NCBI GenBank assembly: GCA_000171835.1
Contig: ABHC01000002.1
Span: forward strand, 186,001-250,000
DNA length: 64,000 nucleotides
Direction of reading: 5' to 3'
Source: an alpha proteobacterium BAL199
GTDB lineage: Bacteria; Pseudomonadota; Alphaproteobacteria; Thalassobaculales; Thalassobaculaceae
Each line of letters opens with the position of its first letter. Position 1 is the first letter of the stretch. The notes under the pieces are model-generated. The model made no database searches and was not told where the DNA came from. It saw only the letters and a list, made by a program, of their open reading frames with translations. Positions 1 to 64,000 of this stretch are shown here, piece after piece. The translations under genes and the position numbers were made by a program.

Positions 1-239
1 CCTTCGGACGCGCGGCCCTGTGGAAGATTGTCGGTGTGGCGATTCTCGCCGTGCCGCACATTGTCGGTGCACCCCATCCGCATGGCGGTGAGGTGGGTGC
101 CGCGCCGCCGGAATTGGCGGCCCAGTTCGCTGCGACCTCGATCGTTGTGTCAGCAGTGTCCTGGGCGTTGATCGGCTGGCTTGCCGGCACCTTCTTTGAG
201 CGGTTCGGACGGCCACGGCTCGCGGCCGTCACCGCCTGA
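1..239 (+). CDS. cbtA: CbtA-type cobalt transporter, C-terminal fragment (partial)
   Basis: The reading frame is open from base 3 and stops at 237-239; the 5' part lies outside the window. The visible 78 or so residues contain the motif VPHIVGAPHPHGGE followed by PPELAAQFAA, then a hydrophobic segment and a short GTFFERFGRP tail. The pattern of proline/histidine-rich loop, PPELAAQF and a last membrane helix is characteristic of the CbtA family, predicted integral-membrane subunits of B12-regulated cobalt uptake in proteobacteria. The histidines in the loop are plausible metal ligands (inference). CbtA is usually preceded by a small His-rich CbtB subunit and a cobalamin riboswitch, which would lie upstream of this window and cannot be checked. 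No terminator is obvious in the 99 bases before the next gene. Confidence 0.75.
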   Translation, partial: FGRAALWKIVGVAILAVPHIVGAPHPHGGEVGAAPPELAAQFAATSIVVSAVSWALIGWLAGTFFERFGRPRLAAVTA

Positions 240-338
240 CACCGGGTCCTTTCGGGGACCGATCACCCTCGCTACACTTCCTCGGCTCCCGACGCGCCTA
301 CCGGTGCGTTCGACCACAATGACGTTCGAGGATGCGCC

Positions 339-1283
339 ATGCCTGAGACCTTCGCCGTTGCCGGCGCCGGCCTGATCGGTCGTGCCTGGGCCATCGTTTT
401 TGCCCGTGCCGGGGGGCGGGTCCGGCTGTGGGACGGGGTGCCGGCCGCGCTGGACGCCGCGATCCCATTGCTGCGTGCCAATCTGGACGATCTGGAAGCG
501 CAAGGCCTGATCGAGAGCGCTGCAGACGTTGCCGATCGCATTGAGACCGTGTCGACGCTTGGCGACGCGCTGAGTGGTGCCGCGTGGCTGCAAGAATGCA
601 TCGCCGAGCAGGTCGAACCCAAGGCGGTGCTGTTCGAGGAGGCCGACCGGCTGGCCGAGCCGGAGGCGATCCTGGCATCATCGTCGTCGGCGATCACCGC
701 GTCGCGTTTCACCGAGGCGCTGCCCGGCCGGCTGCGCTGTCTGGTCGCCCATCCGGTCAATCCGCCTTATCTGGTGCCGCTGGTCGAGCTGTGCCCGTCG
801 CCCTGGACCGACCCTGCCGTTGTGACGCGGGCGCGGTCGGTGATGGAGAGCGTCGGCATGGTGCCGGTCGCGGTCAACCGCGAGATCGACGGCTTCGTGC
901 TGAACCGCCTGCAGGGCGCGCTGCTGGCTGAGGCGTTCAAGCTGGTGTCCGACGGCGTCATCTCCGCTGACGATCTCGACAAGACGGTCAAGGACGGACT
1001 GGGGCTGCGCTGGTCGTTCATGGGGCCGTTCGAGACCATCGACCTGAACGCACCGGCCGGCGTCGCCGACTACTGCGCGCGCTACGGCCCGTTTTACGAG
1101 CGTCTGCAGGCCGAGCAGGCGCCGGTCCTGGCGTGGGACGACAATCTGGTGAAACGCATCGAGGTCGAACGGCGCAAGCATCTGGCGGCCGATGGTTTGG
1201 CGCAGCGCCAAGTGTGGCGGGACCGTCGGCTGATGGCACTGCTGCGTCACAAGCAGCAGGCAACCGAGGACCACGGAGAGTAG
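339..1283 (+). CDS. 3-hydroxyacyl-CoA dehydrogenase family (lambda-crystallin / L-gulonate 3-dehydrogenase type)
   Basis: A 314-residue NAD-dependent dehydrogenase. The N-terminus holds a Rossmann GAGLIG (residues 9-14), the centre an SSSS stretch (114-117) and the family signature AHPVNPPYLVPLVEL (137-151) with the catalytic histidine at 138; the C-terminal helical domain contains DGFVLNRLQ and the GPFETIDLN segment. This length and the HPVNPPY motif fit the single-domain lambda-crystallin/L-gulonate 3-dehydrogenase or L-carnitine dehydrogenase branch rather than the fused fatty-acid oxidation proteins. The substrate is therefore a 3-hydroxy acid or acyl-CoA that cannot be fixed from sequence. 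It starts at ATG 339 behind a cgagg stretch, ends 16 bases before the convergent MFS gene, and has no operon partner on its strand. Confidence 0.85.
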   Translation: MPETFAVAGAGLIGRAWAIVFARAGGRVRLWDGVPAALDAAIPLLRANLDDLEAQGLIESAADVADRIETVSTLGDALSGAAWLQECIAEQVEPKAVLFEEADRLAEPEAILASSSSAITASRFTEALPGRLRCLVAHPVNPPYLVPLVELCPSPWTDPAVVTRARSVMESVGMVPVAVNREIDGFVLNRLQGALLAEAFKLVSDGVISADDLDKTVKDGLGLRWSFMGPFETIDLNAPAGVADYCARYGPFYERLQAEQAPVLAWDDNLVKRIEVERRKHLAADGLAQRQVWRDRRLMALLRHKQQATEDHGE

Positions 1284-1299
1284 AACCGGGGCGGCGGCG

Positions 1300-2532
1300 T
1301 CAGCGCTCGACCAGATCGTCCAAGCGGTCGACCCGGCGGATGCCGGGGAACAGCCGCCACCACAGCGCGGTGATCCCGACCGTCACGACCCCACCGACCA
1401 GCACGGCCGCTACCGTACCGATGCCGCCGGCCATCACCCCGGCGCGGAAGTCACCCAGTTCGTTGGAGGCGTTGATCGACACCGAGTTTACGGCACTGAC
1501 CCGGCCGCGCATGCTGTCGGGGGTGGCGATCTGCACCAGGGTCTGACGGATGTAGACGCTGACCATGTCGGCGGCGCCGTAGACGCCGAGGAACAGCAGC
1601 GACAGCCAGAACGTCTCGGACAGGCTGAACCCCACGATCGACAGGCCGAACACGGCCAGCGATGCGAAGAACATCGGTCCCATGTGGCGTGGTGCCGCGA
1701 CCTGGGTCAGGGCCAGACCGATGATCAGCGATCCGACCGCCGGCATGGCCCGCAGCAGGCCGAGCCCGTCCGGGCCGACGTGCAGGATGTCGCTGGCGAA
1801 CACCGGCAGCAGCCCCATCACCCCGCCGAACAGCACCGCCATCAGGTCGATCGAGATCGCGCCCAGCACCAGCTTGTTGGCCCACACATAGGTGAAGCCG
1901 CCGAGCACGGTGGCGAGGCTGAACGGTTCGCGCGCCTGCACCTTCAGTCGGGCGGAGATGGCGGCGGCACAGATGCCGGCGGTCGCGAACAGCGCCAGGG
2001 TCGTCCAGTACACGCCGTTGCCGGTCCAGGCGATCAGCAGGCCGCCCAGGGCCGGGCCCAACAACTGCGCCGCCTTGCTGGCCGAGGACGAGTAGGCGAT
2101 GGCGCTCGGGAACTGGGCGCGCGGCACAAGGTTCGGCAGGATCGCCTGGCTGGCGGTGTGGTAGAACGAGCGAGCGGCCCCATGCAGCACCAGCACCCCC
2201 AGGATCGGGGTGACAGCAGAAGCGTCGGTCCACAGGATCGCCAGCAGCAGCCCGACGACGATCACGTGCACCAGATTGCAGGCCATCAGGATGTTGCGGC
2301 GGTCGAACCGGTCGGACGCCAGCCCGGCCACCAGGAACAGCGCGAGCGCCGGCGCGAACTGCGCCAGGCCGACCAGGCCGAGGTCCACCGGGTCGTGGCT
2401 GATCTGGTAGACATGCCAGCCCACCGCGACGGTCAGCGCCTGCACGGCAATGGTATTGCTGCTGCGTCCGGCCACGAACAGAAGGAAGTCGCGGTTGCGC
2501 AGGAGTGGTGTCGGCGGAGATTCGTCGGTCAT
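1300..2532 (-). CDS. MFS transporter (EntS-like, MFS_3 type)
   Basis: A 410-residue integral membrane protein with about twelve hydrophobic segments. Family marks are RNRDFLLFVAGRSSNTIA at the N-terminus, the loop LASDRFDRRNIL between helices 2 and 3 (the MFS motif A analogue), and MRGRVSAVNSVSINASNELG in the C-terminal half, which is typical of MFS_3 exporters related to enterobactin exporter EntS. It probably exports a small molecule by proton antiport; the substrate is not predictable. ATG 2532 was preferred over a TTG ten codons upstream because it begins the conserved region directly; neither has a strong ribosome binding site. It is divergent from the aspartate dehydrogenase gene (116 bases between starts). 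Confidence 0.85.
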   Translation of the reverse strand: MTDESPPTPLLRNRDFLLFVAGRSSNTIAVQALTVAVGWHVYQISHDPVDLGLVGLAQFAPALALFLVAGLASDRFDRRNILMACNLVHVIVVGLLLAILWTDASAVTPILGVLVLHGAARSFYHTASQAILPNLVPRAQFPSAIAYSSSASKAAQLLGPALGGLLIAWTGNGVYWTTLALFATAGICAAAISARLKVQAREPFSLATVLGGFTYVWANKLVLGAISIDLMAVLFGGVMGLLPVFASDILHVGPDGLGLLRAMPAVGSLIIGLALTQVAAPRHMGPMFFASLAVFGLSIVGFSLSETFWLSLLFLGVYGAADMVSVYIRQTLVQIATPDSMRGRVSAVNSVSINASNELGDFRAGVMAGGIGTVAAVLVGGVVTVGITALWWRLFPGIRRVDRLDDLVER

Positions 2533-2648
2533 GGCTGTGCTGGTCCGAGGCGGGAGCTGCAACTATACGGGCGATGCGGGACTTCGTCCTCCCGCGGCGC
2601 TAGGCTCCGCATGATTACCCAAATCAAACAGCGCAAGAGAGTGGTCCA

Positions 2649-3443
2649 ATGCTGCGTCTTGGTCTCATCGGTGCGGGCGCGATCGGCGCGCATGTCATCG
2701 AGTTGGTGGCACGCGATCTCTCGGATCGCGTGACGATTCCGGCGGTGCTGGTGCGCCGGCCGCGCGCTGACGGTCCGGGACCGAAGATGCTATCCGATCC
2801 GGAGGCGTTCCACGCCGAGGCGTTCGACGTGGTGCTGGAGGGCGCCGGTCATCAGGCGGTGCGCGATCACGTGCCCCGGTTGCTGGAGCGCGGGATCGAC
2901 GTGGTGATGACCTCGATCGGCTCGCTGACCGACGACGCGTTGCACGCCCGTTGCCGGGCGGCGGCGGAGAAAGGCGGGGCGACTCTGACCTTGGCATCGG
3001 CCGGGATCGGAGCGCTCGACATCCTGTCGGGGGCGGCGATGGGCGGACTCGATTTGGTCGAGATGGTGGTGCGCAAGGACCCGAGCGCCTGGTTCGGTAC
3101 CGTGGCTGAAGGCGCCTACGACCTCGCCGGAATGCGCGAGCCGACGGTGATCTTCGAGGGCAGCGCCCGGGAAGGGGCCGCCACCTACCCGCAGAACGTC
3201 AACATCTCGGCCGCCGTGGCGCTCGCCGGCATCGGCCTAGACCGCACCCGGCTGACCATCGTCGCCGATCCGACCATCGATACCCACGTGATCGAGGTGC
3301 GGGCCCGCGGCGCCTTCGGTTCGTTCAGCTTCGTGGAGGATGTCGCGGTCGCCGAGGAGAACCGCAAGACCGGCAAGATCGTCGCGATGGCGGTCGCCAA
3401 GACCATCCGGCAATTGGTGTCACCGATACGAATTGGTGGATAA
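2649..3443 (+). CDS. nadX: L-aspartate dehydrogenase
   Basis: A 264-residue protein of the aspartate dehydrogenase (DUF108) family, which oxidises L-aspartate to iminoaspartate with NAD(P), often as an alternative first step to NAD synthesis. The N-terminal Rossmann motif GLIGAGAIG is at residues 5-13; the family blocks SAGIGALDIL (117-126), REGAATYPQNVNI (174-186) and ADPTIDTHVIEV (206-217) follow, with the expected catalytic histidine at 213. Length matches the family. The start at ATG 2649 has a gagagtgg stretch upstream. No nadA or nadC lies nearby, so a role in NAD synthesis versus aspartate catabolism is open. Confidence 0.88.
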   Translation: MLRLGLIGAGAIGAHVIELVARDLSDRVTIPAVLVRRPRADGPGPKMLSDPEAFHAEAFDVVLEGAGHQAVRDHVPRLLERGIDVVMTSIGSLTDDALHARCRAAAEKGGATLTLASAGIGALDILSGAAMGGLDLVEMVVRKDPSAWFGTVAEGAYDLAGMREPTVIFEGSAREGAATYPQNVNISAAVALAGIGLDRTRLTIVADPTIDTHVIEVRARGAFGSFSFVEDVAVAEENRKTGKIVAMAVAKTIRQLVSPIRIGG

Positions 3444-3470
3444 TCAAATAGATACAATTCAACGTTAATC

Positions 3471-3845
3471 TTATTTAGGAAACGTGACCGCTTCGATTTT
3501 GTTACCGTCAAGGTCGTGGATGAACGCTCCGTAATAGACGGTGATCGCTGCCTGTCGCGCACCGGGCGCTCCGGCGTCGGCGCCGCCTAGATTGAGGGCG
3601 GCGGAGTGAAACGCCCGCACGGTGTCTTCGTCTGGCGCGCGCAGGCAGACGTGGCTGCCGGTATCCGTCGCGACCGGTGTCATGCCTTCGCGCAGGTTCA
3701 GCCAGAACTCGGGATAGCGCTTTCCAAAACCGACGGTCCGTTCGCGCTCGACCATCCGGATCAGCCCGAGCGGCGCCAGCACTCGGTCGTAGAACGCGGC
3801 CGAGGCCGTCAGGTCGCGGACGGCGATGGAAACATGGTCGATCAC
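3471..3845 (-). CDS. VOC family protein (glyoxalase/bleomycin-resistance fold)
   Basis: A 124-residue single VOC domain. The start MIDHVSIAVRDL supplies the first metal-ligand-like histidine, and the end ...HDLDGNKIEAVTF carries the usual D-x-x-G-N-x-(I/V)-E signature with the final glutamate; a CLRAPDEDTV segment lies in the middle. Such small proteins form dimers with a metal site and act as lyases, isomerases, dioxygenases or resistance binders; function is not assignable. Its ATG overlaps the stop of the upstream Fpg-like gene by four bases (ATGA), so the two are very likely co-translated, which is an unusual partner for a VOC protein. Confidence 0.85.
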   Translation of the reverse strand: MIDHVSIAVRDLTASAAFYDRVLAPLGLIRMVERERTVGFGKRYPEFWLNLREGMTPVATDTGSHVCLRAPDEDTVRAFHSAALNLGGADAGAPGARQAAITVYYGAFIHDLDGNKIEAVTFPK

Positions 3846-4744
3846 GGGCTACCTCGTTTGCGTTCCAACTCGTCGATGGTCTTCGGCCAATCGGATTTTA
3901 GAACCTGGGACAGCGCGCGATCGGCCAGCAGCTTGCCGCCGGTCTGGCAGCGCGGACAGTAGTTCGTTTCGTTGGCAGCGTGGACGATGCGCTGGATTGG
4001 GGTGGCGCAGACCGGGCAGGGCTTGCCGTACTTGCCGTGGGCGGCCATCGCCGCTCGGAACGCGGATACCTTGGTCGGCCAGCGGTCTCCAACTTCCGTG
4101 CGACCGCGCTCGATCCAGGCCAGCAGGGTGCTGCGGGTCGCCTCGAACAGCCGGGTGATTTCGTCCTCGTTCAGACGTTGCGACAGGGCGATCGGCGACA
4201 GCTTGGCGGCGTGCAGGATCTCGTCGGAATAGGCGTTGCCGATACCGGAGAACAGATGCGGGTCGGTCAGCGCGCGCTTCAGCGTGTGGTTCTCCGCCTG
4301 CAACGCTGCGGCGAACCCGTCACGGTCGACCTCTAGCGGCTCGACCCCGCCGGGATCGTGTTCGTCCAGCGCCGCCGCGCCGCACACCAGATGCAGGCTC
4401 GCCCGCTTTTTCGACCCCATCTCGGTCAGGATCAACGTGCCGGTGTCGAAGTCCAACGCTGCCAGCCCCTTCTTGCCGGGCAGGGGTGCACCCGCCCCAG
4501 CCCACTGCAGGCGTCCCGCGATCATCAGATGCAGCACAAGGAACAACTCGCCGTCCAGACCGATCACGATGCGCTTGCCGATCCGGCGCAGGCTCTCGAC
4601 CCGGTGTCCGACGGCGGATTTGATCGGCGGGTCGACGCTGCGGACCAGGAACGGACTGGCGATCCGCAGGCCGGTGATTTCGGCGCCGAGGATGCGACGC
4701 TCCAGCGCTTCCAGGTAAATCGCGATGTCCGGCAGTTCCGGCAT
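3842..4744 (-). CDS. Fpg/Nei family DNA glycosylase-like protein
   Basis: A 300-residue member of the formamidopyrimidine-DNA glycosylase/endonuclease VIII family. Visible features are the catalytic N-terminus MPELPD (Pro2, Glu3), the conserved lysine in RRIGKRIVIGLDGE near residue 58, the H2TH segment LFSGIGNAYSDEILH, and a C-terminal zinc finger CPVC...CPRC. It should excise oxidised bases and cleave the strand by beta/delta elimination. Two departures from canonical Fpg are seen: MPELPD instead of MPELPE, and the zinc-finger loop reads NETNYCPRCQTGG where E. coli Fpg has R-G-T before the last cysteine pair, so the DNA-contacting arginine is replaced by Asn. This marks a divergent subfamily. 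The gene is coupled to the downstream VOC gene. Confidence 0.85.
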   Translation of the reverse strand: MPELPDIAIYLEALERRILGAEITGLRIASPFLVRSVDPPIKSAVGHRVESLRRIGKRIVIGLDGELFLVLHLMIAGRLQWAGAGAPLPGKKGLAALDFDTGTLILTEMGSKKRASLHLVCGAAALDEHDPGGVEPLEVDRDGFAAALQAENHTLKRALTDPHLFSGIGNAYSDEILHAAKLSPIALSQRLNEDEITRLFEATRSTLLAWIERGRTEVGDRWPTKVSAFRAAMAAHGKYGKPCPVCATPIQRIVHAANETNYCPRCQTGGKLLADRALSQVLKSDWPKTIDELERKRGSP

Positions 4745-4849
4745 AGCATGAGTGTCGTCCGCCTGTCGGTCGCGGGCAAGCCGCTGCCGGGCTTTTCCCG
4801 CACCGCCCGGCGGGCTACGTAAGGGGCCGCAGTTTCAAGGGAGACAATC

Positions 4850-5842
4850 ATGGCCGACCTGCCCGCAACGATGACCGCCATCGAGATCACCAAACCCGGC
4901 GCGCCCGAGGTGCTGAAGGCCGGGACCCGGCCGGTGCCGGTGCCGGCTGAGGGCGAGGTTCTGGTCAAGGTGGCGTTCGCCGGCATCAACCGACCGGACT
5001 GCCTTCAGCGTGCCGGCGGTTACCCGCCGCCGCCGGGCGCTTCGGATATTCCGGGGCTAGAGATCGCCGGCAGGGTCGTCGCGGCCGGCACAGGTGTCTC
5101 GCGCTGGAAGGTCGGCGATCAGGTTTGCGCCTTGGTGGCGGGCGGCGGCTACGCCGAGTATTGCGCGGCCCCGGCCGACACCTGCTCGCCGGTGCCGGCA
5201 GGCTACACGCTCGCCGAGGCGGCGGCTCTGCCGGAGAACTACTACACGGTCTGGACCAACGTGTTCGAGCGCGGCCGCCTGCAGAAGGGCGAGACCATCC
5301 TGATCCACGGCGGATCGTCCGGCATCGGCACCACCGCGATCCAGTTGGCCCACGCGTTCGGCGCCCGAGTGATCGCGACCGCCGGCTCGGCCGACAAGGT
5401 CAAGGTCTGCGAGCAACTGGGAGCTGAGCGCGGCATCAACTACCGCGACGAGGATTTCGTGGCGGTGATGAAGGAACTGGGCGGCGCCGACGTCATCCTC
5501 GACATGGTCGGCGGCCCCTACATCCAGCGCAACATCGACTGCCTGAAGCTGGAAGGCCGGCTGGTGCAGATCGCCTTCCTGCAGCCGCCGGTGGTCAAGG
5601 AGTTCAACTTCCTGAAGGTCATGCTGCAGCGCCTGACCATCACCGGCTCGACCCTGCGCCCGCGAACCGTCGCCCAAAAGGCGGCGATCGCCCGGCAGCT
5701 CGAGGAAAAGGTCTGGCCGCTGCTGGAAGCCCGCACGGTGAAGCCGCTGATCCACTCGACCTTCCCGCTCGACGATGCCGCCGGCGCCCACGCCCTGATG
5801 GAATCGAGCCAGCACATCGGCAAGATTCTGCTGGAGGTCTGA
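4850..5842 (+). CDS. NAD(P)H quinone oxidoreductase, PIG3 type
   Basis: A 330-residue zinc-independent medium-chain dehydrogenase/reductase. The groES-like N-terminal half contains FAGINRPDCLQRAGGYPPPPG and PGLEIAGRVV; the nucleotide-binding half has LIHGGSSGIGTTAIQLA (glycine motif) and INYRDEDFV. The NRPDCLQR and YPPPPGASDI blocks match the PIG3/TP53I3 branch, which reduces quinones with NADPH. No cysteine/histidine set for catalytic zinc is present. The start is ATG 4850 with a gggaga stretch upstream. It is convergent with the ThDP enzyme gene, separated by a hairpin. Confidence 0.85.
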   Translation: MADLPATMTAIEITKPGAPEVLKAGTRPVPVPAEGEVLVKVAFAGINRPDCLQRAGGYPPPPGASDIPGLEIAGRVVAAGTGVSRWKVGDQVCALVAGGGYAEYCAAPADTCSPVPAGYTLAEAAALPENYYTVWTNVFERGRLQKGETILIHGGSSGIGTTAIQLAHAFGARVIATAGSADKVKVCEQLGAERGINYRDEDFVAVMKELGGADVILDMVGGPYIQRNIDCLKLEGRLVQIAFLQPPVVKEFNFLKVMLQRLTITGSTLRPRTVAQKAAIARQLEEKVWPLLEARTVKPLIHSTFPLDDAAGAHALMESSQHIGKILLEV

Positions 5843-5852
5843 AGGCCTCGGC

Positions 5853-5879
5853 CCGTCGTGCCTGCCTGCGCCACGACGG
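5853..5879. terminator. Hairpin between convergent genes
   Basis: A perfect 8-base inverted repeat, CCGTCGTG / CACGACGG, with an 11-base loop lies in the 61-base gap between two convergent genes. There is no T-run on either side, so it is a possible factor-assisted bidirectional terminator rather than a canonical intrinsic one. Confidence 0.4.
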
Positions 5880-5903
5880 TGCGGCACGGCGAACCTCGGT
5901 GCT

Positions 5904-7604
5904 TCAATGAGTGGCGTCGGCTGGGATTGGCTTGTCGAAGCCCATGATCGGGGCGGCCGCTTCCGGATCGATCACCGCGTTGATGACGTAGGGGCCGGGG
6001 CAGGCGAGGCCACGGGCCAGGGCGGCAGCGAGGTCGGCGGGATCGGTTACGCTCTCGCCTGAGCATTTCAGCGCCCGCGCCACCTCGGAGTAATCGACCT
6101 CCATGAAATCGCACTCGACGTAGCTGCCCATCAGTAGCTCTTCCCAGTGGCGTTGGAAGCCGAGGGTGGAGTTGTTAAACACCACCATCAGCACCTTCAC
6201 GCCGTAGCGGGCGGCCGTTTCCAACTCGTTCATCACGTAGCCGAATCCGCCGTCGCCGGACACGCAGATCACGCTGCGCGCCGGGTCGGCGAGCTTGGCG
6301 CCCATGGCGGCCGGCAGACTCCAGCCGATGCCGGCGGTGCCGCGCGGCGACAGGATGAAGCGTCCGGCGGCGGTAGTGTCGAGTTGGCTCATCGCCCACC
6401 CGGTGACGTAGCTGGCATCGGTGACGATCAATGTTGATGCATCGGACACGCGGCCGATCTCGGCGAACACCCGCTCCGGGCGCATCGGTTGCCGGTCGGA
6501 GGTGGCGACCGGCGCGATCTCGCGCGCCCACTCTTCCTTCAGCCCGGCCATCCGCCCACCGTTGCCGCGGTCGGCGCGCTCCAGCCCGGCGGCGCGGCAG
6601 TGCGCCAGCAGGTCGCGCAGGGTATCGCGCACGTCGCCGACCATCGGCACGTCGGTGCGGAAGTTGCGGCCGACCTCGACCGGGTCGACGTCCAGGTGGA
6701 TCAACTTGGTTTCCGGCCTCGGCAGGGTCCAGTTGCTGTAGCAGATCTGACCGGTGCGCGAGCCGAGCACCAGCACCACGTCGGCTTCGGTCAGCAGGGT
6801 GTTCGATACCTTGCCGCGGCCGTACAGCCCGCCGGTGGTGGTACCGAGCACGCCGGCCGACAGCGGGTGATTGTCGGCGATGGCACCCTTGCCGGTCATG
6901 GTGGTGGCGACCGGGGCGGCGAACCGCTCGGCCAGTTCGGCGATCTCGGCGAACGCACCAGACGCCACGCTGCCGCCGCCGGCAACGATCAGCGGCCGCT
7001 CGGCCTTGGCCAGCAGTTCCGCGGCACGGGCCACCGAGGCGGCGTCGGCGCGCGATCGAATCGCCGGGAAATGTGCGTAGGCCGGGTCGGCGTATGGCTC
7101 ACCGTCGGTCTCGGTCGCCATCACGTCGCTCGGGCAGATCAGCGCCACCGGTCCGGGCCGTCCGGTGGTGGCGATGCGGAACGCCGACCGCACCAGTTCA
7201 GCGGTGCGCTCCGGGTAGTCGATGCGGATCACCGCCTTGACGAAGGGAGTCAGGGCGGCGGCGTGGTCGAGCGCGCTGCCGGCGTGCCTGCCCTTCAGCT
7301 TCAGCGGATGGTCCTGCACCAGGGCTATCACCGGCACCGAGGATTGCAGCGCCTCGAGCAGCCCGGTGATCAGGTTGGTCGCCCCCGGCCCGGAGGTCGA
7401 CGCGCACACCCCCGGCCGCCCGGTCGCCTGGGCGCAGCCGTGCGCCATGATCGCGCCGTGCTTCTCGTCGCGCACGGTGATCACCTTGGTGGCTGCCCGG
7501 TCGACCGCGTGGAACACGTGGATCGGATCCTCCATGCCGAACAGGCAGGTGACTCCGTGGGCCTTCAAGGTTTCGTAAAGGATGCGACCTGCGGTGGCGT
7601 GCAT
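5904..7604 (-). CDS. Thiamine-diphosphate-dependent enzyme (acetolactate synthase-like)
   Basis: A 566-residue protein with the three-domain layout of the POX/ALS family: an N-terminal Pyr domain with the activating glutamate in TVRDEKHGAIMAHG and the STSGPGATNLITGL motif, a central TPP_enzyme_M domain, and a C-terminal PP domain with the ThDP/Mg signature GDGGFGYVMNEL...NNSTLGF. It should decarboxylate a 2-oxo acid. No regulatory ilvH-type small subunit is adjacent, and the conserved acetolactate synthase context is missing, so it is more likely a catabolic or specialised decarboxylase/ligase than the biosynthetic enzyme. ATG 7604 (MHATAGRILYE) was chosen over an upstream start because it has GGAG eleven bases upstream and begins at the conserved domain. 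Confidence 0.8.
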   Translation of the reverse strand: MHATAGRILYETLKAHGVTCLFGMEDPIHVFHAVDRAATKVITVRDEKHGAIMAHGCAQATGRPGVCASTSGPGATNLITGLLEALQSSVPVIALVQDHPLKLKGRHAGSALDHAAALTPFVKAVIRIDYPERTAELVRSAFRIATTGRPGPVALICPSDVMATETDGEPYADPAYAHFPAIRSRADAASVARAAELLAKAERPLIVAGGGSVASGAFAEIAELAERFAAPVATTMTGKGAIADNHPLSAGVLGTTTGGLYGRGKVSNTLLTEADVVLVLGSRTGQICYSNWTLPRPETKLIHLDVDPVEVGRNFRTDVPMVGDVRDTLRDLLAHCRAAGLERADRGNGGRMAGLKEEWAREIAPVATSDRQPMRPERVFAEIGRVSDASTLIVTDASYVTGWAMSQLDTTAAGRFILSPRGTAGIGWSLPAAMGAKLADPARSVICVSGDGGFGYVMNELETAARYGVKVLMVVFNNSTLGFQRHWEELLMGSYVECDFMEVDYSEVARALKCSGESVTDPADLAAALARGLACPGPYVINAVIDPEAAAPIMGFDKPIPADATH

Positions 7605-7765
7605 GGGGAGGGGCTCCAAGGATGGGCGTCGAGGCGGGAAGCGAGGGGACACTCAGCGAGTCTTCCCAACCGCACGCCGGATGGGAAGCAGAAACCATGG
7701 TATCCGAGCGACCTAATCTGGGGCGCCGGAAACGATGAATGCGGTTCGGGCCGAGTTAAGGCTGA

Positions 7766-8221
7766 TCACGTCAGGTCTTTCCGCATCACCTCGGCCGTCC
7801 GGCCCGCCGCCTCGCTTGCCGGGAAGTTCAGTTCGACCTTCACGCCGTTCGGGTCGAGCAGGAACAGCTGGTAGGCGGCCACCAGGTCGGCCCGGCGTTC
7901 GGTGAAAGCCACACCCTTGTCCTTCAGGCGCGCGATAGTGGCGTCCAGGCCGGTGGCGCCGAACGCCACGTGGTCGACCACGCCGGTCCCCTGGACAGCC
8001 TGGGATTGCTGGCCGACATACTGTTGCCGCTGTGCGCTGACGGCGGCACCGCCTTCGGTCAGGTGCAGCACGTCCTTGCCGCCGAGATACAGCCAGCGCA
8101 CCGGAAACCCGAAATCCGGGTGCGGGCCTTCTTGCAGCCCGAGCACGTCGACGTACCAGTCGACGGTGGCGTCCAGATCGGCTACCTGGATCAGCAGGTG
8201 CTGTAGATCGGTCAACGGCAT
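7766..8221 (-). CDS. VOC family protein (glyoxalase fold)
   Basis: A 151-residue single-domain VOC protein beginning MPLTDLQHLLIQVADLDAT and ending with LLDPNGVKVELNF, the usual DPxGxxxE metal-ligand signature. Internal HLTEGGAA and VDHVAFGATGLD supply the other conserved histidines. It belongs to the same broad superfamily as the protein at 3471-3845 but is clearly different in sequence. It is encoded 160 bases upstream of and in the same direction as the ThDP enzyme gene, so the two could be one transcription unit; a role on the 2-oxo-acid or aldehyde product of that enzyme is only a guess. Confidence 0.82.
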   Translation of the reverse strand: MPLTDLQHLLIQVADLDATVDWYVDVLGLQEGPHPDFGFPVRWLYLGGKDVLHLTEGGAAVSAQRQQYVGQQSQAVQGTGVVDHVAFGATGLDATIARLKDKGVAFTERRADLVAAYQLFLLDPNGVKVELNFPASEAAGRTAEVMRKDLT

Positions 8222-8520
8222 GGCAGTTCCCCCGATTATCGTTGCTCGTTTTTAGCAGGATAACCGATCCGACGGCGGTCGCACGGACCGATTGACAGCC
8301 GCCACATGCTCCCCGACAGTGCCGTCATGTGCACGTGCCGCCACGGCGTCGTTCTGAAAGCCAAACCGCTCCTCCACACGGGGAACGGTCTCCTTCGCAC
8401 GTCCTGAGCGCACCGCGCATCATCTGAGCGAACGACTACCACCATCCCCGGCCGGCTCGGACGGGGATTTTCGCATGCGCGCCCACGCTCCACCGGCTCA
8501 TTCCCGAAGGAGCACGCACC
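8222..8520 (+). other. 299-base intergenic region/possible structured leader of the DapA-like gene
   Basis: No credible protein is encoded here. It lies between two divergent starts. On the plus strand it contains a direct repeat of CTGAGCG (around 8405-8433), a terminator-like hairpin (8444-8471) and finally the strong ribosome binding site gaaggagcacgcacc before ATG 8521. I did not recognise any known riboswitch consensus (TPP, cobalamin, lysine, glycine, SAM). Confidence 0.4.
8444..8471 (+). terminator. Terminator-like hairpin in the leader of the DapA-like gene
   Basis: ATCCCCG (8444-8450) and CGGGGAT (8462-8468) form a perfect 7-base stem over an 11-base loop, followed directly by a short T-run (8468-8471). 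On the plus strand this has the form of an intrinsic terminator, yet no plus-strand gene ends upstream; the next plus-strand gene starts 50 bases downstream. It may therefore be an attenuator or the end of a small RNA. Confidence 0.45.
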
Positions 8521-9438
8521 ATGCATTCCACTTTTCATTCCACGATCGCCGGCCTGTGGCTTCCGCTGATCACGCCGTTCCGCGACGGCGAGCTGGACGA
8601 AGCCTCAGTTCGTCGGTTGGTGGAGCACTATGCCGGTTTGCCGGTCGACGGGCTGATCCTGGCGGCCACCACCGGCGAGGGACTGACGCTGCATGCGGTC
8701 GAGACCGAACGCCTGGTGACAGTAGCAGCCGAGACCACACGCGGCCGGCTGCCGCTCTGGCTCGGCCTGTGCGGCAGCGACACTCGACGGATGGCGGCCA
8801 CGGTGTCGCGCACGGCGGCCTGGCCGATCGACGGCTACCTGATTGCGTGCCCGTACTATTCGCGACCGACCCAGGACGGCATCGTTGCTCACTTCGCAGC
8901 CCTGGCAGGGCGGACCGCCAAGCCGGTTGCCCTGTACAACATCCCGTATCGCACCGGGGTGAACATGACGAACGAGACGCTGCTGCGGCTGGCCGAGATT
9001 GCGAACATCGTCGGCTTGAAGGACTGCTGTGCCGATGCGGCCCAGTCTTTCGATCTGTTGACCCGGCGTCCCGGCGGTTTCTCGGTGATGACCGGCGAGG
9101 ACTCCCTGTTCTACAGCGCCCTGGTGCACGGCGCCGATGGCGGGATCCTGGCCTCGGCCCATGTCGAGACCACGGCTTTCGCCGAGGTGCGCGCGCTGTT
9201 GCGCGACGGCGACCAGCAAGGCGCGCTGTCCCGCTGGCGCGATCTGGCCGTGGTGCCGCGGTTGCTGTTTGCGGAGCCGAGCCCGTCGCCGATCAAGCAC
9301 TGGCTGTGGCGCGCAGGGCTGATCGCCAGCCCGGAAGTGCGGCTGCCGATGACCGGGATCAGCGATGGGTTGGCGGCGCGGATCGACGCCGAGATGCTGC
9401 GGCGCGGGGTGCTGGGCGCTGAGGCTGCGGTGGCGTAG
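8521..9438 (+). CDS. DapA-family class I aldolase (dihydrodipicolinate synthase paralogue)
   Basis: A 305-residue TIM-barrel lyase of the N-acetylneuraminate lyase/DHDPS superfamily. Motifs: TTGEGLTL (50-57), PYYSRPTQDG (111-120), the proton-relay tyrosine in YNIPYRTG (Tyr139), a DHDPS-like arginine (Arg144) and the Schiff-base lysine in VGLKDCC (Lys167). The arginine keeps open a true DHDPS activity, but a second, more canonical dapA exists at 24267-25166, so this is probably a paralogue acting on another 2-oxo-acid/aldehyde pair. The ATG has an AAGGAG site seven to twelve bases upstream and a long leader with a terminator-like hairpin, suggesting transcriptional control. Confidence 0.85.
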   Translation: MHSTFHSTIAGLWLPLITPFRDGELDEASVRRLVEHYAGLPVDGLILAATTGEGLTLHAVETERLVTVAAETTRGRLPLWLGLCGSDTRRMAATVSRTAAWPIDGYLIACPYYSRPTQDGIVAHFAALAGRTAKPVALYNIPYRTGVNMTNETLLRLAEIANIVGLKDCCADAAQSFDLLTRRPGGFSVMTGEDSLFYSALVHGADGGILASAHVETTAFAEVRALLRDGDQQGALSRWRDLAVVPRLLFAEPSPSPIKHWLWRAGLIASPEVRLPMTGISDGLAARIDAEMLRRGVLGAEAAVA

Positions 9439-9455
9439 GCGGGCAAGAGGCGCCC

Positions 9456-9553
9456 TTCGTGGATCGCTGCACTCACGCCTCAGGGTGATAGGCTTGGAAC
9501 CGATCAGTTTCCCCTGTCTGTCTTCCTGAGGCACCCGCGCAGCGGGTCACGAA
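9456..9553. repeat. Imperfect inverted repeat of a CCTCAGG-type dispersed element
   Basis: Two 29-base arms, 9456-9484 and 9525-9553, are reverse complements at 21 of 29 positions, with conserved blocks TTCGTG, CGCTGC and GCCTCAGG. The arms resemble the degenerate CCTTCG...GCCTCAGGGTGA intergenic repeats scattered through many alphaproteobacterial genomes (recalled resemblance). The element fills the gap between two convergent genes and could fold into a long stem that terminates both. Confidence 0.55.
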
Positions 9554-9556
9554 CGA

Positions 9557-10168
9557 CTACGCCAGCCGGTAACCGAACTCGGCGGCGGCTTCGCACAGGC
9601 TTTCATGCAGGCTCTGGGCGAAGCCGCGCATGGCGTGGACGTCGAAGGTGCCGGTGCCGCGCCGCCGATCGATGGTGACCGACAGGTGGAACAGCCCGGT
9701 CTGGGCAGCCGTGTTTTCGGCGAATGCGCGCGGGTGCAGGTCGATGCCGGTGCCTTTGGCCAGGGTGTCGCGCACCCGTGGGCCGCTCAGCCGCAGGATG
9801 GCACGGCCGTGACTCTGGTCGATCACGCTGCCGCCGGCCGGCTCGACCGCCGCGCGCAGCCGGGCCTCCAGGCCGGTGCTGTCGCTGCCGAGCAGCATCC
9901 AGCGCTCCGGACCGATCCAGATCGCCCGGAATTCGCCGCCGGAAGCGGCCCGTCCGGGCGCGGGCAGGGCGATGCCGAGGCTGTCGGACACGGCACGGGC
10001 GACCGCGGCGGCGGTGTCGCGCCGGGCGTCAAGCTGGATCGCGCCGAGTCCCAGGCGGCGGATGATGGTGACCCCTGGTCCGCTCGGGCCGGGGATGCCG
10101 TAGTCGCCTAGCACCCACACGGAGTCGAGGGCGGAGCGTCGCGGCGGCAGTGTCATGATCTCAGCCAT
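9557..10168 (-). CDS. soxG: Sarcosine oxidase gamma subunit
   Basis: A 203-residue protein of the SoxG family, the smallest of the two glycine-cleavage-T-like components of heterotetrameric sarcosine oxidase. Recognisable blocks are RRLGLGAIQLDAR, WIGPERWMLLG, SVIDQSHGRAILRLSG and ENTAAQTGLFHLSVTIDR, all in the order seen in the family. It is the last gene of soxBDAG and its start overlaps the end of soxA by eight bases. Gamma has no cofactor of its own and helps close the folate-binding side of the complex. An internal ATG at 10156 is an alternative start. Confidence 0.9.
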   Translation of the reverse strand: MAEIMTLPPRRSALDSVWVLGDYGIPGPSGPGVTIIRRLGLGAIQLDARRDTAAAVARAVSDSLGIALPAPGRAASGGEFRAIWIGPERWMLLGSDSTGLEARLRAAVEPAGGSVIDQSHGRAILRLSGPRVRDTLAKGTGIDLHPRAFAENTAAQTGLFHLSVTIDRRRGTGTFDVHAMRGFAQSLHESLCEAAAEFGYRLA

Positions 10169-13100
10169 GGAGCTTCTTGCCCTCCGGATCGACGAAGCAG
10201 GTCTCGGTCACCCGCGCCCGGACCCGGATGCCGCGCAGCGGGAACACCGCCCAGACCTCCTGGCCGATGCGCTCCCGCCCACGGGCCAGCAGGCCGAGCG
10301 AGATCGGGTGGCCGACGGTCGGGGACAGATAGGCGCTGGATGTGATGTGGCCGAGCTTGGGTACCGGAGTCGCGGCGTCCGGGTCGTCGACCAGAATCGA
10401 GCCGGCGCGGATCCGCGAAACTCCATCGACCGGCACCAGCCCGACCAGCTTCGGTCGGTCGGGATCGGTGAAGGCTGGCTTGTCGAGCATGCCGCGACCG
10501 ACGAACCATTTCTTGGTGCTGGCCATGCGCCCCAGGCCGAGATCGTCGGGGGTGGTGCGGCCGTCGAGTTCCGGTCCGGCGACGTGGCCCTTCTCGATCC
10601 GCATGATGCCCATGGCCTCAAGCCCATAAGGGCGAATGCCATGGTCTTCGCCGGCCTCCATCACGGCCTCCCAGACCGCGATGCCCCAGTCGGCCGGTGC
10701 GTTGATCTCGTAGCCCAACTCGCCGGAAAAGCTGATGCGGAAGATCCGCACCGGCACGCCGCGGATGGTCGCGGTGCAGGTCACACCGAGATAGGGCAGG
10801 GCTTCGTTGGAGACGTCGGCGCCGGGGTCGACGGCGGCCGCCAGCACCTCGCGCGCCTTCGGCCCGGGCAGCGCCATGCCGGCCCACTGTTCGGTCACCG
10901 ACGAGACCCGCACGTCTAGTTCCGGCCAGACCACCTGCAGATACCACTCCAGGTCGGCCAGCACCTTGGCGGCGTGCACGGTGGTGGTGGTCATCAGGAA
11001 GTGGGTGTCGGACAGCCGCGATGTGGTGCCGTCGTCGTCGACCAGTCCGTCCTCGCGCAGCATCAGGCCATAGCGCGCCTTGCCGACGGGCAGGGCCGCA
11101 AAGCCGTTGCTGTACACCCGGTTCAGGAACTCGGCCGAGTCAGGGCCCTGGACGTCGATCTTGCCGAGGCTGGAGACGTCGGAGATCCCGACCTTGGTGC
11201 GGGTGGTTACCACCTCGTCGGTGATCGCCCGGTCCATCGTCTCCTTCGAGACCGCCTCGCCGGGCTGCAGATAGTATTGCGGGCGCAGCCACGGCCCGGC
11301 CTCGATGAACACGACACCGTTGGCGGCATGCCAGTCGTGCAGGGCGGTCCGGCGGGTCGGGGCGAGGTGGCGGCCGGTGGTTCGTCCGGCGAACGCGCCC
11401 ATCGCGACCGGCGTGTACGGCGGTCGGAAGGTGGTGGTGCCGACCGTCGGGATCGACTGGCCGCGCGCTGCGGCCATCAGGGCATGGCCGTTGATGTTGG
11501 AGGTCTTGCCCTGGTCGGTGCCCATGCCGAGCGTGGTGTAGCGTTTCAGGTGTTCGACCGACACGAAGCCCTCGCGGTGGGCCAGTTCGATGTCCTCCAC
11601 CGTCACATCATCTTGGTGGTCGACGAAGCGCTTCACCTTCTTGCCTGGTGTGGGCGGGACCGACCAGAGTGCCTGCAACGGGGCGGTCGGCACTTCATCG
11701 GTTATGGGTGCGTCGGGTGCGGTGCCTGTGCCAAATCCGCACGACGATGCCGCTTCGGCGCCGGCCTTGAAACCGTCGGACAGGCAGTCGGACAGCGCGA
11801 ACCGGCCGCGCGCGGCACCGATGGTCACGACGTCGCTGCGCACCGAGCCTGGCAGGAACGCCGCGATCTGGTCGTTCCATTCGGCCTTACCGCCGGCGTG
11901 GCTGTGCAGGTGGATCGACGGAGTCCAGCCGCCGGAATTGGCAATCAGGTCGCACGGCACGAACCGGCTGTCGCCGACCGTCCCGCCCCGGCCGTCCAGC
12001 CGGGCGATGTCGCAGCCGACCAGTCCCATGCGGCCGTAGGCATTGGTGACGGCACTGCCTTCGGCGACATCGAATCCGGCGGCGAGCGCCCTCTCGCGCC
12101 AAGCGCCATGGCTGGCGCTGCGGGTATCGAGGATCTGCATCACGTCGATGCCGGCGGCAGCCAGGTCGAAGGCCGTGCGGTAGCCGTCGTCGTTGTTGGC
12201 GACAACCACGGCGCGCTTGCCCGGGGTCACGGCAAAGCGGTTCAGGTACGTGCGCACAGCGCCGGCCAGCATGACGCCGGGCCGGTCATTGCCGCCGAAC
12301 ACCAGCGGCCGCTCGATCGCACCGGCGGCCACGATCACCCGCTGCGGGCGGATGTGCCACAGCCGCTGCCGCGCCACATGGGCCGGCGGCACCGGCATGT
12401 GGTCGGCCAGCCGTTCGACCGCGCCGACCAGATTGTTGTCGTAGATCCCGAAGGCGGTGGTGCGGGTCAGAACCCGGACCTCGGGCAGGTCGGCCAGCTC
12501 GGCTGCGACCGATGCCGCCCAAGCGATTGCCGGCTTACCGTCCAAGGTGTCGCGCTCGCTACGCAACCGCCCGCCCAGGCCGTCGGTCTCGTCGACCAGG
12601 ATCACCCGCGCACCGGTGCGTCCGGCGGTCAGGGCAGCGGCCAGCCCGGCCGGTCCGCCGCCGACCACCAGCACGTCGCAATGGGCGTTCATGGTTTCGT
12701 AGCCGTCCGGATCGTGCTCGACCGTACCGGCCCCCATGCCGGCGGCGGCGCGGATGCGTTTTTCCCAGAAATGCCAGCCGGGGAAGCCCATGAAGGTCTT
12801 GTAGTAGAAGCCGGCGACCAGGAAGCGCGACAGCAGATCGTTCACCTCCATGGCGTCGAAGCGCAGGCACGGCCACCGGTTCTGGCTGGTCGCGCGCAAC
12901 CCGTGGAACAGCTCGATCATGGTGGCGCGGGTGTTCGGTTCGCGCCGGGCACCGCTGCGCAACTCCACCAGGGCGTTCGGCTCCTCCGGTCCCGCCGACA
13001 TGACGCCGCGCGGCCGATGATATTTGAAGCTGCGGCCCATCACCGTCACCCCGTTGGCCAGCAGGGCCGAGGCCAGGGTGTCGCCAGCGTAGCCCCGGTA

Positions 13101-13202
13101 GCTGCGCCCGTCGAAGGAGAAGGACAGCGGCTTCAAACGGTCGATAGCGCCTCCAGTCAGCAGGCGATGGCTCTGCTCCAGGGGCAAGCGTCCAAAGATC
13201 AT
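10161..13202 (-). CDS. soxA: Sarcosine oxidase alpha subunit
   Basis: A 1013-residue subunit, the usual size for the family. It begins with a 2Fe-2S-like (here cofactor-free) domain around GRSYRGYAGDTLASALLANG, continues with a nucleotide-binding Rossmann motif VLVVGGGPAGLAAAL (178-192) and a second one near VVANNDDGYRTA, and ends with a GcvT-type tetrahydrofolate-binding domain (about 600-1013; SFSGELGYEINAP). In the complex alpha binds NAD+ and folate, accepting the methylene from sarcosine demethylation to give 5,10-methylene-THF. The ATG overlaps the soxD stop (ATGA). Homologous subunits of N-methylglutamate dehydrogenase are a possible alternative, but no N-methylglutamate synthase genes are nearby. 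Confidence 0.92.
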   Translation of the reverse strand: MIFGRLPLEQSHRLLTGGAIDRLKPLSFSFDGRSYRGYAGDTLASALLANGVTVMGRSFKYHRPRGVMSAGPEEPNALVELRSGARREPNTRATMIELFHGLRATSQNRWPCLRFDAMEVNDLLSRFLVAGFYYKTFMGFPGWHFWEKRIRAAAGMGAGTVEHDPDGYETMNAHCDVLVVGGGPAGLAAALTAGRTGARVILVDETDGLGGRLRSERDTLDGKPAIAWAASVAAELADLPEVRVLTRTTAFGIYDNNLVGAVERLADHMPVPPAHVARQRLWHIRPQRVIVAAGAIERPLVFGGNDRPGVMLAGAVRTYLNRFAVTPGKRAVVVANNDDGYRTAFDLAAAGIDVMQILDTRSASHGAWRERALAAGFDVAEGSAVTNAYGRMGLVGCDIARLDGRGGTVGDSRFVPCDLIANSGGWTPSIHLHSHAGGKAEWNDQIAAFLPGSVRSDVVTIGAARGRFALSDCLSDGFKAGAEAASSCGFGTGTAPDAPITDEVPTAPLQALWSVPPTPGKKVKRFVDHQDDVTVEDIELAHREGFVSVEHLKRYTTLGMGTDQGKTSNINGHALMAAARGQSIPTVGTTTFRPPYTPVAMGAFAGRTTGRHLAPTRRTALHDWHAANGVVFIEAGPWLRPQYYLQPGEAVSKETMDRAITDEVVTTRTKVGISDVSSLGKIDVQGPDSAEFLNRVYSNGFAALPVGKARYGLMLREDGLVDDDGTTSRLSDTHFLMTTTTVHAAKVLADLEWYLQVVWPELDVRVSSVTEQWAGMALPGPKAREVLAAAVDPGADVSNEALPYLGVTCTATIRGVPVRIFRISFSGELGYEINAPADWGIAVWEAVMEAGEDHGIRPYGLEAMGIMRIEKGHVAGPELDGRTTPDDLGLGRMASTKKWFVGRGMLDKPAFTDPDRPKLVGLVPVDGVSRIRAGSILVDDPDAATPVPKLGHITSSAYLSPTVGHPISLGLLARGRERIGQEVWAVFPLRGIRVRARVTETCFVDPEGKKLHG

Positions 13203-13477
13203 CGTGGAGCCTCCAGCGCGTCTTCCGGCCGACCGGAAGCCAGAACCTCATGGGTGGCGGTGTCGCGCAGCACCTTCAGGTAGGCACGGCAGCCTTGGAT
13301 GTGGTGCCAGTACTCCAGATGGGCGCCGCGCGGGTTGTCGCGCAGATAGACGTAGCGGTGCCAATCCTCAGGACTCGTCGCCGCCGGGTCGGCCGGGCGG
13401 ACCTTGGTGGCGTCACCGACATAGCTGAACTCGTCGTGGTCGCGGGGGCCGCAATGCGGGCAGGGGATGCGGATCAT
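13199..13477 (-). CDS. soxD: Sarcosine oxidase delta subunit
   Basis: A 92-residue zinc protein starting MIRIPCPHCGPRDHDEF, where Cys6 and Cys9 are two zinc ligands; HLEYWHHIQGC supplies the downstream histidine/cysteine region. The PCPxCGxRDxxEF start is diagnostic of SoxD. ATG 13477 was chosen because GAGGA lies eight bases upstream and because it gives the family length; an open frame continues upstream without homology. It sits 34 bases after soxB and overlaps soxA by four bases. Confidence 0.93.
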   Translation of the reverse strand: MIRIPCPHCGPRDHDEFSYVGDATKVRPADPAATSPEDWHRYVYLRDNPRGAHLEYWHHIQGCRAYLKVLRDTATHEVLASGRPEDALEAPR

Positions 13478-13511
13478 CGTGGGTCCTCGGCGTGGGCGTC
13501 GGCGGGCGGCG

Positions 13512-14768
13512 TCAGTGCAGCTTCGGGGTCGGCCCCTTGCCACCCTCGTCCAGCAGGTGGCCGGTGGCGAAGCGCTCCAGCGACAGCGCCTCGTTAAACC
13601 GGTGCGGCTTGTCCTCGGCGATGGTGTGGGCGAACACCCAGCCGGAACCCGGCGTCGCCTTGAAGCCGCCGTAGCACCAGCCGGCATTCAGGTAGAGGTT
13701 GTCGATCGGGGTCTTGGAGATGATCGGGCTGCCGTCCATCGACATGTCCATGATCCCGCCCCAGCTGCGCAGGATCCGTACCCGTCGAATGTTCGGCATC
13801 ATCGCGCAGCCGAGCGCCATGACATTCTCGACGGTCGGCAGATTTCCGCGCTGTGCATAGGAGTTGTAGAAGTCGAGATCGCCGCCCAGCACTAGCCCAC
13901 CCTTGTCGGATTGGCTTATGTAGAAATGTCCGGCGCCGAAGGTCACCACGCCGTCGATCAGTTTCTTCAGCGGCTCCGACACGAACGCCTGCAGCACGTG
14001 GCTTTCGATCGGCAGTTCGAGGCCGACCATCTGGGCGACCCGAGACGTGTTGCCGGCAACCGCCATGCCGACCCGGCCGCAGCCGATGGTGCCACGGCTG
14101 GTCTTGACCGCCGTGACCCGGTCGCCGTCACGCTCGAACCCCGTGACCTCGCAGTTCTGGATAATGTCGACGCCGAGCCGGTCGGCGCCGCGCGCGAAGC
14201 CCCAGGCGACCGCGTCGTGGCGGGCAGTGCCGCCACGCGGCTGCAGCAGGCCGCCGTAGATCGGGAACCGGGCATTCTCCGAGAAATCGAGATAGGGATA
14301 CAGCTGCTGGACGTCGCGCCGATCGAGCAGTGCGGAATCGACCCCGTTCAGCCGCATCGCGTTACCACGCCGGGCATGAGCATCCATCTGGCCGTCGGAG
14401 TGTGCCAGGTTCAGCACTCCGCGCTGGCTGAACATGACATTGTAGTTGAGGTCGGAACTCAACCCTTCCCAGAGCTTCAGGGAGTGCTCGTAGAAATGAT
14501 TGTTGCCGTCGAGCAGGTAGTTGGAGCGCACAATGGTGGTGTTGCGTCCAACGTTGCCGCCGCCGATATAGCCCTTTTCGAGAATCGCGACGTTGGTGAT
14601 GCCATGATTGCGGGCCAGGTAATAGGCGGTTGCCAGCCCGTGGCCGCCGCCGCCGATGATGATCACGTCGTAGGATTTCTTGGGTTCTGGGTCGCGCCAG
14701 GCGCGTATCCAACCTTTGTGGCCACTGAGTGCTTGGCGCACCAGACTGAAGACGGAATATTCGGCCAT
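13512..14768 (-). CDS. soxB: Sarcosine oxidase beta subunit
   Basis: A 418-residue flavoprotein that carries the catalytic non-covalent FAD and, at the interface with alpha, covalent FMN. The FAD Rossmann motif is at VIIIGGGGHGLATAYYLAR (35-53) and the FMN-linking histidine in GGTARHDAVAWG is His184, the canonical position. GWCYGGFKATPGSGW near the C-terminus is the substrate/flavin-site block. It oxidises sarcosine to glycine with release of H2O2. ATG 14768 has a perfect AAGGAGG eight bases upstream. It is the first gene of soxBDAG and is divergent from ggt with 101 bases between starts; glyA or folate genes often linked to sox are not present here. Confidence 0.94.
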   Translation of the reverse strand: MAEYSVFSLVRQALSGHKGWIRAWRDPEPKKSYDVIIIGGGGHGLATAYYLARNHGITNVAILEKGYIGGGNVGRNTTIVRSNYLLDGNNHFYEHSLKLWEGLSSDLNYNVMFSQRGVLNLAHSDGQMDAHARRGNAMRLNGVDSALLDRRDVQQLYPYLDFSENARFPIYGGLLQPRGGTARHDAVAWGFARGADRLGVDIIQNCEVTGFERDGDRVTAVKTSRGTIGCGRVGMAVAGNTSRVAQMVGLELPIESHVLQAFVSEPLKKLIDGVVTFGAGHFYISQSDKGGLVLGGDLDFYNSYAQRGNLPTVENVMALGCAMMPNIRRVRILRSWGGIMDMSMDGSPIISKTPIDNLYLNAGWCYGGFKATPGSGWVFAHTIAEDKPHRFNEALSLERFATGHLLDEGGKGPTPKLH

Positions 14769-14869
14769 CGGACCCTCCTTGCGACGCCACTCTGCCGCAA
14801 GCCGGCGCGGGTGGCGAGACCGGCATTGGACGCTTATTGTTCCGAAGGCGACCGACGGAGGATCAACGA

Positions 14870-16645
14870 TTGAACCAGCGGCTGCGTCTCCTGGCGAACC
14901 TGGGGGCTTTGCCCGATCGAAGGGCGTTCCTGGCCGGTGCAGGCGGTCTGGCATTGCTCGGCTCCACATCACCGGCATGGGCGACGCTCGGCGCTCCGGC
15001 GCTCGACGGTTCCGACCGGATCATCCCTTCCGAGGCTCGCTACGGAATGGTGGCGAGCCGCGAGGCGATTGCCGCGCGGATCGGAGTGGAGGTGCTGTCG
15101 GCCGGCGGGAACGCAGTCGACGCGGCAGTGGCTACGGCATTCGCCTTGGCGGTGACCCTGCCGCAGGCCGGGAACCTCGGCGGCGGCGGCTTCATGCTGG
15201 TCCGGCCCGCCGGTGGTGTGCCGCCGGTGGCGTTGGACTTCCGTGAAACCGCACCTGCCAAGGCGAAGCGGGAAATGTTCCTGGGGGCGAACGGCGAGGT
15301 CGACAACCAACTGGCGCGGTATTCCCACCGGTCCGTCGGCGTGCCGGGTTCCGTCGCAGGTTACGCTGATGCTCTCGCACGTTGGGGAACATGGCCGCTG
15401 GACCGCGCGATCGAGCCGGCGATCCGGCTGGCACGCGACGGGTTCCCGATGACCCGATCTCTGGCGCGTGACATCGCTCGGTCGTTCGACCGTCTGTATC
15501 GCTGGCCGCAGTCGCGAGGGATCGTGGCCAAGCCGGATGGCAGTCCGTACGAGCCGGGCGAGATCTTTCGGCAACCGGATCTGGCAAACACCCTGTCGTT
15601 GATTGCGCGGGACGGCCCCGACGGGTTCTATCGGGGGCCGATCGCCGTAGCGATTGCCGATGAGATGCGGCGCAACGACGGCCTGATCAGCGAGGCCGAC
15701 CTGGATGGCTACCGGACGATCGTGCGGGAGCCTGTGCGCGGCACCTACCGGGGCGTCGAGATCGTGTCGATGCCGCCGCCGAGCTCGGGCGGAGCGCTGC
15801 TGATCCAAATGCTGAACGTTTTGGAGGGATGGCCGATCGGCAACCTCGGGTTTGGGTCAGCCGAGACCATCCACCGGATGACCGAGGTGATGCGCCGCGC
15901 CTATGCCGATCGCTTCAAACATTTCGCCGACCCGGCGTTTCACGAGGTGCCGCTTGCCGGACTGATCTCCAAGGACTACGCCGAGGCACGGCGGATCAGC
16001 ATCGATCTGGCGAACGCTACCGCGTCCGCGACGCTCGGACCCGGCCAACCGAACGTGTACGAGAGCAACAACACCACGCACCTGTCGGTGATGGACCGAG
16101 AGGGCTGTGCCGTCGCCCTTACGACCACGCTGAATTTCGCATTCGGAACCGGGATCGTGGCCGAGGGCACCGGGATCTTTCTGAACAATGAGATGGACGA
16201 CTTCACGGCCCTACCCGGCGCCTCCAATGGCTTCGGGTTGGTCCAGGGCGAGGAGAATGCGATCGAACCCAACAAGCGGCCGCTGTCCTCGATGTCGCCA
16301 ACCCTGGTGCTGGACGGTCCGAACACAGCCATCGCCACCGGCGGCCAGGGCGGCAGCCGAATCATCACCGCGGTTCTGCAGACTTTGGTGAACACGCTGG
16401 ACCATGGAATGAATCTAGCCGAGGCGACTCTGGCGCCGCGGGTCCATCACCAATGGCTGCCCGACGAGCTGGCGGTCGAGGAGGGCTTCTCGCCGGATAC
16501 GCTGGCTCTTCTGGAGCGGATGGGGCATCGGGTTGTGGTGAAGCGACCACTCTCGACCGTCCAGAGTGCGCGCCGGGTCATTGAGGGGTACCGGGGAATG
16601 TCTGATCCGCGCCGGCCGGAGGGGCTGGCGGCTGGACCGGATTGA
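14870..16645 (+). CDS. ggt: Gamma-glutamyltransferase with twin-arginine-type signal
   Basis: A 591-residue Ntn hydrolase precursor. Autoprocessing before Thr402 in ESNNTTHLSVMD gives large and small subunits; the substrate-site blocks LGGGGFMLVR, DFRETAP and PLSSMSPTLVL are intact. It cleaves gamma-glutamyl bonds of glutathione and related amides in the periplasm. TTG 14870 was taken as the start because GGAGG lies eight bases upstream; more upstream starts lack one. The N-terminus reads DRRAFLAGAGGLALLG with a likely cleavage after AWA (about residue 38), which is Tat-like rather than the ordinary Sec signal of E. coli GGT. It is divergent from soxB and could share regulation with methylated-amine metabolism (inference). 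Confidence 0.9.
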   Translation: MNQRLRLLANLGALPDRRAFLAGAGGLALLGSTSPAWATLGAPALDGSDRIIPSEARYGMVASREAIAARIGVEVLSAGGNAVDAAVATAFALAVTLPQAGNLGGGGFMLVRPAGGVPPVALDFRETAPAKAKREMFLGANGEVDNQLARYSHRSVGVPGSVAGYADALARWGTWPLDRAIEPAIRLARDGFPMTRSLARDIARSFDRLYRWPQSRGIVAKPDGSPYEPGEIFRQPDLANTLSLIARDGPDGFYRGPIAVAIADEMRRNDGLISEADLDGYRTIVREPVRGTYRGVEIVSMPPPSSGGALLIQMLNVLEGWPIGNLGFGSAETIHRMTEVMRRAYADRFKHFADPAFHEVPLAGLISKDYAEARRISIDLANATASATLGPGQPNVYESNNTTHLSVMDREGCAVALTTTLNFAFGTGIVAEGTGIFLNNEMDDFTALPGASNGFGLVQGEENAIEPNKRPLSSMSPTLVLDGPNTAIATGGQGGSRIITAVLQTLVNTLDHGMNLAEATLAPRVHHQWLPDELAVEEGFSPDTLALLERMGHRVVVKRPLSTVQSARRVIEGYRGMSDPRRPEGLAAGPD

Positions 16646-16651
16646 TCGGAG

Positions 16652-17302
16652 TCAGCCGCGTCGGGCGCGTTCGTCCAGGCGAAGCGTGATCGATGCCGCG
16701 ATCGAGGCCGCCTCGGCTGCCATTGCGTCGACCAGGGTTCGGGACAAATGCCCGCCCAGGTAGCCGCGAAGACGTTCTTCGATCGTCCGGCCGGGTGAAC
16801 TGTCGGGATCGGAGGCCCGGTCCACAAGCTCGGCAAGCCGTCGCTCGATCAGTTGCAGGCGCAGTGGGTTCGCCGCAAGCCAGCGCGGCGCGTGCCGGCG
16901 AACGGACTCGATCGAAGGGTCCTCGACGACGAATCGACGCGTCATGGAACCGTCGCGATCCGGTCCAAGGCGAGCGATCAGTTCCACCGACACCCACGCG
17001 AACCACCACCGCCACGGGTCAGCGCGAAGGGTGCCGTCGTCGTAAACATCCTGCATGTAGTGCAACGTCACCATGGGCGCATCTGACTTCAGGCGGACGA
17101 TTTGCGGCGGCAGCGCCGTCACCGAAAGAACCCGGAGATGCTTGTCGATCGGCGCTTTCTTGCCGGGCGTCGGCAGGATTCCGACCGAGCGCTGCAGGGT
17201 TTCCAGATCACGGATATCGAACCAGTGACGCACCGCCATTGCCACGCCACGGATCTGGTCATTCAGGTCCAGGTCGTCCGCCAATTTCGACTCCGATTTC
17301 AA
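16652..17302 (-). CDS. Uncharacterised protein
   Basis: About 216 residues from TTG 17302, or 195 from ATG 17239 (MAVRHWFDIRDL); neither start has a convincing ribosome binding site. I do not recognise the family. The body is soluble, with DLETLQRSVGILPTPGKKAP, a LHYMQDVYDDG segment, then DPWRWWFAWVSVELIARLG and a basic, leucine/arginine-rich helical C-terminus ending RLDERARRG. No signal peptide, membrane span or catalytic motif is evident. It is convergent with ggt (six bases apart) and divergent from the M23 peptidase gene. Codon use and GC look like the neighbours, so it is probably a resident gene. Confidence 0.55.
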   Translation of the reverse strand: MKSESKLADDLDLNDQIRGVAMAVRHWFDIRDLETLQRSVGILPTPGKKAPIDKHLRVLSVTALPPQIVRLKSDAPMVTLHYMQDVYDDGTLRADPWRWWFAWVSVELIARLGPDRDGSMTRRFVVEDPSIESVRRHAPRWLAANPLRLQLIERRLAELVDRASDPDSSPGRTIEERLRGYLGGHLSRTLVDAMAAEAASIAASITLRLDERARRG

Positions 17303-17440
17303 GCGGATGGTCCATCTGCGGTTACTGCCTTGCCTATGATAGCGGCGAAAGCTAACTTTCGCTTGCACGTGGGAGAGACGAAGCGCGGGGTTGGACGGGC
17401 AGGTCCGACCTACACGACGTAATCGACGGGGGAAGGCCGT

Positions 17441-18913
17441 ATGACAGACGACGCCAGGGGATGGGCGCCTCGCCTGAAGGGCGTTGTTCGTCGTGTGATT
17501 CCTGAACGACAGGTCATTCTTCGTACCGAGGGCGAGACCCGGTACATTCGATTGACGACTGGCGTTCAACTCGCAGTCGTGGCCGGATGGCTGGCAGTGG
17601 CCGGTTGGGTCGGTTTCGCCACTGTCGGGTACTACACGCAAGGAACAATGATCCTTGCCAAGAATCAGGCGATCGATCGGTCGCGCCATGCCTACCGCAA
17701 GCTGCTCGATCAAGTGTCGGATTACCAGTTGTCGATCGTCGGCATCACGCGGGATCTGAAGGAAACCGAAGCGCACCTGCGCCGCCTGTTCAGCCAAAAC
17801 GAGGCGTTGAAGCAGGATCTGACGTCGACGGCCGTGGCCTTGCGGACGTCGGAGGTTGAACGCTCCCGTATCGCGTCGTCGCGCGTCGCTCTCGGCGACC
17901 AGTTGGAGTTGCTGGGCTCCGAACTTCGGCAGATTACCGGCAAGAACAATGCCCTCGAAGCGCACATAGGCACATTGCGCCGTCATCTGGAGACGATCGA
18001 AGCGGAGAAGGCTGAGATCGCGGCAGAACGTGCGGCGCTCGACGACCGGATGTGGGCGCTGCACAACGATCTCGAAGCGTCGAATTCAAAGGTGGCGCTG
18101 CTCCAGAACAATGTGAGGGCGCTCAAAGGCGATCTGCGCACCGTGATCCTGGAGCGCAGTGCGATCGCTTCCGACAATGATGGTCTGCACGGACAGCTAT
18201 CGGCCCTGCGGCGGACACTGGAGGAGGAGCGAGATCTGCACCGCACAGAGTTGCGGCGCATCTCGGACCGCGCCCAGCAGAACATTCGGACCGTTGAGGA
18301 GGTCATCCGTCGGACCGGCCTGAAACTCGACACCATCGTTCCGTTACCGAACAAGGAACTGATGGGGCAGGGCGGACCGTTCGTGCCCTACCACCCGGAC
18401 ATGCGAACCGACGACGAGGACGACGACACGCTTCGCGGTTCACTGAATCAGCGTCTGGAGCGGTGGTCGAAGCTGCAGGGTGTATTCGTCGCGCTACCGC
18501 TGGTCTCGCCGCTCTCGGATTACCGGATCACCAGCCGCTATGGTCCTCGGGTCGACCCGTTCAACGGCCGCACGGCCATGCACGACGGCCTTGATATGGC
18601 TGGCCCGTACAAGCAACCGGTGACGAGCACCGCGGACGGCGAAGTGGCTTTCGCTGGTCGACGCAGCCGTTACGGCCGGGTGGTCGAAATCGACCATGGT
18701 CATGGTTTGATGACGCGATATGCCCATCTCGCTAAGATCACCGTTCGTCGCGGCGAGGCGGTAAAGCTCGGCCGCACGATCGGGCTTCTCGGGTCGAGCG
18801 GGCGGAGTTCCGGGCCACATGTCCATTATGAGGTCCGCTACAATGGTAAGGCCTTGAATCCGGCCAAATTTTTGAAGGCGGGCAGTTATGTTCAGTCAAA
18901 AGAAGTCAACTAA
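17441..18913 (+). CDS. M23 family metallopeptidase with coiled coil (LytM/EnvC-like)
   Basis: A 490-residue inner-membrane-anchored murein endopeptidase. A short cytoplasmic head is followed by one membrane span (about 40-65), a long heptad-rich coiled coil (about 90-300), an acidic linker and a C-terminal peptidase M23 domain. Zinc ligands are visible: His381 and Asp385 in MHDGLDMA, and the HVH at 460-462 in SGPHVHYEV. It should cleave peptide cross-links in the periplasm. The ATG has ggggaagg upstream. The next gene, a bactofilin, starts 26 bases before its stop; this pairing of an M23 peptidase with a bactofilin is widespread and links cytoskeletal scaffolding to local wall remodelling. 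Confidence 0.9.
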   Translation: MTDDARGWAPRLKGVVRRVIPERQVILRTEGETRYIRLTTGVQLAVVAGWLAVAGWVGFATVGYYTQGTMILAKNQAIDRSRHAYRKLLDQVSDYQLSIVGITRDLKETEAHLRRLFSQNEALKQDLTSTAVALRTSEVERSRIASSRVALGDQLELLGSELRQITGKNNALEAHIGTLRRHLETIEAEKAEIAAERAALDDRMWALHNDLEASNSKVALLQNNVRALKGDLRTVILERSAIASDNDGLHGQLSALRRTLEEERDLHRTELRRISDRAQQNIRTVEEVIRRTGLKLDTIVPLPNKELMGQGGPFVPYHPDMRTDDEDDDTLRGSLNQRLERWSKLQGVFVALPLVSPLSDYRITSRYGPRVDPFNGRTAMHDGLDMAGPYKQPVTSTADGEVAFAGRRSRYGRVVEIDHGHGLMTRYAHLAKITVRRGEAVKLGRTIGLLGSSGRSSGPHVHYEVRYNGKALNPAKFLKAGSYVQSKEVN

Positions 18914-19346
18914 GCCTGAGGCGGTGGCATTGAAGCCGGCAGCTCCGTCGATCATCAGTTCCGATATCTCGATCAATGGAAATTTGAACAGCGGCGGCGA
19001 CATTCAGGTCGACGGCACGGTTGAGGGCGATATCGTCTCCAAGAAGCTGACTGTCAGCAGTTCAGGCGTGGTGCGTGGCGCGATTGAGGCCGAGACGGTC
19101 GTCATCGCCGGGTCGGTTACCGGTCAGATCAAGGCTCGGCATGTTACGCTGATCAAGACCGCTCGCGTGATCGCCGACGTGGTGCAGGAGCGGTTGTCGA
19201 TCGAGCCGGGGGCGTTCTTCGAAGGCAACTGCCGCCATTTCCCGCCCGAAGGGGAGAAGAAAGTTCTTTCGCGGTTGGAGCCAATCAAGCCGGCGGTGCG
19301 GCGTGAAGGTGAGCCGCTGATTGCGACGGCGGAATCCGTCACCTGA
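18888..19346 (+). CDS. Bactofilin (polymer-forming cytoskeletal protein)
   Basis: A 152-residue bactofilin. The central DUF583 beta-helix runs from about residue 22 to 115, with the repeated hydrophobic/glycine rungs INGNLNSGGDIQVDG, TVEGDI and VVRGAIEAETVVIAG, flanked by a Lys/Pro-rich N-terminal tail and a short C-terminal tail. Bactofilins self-assemble into nucleotide-free filaments beneath the membrane and recruit wall enzymes. The start lies inside the end of the M23 gene (26-base overlap, different frame), indicating tight co-expression. It is convergent with the threonine dehydratase paralogue, with only 14 bases between them. Confidence 0.93.
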   Translation: MFSQKKSTKPEAVALKPAAPSIISSDISINGNLNSGGDIQVDGTVEGDIVSKKLTVSSSGVVRGAIEAETVVIAGSVTGQIKARHVTLIKTARVIADVVQERLSIEPGAFFEGNCRHFPPEGEKKVLSRLEPIKPAVRREGEPLIATAESVT

Positions 19347-19360
19347 GGCAATTTCCTCAG

Positions 19361-20353
19361 TCAATCATCCAGGATCCGGCGATACATTGCGGGATCCACA
19401 TTTCCGCCTGATGCGACGGCGACGATCGTGCGCCCGGCGACGGCGATTTTTCCCGACAACGCGGCAGCAATGGCCACGGCGCCTCCGGGCTCGACCACCA
19501 ACTTGAAATGCTCGAACGAGGCGCGCATGGCGCTTCGTACCTCAACGTCACTGACGGCAAGGCCGCCTGCCAGAAGCTGCCGGTTGAGCTCGAATGTCAG
19601 GACACCGGGGGTCGGCGACAGCAGGGCGTCGCAGATCGACCGCGCGTCTGACGGATTGGTCTGTCGCTGACCCGCTTCGAGTGAGCGGCGGGTGTCGTCG
19701 AACTGCTCCGGCTCTACACACCAGACCGGCACGCCCGGTAGCGTCTCGGACAGTGCAAGAGCAGTACCGGACACTAGTCCGCCGCCACCGCAGCATACCA
19801 GAACGGCGTCAGGGCGTACGCCAAGCGCTGTCACCTGTTCGGCGATCTCGAGACCGACGGTTCCCTGACCCGCAATGATCGCGGGATCGTCGTATGGCCG
19901 CACGATAGTTGCGCCGGTGCGGTTGGCAATCTCGGCGCCGATGGCGTCGCGATCGTCCCGATGCCGATCGTACAGCACCACCTTCGCGCCCAGGGCCTCG
20001 GTGTTCGCGCGCTTGATGGCTGGTGCGTCCGACGGCATCACCACCGTAGCAGGCAAACCCAGGATCCCGGCGGCGGCAGCCACTCCCTGGGCATGATTTC
20101 CCGATGAGAATGCGACGACGCCCTTGGCTCGCTCGGCTTCGGGGATCAGTGACATCCGGTTGTAGGCACCGCGAAATTTGAACGATCCGGTTCGCTGCAG
20201 CGGCTCTGCCTTGATCAGCAGACGGCCACCGATCTGTGCGTTTAAAAGCGGTGCTTCGAGCAGCGGTGTGCGGACCGCAACGCCCGCCAGCCGCTCGGCC
20301 GCTGCCCGGATATCGCGGACCGTCGGGATCTCAGACGTCAGCAAGGAAGTCAT
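19361..20353 (-). CDS. Threonine dehydratase/serine racemase-type PLP enzyme (no ACT domain)
   Basis: A 330-residue fold-type II PLP enzyme. The PLP lysine is in GSFKFRGAYN, the substrate loop is SSGNHAQGVA, and the phosphate-binding loop is CCGGGGLVSG. It lacks the ACT regulatory domain seen in the paralogue at 47981-49237. Candidates are catabolic threonine/serine dehydratase, serine racemase or threo-3-hydroxyaspartate dehydratase; sequence alone does not separate them. ATG 20353 (MTSLLTSEIPT) lies 23 bases inside the end of the upstream hydrolase gene, so it is the last member of a four-gene unit with the transglycosylase, dehalogenase and hydrolase genes. Confidence 0.88.
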   Translation of the reverse strand: MTSLLTSEIPTVRDIRAAAERLAGVAVRTPLLEAPLLNAQIGGRLLIKAEPLQRTGSFKFRGAYNRMSLIPEAERAKGVVAFSSGNHAQGVAAAAGILGLPATVVMPSDAPAIKRANTEALGAKVVLYDRHRDDRDAIGAEIANRTGATIVRPYDDPAIIAGQGTVGLEIAEQVTALGVRPDAVLVCCGGGGLVSGTALALSETLPGVPVWCVEPEQFDDTRRSLEAGQRQTNPSDARSICDALLSPTPGVLTFELNRQLLAGGLAVSDVEVRSAMRASFEHFKLVVEPGGAVAIAAALSGKIAVAGRTIVAVASGGNVDPAMYRRILDD

Positions 20354-21182
20354 CGAGTGCCTTCGTAAGAGGTGGCTCCCCCAGTGTCGGAGCGTGCCCG
20401 ACGCCATCCAGGGTCACCTGTCGCATGCGCGGATGTATCTGTCCCATCTGCTCGAATGTCTCGGCGGAGAGCAGCATCGAGACCGCTCCACGGATCGCCA
20501 GAACCGGTATTGGGCGCAGCGCCCGGAATAGCGGCCAAAGGTCGGTCGCGCGCGCTGTGCCATGCTGCAGCGGTTTGACGACGGCCGGATCCCAGTGGAC
20601 GTGGAGCAGACCGTCGTCGCCCCGCCGGAACGTGTTCTGCGCGAAGGCCAGCCACTCCTCGTCGGTGCGCAGCGACAGGTCGGGGATCATTTGCCGAAGC
20701 TCAGCAATGGCGTCCGGCCAGTCCGACTGCGGCCGGTCGCGGCCCATGTAGTCGATCAGATAGCTCGCTCCCTGCGGTACGGCCGCCGGTCCGACATCGT
20801 TCAAGACCACACCGGCAAGTGCACCCGGCATGACTACGGCCAACGCCATGGCTAGAATTCCACCAAGCGACGTTCCGACTGCAATGAAACGGTGTAGACC
20901 GGTCGCGATCGCCACCTGCTGAATGTCGGCGACCAGCGTGCGGGGGTCGTAGGCGCGCCAGTCGCTCTCGCGCTCCGAACGGCCGCGTCCTCGATAGTCC
21001 AGCGAGATCAGGCGACGCGGCGCCAGGCGATCGGCAATGTGCGCGAAATCCTTGGCGGTTCGCGCAAAGCCCGGAAGACCGAGCAGCGGCAGCCTCGGGT
21101 CGAGAGGATCGCCCCAGTCGGCGACGAAGATGCGCCGCCCTTTACGGTTGGTGACGAATCGCTCGTGCGGCGCGGCCGGCAT
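20331..21182 (-). CDS. Alpha/beta hydrolase fold protein
   Basis: A 283-residue single-domain alpha/beta hydrolase. The oxyanion region is LLGLPGFARTA, the nucleophile elbow is AVGTSLGG (Ser105) and the catalytic histidine is in DGVGHAP (His263). At the position where this COG0596 branch normally has the catalytic acid (R-G-x-x-S-D-x-L-S) the sequence reads RGAVSMLLS, with Met at 236, so the acid is either displaced or lost. The start is ATG 21182; a TTG seven codons upstream would overlap the previous gene. It follows the haloacid dehalogenase gene by seven bases. Substrate unknown. Confidence 0.82.
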   Translation of the reverse strand: MPAAPHERFVTNRKGRRIFVADWGDPLDPRLPLLGLPGFARTAKDFAHIADRLAPRRLISLDYRGRGRSERESDWRAYDPRTLVADIQQVAIATGLHRFIAVGTSLGGILAMALAVVMPGALAGVVLNDVGPAAVPQGASYLIDYMGRDRPQSDWPDAIAELRQMIPDLSLRTDEEWLAFAQNTFRRGDDGLLHVHWDPAVVKPLQHGTARATDLWPLFRALRPIPVLAIRGAVSMLLSAETFEQMGQIHPRMRQVTLDGVGHAPTLGEPPLTKALDDFLADV

Positions 21183-21189
21183 GGACGTT

Positions 21190-21894
21190 TCAGAGGCCGA
21201 CAAGGCCAGGAAGCGTCGCCAGGCTGGTCACTTCGATGTCGGGCGAGCCTGGAAGCCGCTCGCGCGCCTGTCCGAACCGGTTGCACCACACCACCTTGAA
21301 CCCGAACGCGGATGCGGCGGCCGCGTCCCAGGCGTTGGATGACTGGAAGCTGACAGCGGCCGGTCGCGAGAGGCCGAACCGATCCACCGCGAGTTGGTAC
21401 ACGCTCGGGTGCGGTTTGAAGACGCCGACATCTTCAACAGAAAGCACGGCATCCAGTACAGAATCGAGCCCGGTGTGTGCGCACACCTTCTCCAGCATCA
21501 TCGGTGATCCATTGGACAGGATGGCGGTCTTCATGCCGCCGGCCTTCAGTTCCTTCAGCACACCTGCCACCTCCGGGTAGGTGTGGAGGGTCAGATAGCT
21601 GTCCATCAACGCCCGGTGCAGGCCGGATGGTGCATTACCGACTCCGAAGGCGGTGTCGAGCGCGAAGCCAAGCGCGTCGTCGGTCACCTGCCAGAAATCG
21701 ACATGGTTGCCCATCAGCGAGCGCAGCCATGTGTATTGAAGTTGCCGGGTTCGCCAAGCGTCAGACATCGCCTGTGCCGGCGCTGCGGCAAGGTCGAACT
21801 GGTCGCGGCATTGAGCAACGGCCGAGTGGACGTCGAACAGGGTGCCATAGGCATCGAACACGCAGGCCTCGATGCCTTCCAGTCGATCCGTCAT
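21190..21894 (-). CDS. Haloacid dehalogenase, type II
   Basis: A 234-residue HAD-superfamily enzyme. Motif I is CVFDAYGTLFD with nucleophile Asp14, motif II is LSNGSP, and the later blocks FKPHPSVYQLA and SFQSSNAWDAAAA are diagnostic of (S)-2-haloacid dehalogenases rather than phosphatases. It would hydrolyse short-chain 2-haloacids to hydroxy acids in the cytoplasm, although many family members have other natural substrates. ATG 21894 has AAGGAG upstream and overlaps the stop of the lytic transglycosylase gene (ATGA), an unexpected functional pairing. Confidence 0.87.
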   Translation of the reverse strand: MTDRLEGIEACVFDAYGTLFDVHSAVAQCRDQFDLAAAPAQAMSDAWRTRQLQYTWLRSLMGNHVDFWQVTDDALGFALDTAFGVGNAPSGLHRALMDSYLTLHTYPEVAGVLKELKAGGMKTAILSNGSPMMLEKVCAHTGLDSVLDAVLSVEDVGVFKPHPSVYQLAVDRFGLSRPAAVSFQSSNAWDAAAASAFGFKVVWCNRFGQARERLPGSPDIEVTSLATLPGLVGL

Positions 21895-24107
21895 TGCTTT
21901 CTCTCCTTCGTCAACGCCGCTTGTTGATGGTCGAGCAGCACGCCGCAGCTGTAGACACACCACACAGCCTGTGGCCGCCAGTCGGAGTCGGCCGGCAACG
22001 CGTCGACCGTGGGGCCTTGAGGCAATTTTCCGCGATACACATGCAGCCCTTCAAGGACCCGCTGGACGTAGTTTCTGGTTTCGGAGAACGGGATCTTCTC
22101 GATCCAGTCGATGACGTCGACGTCCGGTGAGGCGGGGTGTCCGTGCCGGGCAATCCATTGGTCAACCCGGTGCGGGCCGGCGTTGTACGCGGCAATCGCA
22201 AGCACGTAGTGCCCACCGAACCGCTCGATCACTTCGCTCAGATACGCGCGTCCCAGCACAATGTTGTAGTTCGGATCGGTGACCAGCGATCCAAGGTCGT
22301 AGTCAACGCCGACCGCCCGCGCCGTCTGCTTTGCGGTTGCGGGCATAAGCTGCATCAGGCCCCGCGCACCGGCGCGACTGACGACATCGACGTCGAAGCC
22401 GCTCTCCTGCCGGATGATCGCATGGACCAGTGCCGATTCCGGGGGCAAATCGGGAATTGGGTTGAGCAGGGGGTAGCCAAGGTCGATCAGCGTTGCGCCG
22501 CTGCGTGCCGCGCGCCGGGCGGCATAGACGGATGCCGAAACATAACCGCGCCGCGCCGCCATCTCCGTGATCATCAAGGACTCGTCTTCGTCGCTCGCCC
22601 GGAACGCCAAGGTGCGCAGGAAACGTTCGGCCAGCTTGCGCCGGTCGATCCGCATCAGGGCCTCAGTGACTTTGACCAGACTGCGTGACCGGAAGTCCTT
22701 TATCTTGCGCGGGTCAACCGGCGGGGTCGGCGTGAGCGCAATCTCGGTCGCGCCCAACCGGGCCGCCGCCAACTGTCCGTAGAACGTCGTCGCGTGTTCA
22801 GCACCGAGCGCGTACCACAGGCGGGCGTCGGTCTGGTCGAGCAGGGCATCGGCCGCCCGTCCGGCCCAATAGGCGGCCCGGCTGCGGCTGATCGGCGTGG
22901 AGACGTTTTCGTACAACGTCCGGAAATGCCTGAGCGCGTCGCTCGGATGGTTCAGGAAACGCAGTGCCAGCCATCCGGCCAGCCACTCAGCTTCGGCAAA
23001 CGCGATGCCGCCGCGCTGGATGTGCGATGCGGCCAGCAGATAGGCGTCCTTCGGATTGCCCTGGTCCAGCGCTTCGCGAATGTGCCAGGACCGCTCTCGC
23101 CACCAGAGGGCTTCGAACTCCGGATTCCGTGGGGCGTCGAACAACAGTTCGCGCGCCTCCGTTGTCTTGCCCTTCTGGCGCCGCCAGCGAATGCGTTCGT
23201 ACAGCAGGCCGGGATCGTTACGCAGGGAGTCAGGCACCGCGTTGACGGCTTCGTCGACGCCGGCCCGCGAATATCGAAGGCGCAGTCTGGCGGTCGCGAG
23301 CTTGCGCCAGTCCGCCGATACGAGCGGCATGATCCTGTCCACGTCATCGGACAGGCCGCGCCACAGCATCTCGTCCATCCGCTCCTGATGGTCGATCGGG
23401 CGCAGGTGATTGCCGAAGCGGATCAGGAACTCCTTCTGGGACTTCTCGCCCAGTTCCAGTTCGCGCCACGCCTTGCGGATCTCGGCCACGAAAGCGTCGG
23501 ACGGACCGACTTCTCGCAGTGCATCGAGGTAGGCGAGGCGGGCGGTCCCGGTTCGCGGTCGATGGGCTTGGAACCAAACGACCCGCGTCGAGGCCGGAAG
23601 GCTGGCTGGCATCAGGCGCTCGGCCTGCAACTCGAGTTGGGTCTCGCCTGGCCAGTTGGGGTGCTGCGTCAGAAACTCGGCGACGGTGGCGAAATCGGTT
23701 GGGCGTTTGGCATCCAGCAGGTTGAGCCAAGAGAGCGCGGCCGACAGTTCGGGGTCTTTCGATCGGCCGGGAACGGCCAGGGCCAGCGACCAGTCGCCCG
23801 ACTCGGCGTAGGCGAGCGTCGTGCGCCATGCCGAATCGCCTGGCGGAAGCCGACCCGGCGCGCTGGCTGGCCGTGGTGTCGGTCGGGGTGGAACGATGGT
23901 TTGTCGAGCGGCTTTGGCCGGCGCCTTTGCCACCTGATCCGGGACGATGTCGGCCTTGAGGGAAGGTCGAGGCGCCGGGCGCTGCACTTTCGCCTGTGCC
24001 AACGCCGAATGGTCGACGAACATCAGGGCGCACATCGACACAGCGAGGCCGTATCGGAGGACTGTTTGCAACAGGGGGGAGGTTGGTCGGCGCTGGGGCC
24101 AGGTCAT
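21891..24107 (-). CDS. slt: Soluble lytic murein transglycosylase (Slt70 type)
   Basis: A 738-residue periplasmic protein. A signal sequence (hydrophobic stretch about 15-38 ending ALAQA) precedes a Pro-rich region, then a long superhelical TPR-like domain (about 80-540), then a GH23 catalytic domain with the catalytic glutamate in HAIIRQESGFD (Glu568), GLMQLMPATA and the AYNAGP motif. It cleaves murein glycan strands to 1,6-anhydro products, mainly in turnover and recycling. The start at ATG 24107 was chosen because it opens the signal peptide; the frame stays open far upstream, but only as the antisense of dapA. It is divergent from dapA. Confidence 0.9.
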   Translation of the reverse strand: MTWPQRRPTSPLLQTVLRYGLAVSMCALMFVDHSALAQAKVQRPAPRPSLKADIVPDQVAKAPAKAARQTIVPPRPTPRPASAPGRLPPGDSAWRTTLAYAESGDWSLALAVPGRSKDPELSAALSWLNLLDAKRPTDFATVAEFLTQHPNWPGETQLELQAERLMPASLPASTRVVWFQAHRPRTGTARLAYLDALREVGPSDAFVAEIRKAWRELELGEKSQKEFLIRFGNHLRPIDHQERMDEMLWRGLSDDVDRIMPLVSADWRKLATARLRLRYSRAGVDEAVNAVPDSLRNDPGLLYERIRWRRQKGKTTEARELLFDAPRNPEFEALWWRERSWHIREALDQGNPKDAYLLAASHIQRGGIAFAEAEWLAGWLALRFLNHPSDALRHFRTLYENVSTPISRSRAAYWAGRAADALLDQTDARLWYALGAEHATTFYGQLAAARLGATEIALTPTPPVDPRKIKDFRSRSLVKVTEALMRIDRRKLAERFLRTLAFRASDEDESLMITEMAARRGYVSASVYAARRAARSGATLIDLGYPLLNPIPDLPPESALVHAIIRQESGFDVDVVSRAGARGLMQLMPATAKQTARAVGVDYDLGSLVTDPNYNIVLGRAYLSEVIERFGGHYVLAIAAYNAGPHRVDQWIARHGHPASPDVDVIDWIEKIPFSETRNYVQRVLEGLHVYRGKLPQGPTVDALPADSDWRPQAVWCVYSCGVLLDHQQAALTKERKQ

Positions 24108-24266
24108 TTTGAGTTCGCCGCTTCGTTCGTTCGAATGCCGCAATGCACAAGACCATACTGCGTTCCGGGCACGAGTGGGAGGGGCGCCGAGCCTTGCCCC
24201 TCTGGAATCAGCGGCGTAAGGTCCGGGCTCCGCGACATGTGATGTCGTTGCTTCGGGAGAGGGCCG

Positions 24267-25166
24267 ATGAGTTACGCGTTCGGAGAGCCGATGTTCAAGG
24301 GGTCCCTGGTTGCCCTGATCACGCCATTCAAGAACGGCGCGGTCGACGAGCAAGCGTTCCGAAAACTCGTCGACTTTCAGATCGCCAACGGCACGAACGG
24401 CCTGATCCCGGTCGGCACGACCGGCGAAAGCCCGACGCTTGACCACGCTGAACACAAGCAGGTCGTCGAAATCTGCGTGAACCAAGCGGGTGGGCGGGTC
24501 CCGGTGATCGCGGGCGCCGGTTCGAACTCCACGGCCGAGGCCGTGGACTTCACCCGGCACGCCAAGGAGGCAGGGGCGCAGGGCGTGCTGCACGTCACGC
24601 CGTACTACAACAAGCCGACCCAGGAAGGTCTGTATCAGCACTTCAAGGCGATACACGACAGCGCCGAAATTCCGGTGATCATCTACAATATTCCTGGCCG
24701 GTCCGTGGTCGACATGAGCGTCGAGACGATGGCGCGCCTGGCGGAGTTGCCGCGCGTTACCGGGGTGAAGGACGCGACCGCGGATCTGGTGCGGCCGATC
24801 AAGACGCGAATGGCGATCGGCGCAGACTTTACCCAGTTGACCGGCGAGGACGCATCGGTCGTGCCATTCCTGGCCCATGGCGGCCACGGCTGCATATCGG
24901 TGACGGCCAATGTCGCGCCGAAGCCGCTGTCCGATCTGCACAAGGCCTGGCAGCGTCGGGATCTGGACACGGTGTTCAGCATCAACGAGCGGCTGCAGCC
25001 GTTGCATTCGGCGCTGTTTTGTGAGACGAGCCCCGGCCCGGTGAAGTACGCAGCCAAGTTGCTCGGTTTGTGTGACGGGTCGACCCGATTGCCGATCTGC
25101 GAAATTGCCGACTCGAGCAAGCGTCGGGTCGAAGACGCGATGCGGCATGCCGGGTTGCTGAACTGA
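24267..25166 (+). CDS. dapA: 4-hydroxy-tetrahydrodipicolinate synthase
   Basis: A 299-residue aldolase for the first committed step of lysine and meso-diaminopimelate synthesis, condensing pyruvate with aspartate semialdehyde. TTGESPTL (51-58), TPYYNKPTQEG (111-121), Tyr140 in IYNIPGRS, Arg145 and the Schiff-base Lys168 in TGVKDAT are all present. Two starts have purine-rich sites upstream: ATG 24267 (gggagaggg) and ATG 24291 (MFKGSL), which would fit the E. coli length more closely. smpB follows 19 bases downstream, a common arrangement. In the 159-base divergent leader a GAGGGGC/GCCCCTC hairpin sits at 24179-24202. Confidence 0.95.
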   Translation: MSYAFGEPMFKGSLVALITPFKNGAVDEQAFRKLVDFQIANGTNGLIPVGTTGESPTLDHAEHKQVVEICVNQAGGRVPVIAGAGSNSTAEAVDFTRHAKEAGAQGVLHVTPYYNKPTQEGLYQHFKAIHDSAEIPVIIYNIPGRSVVDMSVETMARLAELPRVTGVKDATADLVRPIKTRMAIGADFTQLTGEDASVVPFLAHGGHGCISVTANVAPKPLSDLHKAWQRRDLDTVFSINERLQPLHSALFCETSPGPVKYAAKLLGLCDGSTRLPICEIADSSKRRVEDAMRHAGLLN

Positions 25167-25185
25167 CGAATGAAGTGAGGGCGTG

Positions 25186-25656
25186 ATGGCGGGCAGCCAA
25201 GGCGCCCGCCGGGAAGTCGCACGGAACCGGCGGGCGCGTTTCGACTACATGATCGAGGAAACCGTCGAAGCCGGGCTGATGCTCACGGGCTCCGAGGTCA
25301 AGTCGCTGCGCGAAGGGCGCGCTTCGATCGGCGAGGCTTATGCCGGCGAAGAGCGTGGCGCGCTTGCTTTGATCAACGCGCACATCCCCGAATACAAGCC
25401 GGCAGCGCCGTTCAACCACGAGCCGCGGCGCATTCGCCGGTTGCTGGTGCATCGGCGCGAACGGGATCGTTTGCTGGGCATGATCCGGCGCGATGGTTAT
25501 ACGCTGGTTCCGGTGTCGCTGTACTTCAATGATCGCGGCATCGCGAAACTGGAGATCGGTCTCGCCCGCGGCAAGAAGATGGCCGACAAGCGCGAAGACT
25601 CCAAGAAGCGCGATTGGGAACGCCAGAAAGCCCGGATCATGCGGGAGAAGGCGTGA
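25186..25656 (+). CDS. smpB: SsrA-binding protein SmpB
   Basis: A 156-residue RNA-binding protein required for tmRNA-mediated rescue of stalled ribosomes. The start [14 protein letters not shown], the central [16 protein letters not shown] and [14 protein letters not shown], and the lysine-rich C-terminal tail [20 protein letters not shown] are all family hallmarks. GTG 25183 directly precedes ATG 25186; the ATG was preferred. The tmRNA gene itself is not in the window. The following membrane-protein gene begins on the smpB stop (GTGA). Confidence 0.96.
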
Positions 25657-26087
25657 GCTCCGGACTGCCGGATCAAAGTACACACACTCCGCTTATTGGC
25701 GATCATCAGGCGCGCCGACGCAAACGGATCCGATTGCTGGTTGCCGGTCTTGTCGTATTGGCGCCGGTGCTTTGGTTGATCGCATCGAACGGTGCCGGGC
25801 TTGTGTCAGCCCTCATCGATCCATCGGGCACCTGCTGGAGCAAGGTGTCGGATACGCAATGGATCTTCCCCTTCGAACTCTCGCTTGTATTGCTCTGGTC
25901 GTCGCTGGAGATGTGGGGGCCGATCGTTCTGTTGGCCGTCTTCATGTTCACATTCTTCGAGTGGCTGCGGTTTCGTGACTTAGCAGCCATCGTCGCGGTA
26001 TACGGGGTGGCGTTCTGTCTGCTGGCATATCAGACCGGATGGATCGCATGGATCTACATGCACCAGTACCAGATCGGCTGCATCTAG
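25653..26087 (+). CDS. Small membrane protein of unknown function
   Basis: A 144-residue protein with three likely membrane spans (about 24-48, 68-94 and 100-127). The N-terminus is polar and basic (QARRRKRIR), predicting a cytoplasmic start; a GTCWSKV loop and a C-terminal QIGCI supply two isolated cysteines. I do not recognise the family. GTG 25653 was chosen because it overlaps the smpB stop (GTGA) and has gggagaag upstream; more upstream starts would run through smpB in another frame. Its 3' end overlaps the convergent uracil-DNA glycosylase gene by four bases. Confidence 0.65.
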
Positions 26088-26746
26088 CGATTCAGCGTTC
26101 TGCGGATTTCCTGAAACACCGAATCGAACATGTCCTCGGTGAGCACCCCGGTATTCGTGTTGTAACGCGAGCAGTGGTAGGAACTGATCAGGGCGCGCCC
26201 GTCGGGCAGCACCGCCTTGGCGCCGTGGCCGAACTTATGCGCTGACTTCTTGAGGCCGAGTGCTGCCAAGGTGGCCCCATGGGCAAGGGAACCGAGTACC
26301 AGGATCACCTGAAGCGCAGGCATCTCGGCCATCGTTGCGGTCAGGAACGGCCGGCAGGCGTTCACTTCCGCACCGACCGGCTTGTTCTGGGGTGGCACGC
26401 ACCGCACGGCGTTGGTGATGCGGCAGTCGGTCAAAGCCAGACCGTCGTCGGATCGCCGATCATAGGTTCCCCGGGCGAAGCCGTGCCGGATCAAGGTCGC
26501 GTACAGCAGGTCGCCGGCGAAGTCGCCAGTGAACGGCCGTCCGGTCCGGTTTGCTCCCTTCAGGCCCGGCGCCATGCCCACGATCAGCAGGCGTGCGTCT
26601 GCAGTACCAAAGCTCGGCACCGGTGCGTTGAAGAAGTCGGGGAACGCGGCTCGATTGTCCCGCCTGAACTCCACCAGACGCGGACAGAGCGGGCAGTCAG
26701 CCGGTGGGTCCGTCAGTACCCCGCCGCAAGCAGCGGACACCGTCAA
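26084..26746 (-). CDS. Family 5 uracil-DNA glycosylase (UDGb type, 4Fe-4S)
   Basis: A 220-residue iron-sulphur uracil-DNA glycosylase. Cys18 and Cys21 (CPLCPRL) and two later cysteines (VRCVPP and NACRPF) can ligate the cluster. Motif 1 is GMAPGLKGANRTGRPF and motif 2 is HCSRYNTNTG, which place it in family 5 (UDGb) rather than family 4; family 5 has broader activity on uracil, hypoxanthine and other deaminated bases. The start is a TTG overlapping the stop of the NYN gene (TTGA); a GTG two codons on is an alternative. It ends overlapping the convergent membrane-protein gene. Confidence 0.88.
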   Translation of the reverse strand: MTVSAACGGVLTDPPADCPLCPRLVEFRRDNRAAFPDFFNAPVPSFGTADARLLIVGMAPGLKGANRTGRPFTGDFAGDLLYATLIRHGFARGTYDRRSDDGLALTDCRITNAVRCVPPQNKPVGAEVNACRPFLTATMAEMPALQVILVLGSLAHGATLAALGLKKSAHKFGHGAKAVLPDGRALISSYHCSRYNTNTGVLTEDMFDSVFQEIRRTLNR

Positions 26747-27399
26747 ACCCGAGGTGTGCGGCGCGTAACCACTGCCGGCATCTCGTCTTCGTAGTCTTCC
26801 TCGTCGTCGTCAGCAGTTGTTGCTTCGGAGGATTGCGGGGTCGGCCGGTCGCGGCGCGGTGGCCGGTCCGAATGCACGCGCTCGATATCGCCGGCGAGTT
26901 GGTCGAGGTCGATGAACTGGTCGGCCTGACGGCGCAATTCGTCGGCGATCATCGGTGGCGAGGATCGGATGGTCGAGACGACTGTGGCCCGCACACCCTT
27001 GCGCTGAACCGCTTCGATCAACGAGCGGAAGTCGCCGTCGCCGGAGAACAGCACGACATGGTCCAGCCGATCGACCATTTCCATCATGTCGACCGCGAGT
27101 TCGATATCCATGTTGCCCTTGATCCGTCGCCGGCCCTGGGAGTCCGTGAACTCCTTGGCCGGCTTGGTGACCAAGCTGTAGCCGTTGTAGTCGAGCCAAT
27201 CGACCAGCGGCCGGATCGGGGAATACTCCTGATCCTCCAGCAGGGCGGTATAGTAGAAGGCTCGGATCAAATTGGCCTTGCTGCCGAACAGCACCAGCAA
27301 GCGCTTGTAGTCGATGTCGAAGCCAAGCGCGCGGGCGGCGGAGTACAAATTCGCTCCGTCAATGAACAGCGCAACTTTTTCGTGTGGATAGAACAGCAT
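26743..27399 (-). CDS. NYN domain protein (LabA/DUF88 family)
   Basis: A 218-residue predicted PIN-like ribonuclease. The N-terminal NYN domain has the acidic residues expected for metal binding: VALFIDGANLY (Asp14), NMDIELAVDMM, and LFSGDGDFRSLI. It is followed by IADELRRQADQFIDLDQL and then a disordered, highly acidic/basic tail (RPPRRDRP then DDDEEDYEDE). LabA-like NYN proteins are common in alphaproteobacteria and are thought to act in RNA processing or decay. ATG 27399 has aaagg upstream and was preferred to a TTG five codons earlier. It is coupled by a TTGA overlap to the uracil-DNA glycosylase gene. Confidence 0.9.
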   Translation of the reverse strand: MLFYPHEKVALFIDGANLYSAARALGFDIDYKRLLVLFGSKANLIRAFYYTALLEDQEYSPIRPLVDWLDYNGYSLVTKPAKEFTDSQGRRRIKGNMDIELAVDMMEMVDRLDHVVLFSGDGDFRSLIEAVQRKGVRATVVSTIRSSPPMIADELRRQADQFIDLDQLAGDIERVHSDRPPRRDRPTPQSSEATTADDDEEDYEDEMPAVVTRRTPRV

Positions 27400-27493
27400 C
27401 GTGAAACCTTTCAAATAATCATCGATAGACGATCAAATTTCGGACGCAATATGGTGTCGCAAACTTCAGAATGGGCCAGCCAGCGACGGTTTG

Positions 27494-27499
27494 TATAAT
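27494..27499 (+). promoter_or_regulatory. Candidate -10 element (TATAAT)
   Basis: A consensus TATAAT hexamer in an AT-richer stretch of the divergent folK/NYN intergenic region, 68 bases upstream of folK. No good -35 hexamer is found at normal spacing, so promoter use is uncertain. Confidence 0.35.
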
Positions 27500-27512
27500 A
27501 TTCGGCCCACCA

Positions 27513-27528
27513 CACCTGTGTACAGGTG
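27513..27528. promoter_or_regulatory. Palindrome upstream of folK, candidate operator
   Basis: CACCTG-TGTA-CAGGTG has two perfect 6-base arms around a 4-base centre. It lies 14 bases after a TATAAT hexamer, near where transcription would start, which is a good place for a repressor. It could also be a small RNA hairpin. No regulator is known for it. Confidence 0.4.
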
Positions 27529-27566
27529 AACGACCGGTTTTCAAAGCACCTGATGCGAGTTGCCTG

Positions 27567-28076
27567 ATGATAGTGATCGCAGTTGGTGCAAATCTGTCGG
27601 CGGATGGATACGCCACGCCGCTTGCCACCTGCGAAGCGGCGGTTGAACGGCTTTCCGGGGATCAATTGATGCGGGTCATTGCTGTATCATCCTGGTACGA
27701 GTCCGAACCCGTTCCGCCGTCTGATCAGCCCTGGTACGTGAATGGTGTGGTGGTGGTGGCAAGCGCCCTCGGTCCGGCAGCGCTTCTGGCACGACTGCAT
27801 AAAATCGAGACTGAGTTCGGCCGGGTTCGACGAACGCGGAACGAAGCCAGGCCGCTGGACCTGGATCTGATCGACTACAATGGCGCGATCAGCGACGGAC
27901 TGGACGGCAGACCGGTACTGCCGCACCCCCGCGCCAGCGAACGTGCCTTTGTCCTGCTGCCGCTGGCCGATGTCATACCGGACTGGCGCGATCCCGTTGG
28001 GGGAGCAGCCGTGGCTGAACTGATTGACAGGCTGCCGGCGCATGAGGCGGCGATACGAAGGATCGGTCCATCCTGA
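27567..28076 (+). CDS. folK: 2-amino-4-hydroxy-6-hydroxymethyldihydropteridine pyrophosphokinase
   Basis: A 169-residue HPPK, which transfers pyrophosphate from ATP to 6-hydroxymethyl-dihydropterin in folate synthesis. The start MIVIAVGANLSADG, the substrate loop VRRTRNEARPLDLDLIDY with the two Mg-binding aspartates, and LPHPRASERAFVLLPLADV are all diagnostic. The start is ATG 27567 with a weak gag upstream. It is 87 bases before rpoZ on the same strand, and folB/folP are not present nearby. Divergent from the NYN gene across a 167-base region. Confidence 0.93.
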   Translation: MIVIAVGANLSADGYATPLATCEAAVERLSGDQLMRVIAVSSWYESEPVPPSDQPWYVNGVVVVASALGPAALLARLHKIETEFGRVRRTRNEARPLDLDLIDYNGAISDGLDGRPVLPHPRASERAFVLLPLADVIPDWRDPVGGAAVAELIDRLPAHEAAIRRIGPS

Positions 28077-28163
28077 AGGCTGAGGTTAGCCCTTGTTTCG
28101 TGCGGACCGCATCGTTATATTCCGCGGCTTGCCGACTTCCCCGGATTGTTTCGAGAGGCTACC

Positions 28164-28601
28164 ATGGCGCGGGTTACCGTCGAGGACTGTATTGTCCAGA
28201 TCCCGAACCGCTTCGACTTGGTGATGGCTGCGGCCCAGCGGGCCCGCGACATTTCGGCCGGGTCGGCGATCACTGTAGACCGCGACAATGACAAGGACCC
28301 GGTGGTCTCGCTGCGTGAGATTGCCGACCAGACCGTCAACGCCGCGGTCTTGCAGGAAAGCCTGATCAAGGGTCTCCAGAAGCACGTCGAAGTTGACGAG
28401 CCTGAGGATGACGATCTCGAGCGCCTGATCGGTAACGAGGGACTGAGTGGCGGTGCCGCCGGTCTGGACGGACGGCTCGCGGACGGCGAGACTTTGGGCG
28501 AGGACGCAGCGTCGGGCCTCGGAATGGACGTTGAGCAGGACGGCGAGAAAACCGGTGGCTTTGAAGACGTGGACGACTCGACGCTCACCGACGAGGACTG
28601 A
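28164..28601 (+). CDS. rpoZ: RNA polymerase omega subunit
   Basis: A 145-residue omega subunit, which helps assemble beta' and, in bacteria with this system, forms part of the ppGpp-binding site. The first 70 residues are the conserved core: [33 protein letters not shown] and [16 protein letters not shown]. The C-terminal half is an acidic, glycine-rich tail absent from the 91-residue E. coli protein; longer tails occur in alphaproteobacteria. ATG 28164 has gagagg upstream. It stands directly before rsh, the conserved order linking omega to the (p)ppGpp synthetase/hydrolase. Confidence 0.95.
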
Positions 28602-28633
28602 CTCGCCTGTCTCAAAAACCCATGCCCGCCATC

Positions 28634-28650
28634 CCACTTCTATGAAGTGG
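28634..28650 (+). promoter_or_regulatory. Hairpin immediately upstream of the rsh ribosome binding site
   Basis: CCACTTC-TAT-GAAGTGG forms a perfect 7-base stem with a 3-base loop. Its 3' edge is two bases before the GGAGG-type site (28653-28657) of rsh, within the 63-base rpoZ-rsh spacer. It could affect ribosome access or mark an RNA processing site. Confidence 0.45.
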
Positions 28651-28664
28651 TCCGGAGGTAGGGC

Positions 28665-30806
28665 ATGATCCGGCAGTACGAACTGGTCGAAACGGTCCGC
28701 GCCTACGATCCGACAGCGGACGAGGCGGCTCTGGACCGCGCCTATGTCTATGCGATGAAGATGCATGGAACCCAGACACGCGCGTCTGGGGATCCGTATT
28801 TCTCGCATCCTCTCGAGGTCGCCGGGATTCTCACCCGGATGAAGCTCGACCACGCGACCATCATCACGGCCCTGCTGCACGACGTTATCGAGGACACCGA
28901 CGCCTCGCTCGAAGACATCCGGCGGCTGTTCGGCGATGACATCGCGCGTCTGGTCGACGGTGTGACCAAGCTGACGCGGATTGAACTGCAGTCGGACCGG
29001 ACTAAGCAGGCAGAGAATCTTCGGAAACTTGTCCTGGCAATGAGCCAGGACATCCGGGTGCTTCTGGTCAAGCTTGCCGACCGGCTGCACAACATGCGCA
29101 CCCTGCATTTCATAGAGAATCCGGACAAGCGCCGGCGGATTGCTGCCGAGACGATGGATATCTATGCGCCGCTGGCAGCTCGAATCGGCATTAACGACAT
29201 CAAGGACGAGTTGGAAGATCTGGCGTTCGCCGAGATCAACCCGGACGCCCGCACGTCGATCAAGGCCCGGCTCGACTTCATGCGCGCCGAGGGTGGTGGG
29301 CTGGTTGAGCGGATCATCGAGGAACTGCGTGCCACCCTCGCCGAAGGCGGGGTCGAGGCCTTGGTCGCGGGCCGAACCAAGACGCCGTATTCGGTTTGGC
29401 AGAAAATGCAGCGCAAGAATGTCGGCGTTGAACAACTGTCGGACATCATGGCGTTTCGGCTGGCCGTTGCGGATGTCGGCGCCTGCTACCACGCCCTTGG
29501 CCTGATCCACGCCCGCTATCCCGTGGTTCCAGGCCGTTTCAAGGACTACATCTCCACGCCGAAGCCGAACGGCTATCGGTCGCTCCATACAGGCGTATTC
29601 GGCCCACAGCGCCAGCGGATCGAAATCCAGATCCGAACGGCCGACATGCACCGTGTCGCCGAACTGGGTGTTGCTGCGCACTGGTCCTACAAGCAGGGCT
29701 CGGGTGCCAGCGAGGGTCGGCAGTACCGATGGATTCGGGAACTGCTGGACATCCTGGAGCAGGCGGCCGGGCCGGAGGAGTTCCTCGAGCACACTCGGCT
29801 CGAAATGTACCTGGATCAGGTGTTCTGCTTCACGCCGAAGGGCGATCTGATCGCGTTGCCGCAGGGGTCGGTGCCAATTGACTTCGCCTACGCGGTGCAT
29901 TCGGAGATCGGTGACACCTGCGTCGGGGCGAAGATCAACGGCCGGCTGGTCCCGTTGCAGACCCAGTTGAAGAACGGCGACCAGGTCGAGGTGGCGACCT
30001 CCAAGAACTCGACACCGTCGCCGACCTGGGAGCAGTTTGTCGTCACCGGCAAGGCCAAGGCGCGAATCCGCCGGTTCGTGCGGCTGAAGCGTCGCCAGCA
30101 GTTCTCGGATCTTGGAAAGGCCATGCTGCAGAAGGCCTTCCGGCAGGAAGGCCATCCGTTCAGCGAGAAGACCGTGGCGCCGTTATCTGAGAAGTTTCGC
30201 GCCGAAAGCGTCGAGGACCTCTACGCCGGCGTGGGCGAGGGGCTGACCAGCGCCATCGAAATCGTGCATGCCGCCTACCCGCCGGCCCGACCGGTCGAGA
30301 AGCCGGCCAACGTGGTGCCGATTTCCCGCGCGCGAACCAAGTCGAAGAAGGCGAGCCACGACGCAATCCCGATTACCGGGCTGATCGACGGCATGGCGGT
30401 GCATTATGCCCGGTGCTGCCATCCGCTGCCGGGCGAGCGGATTGTCGGCATTGTGACTACCGGCAAGGGCGTTACGATCCACACCATCGACTGCGAAACT
30501 CTAGAAAACTATCACCATGAGCCGGAACGCTGGTTGGATATCGGCTGGGACGCGGAGCGGTCGTCGGCCCATGTGGGGCGTTTGGATGTGGTGATTGCCA
30601 ACGAGCCTGGCAGCCTCGGCTCGTTGTCCACGGTGATCGGCAAGAACAGCGGCAACATCATCAACCTGAAGATCGTCACCCGGTCGGTAGACTTCTTCGA
30701 GATCCTGATCGACGTCGAGGTCGGCGATGTCCGTCATCTGACGACGATCATCGCGGCGCTGCGGGCGACCCCGGTCATCAACTCGGTGGAGCGGGCGCGG
30801 GGATGA
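28665..30806 (+). CDS. rsh: Bifunctional (p)ppGpp synthetase/hydrolase (Rel/SpoT)
   Basis: A 713-residue long RSH protein. Order of domains: HD hydrolase (YFSHPLEVA with His48; LLHDVIEDTD with HD 72-73 and ED 76-77), synthetase (PYSVWQKMQRK; DYISTPKPNGYRSLHT near 295-310), TGS (about 382-445), a linker with the conserved CCHPLPGERIVG, and a C-terminal ACT. The intact HD motif argues for a two-way enzyme, as usual for the single RSH of alphaproteobacteria, rather than a hydrolase-dead RelA. ATG 28665 has a GGAGGT site. It is transcribed after rpoZ; the next gene is lepB, with no acpS, pdxJ or pyrE between them, unlike many relatives. Confidence 0.95.
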   Translation: MIRQYELVETVRAYDPTADEAALDRAYVYAMKMHGTQTRASGDPYFSHPLEVAGILTRMKLDHATIITALLHDVIEDTDASLEDIRRLFGDDIARLVDGVTKLTRIELQSDRTKQAENLRKLVLAMSQDIRVLLVKLADRLHNMRTLHFIENPDKRRRIAAETMDIYAPLAARIGINDIKDELEDLAFAEINPDARTSIKARLDFMRAEGGGLVERIIEELRATLAEGGVEALVAGRTKTPYSVWQKMQRKNVGVEQLSDIMAFRLAVADVGACYHALGLIHARYPVVPGRFKDYISTPKPNGYRSLHTGVFGPQRQRIEIQIRTADMHRVAELGVAAHWSYKQGSGASEGRQYRWIRELLDILEQAAGPEEFLEHTRLEMYLDQVFCFTPKGDLIALPQGSVPIDFAYAVHSEIGDTCVGAKINGRLVPLQTQLKNGDQVEVATSKNSTPSPTWEQFVVTGKAKARIRRFVRLKRRQQFSDLGKAMLQKAFRQEGHPFSEKTVAPLSEKFRAESVEDLYAGVGEGLTSAIEIVHAAYPPARPVEKPANVVPISRARTKSKKASHDAIPITGLIDGMAVHYARCCHPLPGERIVGIVTTGKGVTIHTIDCETLENYHHEPERWLDIGWDAERSSAHVGRLDVVIANEPGSLGSLSTVIGKNSGNIINLKIVTRSVDFFEILIDVEVGDVRHLTTIIAALRATPVINSVERARG

Positions 30807-30924
30807 AGTGGGCGTCAGGTGCGCTTATCTGGCGCAGGTTCTTGCCCCGGCTCCGGAAATTCGTCATACCGGGCTCAACCGAGCTACCGGTTCCAATTCT
30901 CCGATGCGAGTGAGACACCAGAAC

Positions 30925-31662
30925 ATGGCGGCCAGAAAGTCGGGCGGCTTCGGCGAGATGATCCGCACGATCCTGATCGCCGTAGGCATTGCTCTGTTCA
31001 TCAGAACCTTTGCCTACGAACCGTTCAACATCCCGTCCGGATCGATGATCCCGACGTTGTTGGTGGGTGACTACCTGTTCGTGTCGAAGATGTCCTACGG
31101 CTACAGCCGGCATTCGCTGCCGTTGTCGCTGCCGCTGATCCCCGGCCGCATCCTGTTCTCGGAGCCGGAGCGTGGCGATGTCGTGGTGTTCAAGCTGCCG
31201 ACCGACAACAAGACCGACTACATCAAGCGGATCGTCGGGCTGCCGGGTGACACCATCCAGGTCAGGGATGGCATTCTGCATATCAACGGCGATGCGGTGG
31301 CGCGTCGGCAGATTGAAAATTTCCGCGATGAAGATCGTTACGGCCGCCCTGCGGACGTCAAGCAGTACATCGAAACCCTGCCGAACGGCCGGGAGCATCC
31401 GATCCTGGAGATCGGTGATGACCTGCCGAACGACAACACCGGCGTGTACCGGGTTCCGGAAGGCCACTACTTCGCCATGGGCGATAACCGCGACAATTCG
31501 GTCGACAGTCGGTTCGCCAAGGTCGGCTTCATTCCCAGGGACAACCTCGTGGGTCGAGCCGAAGTGATCTTCTATTCCACCAGCGCCACGTCGGATGTCT
31601 GGGAGGTCTGGAAATGGCTGCCGGCGACCCGCTTCGGCCGGCTGCTGGACGGGATCGTATGA
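30925..31662 (+). CDS. lepB: Signal peptidase I
   Basis: A 245-residue leader peptidase with one N-terminal membrane span (about 13-30). The serine nucleophile is Ser40 in PSGSMIPTL and the general-base lysine is Lys100 in DYIKRIVGLPGD; the later box GDNRDNSVDSR is intact. It removes signal peptides on the periplasmic face of the inner membrane. ATG 30925 was chosen (MAARKSGGFG) because it starts just before the membrane span; an in-frame ATG seven codons upstream is possible. The 118 bases before it contain nothing recognisable. The stop overlaps the rnc start (ATGA). Confidence 0.94.
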   Translation: MAARKSGGFGEMIRTILIAVGIALFIRTFAYEPFNIPSGSMIPTLLVGDYLFVSKMSYGYSRHSLPLSLPLIPGRILFSEPERGDVVVFKLPTDNKTDYIKRIVGLPGDTIQVRDGILHINGDAVARRQIENFRDEDRYGRPADVKQYIETLPNGREHPILEIGDDLPNDNTGVYRVPEGHYFAMGDNRDNSVDSRFAKVGFIPRDNLVGRAEVIFYSTSATSDVWEVWKWLPATRFGRLLDGIV

Positions 31663-32342
31663 GCGAGCCCGACAGGGATCTGAGCCATCTGGCCGAGGTA
31701 CTCGGCCACACCTTCAACCACCCCGACATTCTGCGTCGTGCCGTCACTCACGCGAGCGCCGAGCCAAGGGCGTGGAACGCCTATGAACGGCTGGAGTTTC
31801 TGGGTGATCGGGTGCTGGCTCTGGCGGTTGCCGAGCAACTGCTCGACCGTTTCCCTCACGAGCGCGAGGGGGCGATTGCCAAACGCCACGTCAGCCTGGT
31901 GCGCCGCGAGACGCTCGCAGACGTGGCCCATACTATCGATCTCGGCCGTTATCTGATCGTGTCGCGCGGCGAGGACGACGCCGGTGCTCGCGCCAGCGAC
32001 ACCATTCTGTCGGACTCGATGGAGGCTGTCATCGCCGCGCTTTATCTGGACGGCGGGCTGGCAGCGGCGCAGAAGTTCATTCTCAAGCACTGGAATCCGC
32101 TGCTGGAGATGGATCATCGACCTCCTCAGGACCCCAAGACCGGGCTCCAGGAGTGGGCACAGGGCCGGCGTCTTCCGTTGCCGGTTTACACGACGGTGGA
32201 GCAGACCGGTCCGGCACACGCACCGGAGTTCACGGTCGAGGTTGTGGTCGAAGGTCTGGCACCGCAGCGCGCCAGTGGAAAATCGAAGCGGCTGGCCGAG
32301 CAGTTGGCAGCGGCCGCGATGTTGGAGGCTATTCCGCAATGA
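31659..32342 (+). CDS. rnc: Ribonuclease III
   Basis: A 227-residue double-strand-specific endoribonuclease for rRNA processing and RNA decay. The signature ERLEFLGDRVL (43-53) and the second acidic block DSMEAVIAALYLDGG form the catalytic site; a C-terminal dsRBD (about 155-225) with KTGLQEWAQ and GKSKRLAEQLAAAAML follows. Both ends overlap neighbours by four bases (ATGA with lepB and with era), so lepB-rnc-era is a tightly coupled unit, the classical order. Confidence 0.96.
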   Translation: MSEPDRDLSHLAEVLGHTFNHPDILRRAVTHASAEPRAWNAYERLEFLGDRVLALAVAEQLLDRFPHEREGAIAKRHVSLVRRETLADVAHTIDLGRYLIVSRGEDDAGARASDTILSDSMEAVIAALYLDGGLAAAQKFILKHWNPLLEMDHRPPQDPKTGLQEWAQGRRLPLPVYTTVEQTGPAHAPEFTVEVVVEGLAPQRASGKSKRLAEQLAAAAMLEAIPQ

Positions 32343-33265
32343 CCGCGTCACCCACCGACAGTCCAGAGGGGCCGACCCGCTGTGGCTTCGTGGCGCTCGT
32401 CGGGGCTCCGAATGCCGGAAAATCGACCCTGACGAACAGTCTCGTCGGGGCCAAGGTCTCGATCGTCACCCACAAGGCACAGACCACAAGGTCCCGGATC
32501 CGTGGGATCGTAATGGCGGGTGCGACCCAGCTGATCCTGGTCGACACGCCGGGAATCTTCAAACCGCGCCGACGGCTGGATCGGGCCATGGTGCACGCCG
32601 CGTGGGCGGGGGCCGGCGACGCCGACATCATCGTTCTGGTGGCGGATGCGGCGCGGGGCCGGATCGAGGAGGATACCCAGCGGATCATCGATGGGCTGAA
32701 GGCCAACGGCCAGCGCGCGGTTCTGGCGCTCAACAAGGTGGATGGCATGAAGCGCGAACGGCTGTTGCCGATCGCCCAGGCCTATTCCGAGGCGTTCGAT
32801 TTCGACTCGGTTTTCATGATCTCCGCGCTGACCGGGAACGGGTGTGACGACCTGACCCGATACCTTGCAGAGCGCATGCCGCAGGGACCGTGGCATTACC
32901 CTGAGGACGAGCTGTCGGACGTTCCGATGCGTCTGCTGGCGGCGGAAGTGACCCGCGAGCAGGTGTTCCTGAAGCTGCATGACGAACTTCCGTACGAGAC
33001 GACCGTTGAAACCGACATCTGGACCGAACGGGACGACGGGTCGGTGAAGATCGACCAGACCATCTATGTCGAGCGCGAGAGCCAGCGCATGATCGTGCTT
33101 GGCAAGGGCGGCCAGAAGATCCGCGAAGTCGGCCAACTCGCCCGTGCTCAGCTTGAAGAGATGATGGAACGCCGGGTTCACCTGTTCCTGTTCGTGAAGG
33201 TTCGCGAGGACTGGCAGGAAGATCGCGAGCGCCTCACCACCTGGGGGTTGGAGTGGGACGTTTGA
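32339..33265 (+). CDS. era: GTPase Era
   Basis: A 308-residue GTPase for 30S subunit maturation. G1 is GAPNAGKST (22-30), G3 is DTPG in LVDTPGIF, G4 is NKVD, and the C-terminal KH domain contains the expected IVLGKGGQKIREVGQLAR. It binds 16S rRNA near its 3' end. The start overlaps the rnc stop. The frame is open further upstream but only as an alternative frame of rnc. recO follows after 41 bases. Confidence 0.97.
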   Translation: MTASPTDSPEGPTRCGFVALVGAPNAGKSTLTNSLVGAKVSIVTHKAQTTRSRIRGIVMAGATQLILVDTPGIFKPRRRLDRAMVHAAWAGAGDADIIVLVADAARGRIEEDTQRIIDGLKANGQRAVLALNKVDGMKRERLLPIAQAYSEAFDFDSVFMISALTGNGCDDLTRYLAERMPQGPWHYPEDELSDVPMRLLAAEVTREQVFLKLHDELPYETTVETDIWTERDDGSVKIDQTIYVERESQRMIVLGKGGQKIREVGQLARAQLEEMMERRVHLFLFVKVREDWQEDRERLTTWGLEWDV

Positions 33266-33306
33266 TACCGGCCGCCGGTGCATCCGCGAGAACCGACGAT
33301 TGACCC

Positions 33307-34068
33307 ATGGTCGACTGGACCGATGAGGGCATCGTGTTGGCGGCCAAGGCGCATGGCGAGGGCTCTGCCATTGTCGTTCTCCTGACCCGAGATCACGGCC
33401 GGCACGCCGGATTGGTGCGCGGAGCATTCTCCGGTCGCGCTCGCGGGGTCTATCAGCCGGGCAACCGGGTGACCGCTGAATGGCGGGCACGGCTCGCTGA
33501 CCATCTCGGCAACTACACGTGTGAACTAGGGCATGGTCACGCCGCGGCCGTGCTGGACGACCCCTTGAAGCTGGCCGGGCTCAGTGCAGCCTGCGCTATA
33601 GCCGAAGCGTCGTTGCCGGAGCGGGAGCCGCACCCGCAGGTCCATGACGGGCTGGTGGCGCTGCTCGACGCAATGGCAGAACCGGAGCTTGGCGATGCGT
33701 GGATCGCTGTGTACGTGCGCTGGGAGATCGGAGTCCTGGCGGATCTGGGCTACGGCCTGGATTTGGAGAGTTGTGCCGCGACCGGTGCGAATGACGATCT
33801 GGCCTATGTCAGTCCGCGCACCGGGCGTGCCGTGTCGCTGGCCGCCGGTGAACCATATCGTGACCGGCTGTTGTCTCTGCCCCGATTCTTGATCGGGCGC
33901 GGCGGCGGCGACCAGGACGATCTGTTTCGCGGCTTGGCGTTGTCAGGATTCTTTATGGAACGCCATGTGTTTGCGACCCACGGCCGGCAGCCACCGCCGG
34001 CCCGCACGCGTTTCGTTGAACGGTTCGCGCGGGACGCTACAGTATCTGGTGGAGGTTTGAGTATATGA
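33307..34068 (+). CDS. recO: DNA repair protein RecO
   Basis: A 253-residue recombination mediator of the RecFOR pathway that loads RecA on SSB-coated DNA. The N-terminal OB fold begins [20 protein letters not shown] and [17 protein letters not shown]; the C-terminal helical part includes [16 protein letters not shown], where many homologues have zinc-binding cysteines, though here only one cysteine (ESCAATG) remains in that loop, as in other alphaproteobacteria. Its stop overlaps the parC start (ATGA). Confidence 0.94.
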
Positions 34069-36299
34069 CTACGACATCTGTGGAAGATCCGCCGCCGATC
34101 CATGATACGTGGCTGGCCGACGCGCTGAGCCAGCGCTATCTCGCCTATGCGCTGTCGACGATTATGTCGCGGTCGCTGCCGGACGTCCGTGATGGCTTGA
34201 AGCCAGTGCATCGGCGGCTGCTGTTCGCCATGCGCCAGCTTCGGCTCGACCCCGGTTCCGGCTTCAAGAAGTCGGCGCGCGTGGTCGGCGACGTGATGGG
34301 CAAGTTCCACCCGCACGGCGACTCGTCGATCTACGACGCCCTGGTCCGGTTGGCGCAGGATTTTGCGGTTCGTTATCCGCTGGTCGACGGGCAGGGCAAT
34401 TTCGGCAACATCGATGGCGATAACGCTGCGGCGATGCGGTACACCGAGGCGCGCCTCACCGAGGTTGCGGCCTTGCTGCTCGATGGCATCGACGAGGACA
34501 CCGTCGATTTCCGCCAGACCTATGACGGGGAGGGCGAGGAGCCGGTGGTTCTGCCGTCGGCGTTTCCCAACCTATTGGCCAACGGTGCCCAAGGCATTGC
34601 GGTCGGCATGGCAACGTCGATCCCGCCGCACAACGTCGATGAGCTGTGCACCGCGTTGCAACACCTGATCAAGCATCCCGAGGCTCGCGACGAGACGCTG
34701 GTTGAGATGGTGCCGGGGCCAGACCTGCCAACCGGCGGGGTGCTGGTGGAGGCGCGCGAGTCGGTCCTGGAGGCATATCGCACCGGTCGGGGTAGCTTCC
34801 GGGTTCGGGCGAAGTGGGAGGTCGAGCCGCTTAAGAACGGCACTTGGCAGATCGTCGTCACCGAAATTCCCTATCAGGTCCAGAAATCGCGCCTGGTCGA
34901 GCGGATGGCCGAGCTGCTGCAAAACCGCAAGCTGACCCTGCTCGACGACATCCGCGACGAGTCGGCAATGGATATCCGGTTGGTCCTGGAGCCGAAGAGC
35001 CGGAACGTCGATCCGGACGTCCTGATGGAGAGCCTGTTCCGGCAGACCGATCTGGAGAGTCGGATCTCGCTCAACCTGAACGTCCTCGACAAGGACAATG
35101 TCCCGCGGGTGATGAGCCTGCGCGAGGCGCTGCAGGCGTTCCTCGACCATCGCCAGGACGTGCTGGTCCGGCGAACCAGGCACCGCCTGGAGAAGATCGC
35201 GCACCGGCTCGAGGTGTTGGGCGGCTATCTGATCGCTTATCTGAACCTCGACGAGATCATCCGCATCGTCCGCGAAGAGGACGAGCCGAAGGCCGTGATG
35301 ATGCGGACTTTCGAGCTGTCGGACGTGCAGGCCGAGGCAATCCTCAACATGCGGCTGCGGGCGCTTCGCCGCCTGGAGGAGATCGAAATCCGCAAGGAGT
35401 TCGAGAACCTTTCCGCTGAACGGGACGACCTGACGGCTCTGCTCAATGACGACGCCCGGCAGTGGCGGGCGGTCAGCGATCAGCTGGGCGAGATCCGCCG
35501 GGGGTTCGGCAAGACAACGGAGATCGGCCGGCGTCGAACGGTGATCGGATCGACCCCGAACCCGGTCGTAGTCCCAACCGAGGCCTTGGTCGAGCGCGAG
35601 CCGATCACCGTGATCTGCTCGGAGAAGGGCTGGATTCGAGCGCTCAAAGGCCATATCGGCCTCGACCAGGAGGTCAAATACAAAGAGGGAGACGGCGAGC
35701 GGTTCCGTCTGCACGCCGAGACCACCGACAAGATCCTGGTGTTTGCGACCGATGGGCGGTTCTACACCATCGGCGGCGACAAGCTGCCGTCCGGTCGAGG
35801 ACACGGCGAGCCGCTGCGGCTGATGATCGACCTAGCCAATGACGAGGACGTGGTGGCGATCCGGCCGTACCGAACCGGTGACCGGTTGCTGGTGGCCTCA
35901 AGCGAAGGCCGGGGCTTCGTGGTGCCGGTCGATGACGTCGTCGCCCAGACCCGCGCCGGCAAGCAGGTGTTGGTGGTCGACAGCGGTGCTCGGGCAAACA
36001 TCTGCGTTACGGTAGCCGGGGATACGGTCGCGGTTGTCGGCACCAACCGCAAGCTGCTGGTGTTCGATGCGGCCGACATTCCGGAGATGGTACGCGGCAA
36101 GGGTGTCATCCTGCAGAAGTACAAGCCGGGCGGTCACCTGGCGGATGCCGTGGTGTTCAAGGCGGAAGACGGATTGTCATGGGTTCTCCAAGGGGGGCGT
36201 CGGCGCACTGAGCCCGATCTTGGTGTGTGGCGCGGCAAGAGGGCTGGCGCCGGGAAGAATCCGCCGACCGGATTTCCGAGGCCGCCGCGGTTTACCTGA
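34065..36299 (+). CDS. parC: DNA topoisomerase IV subunit A
   Basis: A 744-residue type IIA topoisomerase subunit that unlinks replicated chromosomes with ParE. The start region [16 protein letters not shown] and [17 protein letters not shown] (quinolone-resistance-region equivalent) precede the catalytic Tyr126 in [11 protein letters not shown]. The C-terminal part is a short beta-pinwheel lacking a GyrA box, ending [13 protein letters not shown], as expected for ParC of this group. It overlaps recO and closes the rpoZ-to-parC block. Convergent with the methyltransferase gene, 14 bases apart. Confidence 0.95.
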
Positions 36300-36313
36300 T
36301 CCGGTTGTCCGCC

Positions 36314-37324
36314 TTACACCTTGAGCCGCAGGACTTCCTCGACCTGTTCGGCAGACCCGGTCTTGAGAGGCACGCCGTCCGACCATTGTATCATTGAGGT
36401 CGCCCCCAGGGACCGGCGGAACACGGTCTCGTAGGCGGTCCGGAACGGATAGTCGTCCAGAGCCACCTCGCCGCTGTGATATGCCGTCAGCCGGTTCATG
36501 TGGTAGATCGACGCTACACCCAGCTTCTGCAGTGCGGCGCCGTAAAAGGCGAGGTTGTCGGCCTGCATGTGCTGGAACGAGAGGAAGTTGCAGCAGACGT
36601 CGATCGGGTAGGGGATCTCGGTAAGCCGCCAGGGCGGGACCACCGTAATGCGCGCCGTGTCCGGAATAGGCGCGTCGTCCCACGCCAGATGCACCTCGCC
36701 CGGGAACACACGTGAGAGATAACGGGCTGCGAGCAGTAGGTTGAACGGCAGGTCGCAGTAGGTGATGCGGGTCTCCGGCGCTAGTTTCAGCACGTCCCTG
36801 ACAAAGCGACCATGACCTCCGCCGATCTCCAGCACGGAAGTTGGCACCGTTCCGAACGCTGCCCGCATCGTGAACACGCGGGCAGCGACACGCAGGGTGT
36901 GCGCGCTCACCAGAATCTGTTGCCCATTGACCGTCAAGGTCAGCAGCAGTCCTCCGACCACATTGTCGGCGGTGATGATTGGCAGCCATCGCGAGGGGGG
37001 AACTCGCGCAGCGTTGAAAGACGACCATACGGCCTTGAAGTTGGCCGACAGCTTCTTCAGGTGCTCATCACGCTGCGCCGCCGTGGGTTCCGGCCTGCGC
37101 AGGATGACCCCTTCGGTCGACGGCATGGTGCCGAAGAAGTCGTTCTGAACTTCGAAACCAATGCCACCGAACACGTAGTCCGCGAACCGGTCGACGATCT
37201 CCGCCGTCAGCGCGAAGCGGCGCTTCTGACCGTCTTCCCGCGACGATCGCCAGCCAAGATCGGCATGCCGGTCGGCCGCTGCGCACAGGGCCGAGTAGCG
37301 TTCGATCAGGTACTCAGACTCCAT
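36314..37324 (-). CDS. Putative sugar O-methyltransferase
   Basis: A 336-residue SAM-dependent methyltransferase. Motif I is SVLEIGGGHGRFVRD (163-177), followed by YCDLPFNLLLAARYL and FLSFQHM. The large N-terminal part, with an FGGIGFEVQNDFFGT segment, resembles the 'putative sugar O-methyltransferase' family often found in surface-polysaccharide loci, where it caps or decorates glycans. No polysaccharide cluster is adjacent, though a glycosyltransferase-like gene lies 3.7 kb away. It is 62 bases downstream of the TRAP large permease on the same strand only in the sense of orientation; it is transcribed as the upstream neighbour of nothing, ending against parC. Confidence 0.72.
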   Translation of the reverse strand: MESEYLIERYSALCAAADRHADLGWRSSREDGQKRRFALTAEIVDRFADYVFGGIGFEVQNDFFGTMPSTEGVILRRPEPTAAQRDEHLKKLSANFKAVWSSFNAARVPPSRWLPIITADNVVGGLLLTLTVNGQQILVSAHTLRVAARVFTMRAAFGTVPTSVLEIGGGHGRFVRDVLKLAPETRITYCDLPFNLLLAARYLSRVFPGEVHLAWDDAPIPDTARITVVPPWRLTEIPYPIDVCCNFLSFQHMQADNLAFYGAALQKLGVASIYHMNRLTAYHSGEVALDDYPFRTAYETVFRRSLGATSMIQWSDGVPLKTGSAEQVEEVLRLKV

Positions 37325-37386
37325 GAACCGCGCCTGGCTGGTTGTTTAGGGCTGTGCCGCCGATCAGGGCGTTCGAATGCCCGCTC

Positions 37387-38967
37387 TCACCCGAACACGA
37401 TCTTGGGTAGCCATGTTGCCAACTGTGGGAACATGGCGAGCATGCCCAGTGCACCGATCTGGATCAGCACGAACGGGATGATGCCGCGGTAGATGTGCAT
37501 GGTCGTAACTTCCGGCGGCGCCACCCCACGCAGGTAGAACAGGGCGAATCCAAACGGCGGAGTCAGGAACGACGTCTGCAGATTCATGGCCATCAGCACG
37601 CCAAGCCAGACCGGCGACATCTCCGGGTCGAGCAGGAACAGCGCCGGCGCGACGATCGGAACCACCACAAACACGATCTCGATGAAGTCCAAGAAGAAGC
37701 CCAGGACGAACATCACCAGCATGACGACCAGGATCCCGCCCCAGACCCCGCCGGGCAGGGAATGAAGCATGTCCTTCACGTACTGGTCGCCGCCGAGACC
37801 CTTGAAAACGAGACCGAAAAGCGCGGCACCGATCAGGATCACGAAGACCATCGACGACACCTTGAGCGTCGCGCGGTTGACATCGACCAAGATGCCCTGC
37901 CGATAGGTGCGGGACAGGCAGACGATGATGCCCCAGATGAGTACCAAGCAGGCTCCGGCCGCCGCAACGACGGCTGCCATATCCGTGCCTGGGATCACGT
38001 CTCGATTGATCCGCAGGTCGAAGGTCGATGACAGGACGAGCATCAGAACCAGGGACAGTGCTGACAGGTAGATCGGCCAGCCATGGCTTTCATCTAGACG
38101 AATCCCGGCAAGCATCAAAGATCCGACGGCGCCGACCGCCGCGGCCTCCGTGGGGGTGGCGACGCCAGCCAGGATCGAGCCGAGCACGGCGACGATCAGG
38201 ACGATCGGCGGCACGAACGCGTGGAACACGTTGCCCCAGAACTTCGGGTCGTCGGCGTCCTCGGCGTCAACGATCGCCGGAGCCGCCTTCGGCCGTACGA
38301 TCGCCACGATCATCACGTAGAGGATATACATGCCGACGAGCATCAGGCCGGGCAACAGCGCCCCGGCGAACAGATCGCCGACCGACACGGGCTCGGGCGA
38401 CCAATTGCCAGCCTCGCGCTGTGCATCGGTGTAGGCGTTGGATATCTGGTCACCGAGCAGAACCAGCACGATCGACGGGGGAATGATCTGACCAAGCGTG
38501 CCGGAGGCGCAGATTACGCCGCAGGACAATTCAGTATTGTAGCCGCGCTTCAACATGGTCGGCAGCGACAGTAGGCCCATCGTCACCACCGTGGCACCGA
38601 CGATCCCAGTCGACGCCGCGAGCAGCGCACCCACGATGCAGACCGCAATCCCGAGTCCGCCGCGCAGCCTGCCGAACAGCTTGCCCATCGTTTCAAGCAG
38701 TTCTTCGGCAACTTTGGAGCGTTCGAGCATGACGCCCATGAAGACGAACAGCGGTACCGCCAGCAGCACGTCGTTGGTCATGGTGCCGAAGATGCGCTGC
38801 GGGATGAAGAAGAAGAACGATGGGTCGAAATGGCCGAGGCCAAGCGCCAGCAGGCCGAACAGCAGTGCGCTGCCACCGAGCGACAGGGCTACCGGAAAGC
38901 CGCACAGCAGGACGCCGCACGCGCAGATGAACATGATGATCGAGAGGAGGGCCGCTTCATTATCCAT
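37387..38967 (-). CDS. dctM: TRAP transporter large permease (DctM family)
   Basis: A 526-residue membrane protein with about 13-14 hydrophobic segments, longer than the 430-residue standard DctM, as in the large-subunit branch linked to TakP-like receptors. Family blocks include LLAVPLFVFMGVMLERS, GATVVTMGLLSLPTMLKRGYN split over the helical hairpin region, and SGTLGQIIPPSIVLVLLG. An extra polar loop (about 200-300) explains the length. It forms the Na+-driven ion-coupling subunit. ATG 38967 overlaps the end of dctQ by eight bases; a GTG three codons upstream is possible. Confidence 0.9.
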   Translation of the reverse strand: MDNEAALLSIIMFICACGVLLCGFPVALSLGGSALLFGLLALGLGHFDPSFFFFIPQRIFGTMTNDVLLAVPLFVFMGVMLERSKVAEELLETMGKLFGRLRGGLGIAVCIVGALLAASTGIVGATVVTMGLLSLPTMLKRGYNTELSCGVICASGTLGQIIPPSIVLVLLGDQISNAYTDAQREAGNWSPEPVSVGDLFAGALLPGLMLVGMYILYVMIVAIVRPKAAPAIVDAEDADDPKFWGNVFHAFVPPIVLIVAVLGSILAGVATPTEAAAVGAVGSLMLAGIRLDESHGWPIYLSALSLVLMLVLSSTFDLRINRDVIPGTDMAAVVAAAGACLVLIWGIIVCLSRTYRQGILVDVNRATLKVSSMVFVILIGAALFGLVFKGLGGDQYVKDMLHSLPGGVWGGILVVMLVMFVLGFFLDFIEIVFVVVPIVAPALFLLDPEMSPVWLGVLMAMNLQTSFLTPPFGFALFYLRGVAPPEVTTMHIYRGIIPFVLIQIGALGMLAMFPQLATWLPKIVFG

Positions 38968-39508
38968 GGGGCACACTCCGGTCGTCGTGACGCGCCAACG
39001 GCGCTCCGCCCATCACGGTTATCAGGCTGCGGATGAGCAGAGATATGCCCTGCAGTCCCATCAGAACGCAGAACACCAGGATGATCGATTTCAGCAGGTA
39101 TATGCCTGGAATGCCGCTGGTTTCTACCGAGCCTTCCATGCTCGCCCAAGCCTGGAGGACATAGGGGTAGGACGCGATGAAGATCAAGGTGATGACCGGG
39201 AACAGCAGCAGCAGCGAGCCGAACAGGTCGACCAGTGCTTTGGTACGCTCCTTCGCATCACGATAGAAAATATCGACGCGGACGTGTCCATCGTACAACA
39301 GAGTGTAGCCGGCCCCGATCATGAAGAGGATGCCATGCATGTAGGTGACCGACTCCTGCATCATGATGGAGCCGATACCGAAGACATACCGCATGACCAC
39401 GACGATGAACTGGACGATGACCATCGTGATCGCGATCCAGGCGGTCGCGCGTCCAATGCAATCGTTCATCCGGTCCACTGCTGCGGCGACTTTGCCGAGT
39501 TCGTGCAC
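38960..39508 (-). CDS. dctQ: TRAP transporter small permease (DctQ family)
   Basis: A 182-residue membrane protein with four hydrophobic segments (about 22-42, 52-72, 95-117 and 138-160), the standard DctQ topology. The start MHELGKVAAAVDRMNDCIGRA and the HGILFMIGAGYTLLYDGHVR block with RVDIFY are typical of the family. GTG 39508 was selected because AAGGGG lies upstream. It lies 175 bases downstream of the receptor gene dctP, across a strong hairpin, and overlaps dctM. Confidence 0.9.
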   Translation of the reverse strand: MHELGKVAAAVDRMNDCIGRATAWIAITMVIVQFIVVVMRYVFGIGSIMMQESVTYMHGILFMIGAGYTLLYDGHVRVDIFYRDAKERTKALVDLFGSLLLLFPVITLIFIASYPYVLQAWASMEGSVETSGIPGIYLLKSIILVFCVLMGLQGISLLIRSLITVMGGAPLARHDDRSVPHG

Positions 39509-39615
39509 GAGACACCCCTTTCACGACTACTGACCGACCCTGCAAATCGGATTCTTGCCGCGCCTTATATCTTAAACAGGTTTATGCGGCGCATTCTTTC
39601 CATCAGCCAGAATGA

Positions 39616-39647
39616 CGGGACCCCGCGGCTGACGTCGCGGGGCCCCG
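39616..39647 (-). terminator. Strong GC hairpin between dctP and dctQ
   Basis: Two 12-base arms (CGGGACCCCGCG and CGCGGGGCCCCG) pair with one mismatch around an 8-base loop. For the minus-strand TRAP operon no T-run follows, so it is more likely a partial terminator or 3' stabiliser that lets the receptor mRNA accumulate above the permease mRNA. A TTTT lies on the other (plus-strand) side. Confidence 0.6.
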
Positions 39648-39683
39648 ATTTTGGTGTGCAGGGCGCTCGGCGCCCTGTTGGCC

Positions 39684-40772
39684 TCAGCCGTACTTGAAGT
39701 TCAGACGGCGTGCAGCGAAGTAGGACTCTTCCGCCAGCTTCGACCAGCCGATCGAGTTCTTCCGGCTCGCCAGGAAGCTCTCATAGACTTCCTTGGTCGC
39801 GGCATCGCCGGCACCGGTCTCGGCCATGACTTCGCCGGAGGCTTCGCCGAGCGCCTTCAGGACGTCGTCGGAGAACTTCTTGAGCTTTACACCGTGCTTG
39901 GTGAGCAGCGTCTGAAGTGCATCGCCGTTCTTGGCGTTGAACTCGGCGAGCGACCGATTGGCTTCGGCCATGCAGGCGGTCTGCACGATCGTCTTCTGGG
40001 TTGCCGTGAAGCTATCCCACACGTCGGTGTTGATGCCCAGGCTGTTCGACGTGCCCGGCTCGTGGAAGCCCGGGTAGTAGTAGAACTTCGCGACCTTGTA
40101 GAAGCCGAACGCCAGATCGTTCCACGGTCCAACCCACTCGGTGCCGTCGATGGCGCCGGACTGCAGCGCCGGAAAGATCTCGCCGCCCGGAAGGTTGACG
40201 ATGGCAACGCCGAGGCGTCGCATCACTTCGCCGCCGAGGCCCGGCATACGGAACTTGAGGCCTTTGAGGTCCTCAATGTTGTTGATTTCCTTGTTGAACC
40301 AGCCACCCATCTGGACGCCGGTATTCCCGGACAGGAACGCCTTGATCTTGAACGGCGCGGCAACCTTGTCCCAGACTTCCTGACCGCCGCCCCAGTAGAT
40401 CCAGGCATGCAGTTCGTCGGCGGTCATGCCGTACGGCACCGCGGCGAAGAAGTTGAAGGCCTTGCTCTTGCCCTGCCAGTAGTACTCGGCACCGTGATAC
40501 ATGTCGGCGGTACCGCTCGACACAGCGTCGAAGCTCTGGAACGGCGGAACCAACTCGCCGGCTGCGAACAGCTTGATGGTCAGCTGACCGTCGGTCATCG
40601 CCGTAATGTTGTCGGCCAGGCGCTGGGCGGCGGTGCCCAGACCCGGGAAATTCTTAGGCCAGGTAGTGACGAGCTTCAGCTCGCGCTTGCCCTGCGCGAT
40701 TGCCGGCGTGGCAAGCGAAGCAGCGGCGAGGCCGGCCACGCTTGCTCCGGCAAGAAATGAACGACGCTTCAT
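39684..40772 (-). CDS. dctP: TRAP transporter substrate-binding protein (TakP-like DctP)
   Basis: A 362-residue periplasmic receptor. The N-terminus MKRRSFLAGASVAGLAAASL ends in a likely cleavage after AIA (24-26) and carries a twin-arginine motif, frequent in TRAP receptors. The mature protein has MYHGAEYYWQGKS, GVQMGGWFNKEIN, KFRMPGLGGEV, and GAIDGTEWVGPWNDL, which match the TakP/2-oxo-acid branch (Rhodobacter TakP, Thermus TTHA0766) rather than the C4-dicarboxylate DctP branch. A monocarboxylate such as a 2-oxo acid or lactate is the best-supported ligand class, but the exact one is inference. Confidence 0.88.
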   Translation of the reverse strand: MKRRSFLAGASVAGLAAASLATPAIAQGKRELKLVTTWPKNFPGLGTAAQRLADNITAMTDGQLTIKLFAAGELVPPFQSFDAVSSGTADMYHGAEYYWQGKSKAFNFFAAVPYGMTADELHAWIYWGGGQEVWDKVAAPFKIKAFLSGNTGVQMGGWFNKEINNIEDLKGLKFRMPGLGGEVMRRLGVAIVNLPGGEIFPALQSGAIDGTEWVGPWNDLAFGFYKVAKFYYYPGFHEPGTSNSLGINTDVWDSFTATQKTIVQTACMAEANRSLAEFNAKNGDALQTLLTKHGVKLKKFSDDVLKALGEASGEVMAETGAGDAATKEVYESFLASRKNSIGWSKLAEESYFAARRLNFKYG

Positions 40773-40886
40773 GGTGTTCTCCCATCCGTGTTGCCGTCCG
40801 GCGCATTAGCGCTCGGATTGTCCCCCATTCTGCCATCCGATCAGCGACCGAGCGGCGCGTGGCCCTGAACCACGCAGGTTGCGCGG

Positions 40887-40914
40887 ATTATAGTGAAGGG
40901 GCTTCGCGGTGCAA
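40887..40914 (-). promoter_or_regulatory. Candidate sigma70-type promoter of the TRAP operon
   Basis: Read on the minus strand, TTGCAC (40914-40909) and a perfect TATAAT (40892-40887) are separated by 16 bases. The predicted transcript start lies about 105 bases upstream of the dctP ATG. No dedicated two-component or LysR regulator gene is adjacent. Confidence 0.55.
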
Positions 40915-41021
40915 CAAGCGACCGGCGGTCCGTCCACGGTCGGGTAGGAGTGTTGATGTTGAACCGATGTCAGCGCTCCTACACTGTGCGCCTCGCCAAA
41001 CAACCCTGACTAGGTCGCGTC

Positions 41022-41894
41022 ATGCGGATTGATCTGTGCTGCATCGGAAGCCGCTTCAACATGTATCGCAACGCGATTGCGCTGCTCTACCATGCGCTTG
41101 TCGACGCCGGGCATGACGTCACCGTGTCGCAGAACCAGATCGGCAACGCCGCGCTGACGATCATCGTGCCGCCGATGGCGTTCCGGGTCCCGGCCCTGGT
41201 CGAGGAACTACGTCGCCGCCAGCAACCCTATGCCGTCCTAGGGATTGAGACATTCGACGGGTTCTCCCATGCACAGTCGCCGGATGCGTCAGACGAGCTC
41301 GACTCGTTTCGGGCCTTCTTCGAATCGGCGAGCGCCGTGCTGTGCCTCTTCAAGCAGGATGTCGAGCGCTATCGGACGGTTACGCCGCGACCGCTCTGGC
41401 TGCGGTACGGCGTTCATCCCGCCTTGGAGGAGATCGCGAATCTGCCGAACCGGCCGGTCGACGTTTTCTTCTTCGGTGATGTCGAGCCCTACCCGGAGCG
41501 TAGGCGTATCCTCCAGGAGTTGCGTTCCGCAGGTTTGGTAATCGACGTGCTGGAAGGCTCATCACAGGCACCCCATGAGCTGATCCGCAACGCGCGAATC
41601 GCACGAGCCAAGATCAATCTGAATCTGGCGCATGCCGATCACGTGAGTCCGCAGCGTGTCGTCTATCTCGCCAACAATCGGCTGTGCTGTGTCTCGAACA
41701 CCGTTCCAGACTCGGATGGGTACCTCGCGGCGGCGTATCCGGTCCTCGACACCGACAATCTGGTCGATGCCTGCCGAGCGATCGCAGCCGATGGAAGTTG
41801 GCGGCGGCTTGGTGCCGAGGCGCATGAGCGTGTTCGCAGCTGGACGATGGTCGAGACAGTATCGGCCGCGGTTGACCGGGCGCTGGCGCTGTAG
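41022..41894 (+). CDS. Glycosyltransferase-like protein
   Basis: A 290-residue soluble protein resembling the C-terminal Rossmann half of GT4/CgeB-like glycosyltransferases. Visible are CLFKQDVERYR, PLWLRYGVHPALEEI, VDVFFFGDVEPYPERRRIL, an IARAKINLNLAH segment with HADHVSPQRVVYLANNRLCCVSN, and ending GAEAHERVRSWT. The arrangement of a hexose-like 'FFGD...R' strand, 'INLN' and 'R...L.....V' helices is that of CgeB-type proteins where a nucleotide-sugar would bind, but no donor-specific residues can be confirmed. No transmembrane part. It stands alone, 249 bases after divergent dctP and converging on bpt. Confidence 0.6.
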   Translation: MRIDLCCIGSRFNMYRNAIALLYHALVDAGHDVTVSQNQIGNAALTIIVPPMAFRVPALVEELRRRQQPYAVLGIETFDGFSHAQSPDASDELDSFRAFFESASAVLCLFKQDVERYRTVTPRPLWLRYGVHPALEEIANLPNRPVDVFFFGDVEPYPERRRILQELRSAGLVIDVLEGSSQAPHELIRNARIARAKINLNLAHADHVSPQRVVYLANNRLCCVSNTVPDSDGYLAAAYPVLDTDNLVDACRAIAADGSWRRLGAEAHERVRSWTMVETVSAAVDRALAL

Positions 41895-41901
41895 TCCACC
41901 G

Positions 41902-42633
41902 TCAGGGGGTGGTGGCAATCAACTCCACCCAGCCGTCGCCAGACAGGCTTTCAACCGGCTGGTAGCTGGTTTTGTAGGCCATCTTGCGGCTGCCGCTAAC
42001 CCAGTAGCCTAGATACACGTATGGCAGTCCCTGCGCCGCCGTGTGGCGTACCAGGTCGAGAATCATGAAGCGGCCGAGCGCGCGCTTGTCGGCACCGGGC
42101 TCGAAGAAGCTGTAGACAGCGGACAGCCCATCATCCTGACGGTCGATCAGCACGGCGGCCCACAGATTGTCCCGGGCGTCACGGTACTCCAGCAACGCGG
42201 TCTCGATTGGCGACCGTTCGACCATGGCGGCGTAGTCCGGATAGTCCATGAGCGCCATCTCGCCATCGCCATGGCGGCCGACCTGGTAGCGTTCAAACAA
42301 CTCGAACTGCTCGCGGGTCGCTTCGTTCGGAACGACCTCGCAGGTAAGATCGGCGTTCGCCTTGAGCACCCGACGGTGTCCGCGGGTCCAGCGAAAGTCG
42401 GCGGTTCGCAGCCGGACCGGAACGCACGCTGAACAACTGGCGCAGGCTGGGCGGTACGCGAGGTGCTGGGTGCGCCGAAACCCGGCTTTCGCCAATTGAT
42501 CATGAGCGTGGCGCCCTCGGCGCGTCGACAGATCGCACACCAATCGGCGCTCCTGCAGACCCGGCAGATACGGGCACGGCATCGGCAAGGTGTGGAAGAA
42601 CGTCAGCGGTGGGGCGAGAGTGGCATCAAGCAT
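41902..42633 (-). CDS. bpt: Aspartate/glutamate leucyltransferase
   Basis: A 243-residue aminoacyl-tRNA-protein transferase of the bacterial Bpt (Ate1-like) branch. It attaches Leu from Leu-tRNA to N-terminal Asp or Glu, creating an N-degron for ClpS/ClpAP. Family blocks: CPYLPGLQERRLVCDL, the zinc/heme-like cysteine set YRPACASCSACVPVRL, FELFERYQVGRHGDGEM, and LGYWVSGSRKMAYKTSYQP. ATG 42633 starts 13 bases after the alpha-E gene stop, so it may be co-transcribed with the alpha-E/ATP-grasp pair. Confidence 0.93.
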   Translation of the reverse strand: MLDATLAPPLTFFHTLPMPCPYLPGLQERRLVCDLSTRRGRHAHDQLAKAGFRRTQHLAYRPACASCSACVPVRLRTADFRWTRGHRRVLKANADLTCEVVPNEATREQFELFERYQVGRHGDGEMALMDYPDYAAMVERSPIETALLEYRDARDNLWAAVLIDRQDDGLSAVYSFFEPGADKRALGRFMILDLVRHTAAQGLPYVYLGYWVSGSRKMAYKTSYQPVESLSGDGWVELIATTP

Positions 42634-42646
42634 GTTTGCCGGCGCC

Positions 42647-43627
42647 TCAAGCTGCGTCCGAGTCAGGGACGACGCCGCAGAACTCCTGCCGCACCGCCGC
42701 CGTGATCGCGATGAGTTGCCGCTGCAGATAGTCGGAGAACTCGTGAAGGCCGAACTGTACGACGCTGTCCTGGTTGTGCCCGGCCAAGGCCGCGCGGGCT
42801 TCGTCCAGCAGTTCCATCGAGATGTTACCGGCTCGCAGACCGAACCCGGTCTTCAAATGATGAAGATGGCCGTCAATCTCCGACAGGCAGAGGGCGATGG
42901 ACCGTGGGAAGCTCATGTTGAACAGAAGGAAGGTCGCCACCTGCTTTGGGGACATACCGCGCGGATGCACGCGCCGGAATGCGTGATAACCGGCAACCGA
43001 CCGCAGCAGCGCGTTCCATTGGCTGACATCGACCGGGCTGCCGACGCGTTGGTCGGCAGGCAGCAGCAGATGATACTTGATGTCGAGCAGCCGGGTGGTC
43101 TGATCGGCCCGCTCCACCTGCCGGCCAATCAGATAGAAGAACCAGGATTGGTCCCGAAAGAACGTGCCTTCGGTGATGCCGGTGTGGGTCTGGCATTCTT
43201 CCTTGATGAAGGCGCACACCCGCGACAGTTCGCTTGGCTTAAGGTCGTCGGGTGTCAGGGCGTTCGTCAGATTGTTGAAGACGTTGAGGTGGCTCCACAT
43301 CTCCGTCGAGATCATCGGGCGGAGCGACCGGGCGTTCTCCTTGGCGGACCGGATGGCCGAGATGATCGACGTCGGATTATCACGATCCAGCGCGTAAAAG
43401 TGGACGACGTTGGCGTAGGACGCAACGTCATAGGCTTTGTTGAACCGCTCCTCGTCGGCGTTGAGCTGGACGATCGATCGCCAGTTCTGGCTGCCGCGCG
43501 AGTCTCGGGAGAAGTGAAGGTTGACATCGAGAATGCGTGCCAGGCTTTCCGCGCGCTCCATATAGCGTCCAAGCCAGAAAGCGCAGTCGGCGTACCGGGC
43601 GAGCAGGAATTTGGTTCCGATCGTCAT
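42647..43627 (-). CDS. Alpha-E domain protein
   Basis: A 326-residue, almost fully helical protein of the alpha-E (DUF403) family. The start LLARYADCAFWLGRYMERAES, the central TEGTFFRDQSWFFYLIGRQVERADQTTRLLDIKYH and the later NMSFPRSIALCL block define the family. It always occurs beside a circularly permuted ATP-grasp protein, usually with a transglutaminase-like gene and a proteasome-type protease in a proposed peptide-modification system whose product is unknown. Here its ATG overlaps the ATP-grasp stop (ATGA), but the other partners are absent. Confidence 0.92.
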   Translation of the reverse strand: MTIGTKFLLARYADCAFWLGRYMERAESLARILDVNLHFSRDSRGSQNWRSIVQLNADEERFNKAYDVASYANVVHFYALDRDNPTSIISAIRSAKENARSLRPMISTEMWSHLNVFNNLTNALTPDDLKPSELSRVCAFIKEECQTHTGITEGTFFRDQSWFFYLIGRQVERADQTTRLLDIKYHLLLPADQRVGSPVDVSQWNALLRSVAGYHAFRRVHPRGMSPKQVATFLLFNMSFPRSIALCLSEIDGHLHHLKTGFGLRAGNISMELLDEARAALAGHNQDSVVQFGLHEFSDYLQRQLIAITAAVRQEFCGVVPDSDAA

Positions 43628-45072
43628 GGCTCAAGCACCCAGGTATCCTTGGAGCCACCGCCCTGGCTCGAATTCACTATCAAGGATCCGCGGCGCAGGG
43701 CGACCCGGGTCAGGCCGCCAGGAAGCACCCAGCAGGACTGACCCGTCACCACGAAAGGCCGCAGGTCGACATGGCGCGGCTCGATCATGCCGTCGATCAG
43801 GGTCGGGCAGACCGAGAGATCGATCATCGGCTGGCTGATGAAGTTTGCGGGGTTGGCCTCGAGCTTGACGCGGATGTCGTCGATTTCCTCCTGGGTGGCA
43901 CGCGGACCGATCACGATGCCGTATCCACCGGATTCACCCACCGGCTTTACGACAAGGTTTTCAAGATTGGACAGCGTATAGGCAAGCCCTTCGCGTTCCC
44001 GGCAGATATGCGTGTCGACATTGTCGAGGATCGGGTCTTCATCCAGGTAATAGCGGATGATGCGCGGCATATAGGCATAGACGGCCTTGTCATCGGAACA
44101 GCCGGTACCGACGGCATTGGCCAGTCCCACATTGCCCTTGGCATAGGCGCCAAACAGGCCGGGCACACCCAGCATGCTCTCCGGGTTGAACACCTCGGGG
44201 TCGAGGAAGGCGTCGTCGAGCCGCCGGTAGATCGAATGCACCGGCGCCATTCCGGCGGTGGTGCGCATCCAGACGCGATCGTTCTCGACCAGCAGGTCGG
44301 AGCCTTCGACCAGCGGCACCCCCATCTCGCGGGCCAGAAACACGTGCTCGAAGTAGGCGGAGTTGAATACGCCCGGCGACAGCAGAACGACCTGCGGGTC
44401 CTGCACCTCGCTCGGTGCGAGGTCGGCAACCGCCTCAAGCAGCTTCTGGCCGTAGTCGCTGACCGGCCTGATGCCGATCTCGGCCCTCAGATCCGGAAAC
44501 GTCCGCTGCATCATGTGACGGTTTTCAACGACGTAAGACACACCGGACGGGGTGCGGGCGTTGTCCTCCAGCACCTTGAACTGACCAAACTGATCGCGCA
44601 CCAGATCGACGCCGCACACGTTCACGTAGGAGCCGTGCTGTACGGCGATGCCCCGCATTTGTTCCCGGTAGTATGCGTTGCCGTAGATCAACTCGGCCGG
44701 CACCGTGCCGTCCTTGAGGATGTGGGCGTCGTGATACACGTCGTGCAGGAACAGGTTGATGGCGTTGACGCGTTGCTTCGATCCACGCTCGATGATGTCC
44801 CAGTCGCGCGGCGAGATGATGCGCGGAATGACGTCGAACGGCAGAATACGATCGATGACGTCGCGCTCTGAGTACACCGTGAAGGTAATGCCCAGGTTGT
44901 AGAGCTCGCGTTCAGCGACCTCCGATCGACGGACGAGATCGGAAAGGGTTAAGCCGCCGAGGCGGTCCCGGACCATTGACGCGTGTTCGGCCGGCGCACC
45001 ATCGCCGCCGAGCATCTCGCACCAGTGGCCCTGTCGGTCGTATGCCGTAAGCAGATCGACGCCGTCGTTCAT
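43624..45072 (-). CDS. Circularly permuted type 2 ATP-grasp protein
   Basis: A 482-residue ATP-grasp ligase of the circularly permuted type 2 family (DUF404/407). Signature blocks are ERELYNLGITFTVYSERD, DVIPRIISPRDW, EDNARTPSGVSYVVENRH, VVLLSPGVFNSAYFEH and, near the C-terminus, LVVKPVGESGGYGIVIGP, the nucleotide-binding loop. It probably forms an amide bond on a peptide or amino acid, but no family member has a proven product. ATG 45072 opens the two-gene unit. The gap to motB upstream is 129 bases. Confidence 0.92.
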   Translation of the reverse strand: MNDGVDLLTAYDRQGHWCEMLGGDGAPAEHASMVRDRLGGLTLSDLVRRSEVAERELYNLGITFTVYSERDVIDRILPFDVIPRIISPRDWDIIERGSKQRVNAINLFLHDVYHDAHILKDGTVPAELIYGNAYYREQMRGIAVQHGSYVNVCGVDLVRDQFGQFKVLEDNARTPSGVSYVVENRHMMQRTFPDLRAEIGIRPVSDYGQKLLEAVADLAPSEVQDPQVVLLSPGVFNSAYFEHVFLAREMGVPLVEGSDLLVENDRVWMRTTAGMAPVHSIYRRLDDAFLDPEVFNPESMLGVPGLFGAYAKGNVGLANAVGTGCSDDKAVYAYMPRIIRYYLDEDPILDNVDTHICREREGLAYTLSNLENLVVKPVGESGGYGIVIGPRATQEEIDDIRVKLEANPANFISQPMIDLSVCPTLIDGMIEPRHVDLRPFVVTGQSCWVLPGGLTRVALRRGSLIVNSSQGGGSKDTWVLEP

Positions 45073-45201
45073 GGTCTCCCCGTCTCAGCCAACCGATGCG
45101 CTACAGGCACAGCGAGGCCGCTCATCCGCATCAGGCTAAGTGCAACAGCGTCCAATCACAACTGGTCGACGGTTCGAAGTGTCGAGAATCGGACAAGCTG
45201 C

Positions 45202-46323
45202 TCAGCCGCCGGCGCGGGGCGGAACGGTGGGACCGCCGCGGTCTTCGGCACGGGGAACATTCGGTCGTACCGGCGCTGCTGGGCCCCCGCGGTCACCTTG
45301 TTGACCGGCAGCAGCGGGAGTTCCGGTCGGAGCGCCGGCTGCCTGGGCTGCACGCTTCCGAGCTTCGGCTTCGGCCGCCTTCATCGCCCCGGTGTCGCTG
45401 GATGACAGGTGTTTCAGGATAATGCTGATACGCCGGTTGGTGGGGTCGGAGGGGTCCTCGACCACCAGTGGATCGCGATCGGCCTTGCCGACGACTTCGT
45501 CGATGCGCTTCTCGTCGATTCCATTAGCCACCATAACTCGGCGCGACGCATTGGCACGATCCGACGATAAATCCCAATTGGTGTATGTCGAACCAGGATG
45601 AAATTGCTTGGAGTCGGTATGCCCGGTGATTTCGATCTTGTTGGGAAGGGCGGCGACCACTTCCGCAACCTTGATCAGCAGCTTGCGGGTTTGTTCGTAC
45701 ATCGATGCGCTGCCGTTCGGGAACAGTGCAATCCGTTCCTGATCGATCAGTTGGATACGCAGGCCTTCGGGCGTGGAGTCGACCTTGATCGATTCGGCAA
45801 CATCAGAAAGCTCCGGGGATTTCTCGATCGCTTCTTTAATCGCTGCTTCGGCGTCCTCGAACTGCTGCTGCTCGCGCTCGCGCATCAACTGCTCGACAAC
45901 CTCCTGGTTGACCGTGCCTTCTTCGTCCTCGCGCGAGCCGAGGCGGGATTCGATGTTCTCAGGATCGTCGGAATCCGGGTCGAGCGATTCCGTCCGCTCT
46001 GCCTGCGGGCGTGCCACCTGGGGGGTAGAGATCTGCGGCGGCGAACTGGGTGTCTTCAGGGCACCGGGGACGGTGATCGATGTGCCGCCCAAAAGGCCGC
46101 CGGAGCCCGAACGCGTGGAGCGCGAGATCGCCGTGGGGTCGAAGTAGTTCGAGATGCCCATTTTTTGTTCCTCCGTGGTGGCATTGAGCAGCCACAGCAG
46201 GAGGAAGAAGGCCATCATCGCGGTCACGAAATCAGCATAGGCGACTTTCCACGCGCCGCCATGGTGGCCGCCATGACCACCTTTCTTGACCTTCTTGATA
46301 ACGATCGTCGCGTGGTTGTCCAC
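45202..46323 (-). CDS. motB: Flagellar motor stator protein MotB
   Basis: A 373-residue stator subunit. A His/Gly-rich N-terminus (KKGGHGGHHGGAW) leads into one membrane span with the proton-carrying Asp31 in AYADFVTAMMAF. Then come an acidic plug/linker region with RPQAERTESLD, and an OmpA-type peptidoglycan-binding domain with EITGHTDSKQF, NWDLSSDRANASRRVM. The last 70 residues are an Ala/Pro/Gly-rich disordered tail, longer than in E. coli. GTG 46323 has gaagaagg upstream. It follows motA by 86 bases on the same strand. Confidence 0.93.
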   Translation of the reverse strand: MDNHATIVIKKVKKGGHGGHHGGAWKVAYADFVTAMMAFFLLLWLLNATTEEQKMGISNYFDPTAISRSTRSGSGGLLGGTSITVPGALKTPSSPPQISTPQVARPQAERTESLDPDSDDPENIESRLGSREDEEGTVNQEVVEQLMREREQQQFEDAEAAIKEAIEKSPELSDVAESIKVDSTPEGLRIQLIDQERIALFPNGSASMYEQTRKLLIKVAEVVAALPNKIEITGHTDSKQFHPGSTYTNWDLSSDRANASRRVMVANGIDEKRIDEVVGKADRDPLVVEDPSDPTNRRISIILKHLSSSDTGAMKAAEAEARKRAAQAAGAPTGTPAAAGQQGDRGGPAAPVRPNVPRAEDRGGPTVPPRAGG

Positions 46324-46409
46324 CGACCGGCACCTTCTTCAAGTCTGCAATCGCCGACGACCATGCAAGGCCGGGGCCATGATCTGGCGTGCTGGACGCC
46401 TGAACCGGA

Positions 46410-47270
46410 TCAGACCGGCGGCAGCGCCGCCACAGCTTCTTCAACCTCGAAGAACGACGGGCGGTCCTTGGACATCAGCGCCTTTCGAGCAAACTCGACC
46501 GAGACGGCCGGCGCGTAGCCGGACACATGGGCCAGAAGCCCGGCGCGGATGCAGCCAAGATACTTGGCGTCGGCGGCGAACACCGCGCCCATGGTCGCGG
46601 ACAACGGGCTCACGAAACCGTATGCCAGCAGAATCCCGAGGAACGTACCGACGAGCGCACCACCGATCAGCTTGCCGAGCACTTCCGGAGGCTCGGTGAT
46701 CGAACTCATGGTCTTGATGATCCCGAGCACCGCCGCGACGATCCCCAAGGCCGGAAAGCCATCGCCCATCGTCTGGTAGGCGCTTTGGATCTGCGCGTCC
46801 TCGGCGTGATGGGTCTCCAATTCCTCGTCCAGAAGATCCGCAAGTTCGTGCGGATTGTTGGTGCCGAGGGTCATCATCCGAAGGTAATCGCACAGAAAGT
46901 CCATCGCGTGATGGTCGGCAGAGAACTTCGGAAACGCCTGGAACAGAGTGCTTTCTTCAGGTCTTTCGATATGCGCTTCGATGGCAAGCATGCCTTTGGT
47001 CTTGGCAAGTTTGAAGATCGCATAGAGTAAAGACAGCAGCTCCAGATAGTCGTCCTTGCTATATTTTGGACCTTTCAATGCCGCCTTGAAACCGTAGCCG
47101 GCTTTGCTTAGAACGTATTTGGGATTGGCGACGATGAAGGCGCCGACCCCGGCGCCGCCGATAATCACCAACTCGAACGGCTGCCACAGCGGCCCGAGCT
47201 TGCCGCCCATCGCCATGTAGCCGCCGAGCACTGAAACTGTCACGACGACCCAGCCGATGATTACGAACAT
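46410..47270 (-). CDS. motA: Flagellar motor stator protein MotA
   Basis: A 286-residue inner-membrane protein with four spans that forms the proton channel with MotB. FELVIIGGAGVGAFIVANP, the cytoplasmic loop with charged MotA residues (about 90-160; RPEESTLFQAFPKF and DYLRMMTLGTNNPHELADLLDEE), and the conserved proline-bearing end ALVGTFLGILLAYGFVSPLS are all present. ATG 47270 has AGGAG upstream. The pair is not inside a flagellar gene cluster here, which is normal for mot genes in alphaproteobacteria. Confidence 0.95.
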   Translation of the reverse strand: MFVIIGWVVVTVSVLGGYMAMGGKLGPLWQPFELVIIGGAGVGAFIVANPKYVLSKAGYGFKAALKGPKYSKDDYLELLSLLYAIFKLAKTKGMLAIEAHIERPEESTLFQAFPKFSADHHAMDFLCDYLRMMTLGTNNPHELADLLDEELETHHAEDAQIQSAYQTMGDGFPALGIVAAVLGIIKTMSSITEPPEVLGKLIGGALVGTFLGILLAYGFVSPLSATMGAVFAADAKYLGCIRAGLLAHVSGYAPAVSVEFARKALMSKDRPSFFEVEEAVAALPPV

Positions 47271-47484
47271 GATCGGCTCCTGTGTCCGATTTCCCGAGGG
47301 GGCATGTTCCCCACGAAGCGTTGATAATTCGCTAACTTAGCTGATTTGCCAAGATGAAGCGGCAAACTGTTGGACATTCGTATCAATTCAGATCGCGAGT
47401 ATAGCACATTGAGTCTCACGGATTTGAATCGAAGCAGGGCACGCGATATGTAGAGCGGGCATTGTCCGTCATTCGGGGCCCAGC

Positions 47485-47961
47485 ATGTCCATTGATCCGA
47501 CCGCGTTTCGGGCTGTCCTGGGGCGCTACGCGACGGGCGTCGCGATCGTGACCACGCGCGGCCCCGACGGATATCCGGTCGGCCTGACGGTGAACAGCTT
47601 CACCTCGGTCTCGCTCGATCCGCCGCTGGTGCTGTTCTGCTTGGATCGGCAGGCGGGCAGCGGCCCGGCATTCGCAGCGACGGATTGCTTCGCCGTCAAC
47701 ATCCTCGGCACGGATCACGCCAGGGTATCCAGTCGCTTCGCCGATCCGGCGGCTGAGCGGTTCGTGGAGGACCAGACGGTGGAGTGGGAGACTGGCGCTC
47801 CGGTTTTGGCCCACGCGTTGGCGGCGCTCGATTGCCGGCTTCATGCCCGGCATGACGGCGGAGATCATGTCATTCTGGTCGGACGGGTGCTGCGGGCAGA
47901 GGTCCTCGTCGACTCCGAGCCCCTAGTCTACTGGCGGGGCGGCTACCGCGGCCTGAATTAA
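47485..47961 (+). CDS. Flavin reductase family protein
   Basis: A 158-residue FMN-binding split-barrel reductase. The family start FRAVLGRYATGVAIVTTRGPDG, the GLTVNSFTSVSLDPPLVLFCL block and FAVNILGTDH, plus the histidine-glycine-aspartate segment GGDHVILVGRV, match short flavin reductases that deliver FMNH2 or FADH2 to two-component monooxygenases. No monooxygenase gene is adjacent, so the partner is elsewhere. The ATG at 47485 follows a 214-base gap with motA on the other strand. Confidence 0.88.
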   Translation: MSIDPTAFRAVLGRYATGVAIVTTRGPDGYPVGLTVNSFTSVSLDPPLVLFCLDRQAGSGPAFAATDCFAVNILGTDHARVSSRFADPAAERFVEDQTVEWETGAPVLAHALAALDCRLHARHDGGDHVILVGRVLRAEVLVDSEPLVYWRGGYRGLN

Positions 47962-47980
47962 TGATTGGACCCGGCGGCGG

Positions 47981-49237
47981 TCAGATCACGGCACCGTCGA
48001 TCGCGCTGGTTCCGAGCAACCGGGCGGGCATGCCGAGTTCGGCGAACCGTGCCAGAATCTCGCGTACATGGTCGGCGTTGCGAGTCTCGATAACGGCATC
48101 GAGGTCGGCCTGCTTGACCGGTACGTCCTGAAACAGGCGCTGGTGGTAGATCTCCACGATGTTGCCGCCGGTCTCGCCGATGACCTGCGCGACCGTCGCC
48201 AGTACTCCCGGTTCGTCGGAGATCTCGATCCGCAGCCGCACCAGGCGTCCGTCGCGCACCAGACCGCGCATCATCACCGAGGCGAGGATCCGGGAGTCGA
48301 TGTTGCCACCGCAAATCACCGTAACGACACGCTGCCCGGTGAACCGTTCGGGCTCATGGATCAACGCGGCAATGCCCGCAGCGCCCGCACCTTCGACAAC
48401 CAGCCGCTGTTCCTCGATCAGAAGCTGCACTGCGCGCTCGATCGCACGTTCCGGTACCAGGACGATGTGATCGACCAGTTCGGACACGATCGCCTGCGTC
48501 AGGCCGCCGGGGTGCTTGACCGCGATCCCCTCGGCCAGGGTGGAACCGCCGGATGTCGGAGGGAGCCCCCCCAGGGCTTCGACCATGGACGGAAAACTGT
48601 CGACCTGCACCCCGACGATGGTGATGTCTGGCTTCAACGCCTTGGCGGCGATTGCGATGCCGCTGATCAACCCGCCGCCGCCGATCGGTACCAGAAGCGT
48701 GTCGACATCGGGAACGGCGTCGAGGATCTCCAAGCCGATCGTTCCCTGGCCACGGATGATGTCCGGATCATCGTAGGGATGCACCAGGACGAAACCCTTC
48801 TCGGCGACCAACCGCTCGGTCTCGGCCCGACAGTCGGCCAGGGTCCGACCACGCAAGACGACATGCGCTCCGTGCGCGCGCGTGCGCTCGACCTTTGAGA
48901 ATGGTGTGGTCTCCGGCATGACGATCGTGGCGGGAATCCCCAGGCGTGCCGCGTGGTAGGCCACGCCCTGGGCGTGATTGCCGGCCGACATGGCGATGAC
49001 TCCGCGGCGGCGTTCGTCGGCGTCGAGGACCGAGAGCTTCACCAGAGCGCCGCGCTCCTTGAAAGAACTGGTGTGTTGCTGGGTCTCCAGTTTCAGCGAG
49101 AGGCGGCAGCCGAACATCCGGGACAGCGTCGGACTGGCTACGGTGGGGGTGTGGACGACAGAACCTCGAATGAGGCTGGCGGCACTCTCAATCGCGCGCA
49201 GATCGACTGGAAACGGCATTTCTGGTTCTCGCGTCAT
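47981..49237 (-). CDS. ilvA: Threonine ammonia-lyase with C-terminal ACT domain
   Basis: A 418-residue PLP enzyme. The PLP lysine is in SSFKERGALVKL, the loop SAGNHAQGVAYH and the phosphate cradle VPIGGGGLISG are typical, and the last 85 residues form an ACT domain (LVRLRIEISDEPGVLATVAQVIG). Deamination of threonine to 2-oxobutyrate starts isoleucine synthesis; the ACT domain suggests allosteric control. This makes it the better ilvA candidate than the ACT-less paralogue at 19361-20353. Start ATG 49237 was chosen; an upstream GTG exists but would extend into non-conserved sequence, and no site is strong. Confidence 0.88.
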   Translation of the reverse strand: MTREPEMPFPVDLRAIESAASLIRGSVVHTPTVASPTLSRMFGCRLSLKLETQQHTSSFKERGALVKLSVLDADERRRGVIAMSAGNHAQGVAYHAARLGIPATIVMPETTPFSKVERTRAHGAHVVLRGRTLADCRAETERLVAEKGFVLVHPYDDPDIIRGQGTIGLEILDAVPDVDTLLVPIGGGGLISGIAIAAKALKPDITIVGVQVDSFPSMVEALGGLPPTSGGSTLAEGIAVKHPGGLTQAIVSELVDHIVLVPERAIERAVQLLIEEQRLVVEGAGAAGIAALIHEPERFTGQRVVTVICGGNIDSRILASVMMRGLVRDGRLVRLRIEISDEPGVLATVAQVIGETGGNIVEIYHQRLFQDVPVKQADLDAVIETRNADHVREILARFAELGMPARLLGTSAIDGAVI

Positions 49238-49376
49238 TGTTTCAGCGGCGAACAATTGGTCCACAGCCAGAAAGGATTCATTAGGAAGACGCCGGTAGTC
49301 TATCCCGTGATGACCTTGACTCACGTTGGCATTCGACACCTCTCGTGATACATCTTTGGTCGGGAGGGTGGGGAAT

Positions 49377-50051
49377 GTGACGCATGGCAGCGCACCCGGC
49401 TTCCCGGTCGCCGCCGTGACGCGGAGGGCGGCGAAAGTGGCTGCATTGGCTCAACGACCGATATCTGTTGCGCTTTCGGCCGCTGTTGCGGTCTCTGTGG
49501 TCGTATGTTTTGCCGAGACTTCCGTCGCTGACGAACCCAAACCGGCTGCCGACGAGTGGTATGTCGTGGGTGGAGCGGACGACAGCCCTAAGACCTTTCG
49601 GGACTACCTCACCTTTGATCCGAGAGCGGGGCGTGTCGATTTCGGCGTCGTGTTCTCCCAGGTGTCTGGCAACGAAATGATGGCCTTTACGTCCGGACCG
49701 ACGTCGCCGAGATCCGAGCGCTTGGATGATCGTGCCCTGATGGTGTCGGGCACCTATGATTTTCAGACCGGCACCATGGTGACCCCACGAATCGTCGGTG
49801 GTGTAGGGGTCAGCTATCTCGGCTTGGGCGGTGCTGCATCGGGTGCGCTTGGAACGGTCGATCCGAGTGTCCGGGATGAGATGGCGGCAACCGCCCATAT
49901 CGGCTTCGGCGCCGACTTCGATCTCGGCGATTCCTGGGCGGTATCGGCGGCATATCAGGCAATGTTTGTCGGCGAGAACGACCGCGAAGGGCGGCTCGGT
50001 GAAAGTCGGCTCGATCAGAAGTTCGTGGTCGGGGCCAAGGTCCGGTTCTAG
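49377..50051 (+). CDS. Outer-membrane beta-barrel protein candidate
   Basis: A 224-residue protein with a long basic n-region, a hydrophobic core SVALSAAVAVSVVVCF and a likely cleavage near SVADE, so it is exported. The mature part is rich in alternating polar/hydrophobic stretches and glycine (VDFGVVFSQ, ALMVSGTYDFQTGTM, IVGGVGVSYLGLG, AHIGFGADFDLGD) and ends in aromatic DQKFVVGAKVRF, the usual signal for BAM insertion. This fits an 8-stranded OmpA-like or porin-like barrel of unknown role. GTG 49377 was chosen for the strong GGGAGGG site upstream. It ends five bases before the convergent acylase gene. Confidence 0.65.
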   Translation: MTHGSAPGFPVAAVTRRAAKVAALAQRPISVALSAAVAVSVVVCFAETSVADEPKPAADEWYVVGGADDSPKTFRDYLTFDPRAGRVDFGVVFSQVSGNEMMAFTSGPTSPRSERLDDRALMVSGTYDFQTGTMVTPRIVGGVGVSYLGLGGAASGALGTVDPSVRDEMAATAHIGFGADFDLGDSWAVSAAYQAMFVGENDREGRLGESRLDQKFVVGAKVRF

Positions 50052-50055
50052 AGTT

Positions 50056-52494
50056 TTATGGCGTCAGAACGAGGGTGGCTCGCGCAGTGTCGGGTCGCTC
50101 AGGCACCTCGAACAATCGGCCGGAAGCCCAATCGGCCTGCCAGGTGGAATAGAACTGCGAGAACAGGTTCCCTGACGGACCGAGTGCGGCAACGAACCCC
50201 GAACGATCCAGATCCGACAAATCGTACACCACCCGCAGCGATGCACCGTGAGCGTGCTTGAACGCCGGATTGTCGGCGCGTGACCAACTCCCGCGGCTGA
50301 CGGTGTAGTCGCCACCGCCAGTCTCCGATCGCCGCTGAAGCAGGCGATCCAGCACTGGGACCTGGCTCCAGACGCGATGCTCAAATACAGCGTGATGAGC
50401 ATTGCCCCAGCGCCATTCAGCGACGTCACCGCCGAACTGTCGGATCATCGCCGCCATGGCTTCCGACAGCGCACCGGCCACCGTATCAGTGCAACTCTCC
50501 ACGAACTCGGTGCGCTGGTCGTCGCACCAGCGCTGGTCCGTCGTCAGGACCTTCAGCAGGGTCTCGGCGCGGATGCGGCCGTATTGCGGCATCAGCGGTC
50601 CAAGATCGTCGGCGAACAACCGCTGGTGCAGCGCGTCGATCCAGGCTGCAAAGATAACCGGCTCGGGTCTGTCGCGCGCCATGTCGCCATTCCAGGCGCG
50701 CAGCAGGTCAACTGCAGCTGTTGTGATGGAATCGGGTGCGATGCTGCCGATCGTTTGCAACAACACGGGCACGAGGTTGCGGGCAAACAGCGACACGGTA
50801 TCGGACTGGATCGCTGACATCGCGGCGACCGAGCCGTCGGCGCCGCGCAGGCGTTCGATGATCCGTTCGGCGCGGTACGGCGCGTCGAAACCACGGCCGA
50901 GGTAGAGGTCGGGATCAACGCCGGTCACGCGGTTGTTGGCATTCACCAGCGCGCCGCTCGTCGGATCGACGGTCGCGGGCAGGGCGTCGAACGGCGCCCA
51001 TCCCAGCCAGTCCTGTTCGCCGGTCCAGCCGGCCGACGGCAAGAACCCATCACCGGATCGCCGGAGCGGAACGCGGCCTGCGGAAATCAGACCGATGCGG
51101 CCATCGACATCGGCAAATGCAACGTTCTGTTGGGGCGTATGGAAACCGCGAAGTGCGTCGATGAACTCGGATGCGCCCGCCGCCGCGGCCATCCTGAACA
51201 GCGCCTCGGCAGTATCGTCGTCCTCGCGGAGCACCGGGGACGCGAGCGCCAAGACGGCGCCGTCCGGCGCGGCGGCGCCTGCACTCGACATCGCATCGGA
51301 GACGACGGGTCCATGCCGGGTCGAGCGCAGGACGAACTCGGTCACGGTGTCACCGACACGGATGGTCTCGATGCGGGTCTCGAAAGCGACCGCGCCATCC
51401 GCCGTGAGGTAGCGGCCCGGGTCCGTCGGATCGAGCTTCTCGACGAACAGATCCTGGGTGTCGGACGGAGTGGTTGTCATCGACCAGGCAATGCGGCCGT
51501 TGTGCCCGATGACCAGGAACGGCACACCCGGCGCGAAGGCGCCGACCCGCCGATAGCCCGGTGCTTCGACACGGGCGAGGGTCCAATGGACTGGATCGGT
51601 CAAAGCGAGGTGCGGATCGCCCGCCAGCACAGGTTTGCCGGTCGGGGTGTGCGAACCGGACAGGGCCCAGGCGTTCGAGGCGAGGCGAGGCGCAATTTCA
51701 GAAGGCATGGCATCGGCCAAGCCGGCCAGGTGGCCCTCGTTGACAGCGTCAATTCCCGCCAAGGATGGTGCGGTGGGTGCTGAGGCTTTGTCGGAATCGG
51801 TCACCCACAGGGTATCCAGATCGGCCAGCGTCAGCCCGGCTTTCAGCATCCGCACCCTCAGGATCTCGCCGAACCAGTTTCCGGCAAGCTGCAGCGACAT
51901 CAGCCGGCCCCACACCAGACTGTCAGCCGGGCGCCATGGCTCCGGCTTGAAGCCCAGAGCGATGAACTCCAGCGGCAGGGCGCCGGAGCGGCTGTCGAGA
52001 TAGGCGTTTACGCCGGCCGCGTAGGCATCGACATGGGCGCGAGGCTCGGGCGACAGGCGCTGCAGGTTGACTTCCGCCAGCCGGTGCAGGCCAAGGGTCC
52101 GGATCATCCGGTCGACGTTTAGTCCGGGCTCTCCGACGATCTCCGCAAGCCGACCCATGCCGATCCGGCGGGTCAGTTCCATCTGCCACAGCCGGTCCTG
52201 GGCGTGCGCGAAGCCGAGTGCGAAGCTGGCATCGGTTGCGGTGCCCGCCTTGATGTACAGGACACCTCGGGAATCGCGGGTCAGTTCCACCGGCTCCTGC
52301 AGGCCTGAGAGGCCGGAGAGTCGGCCGTCGATCATCGGTACTGAGGTTTGCAGCCAAAGCACGCCGCCGGCTGCCAGCGCGTTGAGGGCGAGCACCGCCA
52401 GGACGAAACCGACAACCACCCGACGCCGGCGGGACCAAGGCGCTTTCGGAGCCCGGGTCCCACCGTTCGTCGAAGAACGCGACGTTACCGTCAC
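50056..52494 (-). CDS. Penicillin acylase family protein (S45 Ntn hydrolase)
   Basis: An 812-residue periplasmic or membrane-anchored amidase with one N-terminal hydrophobic segment (about 24-47). The precursor is cut before the nucleophile Ser273 in LASNAWALSG; GDPHLALTDPVHW downstream and GDGFLPSAGWTGEQDWLGW near 500 are family blocks. Substrates in the family include penicillins, N-acyl-homoserine lactones, N-acyl amino acids and polyketide amides; sequence does not decide. GTG 52494 is three bases after the aldehyde dehydrogenase stop, making it the third gene of the CoA-transferase/ALDH/acylase operon. Confidence 0.88.
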   Translation of the reverse strand: MTVTSRSSTNGGTRAPKAPWSRRRRVVVGFVLAVLALNALAAGGVLWLQTSVPMIDGRLSGLSGLQEPVELTRDSRGVLYIKAGTATDASFALGFAHAQDRLWQMELTRRIGMGRLAEIVGEPGLNVDRMIRTLGLHRLAEVNLQRLSPEPRAHVDAYAAGVNAYLDSRSGALPLEFIALGFKPEPWRPADSLVWGRLMSLQLAGNWFGEILRVRMLKAGLTLADLDTLWVTDSDKASAPTAPSLAGIDAVNEGHLAGLADAMPSEIAPRLASNAWALSGSHTPTGKPVLAGDPHLALTDPVHWTLARVEAPGYRRVGAFAPGVPFLVIGHNGRIAWSMTTTPSDTQDLFVEKLDPTDPGRYLTADGAVAFETRIETIRVGDTVTEFVLRSTRHGPVVSDAMSSAGAAAPDGAVLALASPVLREDDDTAEALFRMAAAAGASEFIDALRGFHTPQQNVAFADVDGRIGLISAGRVPLRRSGDGFLPSAGWTGEQDWLGWAPFDALPATVDPTSGALVNANNRVTGVDPDLYLGRGFDAPYRAERIIERLRGADGSVAAMSAIQSDTVSLFARNLVPVLLQTIGSIAPDSITTAAVDLLRAWNGDMARDRPEPVIFAAWIDALHQRLFADDLGPLMPQYGRIRAETLLKVLTTDQRWCDDQRTEFVESCTDTVAGALSEAMAAMIRQFGGDVAEWRWGNAHHAVFEHRVWSQVPVLDRLLQRRSETGGGDYTVSRGSWSRADNPAFKHAHGASLRVVYDLSDLDRSGFVAALGPSGNLFSQFYSTWQADWASGRLFEVPERPDTARATLVLTP

Positions 52495-52497
52495 GCG

Positions 52498-54027
52498 TCA
52501 GGTCTTGTTGAAGATGATCGTCTTCTTGTGGGTGAAGTGCTCCAGCATCGACTCCAGCGTGGCTTCCTTGCCGAGGCCGGAGTTCTTGACGCCGCCGTAG
52601 CTGAGGCCCGGCTGCACGACCAGGTTCTGGTTCACCTGGACGAAACCGGCTTCCAGCCGTTCGGTGAAGGTCAGCGCCGCCTTCAGGTCGTTGGTCCACA
52701 CCGTGGCGGCCAGGCCGTATTCGGTATCGTTTGCGGCGGCCAGCACCTGCTCCTGGTCCGACCAGCGGAAGATGCAGGTCACCGGGCCGAAAATCTCCTC
52801 GCGGGCCAGCCGGCTGTCATGGCCGATCTCGGTGAACACCACCGGGCGGACGAACAGGCCATCCTTGAACGCCGGATCGGTCGGCATGGCGGAGCATTCG
52901 ATCGGCACGGCACCGGGCTCGTTCTTGCCGTGGTCGATATAGCCCTGGACCTTCTTGAACTGCTCCGGCGAGATGATGGTGCCGATGTCGGTCTTTTCGT
53001 CCAGCGGGTCGCCCATCACCATGGCGTCGACCTTGGCGCGCAGCTTCTTGACGAACTCGTCATAGACCTGATCGTGCACGAAGATCCGGCTGGCCGCCGT
53101 GCAGGACTGGCCCTGGCGGGTGAAGCGCATGCCGATCACCGCGCCGTCGACCGCTTTGTCCACATTGGCGTCCGAGAACACGATCATCGGCGACTTGCCG
53201 CCGAGCTCAAGGGTCACCGGGATCAGCTTGTCGGCGGCGGTCTTGTAAACGATCTTGCCGGTCTCGACCGAGCCGGTGAAGGTGATCTTGCCGACCTTCG
53301 GGTGGGCGACCAGCGGCGCACCGCACTCCGGCCCGAAGCCCGAGAGCATGTTGAAGATGCCGGCCGGCAGCACCGAGTTGAGGATCTGGCAGACCCGCAA
53401 CACGGTCAGCGGCGCTTCCTCGGCCGACTTCACGATGACCGCATTGCCCGCCAGGATCGCCGGGGCGATCTTCAGGGCCATCAGCAGCAGCGGCACGTTC
53501 CACGGAATGATCGCGCCGACCACGCCGACCGGCTCGCGCACGGTGATGGTCAGCATGTCCGGGTGGTGCGGAACCGTCTCGCCCTTCAACTCGGACCCGA
53601 GACCGGCGTGGAAATAGAACGCGTCGGCCAAGATCGAGGCTTCAACCCGGCTTTCGGTGCGCAGCGCCTTGCCGGTTTCCAGCGCGATCAGCCGGCCAAG
53701 CTCCTCGACATGTTTCTCCAGGGCTTCGGCACACCGGTACAGCAACTTGCCGCGGTCGCGGGCGCGGGTCTTCGCCCAGGCCTTCTGCGCCTCAGTCGAT
53801 GACTTCACGGCCCGGTCTACGTCTTCGGAATCGCCGGCCGCGCCAAACCCGATGACCGCGCCGGTTGCCGGGTAGATCACCTCGAAGGTCTTGCCGGAGG
53901 CGGCGGGCACCAGTTTGCCGCCGATCAGGTGACGGCCGGACAGCGCCTTGGCCAGCGCGTAGGGATCCAGGTTCGGCTCGATGGACGGCGCGTGGCCGTA
54001 GTCGAGATCGCTTACCATCAGGTTCAT
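52498..54027 (-). CDS. NAD(P)-dependent aldehyde dehydrogenase
   Basis: A 509-residue ALDH. The catalytic cysteine is Cys309 (RQGQSCTAASR), the base is Glu274 in LELGGKSP, and the oxyanion Asn177 is in PWNVP. It oxidises an aldehyde to the carboxylic acid. The subfamily resembles succinate-semialdehyde/betaine-aldehyde-like enzymes, so the substrate is open. ATG 54027 has AAGGAG upstream and overlaps the stop of the CoA-transferase gene (ATGA), so the two are co-translated and likely act in one pathway. Confidence 0.92.
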   Translation of the reverse strand: MNLMVSDLDYGHAPSIEPNLDPYALAKALSGRHLIGGKLVPAASGKTFEVIYPATGAVIGFGAAGDSEDVDRAVKSSTEAQKAWAKTRARDRGKLLYRCAEALEKHVEELGRLIALETGKALRTESRVEASILADAFYFHAGLGSELKGETVPHHPDMLTITVREPVGVVGAIIPWNVPLLLMALKIAPAILAGNAVIVKSAEEAPLTVLRVCQILNSVLPAGIFNMLSGFGPECGAPLVAHPKVGKITFTGSVETGKIVYKTAADKLIPVTLELGGKSPMIVFSDANVDKAVDGAVIGMRFTRQGQSCTAASRIFVHDQVYDEFVKKLRAKVDAMVMGDPLDEKTDIGTIISPEQFKKVQGYIDHGKNEPGAVPIECSAMPTDPAFKDGLFVRPVVFTEIGHDSRLAREEIFGPVTCIFRWSDQEQVLAAANDTEYGLAATVWTNDLKAALTFTERLEAGFVQVNQNLVVQPGLSYGGVKNSGLGKEATLESMLEHFTHKKTIIFNKT

Positions 54028-55193
54028 CGTCCGATCTCCTTCAGAATGGTTGCGCGGTCCTGGTCCAAGTTCGGGGCCGGAGCGCGGGTGGTGGGGTCGG
54101 CAAAGCCCGAGATCTTGATCGGGTTGCCGATTACTTTCATCGGGCCGGTGATTGGGTCGTCGACGTCGACGATCATGTTCCGGGCGGCGGCCTGGGGATA
54201 GTTGACCGCCTGGCCGATGTTGTTGATCGGGCCGGCCGGGACACCGGCGACATCCAGGACCGACATCCAATGTTCGGTGGTGTCGGTCTTCAGGATGGCC
54301 TCGATCTCGACCTTTAATGTCTCAACGTTCTCGGCCCGGACAGGGTTGCTGACGAACCGTGGATCGTCCTTCCAGTCGGGGCGGCCCAATCCATCGGCCA
54401 TCTTGCGGAACAGGCTGTCATTGCCGGCGGCGATGATGATGTAGCCGTCCGATGTCTCGAACGCTTCGAACGGGGTGATCGAGGGGTGCCGCGCGCCGAG
54501 CGGCCCCGGTGAGACGCCGGAGGTGAAGTACCGCATCGCGGCGTTCTCCAGCAGGGCCAACTGGCAATCGAACATGCCGATGTCGACCTTGGTTGCCTCG
54601 CCGGTCATGGTCCGGTGGTACAGCGCCGACAGCAGACCGACGGCGGTGTACAGGCCGGAGCCGATGTCGCCGATCGACATGCCTATGCGCGTTGGCGGCG
54701 TACCCGGATGCCCGGTCACGCTCATGATCCCGCCCATGCCCTGGACCACCATGTCGTACGCTGGCCGGGTCATGTCCGGACCGGAATGCCCGAAGCCGGA
54801 GGCCGCTGCGTAGATCAGCTTGGGGTATTTCGGGTGCAGGACATCCCAGCCGTAGCCCAGCTTCTCCATGGTGCCGGGCCTGAAATTCTCGACCACCACA
54901 TCGGCGGTCGCGAGAAGATCATCGAAGATCGCGCGGTCATCGTCCTGCTTGAGATTGAGGGCGATGCTTTCTTTGCCGCGATTGATCGACTGGAAATACG
55001 CCGACTTGCCGTTCACGAACGGCCCGTAATGTCGGGCGTCGTCTCCGGTCTCCGGTGTTTCGACCTTGATCACCCGGGCGCCGAGCTCGGCCAGCATCAG
55101 GGTGCAGTAGGGCCCGGCAAGGATCCGGCTGACATCGACGACGGTGATCCCCGAGAGCGGACCGGTACGGACGGTTTGGCCGTCAGCGGCCAT
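54024..55193 (-). CDS. CaiB/BaiF family CoA transferase
   Basis: A 389-residue family III CoA transferase. The start region DVSRILAGPYCTLMLAELGA, VENFRPGTMEKLG and the catalytic Asp176 in MSIGDIGSG are all present. These enzymes move CoA between carboxylates without a covalent enzyme-anhydride intermediate of the class I type, so one acid is activated at the cost of another acyl-CoA. First gene of the operon with the ALDH and S45 acylase. The 162-base region upstream, shared with the divergent lipoprotein gene, contains no recognised operator. Confidence 0.92.
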   Translation of the reverse strand: MAADGQTVRTGPLSGITVVDVSRILAGPYCTLMLAELGARVIKVETPETGDDARHYGPFVNGKSAYFQSINRGKESIALNLKQDDDRAIFDDLLATADVVVENFRPGTMEKLGYGWDVLHPKYPKLIYAAASGFGHSGPDMTRPAYDMVVQGMGGIMSVTGHPGTPPTRIGMSIGDIGSGLYTAVGLLSALYHRTMTGEATKVDIGMFDCQLALLENAAMRYFTSGVSPGPLGARHPSITPFEAFETSDGYIIIAAGNDSLFRKMADGLGRPDWKDDPRFVSNPVRAENVETLKVEIEAILKTDTTEHWMSVLDVAGVPAGPINNIGQAVNYPQAAARNMIVDVDDPITGPMKVIGNPIKISGFADPTTRAPAPNLDQDRATILKEIGR

Positions 55194-55355
55194 GAGCGTG
55201 CCTCCCTACTGCGTGCATTAGTTTCCGGCGGTTTTAGACCACAGCCGGAGGCTCGACAAGGTAACGGCGACGGCACGCACGCTGCGGGTGGCCAGGGCTG
55301 GACGAATCGTCTTATAGAGCCGTTTGGATCGCTTCATGACGGTGAGGGTGGGGAT

Positions 55356-56021
55356 ATGTCTCGTACTATGATTGCTGCCGGGCTGGCTGTGGTGCTAGCC
55401 GGTTGCACGGCAACGCCGCAGAACGGTGAGAAACTGGTGGATGACGTCCGTCTGCAGCCTGTGGCGCTCAGTTCGGATGGCGGATCGGCGCGCTGTTCCG
55501 CGCATCCTGTCCTGATGCACCGATCGCGGGCGCGGTCGGACTGGAGCGCAACAACGGACGTGCCGGGCACGCTGTACCTGCCCCGAAATGCCCGGGTGGT
55601 CGAACTGGTTTGTACCCCGGTTGCCGGCGGCTCGCCGACGACCCGCTACCTGGCGTCGGAGGAGACTGCCGAGGGCAAGCGTGCGGTCGCCGCGACCGGT
55701 GCCATGTTCCTGCTGTTGGGCGGCCTTCCTGCGCTTGCCACCGGTGCCGCGCAACGCACCGACGTGTACGCGTTCTCGGATGCGGTCAAGGTCGACTTGC
55801 CGCCGCGAGCGTCAGCTTCGGCGACCGACCGCTCGGCATACGTGACCCGGAGAGTGACAGAGGTCGGTCAGGATACCGACGAATGGCATCGGCTGCGGTG
55901 GGAGATGTGCAAGGACGAAAAGTCGCCTGGCGAGAAGGCACTGGACGACCACTGCGAGAAAGATCTGAACGAAATCAAGAAACGCCGGGAACAATTGCTG
56001 GCCGATCTAAAGGCAGGTTAG
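55356..56021 (+). CDS. Lipoprotein of unknown function
   Basis: A 221-residue predicted lipoprotein. The N-terminus MSRTMIAAGLAVVLAGCTA contains a good lipobox, LAGC, with Cys17 as lipidation site. The mature part has a threonine/arginine-rich region, a GAMFLLLGGLPALATGA hydrophobic stretch that may associate with the membrane, and a charged helical C-terminus (DEKSPGEKALDDHCEKD). No family recognised; three further cysteines are scattered. ATG 55356 was chosen over upstream codons because it starts the signal and has gaggg upstream. Divergent from the CoA-transferase gene and convergent with ppa. Confidence 0.7.
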   Translation: MSRTMIAAGLAVVLAGCTATPQNGEKLVDDVRLQPVALSSDGGSARCSAHPVLMHRSRARSDWSATTDVPGTLYLPRNARVVELVCTPVAGGSPTTRYLASEETAEGKRAVAATGAMFLLLGGLPALATGAAQRTDVYAFSDAVKVDLPPRASASATDRSAYVTRRVTEVGQDTDEWHRLRWEMCKDEKSPGEKALDDHCEKDLNEIKKRREQLLADLKAG

Positions 56022-56067
56022 CCCGCACGAGAAACCGCGACGGCCGGCCCGCCGGGCAGGTCGTCGC

Positions 56068-56607
56068 CTATTCCGCGGCCTTCGCTTCGGCGGAACGGAT
56101 TCCGGCCCGAATGAAGTCGAGCGCCTCCTCGGTATCGCCCCAACCCTTCACCTTCACCCACTTGTTGGCCTCGAGGTCCTTGTAGTGGGTGAAGAAGTGC
56201 TGGATCTGGTCGATCAGGATCTTCGGCAGGTCGCGCCACGAGCCGATGTCGGCGTAGTAGGGATGCAGCTTGTCGACCGGGACGGCCAGGATCTTCTCGT
56301 CCTGGCCAGCCTCGTCCTCCATGATCAGCACGCCGACCGGACGGACCCGGACAACCGACTTCGGCAGGATCGGCACCTGGCCCGCGACCATCACGTCGAC
56401 CGGGTCGCCGTCGTCCGACAGGGTGTGCGGCACGAAGCCGTAATTCACCGGATAGCTCATCGCGGTGTGCAGGAACCGGTCGACGAACAGGGCGCCGGAC
56501 TCCTTGTCCAGCTCGTATTTCACCGGGTCCGATCCCAGGCCGACCTCGATGATCACGTTGATGTCGTAGGGCGGGTTGTGGCCGATGGCGATCTTGTCGA
56601 GTCTCAT
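56068..56607 (-). CDS. ppa: Inorganic pyrophosphatase (family I)
   Basis: A 179-residue soluble pyrophosphatase. The signature SDDGDPVDVMV (64-74) holds the metal aspartates, and SYPVNYGFVPHTL and KVKGWGDTEEAL are standard. It hydrolyses PPi from biosynthesis, pulling those reactions forward. ATG 56607 is preceded by AGGAC-type purines. Single gene, between convergent lipoprotein gene and the cox operon terminator. Confidence 0.95.
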   Translation of the reverse strand: MRLDKIAIGHNPPYDINVIIEVGLGSDPVKYELDKESGALFVDRFLHTAMSYPVNYGFVPHTLSDDGDPVDVMVAGQVPILPKSVVRVRPVGVLIMEDEAGQDEKILAVPVDKLHPYYADIGSWRDLPKILIDQIQHFFTHYKDLEANKWVKVKGWGDTEEALDFIRAGIRSAEAKAAE

Positions 56608-56760
56608 GTCCTGGTCCTCGTGACCTCAAAATGCTGCGGCGCAACATATCGATTGAGGTGATGCGATCAAGAGACTAATTGCCGCGCGCTCGTGCGGAGC
56701 AGGTCGGTGACCAGTGTCTCTCTCCAAGCGCTCAACGGCACAAACGTGTCGTCAGAATGC

Positions 56761-56786
56761 AAAAGGCCGGCCTCGAGAGGCCGGCC
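56761..56786 (-). terminator. Intrinsic terminator of the coxSLM operon
   Basis: On the minus strand a perfect 10-base GC stem (GGCCGGCCTC / GAGGCCGGCC) with a 2-base nominal loop, which would open to about 6 bases, is followed directly by TTTT (plus-strand 56761-56764). It lies 24 bases after the coxM stop. Confidence 0.75.
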
Positions 56787-56809
56787 CATTGTCTGGATGA
56801 GACGGCCCG

Positions 56810-57607
56810 TCAGCCGGCGGCTGCGACCGCCCGCTTGGCCATGACCGTGATCAGGTGGGCGCGATAGTCGGCGCTGGCGTGGATGTCGGCGTTCAGCGTG
56901 CCGGCATTGACCTTCAGACCGGCGACCGCATCGGCCGACCAGTTGGCCGACAACGCCTTTTCCATCTCCGGAACCCGGAACACCCCGTTCTGCCCGGCGC
57001 CGGTCACCGCGACCTTGGCACCTCCGGCCGTCTTGGCCACGAACACGCCGACCAGGGCGTAGCGTGACGCCGGGTTGTCGAACTTCATGTAGGCGGCCTT
57101 GTCGGCGGTCGGGAACGACACCGACACGATCACCTCGTCTTCCGCCAGATCGGTCTCGAACAGGCCGGTGAAGAAGTCGTCGGCCTTCACTTCGCGCTTG
57201 TCGGTCTTGATGGTCGCCCCGAGCGCGAGGCAGGCGGCCGGATAGTCGGCCGCCGGGTCGTTGTTGGCGACTGAGCCGCCGATGGTGCCGCGGTTACGGA
57301 CCTGCGGGTCGCCGATGCCGCCGGCCAGAGCCGCCAGAGCCGGGATCGCCTTGGCGACCTCCGCCGACTTGGCGACCGCGGCGTGGGTGGTCATGGCGCC
57401 GATCGTCACCGTGTTGCCGGAAACGGTGATACCGACCAGTTCCTTGACCCCGCCGAGATCAATCAGATCTGAAGGTTGCGCCAGACGCTGCTTCAACGTC
57501 GGGATCAGGGTCATGCCGCCGGCCACGAACGTGCCATCATCCGCCTTCTTCAGGACGGCGATGGCGTCCGCCACGGACGACGGTTTGTGATAATCGAATG
57601 CGTACAT
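56810..57607 (-). CDS. coxM: FAD-binding medium subunit of a xanthine-oxidase-family (CODH-like) enzyme
   Basis: A 265-residue flavoprotein. The first 175 residues form the FAD-binding domain with AGGMTLIPTLKQRL and the second FAD loop TIGGSVANNDPAADYP; the rest is the CO dehydrogenase flavoprotein C-terminal domain with SRYALVGVFVAK. It passes electrons from the Fe-S clusters of the small subunit to NAD+ or the quinone pool. It is the last gene of S-L-M order, 27 bases after coxL and 24 bases before a terminator. Confidence 0.9.
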   Translation of the reverse strand: MYAFDYHKPSSVADAIAVLKKADDGTFVAGGMTLIPTLKQRLAQPSDLIDLGGVKELVGITVSGNTVTIGAMTTHAAVAKSAEVAKAIPALAALAGGIGDPQVRNRGTIGGSVANNDPAADYPAACLALGATIKTDKREVKADDFFTGLFETDLAEDEVIVSVSFPTADKAAYMKFDNPASRYALVGVFVAKTAGGAKVAVTGAGQNGVFRVPEMEKALSANWSADAVAGLKVNAGTLNADIHASADYRAHLITVMAKRAVAAAG

Positions 57608-57634
57608 CGTCGGTCTCCTAGTTCTCGTCCGTGG

Positions 57635-60010
<2,376 letters not shown>

Positions 60011-60064
60011 GTCTCGCTCCCTGTCTGGCCGAATCCCGTTGATTTTTCTTATGGATGGGATCGG

Positions 60065-60526
<462 letters not shown>

Positions 60527-60862
60527 GCCCTGATCTCCCTCGTGAAGCGTGCGATCGATTTCGTTTGTCGTTAGGGGATTCCCGTCTGGTGGTCACAACA
60601 GCCACCGTCCCCATTCCGGCACAGTCTCTTTCCGCGCCCGTCACAGGTCAAGCGGCGAGGGGAGCTTCGTTAACCACAACCGAGATCGCCGGGCTGATCG
60701 ATCGGCAGCCTGCTGCGGCATCATTGTCCGAGGCGCCTTGGCGGCTTTGATCGCAACTGCGCAATGCAATGGTCCTCATCGTTCACATATGTGATAGATC
60801 TGCCACGCCAAATGCCGATGGGTATTGGGAACTGGCAATGACCACTGGAGAACACCGAAGAT
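60527..60862. other. 336-base divergent control region between coxS and the GntR gene
   Basis: No credible gene is present. It holds promoters for both directions, presumably. The notable element is a perfect 12-base palindrome, TCACATATGTGA, at 60783-60794 near the regulator side. No terminator or repeat was found in the rest. Confidence 0.5.
60783..60794. promoter_or_regulatory. Palindrome, candidate operator for the adjacent GntR regulator
   Basis: TCACATATGTGA is a perfect palindrome about 69-80 bases upstream of the GntR start, in an AT-richer stretch. FCD-type GntR proteins bind short palindromes as dimers and often autoregulate, so this is the best operator candidate; it lies more than 250 bases from coxS. 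Confidence 0.5.
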
Positions 60863-61543
60863 ATGGTTGAGCCGATGCGGATCCTTCAACGACCAAAATC
60901 CTTGACTACGCTGGCCGCAGATCAAATTCGCAGCCGTATCGTGCGTGGCGAACTGGGCTTGGGGACGCCGCTGTCCGAGAACGCGTTGGCACTGGAACTC
61001 GGCGTCAGCAAGACCCCGATCCGCGAAGCGCTGCTGCAGCTCAAGATGGAGGGGCTGGTGTCGATCCAGCCACAGCGCGGCAGCTTCGTGTTCGAGATGA
61101 GCATGGATGAAATCCAGCAACTCGGGGAACTGCGCGAGACCCTGGAGGTCACGGCACTGGATCGGGCGATGGCTCGCAATCCGGAGCCAATCGTGAAGGC
61201 ACTGTCCGTCATCGTCGATGCGATGACCGATGCGGTAGCCGCCGGCGATTGCGGGCGGTACCGGGTGCTCGATGCGGACTACCACCGAGTGCTGTGCGAT
61301 CACTCGGGCAACCGGTATCTTGCGGACTGTTATGCCGGGTTTGCGTTCCGCATCCAGGCGCTACGAGCCAAGCTGGCGACCGATCCGGCCCTGAACGCGA
61401 TTTCCCTGCGCGACCACCGGGATCTGCGGGACCTGATCAAGGCCGGAGACGCCGAGGGCGCGCGCACTCTGCTGGTGGCGCATATGCGGCGCACGATCGT
61501 CGACTACGAGGCCAGCATGGCGGAATTGGCGGTCGTCGCCTGA
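60863..61543 (+). CDS. GntR family transcriptional regulator (FadR/FCD subfamily)
   Basis: A 226-residue regulator. The winged helix-turn-helix (about 15-80) contains QIRSRIVRGELGLGTPLSE, GVSKTPIREALLQLKMEGL and the wing QPQRGSFV. The C-terminal FCD domain (about 85-215) has the metal/effector residues in DADYHRVLCDHSGN, the histidine in SLRDHRDL and the last one in LVAHMRRTI. Effectors in this subfamily are often organic acids. It is divergent from coxS, so control of the cox operon is likely but not shown. ATG 60863 was chosen; an internal ATG at 60875 is possible. Confidence 0.88.
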   Translation: MVEPMRILQRPKSLTTLAADQIRSRIVRGELGLGTPLSENALALELGVSKTPIREALLQLKMEGLVSIQPQRGSFVFEMSMDEIQQLGELRETLEVTALDRAMARNPEPIVKALSVIVDAMTDAVAAGDCGRYRVLDADYHRVLCDHSGNRYLADCYAGFAFRIQALRAKLATDPALNAISLRDHRDLRDLIKAGDAEGARTLLVAHMRRTIVDYEASMAELAVVA

Positions 61544-61562
61544 TCCGCGTAACTCGCCGTCG

Positions 61563-62639
61563 TTAAGCCGCGTGCTGCCGGTTGATGTCTGAGATCGTTT
61601 GATCGACTTCGCTCGATACGCCGGCCATGCGCGATGCGATTTCGGCAGTCGCAAGCTGCTGTTCCTGCGTTGCAGCGCCGGTTTCGTCCATCAGCACCAG
61701 CATCGTGTCGACCTTTTCGGTAACGTCGGTGAAGGCGATGCCGACAACGTCGAGCAGGGCCTGCAGTCGGGCGGTGTTGCCGCCGATGGATTCGGCCGCC
61801 GTTCGGGCCGCATTGGCCAGTTCCTTGACCTCGCGGGCGACCACGGCGAAGCCTCGGCCCGCATCGCCGGCTCTGGCAGCCTCGATCGTCGCGTTCAGGG
61901 CCAGCATGTTGGTCTGTCCGGCGATCGACTTGATCGAGCCGAGCAGGGTCAGGATGTCGTTGATCGCCCTTTTGAACTCGTCAATCTGCTGGACAGTGTC
62001 GCCGACGGTGCCGGCAATAGTGCGCGCGTGACCCAGGCTGCGCGACACGTTCGACTCCACGGTTGCCATGCTTGCCGACAGTTCCTCCGAGGCGGCGGCG
62101 ACGCCGTTGATTGCTGCGCCGACGCTGGTGCCCAGCGAACTGGTCAGACTGGCGATGGTGCGTGCGGATCGGCGGCGAAGAGCCTGATCGAAGGCGGTGG
62201 TGGCGATCACCGTCTCGGTGCTCATCAATCGCGAGACGGCGGACACCGCCCGGCGATGGCTGTCGTCGACCGGATCGCCCGCCAGGATGCGGGTGTTGAT
62301 CTGGTCGGAAAGCTCGGCGAAGAACATGCCGTAGACTGCCGGGTCCAGGCCGGCCTCCAGATCGCCTTCGGCAAAACCTAGAACCCGGTCGTAGTGCTGC
62401 TGGTCGACGCCGATCTCGAACACGGCGCGCCACCGGTCGCTGTGAGCCGCGGTCCATGCTGCCTCGTCCTGGCCCCACAGGAAGGACTTCAGGGACGGAT
62501 GGGCAACGCAGACCTTGTAGGTCGCCGGCAGTGCAGCCGGCAGCACCGCCGCGACGTGATCATCCCAGGCGCGGGTCAGACGCTGACGGTCCTCCGGTAG
62601 GGCAAGGCGGCAGCCTGACAGCAGCGATGTTAGATCCAA
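61563..62639 (-). CDS. Soluble methyl-accepting chemotaxis protein with degenerate globin-like sensor
   Basis: A 358-residue protein with no membrane span. Residues 10-130 resemble a protoglobin/globin-coupled sensor domain ([12 protein letters not shown], and [17 protein letters not shown], matching the H-V-R-I-G-L-x-P-x-W-Y helix); at the proximal histidine position the residue is Asp93. After a linker, residues 160-358 form the MCP coiled coil with the hairpin tip [20 protein letters not shown] (about 239-258). Such proteins signal to CheA from the cytoplasm. TTG 62639 has a strong GGAGAAGG site upstream. Heme binding by another residue, or a non-heme sensor, is possible. Confidence 0.82.
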
Positions 62640-62646
62640 ATACCTT

Positions 62647-62722
62647 CTCCATCGATCGTCTGCGTTACTGCGCTCCTGGCAACGTCAATGCCGGCACGCG
62701 CAACAATGTTACGTCGATGGAG
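62647..62722 (-). promoter_or_regulatory. 9-base inverted repeat able to sequester the MCP ribosome binding site
   Basis: CTCCATCGA (62647-62655) and TCGATGGAG (62714-62722) are perfect reverse complements 58 bases apart. On the minus-strand mRNA the proximal arm includes GGAG of the MCP Shine-Dalgarno sequence, so the upstream arm would act as an anti-SD. The structure is within the 135-base gap between adhC and the MCP gene. Confidence 0.45.
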
Positions 62723-62774
62723 TTATGATGCCGGCGGGGTTTGTCCAACCACACCTGCGTGAGGCGGCGGCTCG

Positions 62775-63884
<1,110 letters not shown>

Positions 63885-63932
63885 GGCAAATCTCCGTTGT
63901 TCTCTGACGGTCCTGGAGGCGGCGACCGTGGG

Positions 63933-64000
63933 TCAGCTGTGGGCGGAGACCAGGAACAGCACGACGGCGGCGGCGACGGCGCCCCAACTCACCAGTACGG
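63933..64000 (-). CDS. C-terminus of a membrane protein (partial)
   Basis: The last 22 codons of a minus-strand frame that runs off the window end: VLVSWGAVAAAVVLFLVSAHS followed by TGA. This is a plausible final membrane helix of a protein encoded upstream of adhC on the same strand. The segment is too short to assign a family, and it ends 48 bases before the adhC start. Confidence 0.4.
   Translation of the reverse strand, partial: VLVSWGAVAAAVVLFLVSAHS

Follow-up and report, generated by a model that had tools for sequence, protein, structure and literature searches.

The DNA analysed here, referred to as the window, is a stretch of 64,000 nucleotides from the alpha proteobacterium BAL199. 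At 8444-8471 it carries a terminator-like hairpin about 50 nt before the ATG (8521) of a DapA-family gene, and the question raised by this locus is what such a hairpin does directly in front of a gene. The answer we favour, with a probability of about 0.85, is that 8292-8520 acts as a ribosome-mediated transcription attenuator which would report the supply of charged lysyl-tRNA and control a second DHDPS gene. This reading is built on comparison of homologous leaders and on modelled folding of their RNA. The elements involved are the following:

8292-8320, plus strand: promoter with the -35 element TTGACA (8292-8297), 17 nt of spacer and the -10-like GACAGT (8315-8320), of conserved spacing; putative start at 8327
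8327-8407, plus strand: putative leader ORF of 26 codons, MCTCRHGVVLKAKPLLHTGNGLLRTS, with Lys codons enriched in frame
8357-8365, plus strand: candidate regulatory codons Lys-Ala-Lys (AAA GCC AAA); a Lys codon stands before the G-run in 30/30 leaders
8365-8389, plus strand: hairpin 1:2 inside the ORF (ACCG.UCCUC / GGGGA.CGGU), predicted by folding of a 41-nt stretch (9/200 shuffles as good)
8379-8389, plus strand: segment 2, the 5' strand of the antiterminator (CGGGGA 8379-8384 and GGU 8387-8389), with a predicted duplex with 8441-8450
8441-8450, plus strand: segment 3 (ACC 8441-8443 and UCCCCG 8445-8450), common to antiterminator and terminator
8444-8471, plus strand: terminator 3:4, a stem-loop at 8444-8468 with TTTT at 8468-8471, from folding, conservation in 30/30 leaders and compensatory changes of the outer pairs
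8487-8513, plus strand: small hairpin over the Shine-Dalgarno site (GCTCC 8487-8491 / GGAGC 8509-8513), 5 bp in the window
8521-9438, plus strand: second dapA, of DHDPS type, 305 amino acids, from TIGR00674, PF00701 and alignment with solved DHDPS enzymes

The putatively regulated gene

The product of 8521-9438 scores 209 bits against TIGR00674, a narrow margin over the cut-off of 206.15, and the canonical dapA of the window (24297-25163) reaches 340.6 bits. An earlier note on this DNA had called the gene an orphan of the DapA family; with a score just above the dapA equivalog cut-off it is not an arbitrary orphan. The TTGE, YYxxPTQxG, YNxPxRTG and GxKD segments of the protein align with 3pud, and we take these segments to be catalytic in DHDPS. 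It is likely, judging by the family scores and the alignment, that the protein functions as DHDPS. The possibility that this DapA has lost the lysine feedback site was also considered and is not used as evidence. In genome G156 the start of a dapA-like gene 47% identical to that of the window lies 14 nt past asd and behind a Lys/Thr leader (L114); by this arrangement the DapA subfamily has as its neighbour the enzyme producing its expected substrate.

Comparison of homologous leaders

Orthologues of the protein were found in Alphaproteobacteria and on two plasmid records. Leaders were compared at 34 loci including the window, of which 30 were kept as a non-redundant set with 57-100% protein identity. 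L066 and L071, the leaders of which duplicate those of L034 and L043, were dropped, as were L049 and L050 of the Burkholderia group (40-42% identity), where such a leader was not found; L052-L065, below 40% identity, lay outside the comparison. Upstream of the DapA homologues at L049 and L050 there is an ORF with the terminal residues GAKAKKQPLI, followed by other hairpins; it may represent a Lys leader of a separate type.

The order of parts is common to 30/30 leaders: TTGACA-like element, short ORF with its ATG, Lys codon, G-run, stem of the CCCCGCCGG...GACGGGG type and, last, the gene. The leaders are related by descent, and counts over the 30 are not independent. The closest relative, G001 of the same genus, has 79% DNA identity to the window over intergenic query bases 92-294.

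The protein has a match at E <= 1e-80 in 19/385 genomes of the class; in 12 of these, the genome of the window among them, the identity is at least 58%, and in 7 it is 46-51%. The covariance model R1 finds the leader before the gene in 12/12 genomes of the first group, and the R1 search together with inspection of the upstream DNA finds it directly before the gene in 0/7 of the second. Matches in the twelve are expected by construction, since R1 was built from some of the same leaders; this does not hold for the contrast with the seven. For each genome 10 candidates were scored under strict filters, and weak leaders could escape such a search. Several of the 46-51% homologues give the impression of having, in place of a leader, a divergently oriented regulator gene upstream. 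In G007 (L116 / L005) the full leader is retained before a dapA-like gene broken by stops.

The terminator-like hairpin

The hairpin of the window (ATCCCCG-G-CCG-GCT-CGG-A-CGGGGAT) folds with -15.7 kcal/mol in a 44-nt context, an energy which is unremarkable alone, as 22/200 shuffles of the 44-nt stretch fold equally well. A mechanical terminator scan of 7000-10500 returned 0 sites (chance expectation 1.4), the hairpin being missed because its U-tract is short. Its significance comes from conservation in homologous leaders and not from folding energy: the stem with its surroundings is present in 30/30 leaders, and with a stem z below -1 in every one of them and a mean z of -2.74 it is the strongest structural element of the set. 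A fixed-register count over 29 leaders (L039 left out) gives 90.6% of the terminator cells as paired, with covarying outer pairs, and the RNAalifold consensus of the 30-leader alignment consists of six terminator pairs and nothing else. The longest T-run 3' of the stem has at least 5 residues in 18/30 leaders and at most 4 in 12/30, including 4 in the window and 2 in L045, L083 and L084.

The terminator-like hairpin with a T-run that the earlier note had placed some 50 bases before the gene is therefore confirmed and well conserved among homologous leaders. The same note had stated that no plus-strand gene lies upstream of it; the putative 26-codon leader ORF stands directly there. A direct repeat, CTGAGCG, which it had also pointed out, is present at 8404 and 8424 but is not conserved as a feature of the leader: L044 and L045 have one copy each and the other 27 leaders none. 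Since two copies occur in the window alone, the repeat is probably due to chance, and it was rejected as a functional element.

Promoter and leader ORF

The TTGACA element matches at 5-6 of 6 positions in 29/30 leaders and stands 29 or 30 nt from the ATG in 27/30 (27-31 nt in all). Since the choice of the leader ATG required a TTGACA-like element 25-34 nt before it, only the narrowness of the spacing is informative. The -10 profile, taken relative to the ATG, has A at -11 in 22/30 leaders, T at -7 in 16/30 and C at -1 in 24/30. Such a profile puts the predicted transcription start at or beside the A of the leader ATG, and the leader gene is therefore probably leaderless, its transcript beginning at the AUG of the ORF. 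For the window the conserved promoter thus points to a start at 8327 rather than between 8471 and 8521, the interval which the earlier note had considered.

The sequence of the leader peptide is poorly conserved between leaders. Frame 0 is free of stops in 28/30 leaders, frame 2 in 28/30 and frame 1 in 8/30; the open frame as proof of a leader ORF was rejected, frame 2 being as open as frame 0. At L068 (1314-1442) a run of seven A stands at the Lys codons, and the ORF, missing its usual stop, reads through the terminator.

Lysine codons before the G-run

In 30/30 leaders the G-run is preceded, at a distance of 13-18 nt (17 nt in the window), by the start of a Lys codon, and each of the other residues found at this place occurs in at most 6/30. 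The part of the ORF before the G-run holds 70 Lys codons over the 30 leaders, compared with 12.6 +/- 3.1 in shuffled ORFs and with 31 and 27 AAR triplets in the other two frames. At the place of the Lys codon itself AAR triplets are also met in frames 1 and 2 (16/30 and 21/30 leaders), because many leaders carry runs of A. A single Lys codon is all that 5/30 leaders have. Position and enrichment of these codons suggest that the sensor is most likely a translated ORF with Lys codons.

Alternative pairings and position of the ribosome

Segment 2 lies inside the ORF in most leaders, and its G-run has two alternative partners, backward within the ORF and forward in the 5' arm of the terminator. 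The backward pairing, hairpin 1:2, has a mean z of -1.16 across the 30 leaders (15/30 below -1) and a register that slides; 64.4% of its cells are paired in the fixed-register count over 29 leaders, which supports it weakly. A control region at the start of the ORF gives a mean z of +0.69, with 2/30 leaders below -1. The forward pairing, the antiterminator duplex, averages -18.2 kcal/mol, compared with -16.8 kcal/mol when partners are swapped between leaders (1/2000 permutations as good) and -12.7 kcal/mol for shuffled segments (0/100 as good). In a fixed register 81.8% of its cells are paired and its covariation score is reached by 9/500 shuffles, which is support of a moderate degree.

The influence of translation was modelled by folding the leaders with the ribosome footprint masked codon by codon, the output being the mean probability of the terminator 5' arm being sequestered. 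For a ribosome with its A-site at the last Lys codon, the model leaves the RNA unmasked beyond about 12 nt, so that the G-run and the bases after it are available for pairing. Over the 30 leaders the arm is sequestered with a mean probability of 0.26 without a ribosome, 0.54-0.61 with the ribosome three to eight codons before the last Lys codon and 0.77-0.82 from two codons before this codon to the codon itself (0.77 there). Past the last Lys codon the value is 0.64 at +1, 0.26 at +2 and 0.13 at +3 codons, and it is 0.25 at the stop. For the window leader the probability is 0.36 with no ribosome, 0.99 with one stalled at Lys and 0.24 with one at the stop. The rise at the Lys stall amounts to 0.506, and after shuffling of the stretch between Lys codon and terminator to 0.024 +/- 0.044 (maximum 0.121 in 40 rounds).

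The leaders differ in the strength of this response: the rise is above 0.3 in 20/30, and sequestration at the Lys stall is at least 0.7 in 24/30 (lower in L004, L041, L042, L067, L069 and L083), with L003, L034, L044 and L073 above 0.8 even without a ribosome. By computation, an antiterminator mutually exclusive with the terminator and governed by the position of the ribosome was thus found.

The same layout before asd, thrS and other genes

R1 has a match at E <= 0.01 in 101 of the 385 class genomes, and over 61 relatives there are 25 at E <= 0.1. From these results 41 hits away from intact dapA leaders were examined, with L112 (incomplete flanks) and the remaining weaker hits left out: 12 lie before asd, 11 before thrS, one (L116) before the broken dapA-like gene, and the remaining 17 either precede other genes or lack a convincing leader. 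TIGR01296 identifies asd above cut-off in 12/12, and TIGR00418 likewise identifies thrS above its cut-off in 11/11, with a match only from about model position 165 on, so that these thrS copies are short. The asd and thrS leader ORFs were picked by eye among candidates, and those of L097, L099, L136 and L139 have poor promoter-like elements.

As to their composition, dapA, asd and thrS leaders contain on average 2.4, 2.7 and 0.7 Lys and 1.4, 5.1 and 5.3 Thr, respectively (dapA vs thrS leaders: p about 1.5e-6 for Thr and about 2.4e-5 for Lys, relatedness not corrected). The Thr-Thr dipeptide is found in 0/30 dapA, 9/12 asd and 10/11 thrS leaders. The identity of the leader codons follows the pathway of the downstream gene. 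Modelling of 11 asd leaders (all but L136, for which no placement was possible) and 11 thrS leaders gave a similar ribosome-position profile, with a sequestration of 0.84-0.89 and 0.73-0.76, respectively, 1-4 codons before the last Thr/Lys codon and of 0.16 and 0.14 two codons after it. The asd leaders reach high values even with no ribosome (0.69) and with one at the stop (0.59), which counts against the simple model for asd.

These relatives bear on a different explanation of the Lys residues, namely that a basic nascent peptide of the (K/R)K type, often followed by P, arrests the ribosome, perhaps in response to a metabolite or drug, and that the RNA switch works without any reading of lysyl-tRNA. 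Such a peptide would be in keeping with the basic residue pair that most leaders have at a constant position, and with Pro or Arg among the codons neighbouring Lys (6/30 leaders each). However, the residues flanking Lys differ widely, and asd and thrS relatives swap Lys for Thr in step with the pathway, so that codon reading fits and one arrest peptide does not. We consider nascent-peptide arrest improbable.

The asd of the window organism (L141; G000:C50) is preceded by an ORF ending ...FATTTTKLGKTTF with a promoter-like element of only 4-of-6; this ORF may be a Thr/Lys leader belonging to that gene. In the 420 nt before the main thrS and the canonical dapA of this organism the same scan gave no such leader. 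Several further observations were made among the hits. The short thrS genes behind Thr-rich leaders (L100, L101, L104, L105, L108-L110, L122, L129, L133 and L139) possibly encode a starvation-induced spare enzyme. Similar terminators are found behind short ORFs at L107, L123, L130 and L135; the gene behind the terminator of L130 has a sub-threshold match to DUF1127 (22.9 bits, cut-off 23.3), and for L107 and L123 there was no Pfam match. L102 and L126 are R1 hits with leader-like ORFs before genes of GNAT acetyltransferases, the ORF of L126 being rich in aromatic residues.

The Shine-Dalgarno hairpin

The helix over the Shine-Dalgarno site is longer in several relatives than in the window, for example TCCGTCTCC/GGAGATGGA in L083. 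By a lax rule some helix of this kind is present in 28/30 leaders, several of them poor or misplaced, and the z of the region is -1.38 on average and below -1 in 20/30. These folds suggest that the hairpin probably adds a secondary, translational layer. The leaders of the plasmid records, L083 and L084, combine T-runs of 2 with helices among the longest (9 and 11 bp); there the helix may be the main control, perhaps as a result of a shift from transcriptional to translational regulation.

The frequency of such helices, their z values and the combination seen in L083 and L084 would also agree with mainly translational control in the whole family, where the position of the ribosome would open the Shine-Dalgarno hairpin and the terminator-like stem would be a spacer or a weak terminator. 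Yet the window has a helix of 5 bp, no part of the leader is as well conserved as the terminator stem, the alternative pairing targets the terminator arm and the T-run reaches at least 5 in 18/30 leaders, which makes this explanation decidedly improbable. Very little credence can be given to the view that a small gene or small RNA, independent of dapA and equipped with a terminator, stands before it by chance and that dapA is expressed by rare read-through or from another start. The terminated transcript of such a unit would amount to about 145 nt with a leaderless ORF, and rnTrpL of S. meliloti is such an RNA according to the available part of PMC10117765, but the layout tracks the gene (12/12 genomes at 58% identity or more vs 0/7 at 46-51%), the leader peptide is poorly conserved and the antiterminator pairing would be purposeless in a free-standing gene.

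Proposed mechanism

In the lysine attenuator that we prefer, transcription would begin at the AUG of the leaderless 26-codon leader gene, at the predicted start. When lysine is plentiful, the ribosome would pass the Lys codons and either hairpin 1:2 or the ribosome itself would conceal the G-run of segment 2; segment 3 would then be free and terminator 3:4 would form before the gene. Under a shortage of charged tRNA-Lys, the ribosome would stall at Lys-Ala-Lys, covering segment 1 to about 8374 and freeing segment 2, which would pair with segment 3 into the antiterminator and let RNA polymerase continue into dapA. The Shine-Dalgarno hairpin may supply a translational layer. Computation shows the conserved layout, the position of the Lys codon, the alternative pairings, the dependence on ribosome position and the match between codon and pathway; the start site, translation of the ORF, the response to lysine and DHDPS activity we infer from the sequence.

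The earlier note had suggested an attenuator, a riboswitch or a small RNA. Its attenuator reading is supported at the level of sequence by the conserved hairpin, the upstream promoter and the alternative pairings. Its riboswitch reading is not supported: the window has no Rfam match at threshold, and the consensus fold contains the terminator only. The ORF with Lys codons, which is the most likely sensor, had been overlooked.

Relation to known systems

Rfam gave no match in the window at the gathering score and only a chance snoRNA hit at an E-value of 5, and a search over 10 loci returned nothing relevant. The lysine riboswitch (L-box, RF00168) controls lysine-pathway genes from the mRNA leader. 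The window leader would likewise act from an mRNA leader, but it has no RF00168 match; under strict filters, with which 4/14 control genomes including E. coli and B. subtilis match, RF00168 is found in 0/385 genomes of the class.

With the leader-peptide attenuators of Proteobacteria (trp, his, leu, thr) the window leader shares the short ORF with regulatory codons, the three alternative pairings, the intrinsic terminator and an amino-acid gene; it is unlike them in having Lys codons before a dapA paralogue and, as in most leaders of its set, segment 2 inside the ORF. The attenuators then in Rfam were only those of His, Leu, Thr and Trp, as stated in the available part of a comparative study (PMC3766115). 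No description of a lysine leader-peptide attenuator was found in the literature searched, the scope of which excluded most subscription papers, and among the leader peptides described in the available parts of PMC2965389, PMC4117421, PMC4833913 and PMC6386406 there is no lysine attenuator. Because of the lack of an Rfam match and of a lysine attenuator in the literature searched, the window leader is apparently of a known attenuator kind with a new specificity for lysine. The Arg-Leu-Arg uORF motif of Bacillales hflX, as given in the available part of PMC8632094, belongs to another gene in another phylum and was set aside as unrelated.

If the proposed reading is true, lysine joins the amino acids read by leader-peptide attenuators, and a route for sensing lysine supply is suggested for a class in which no lysine riboswitch was found (0/385 genomes). 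The logic suggested is that spare enzymes, the second DHDPS and the short threonyl-tRNA synthetase, are placed under attenuators released by starvation. A wider proposal, to which we give somewhat less than an even chance, is that Alphaproteobacteria run a network of aspartate-pathway attenuators, with Lys leaders before spare dapA, Thr/Lys leaders before asd and Thr leaders before short thrS, all on one leaderless plan with the Shine-Dalgarno hairpin as a second, translational lock and possibly with a terminated leader RNA acting in trans.

Two systems of Sinorhizobium come close in the available part of PMC10117765. SEP5 is a proposed Thr- and Lys-rich leader peptide before a gene that the authors name aspartate dehydrogenase; by this description it resembles the asd leaders found here (a Thr/Lys-rich ORF, an aspartate-pathway gene) and differs from the window leader in having Thr and Lys rather than Lys alone and in its gene, and no RNA structure is described for it there. 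The other, rnTrpL / peTrpL of Sinorhizobium meliloti, is an alphaproteobacterial attenuator with a leaderless leader ORF, as predicted here for the window, but with Trp codons, trpE as its gene and a reported action in trans: the product of attenuation, rnTrpL, is a small RNA. The small RNA reading of the window may likewise apply in one sense, as it is possible that the terminated leader is itself a short RNA.
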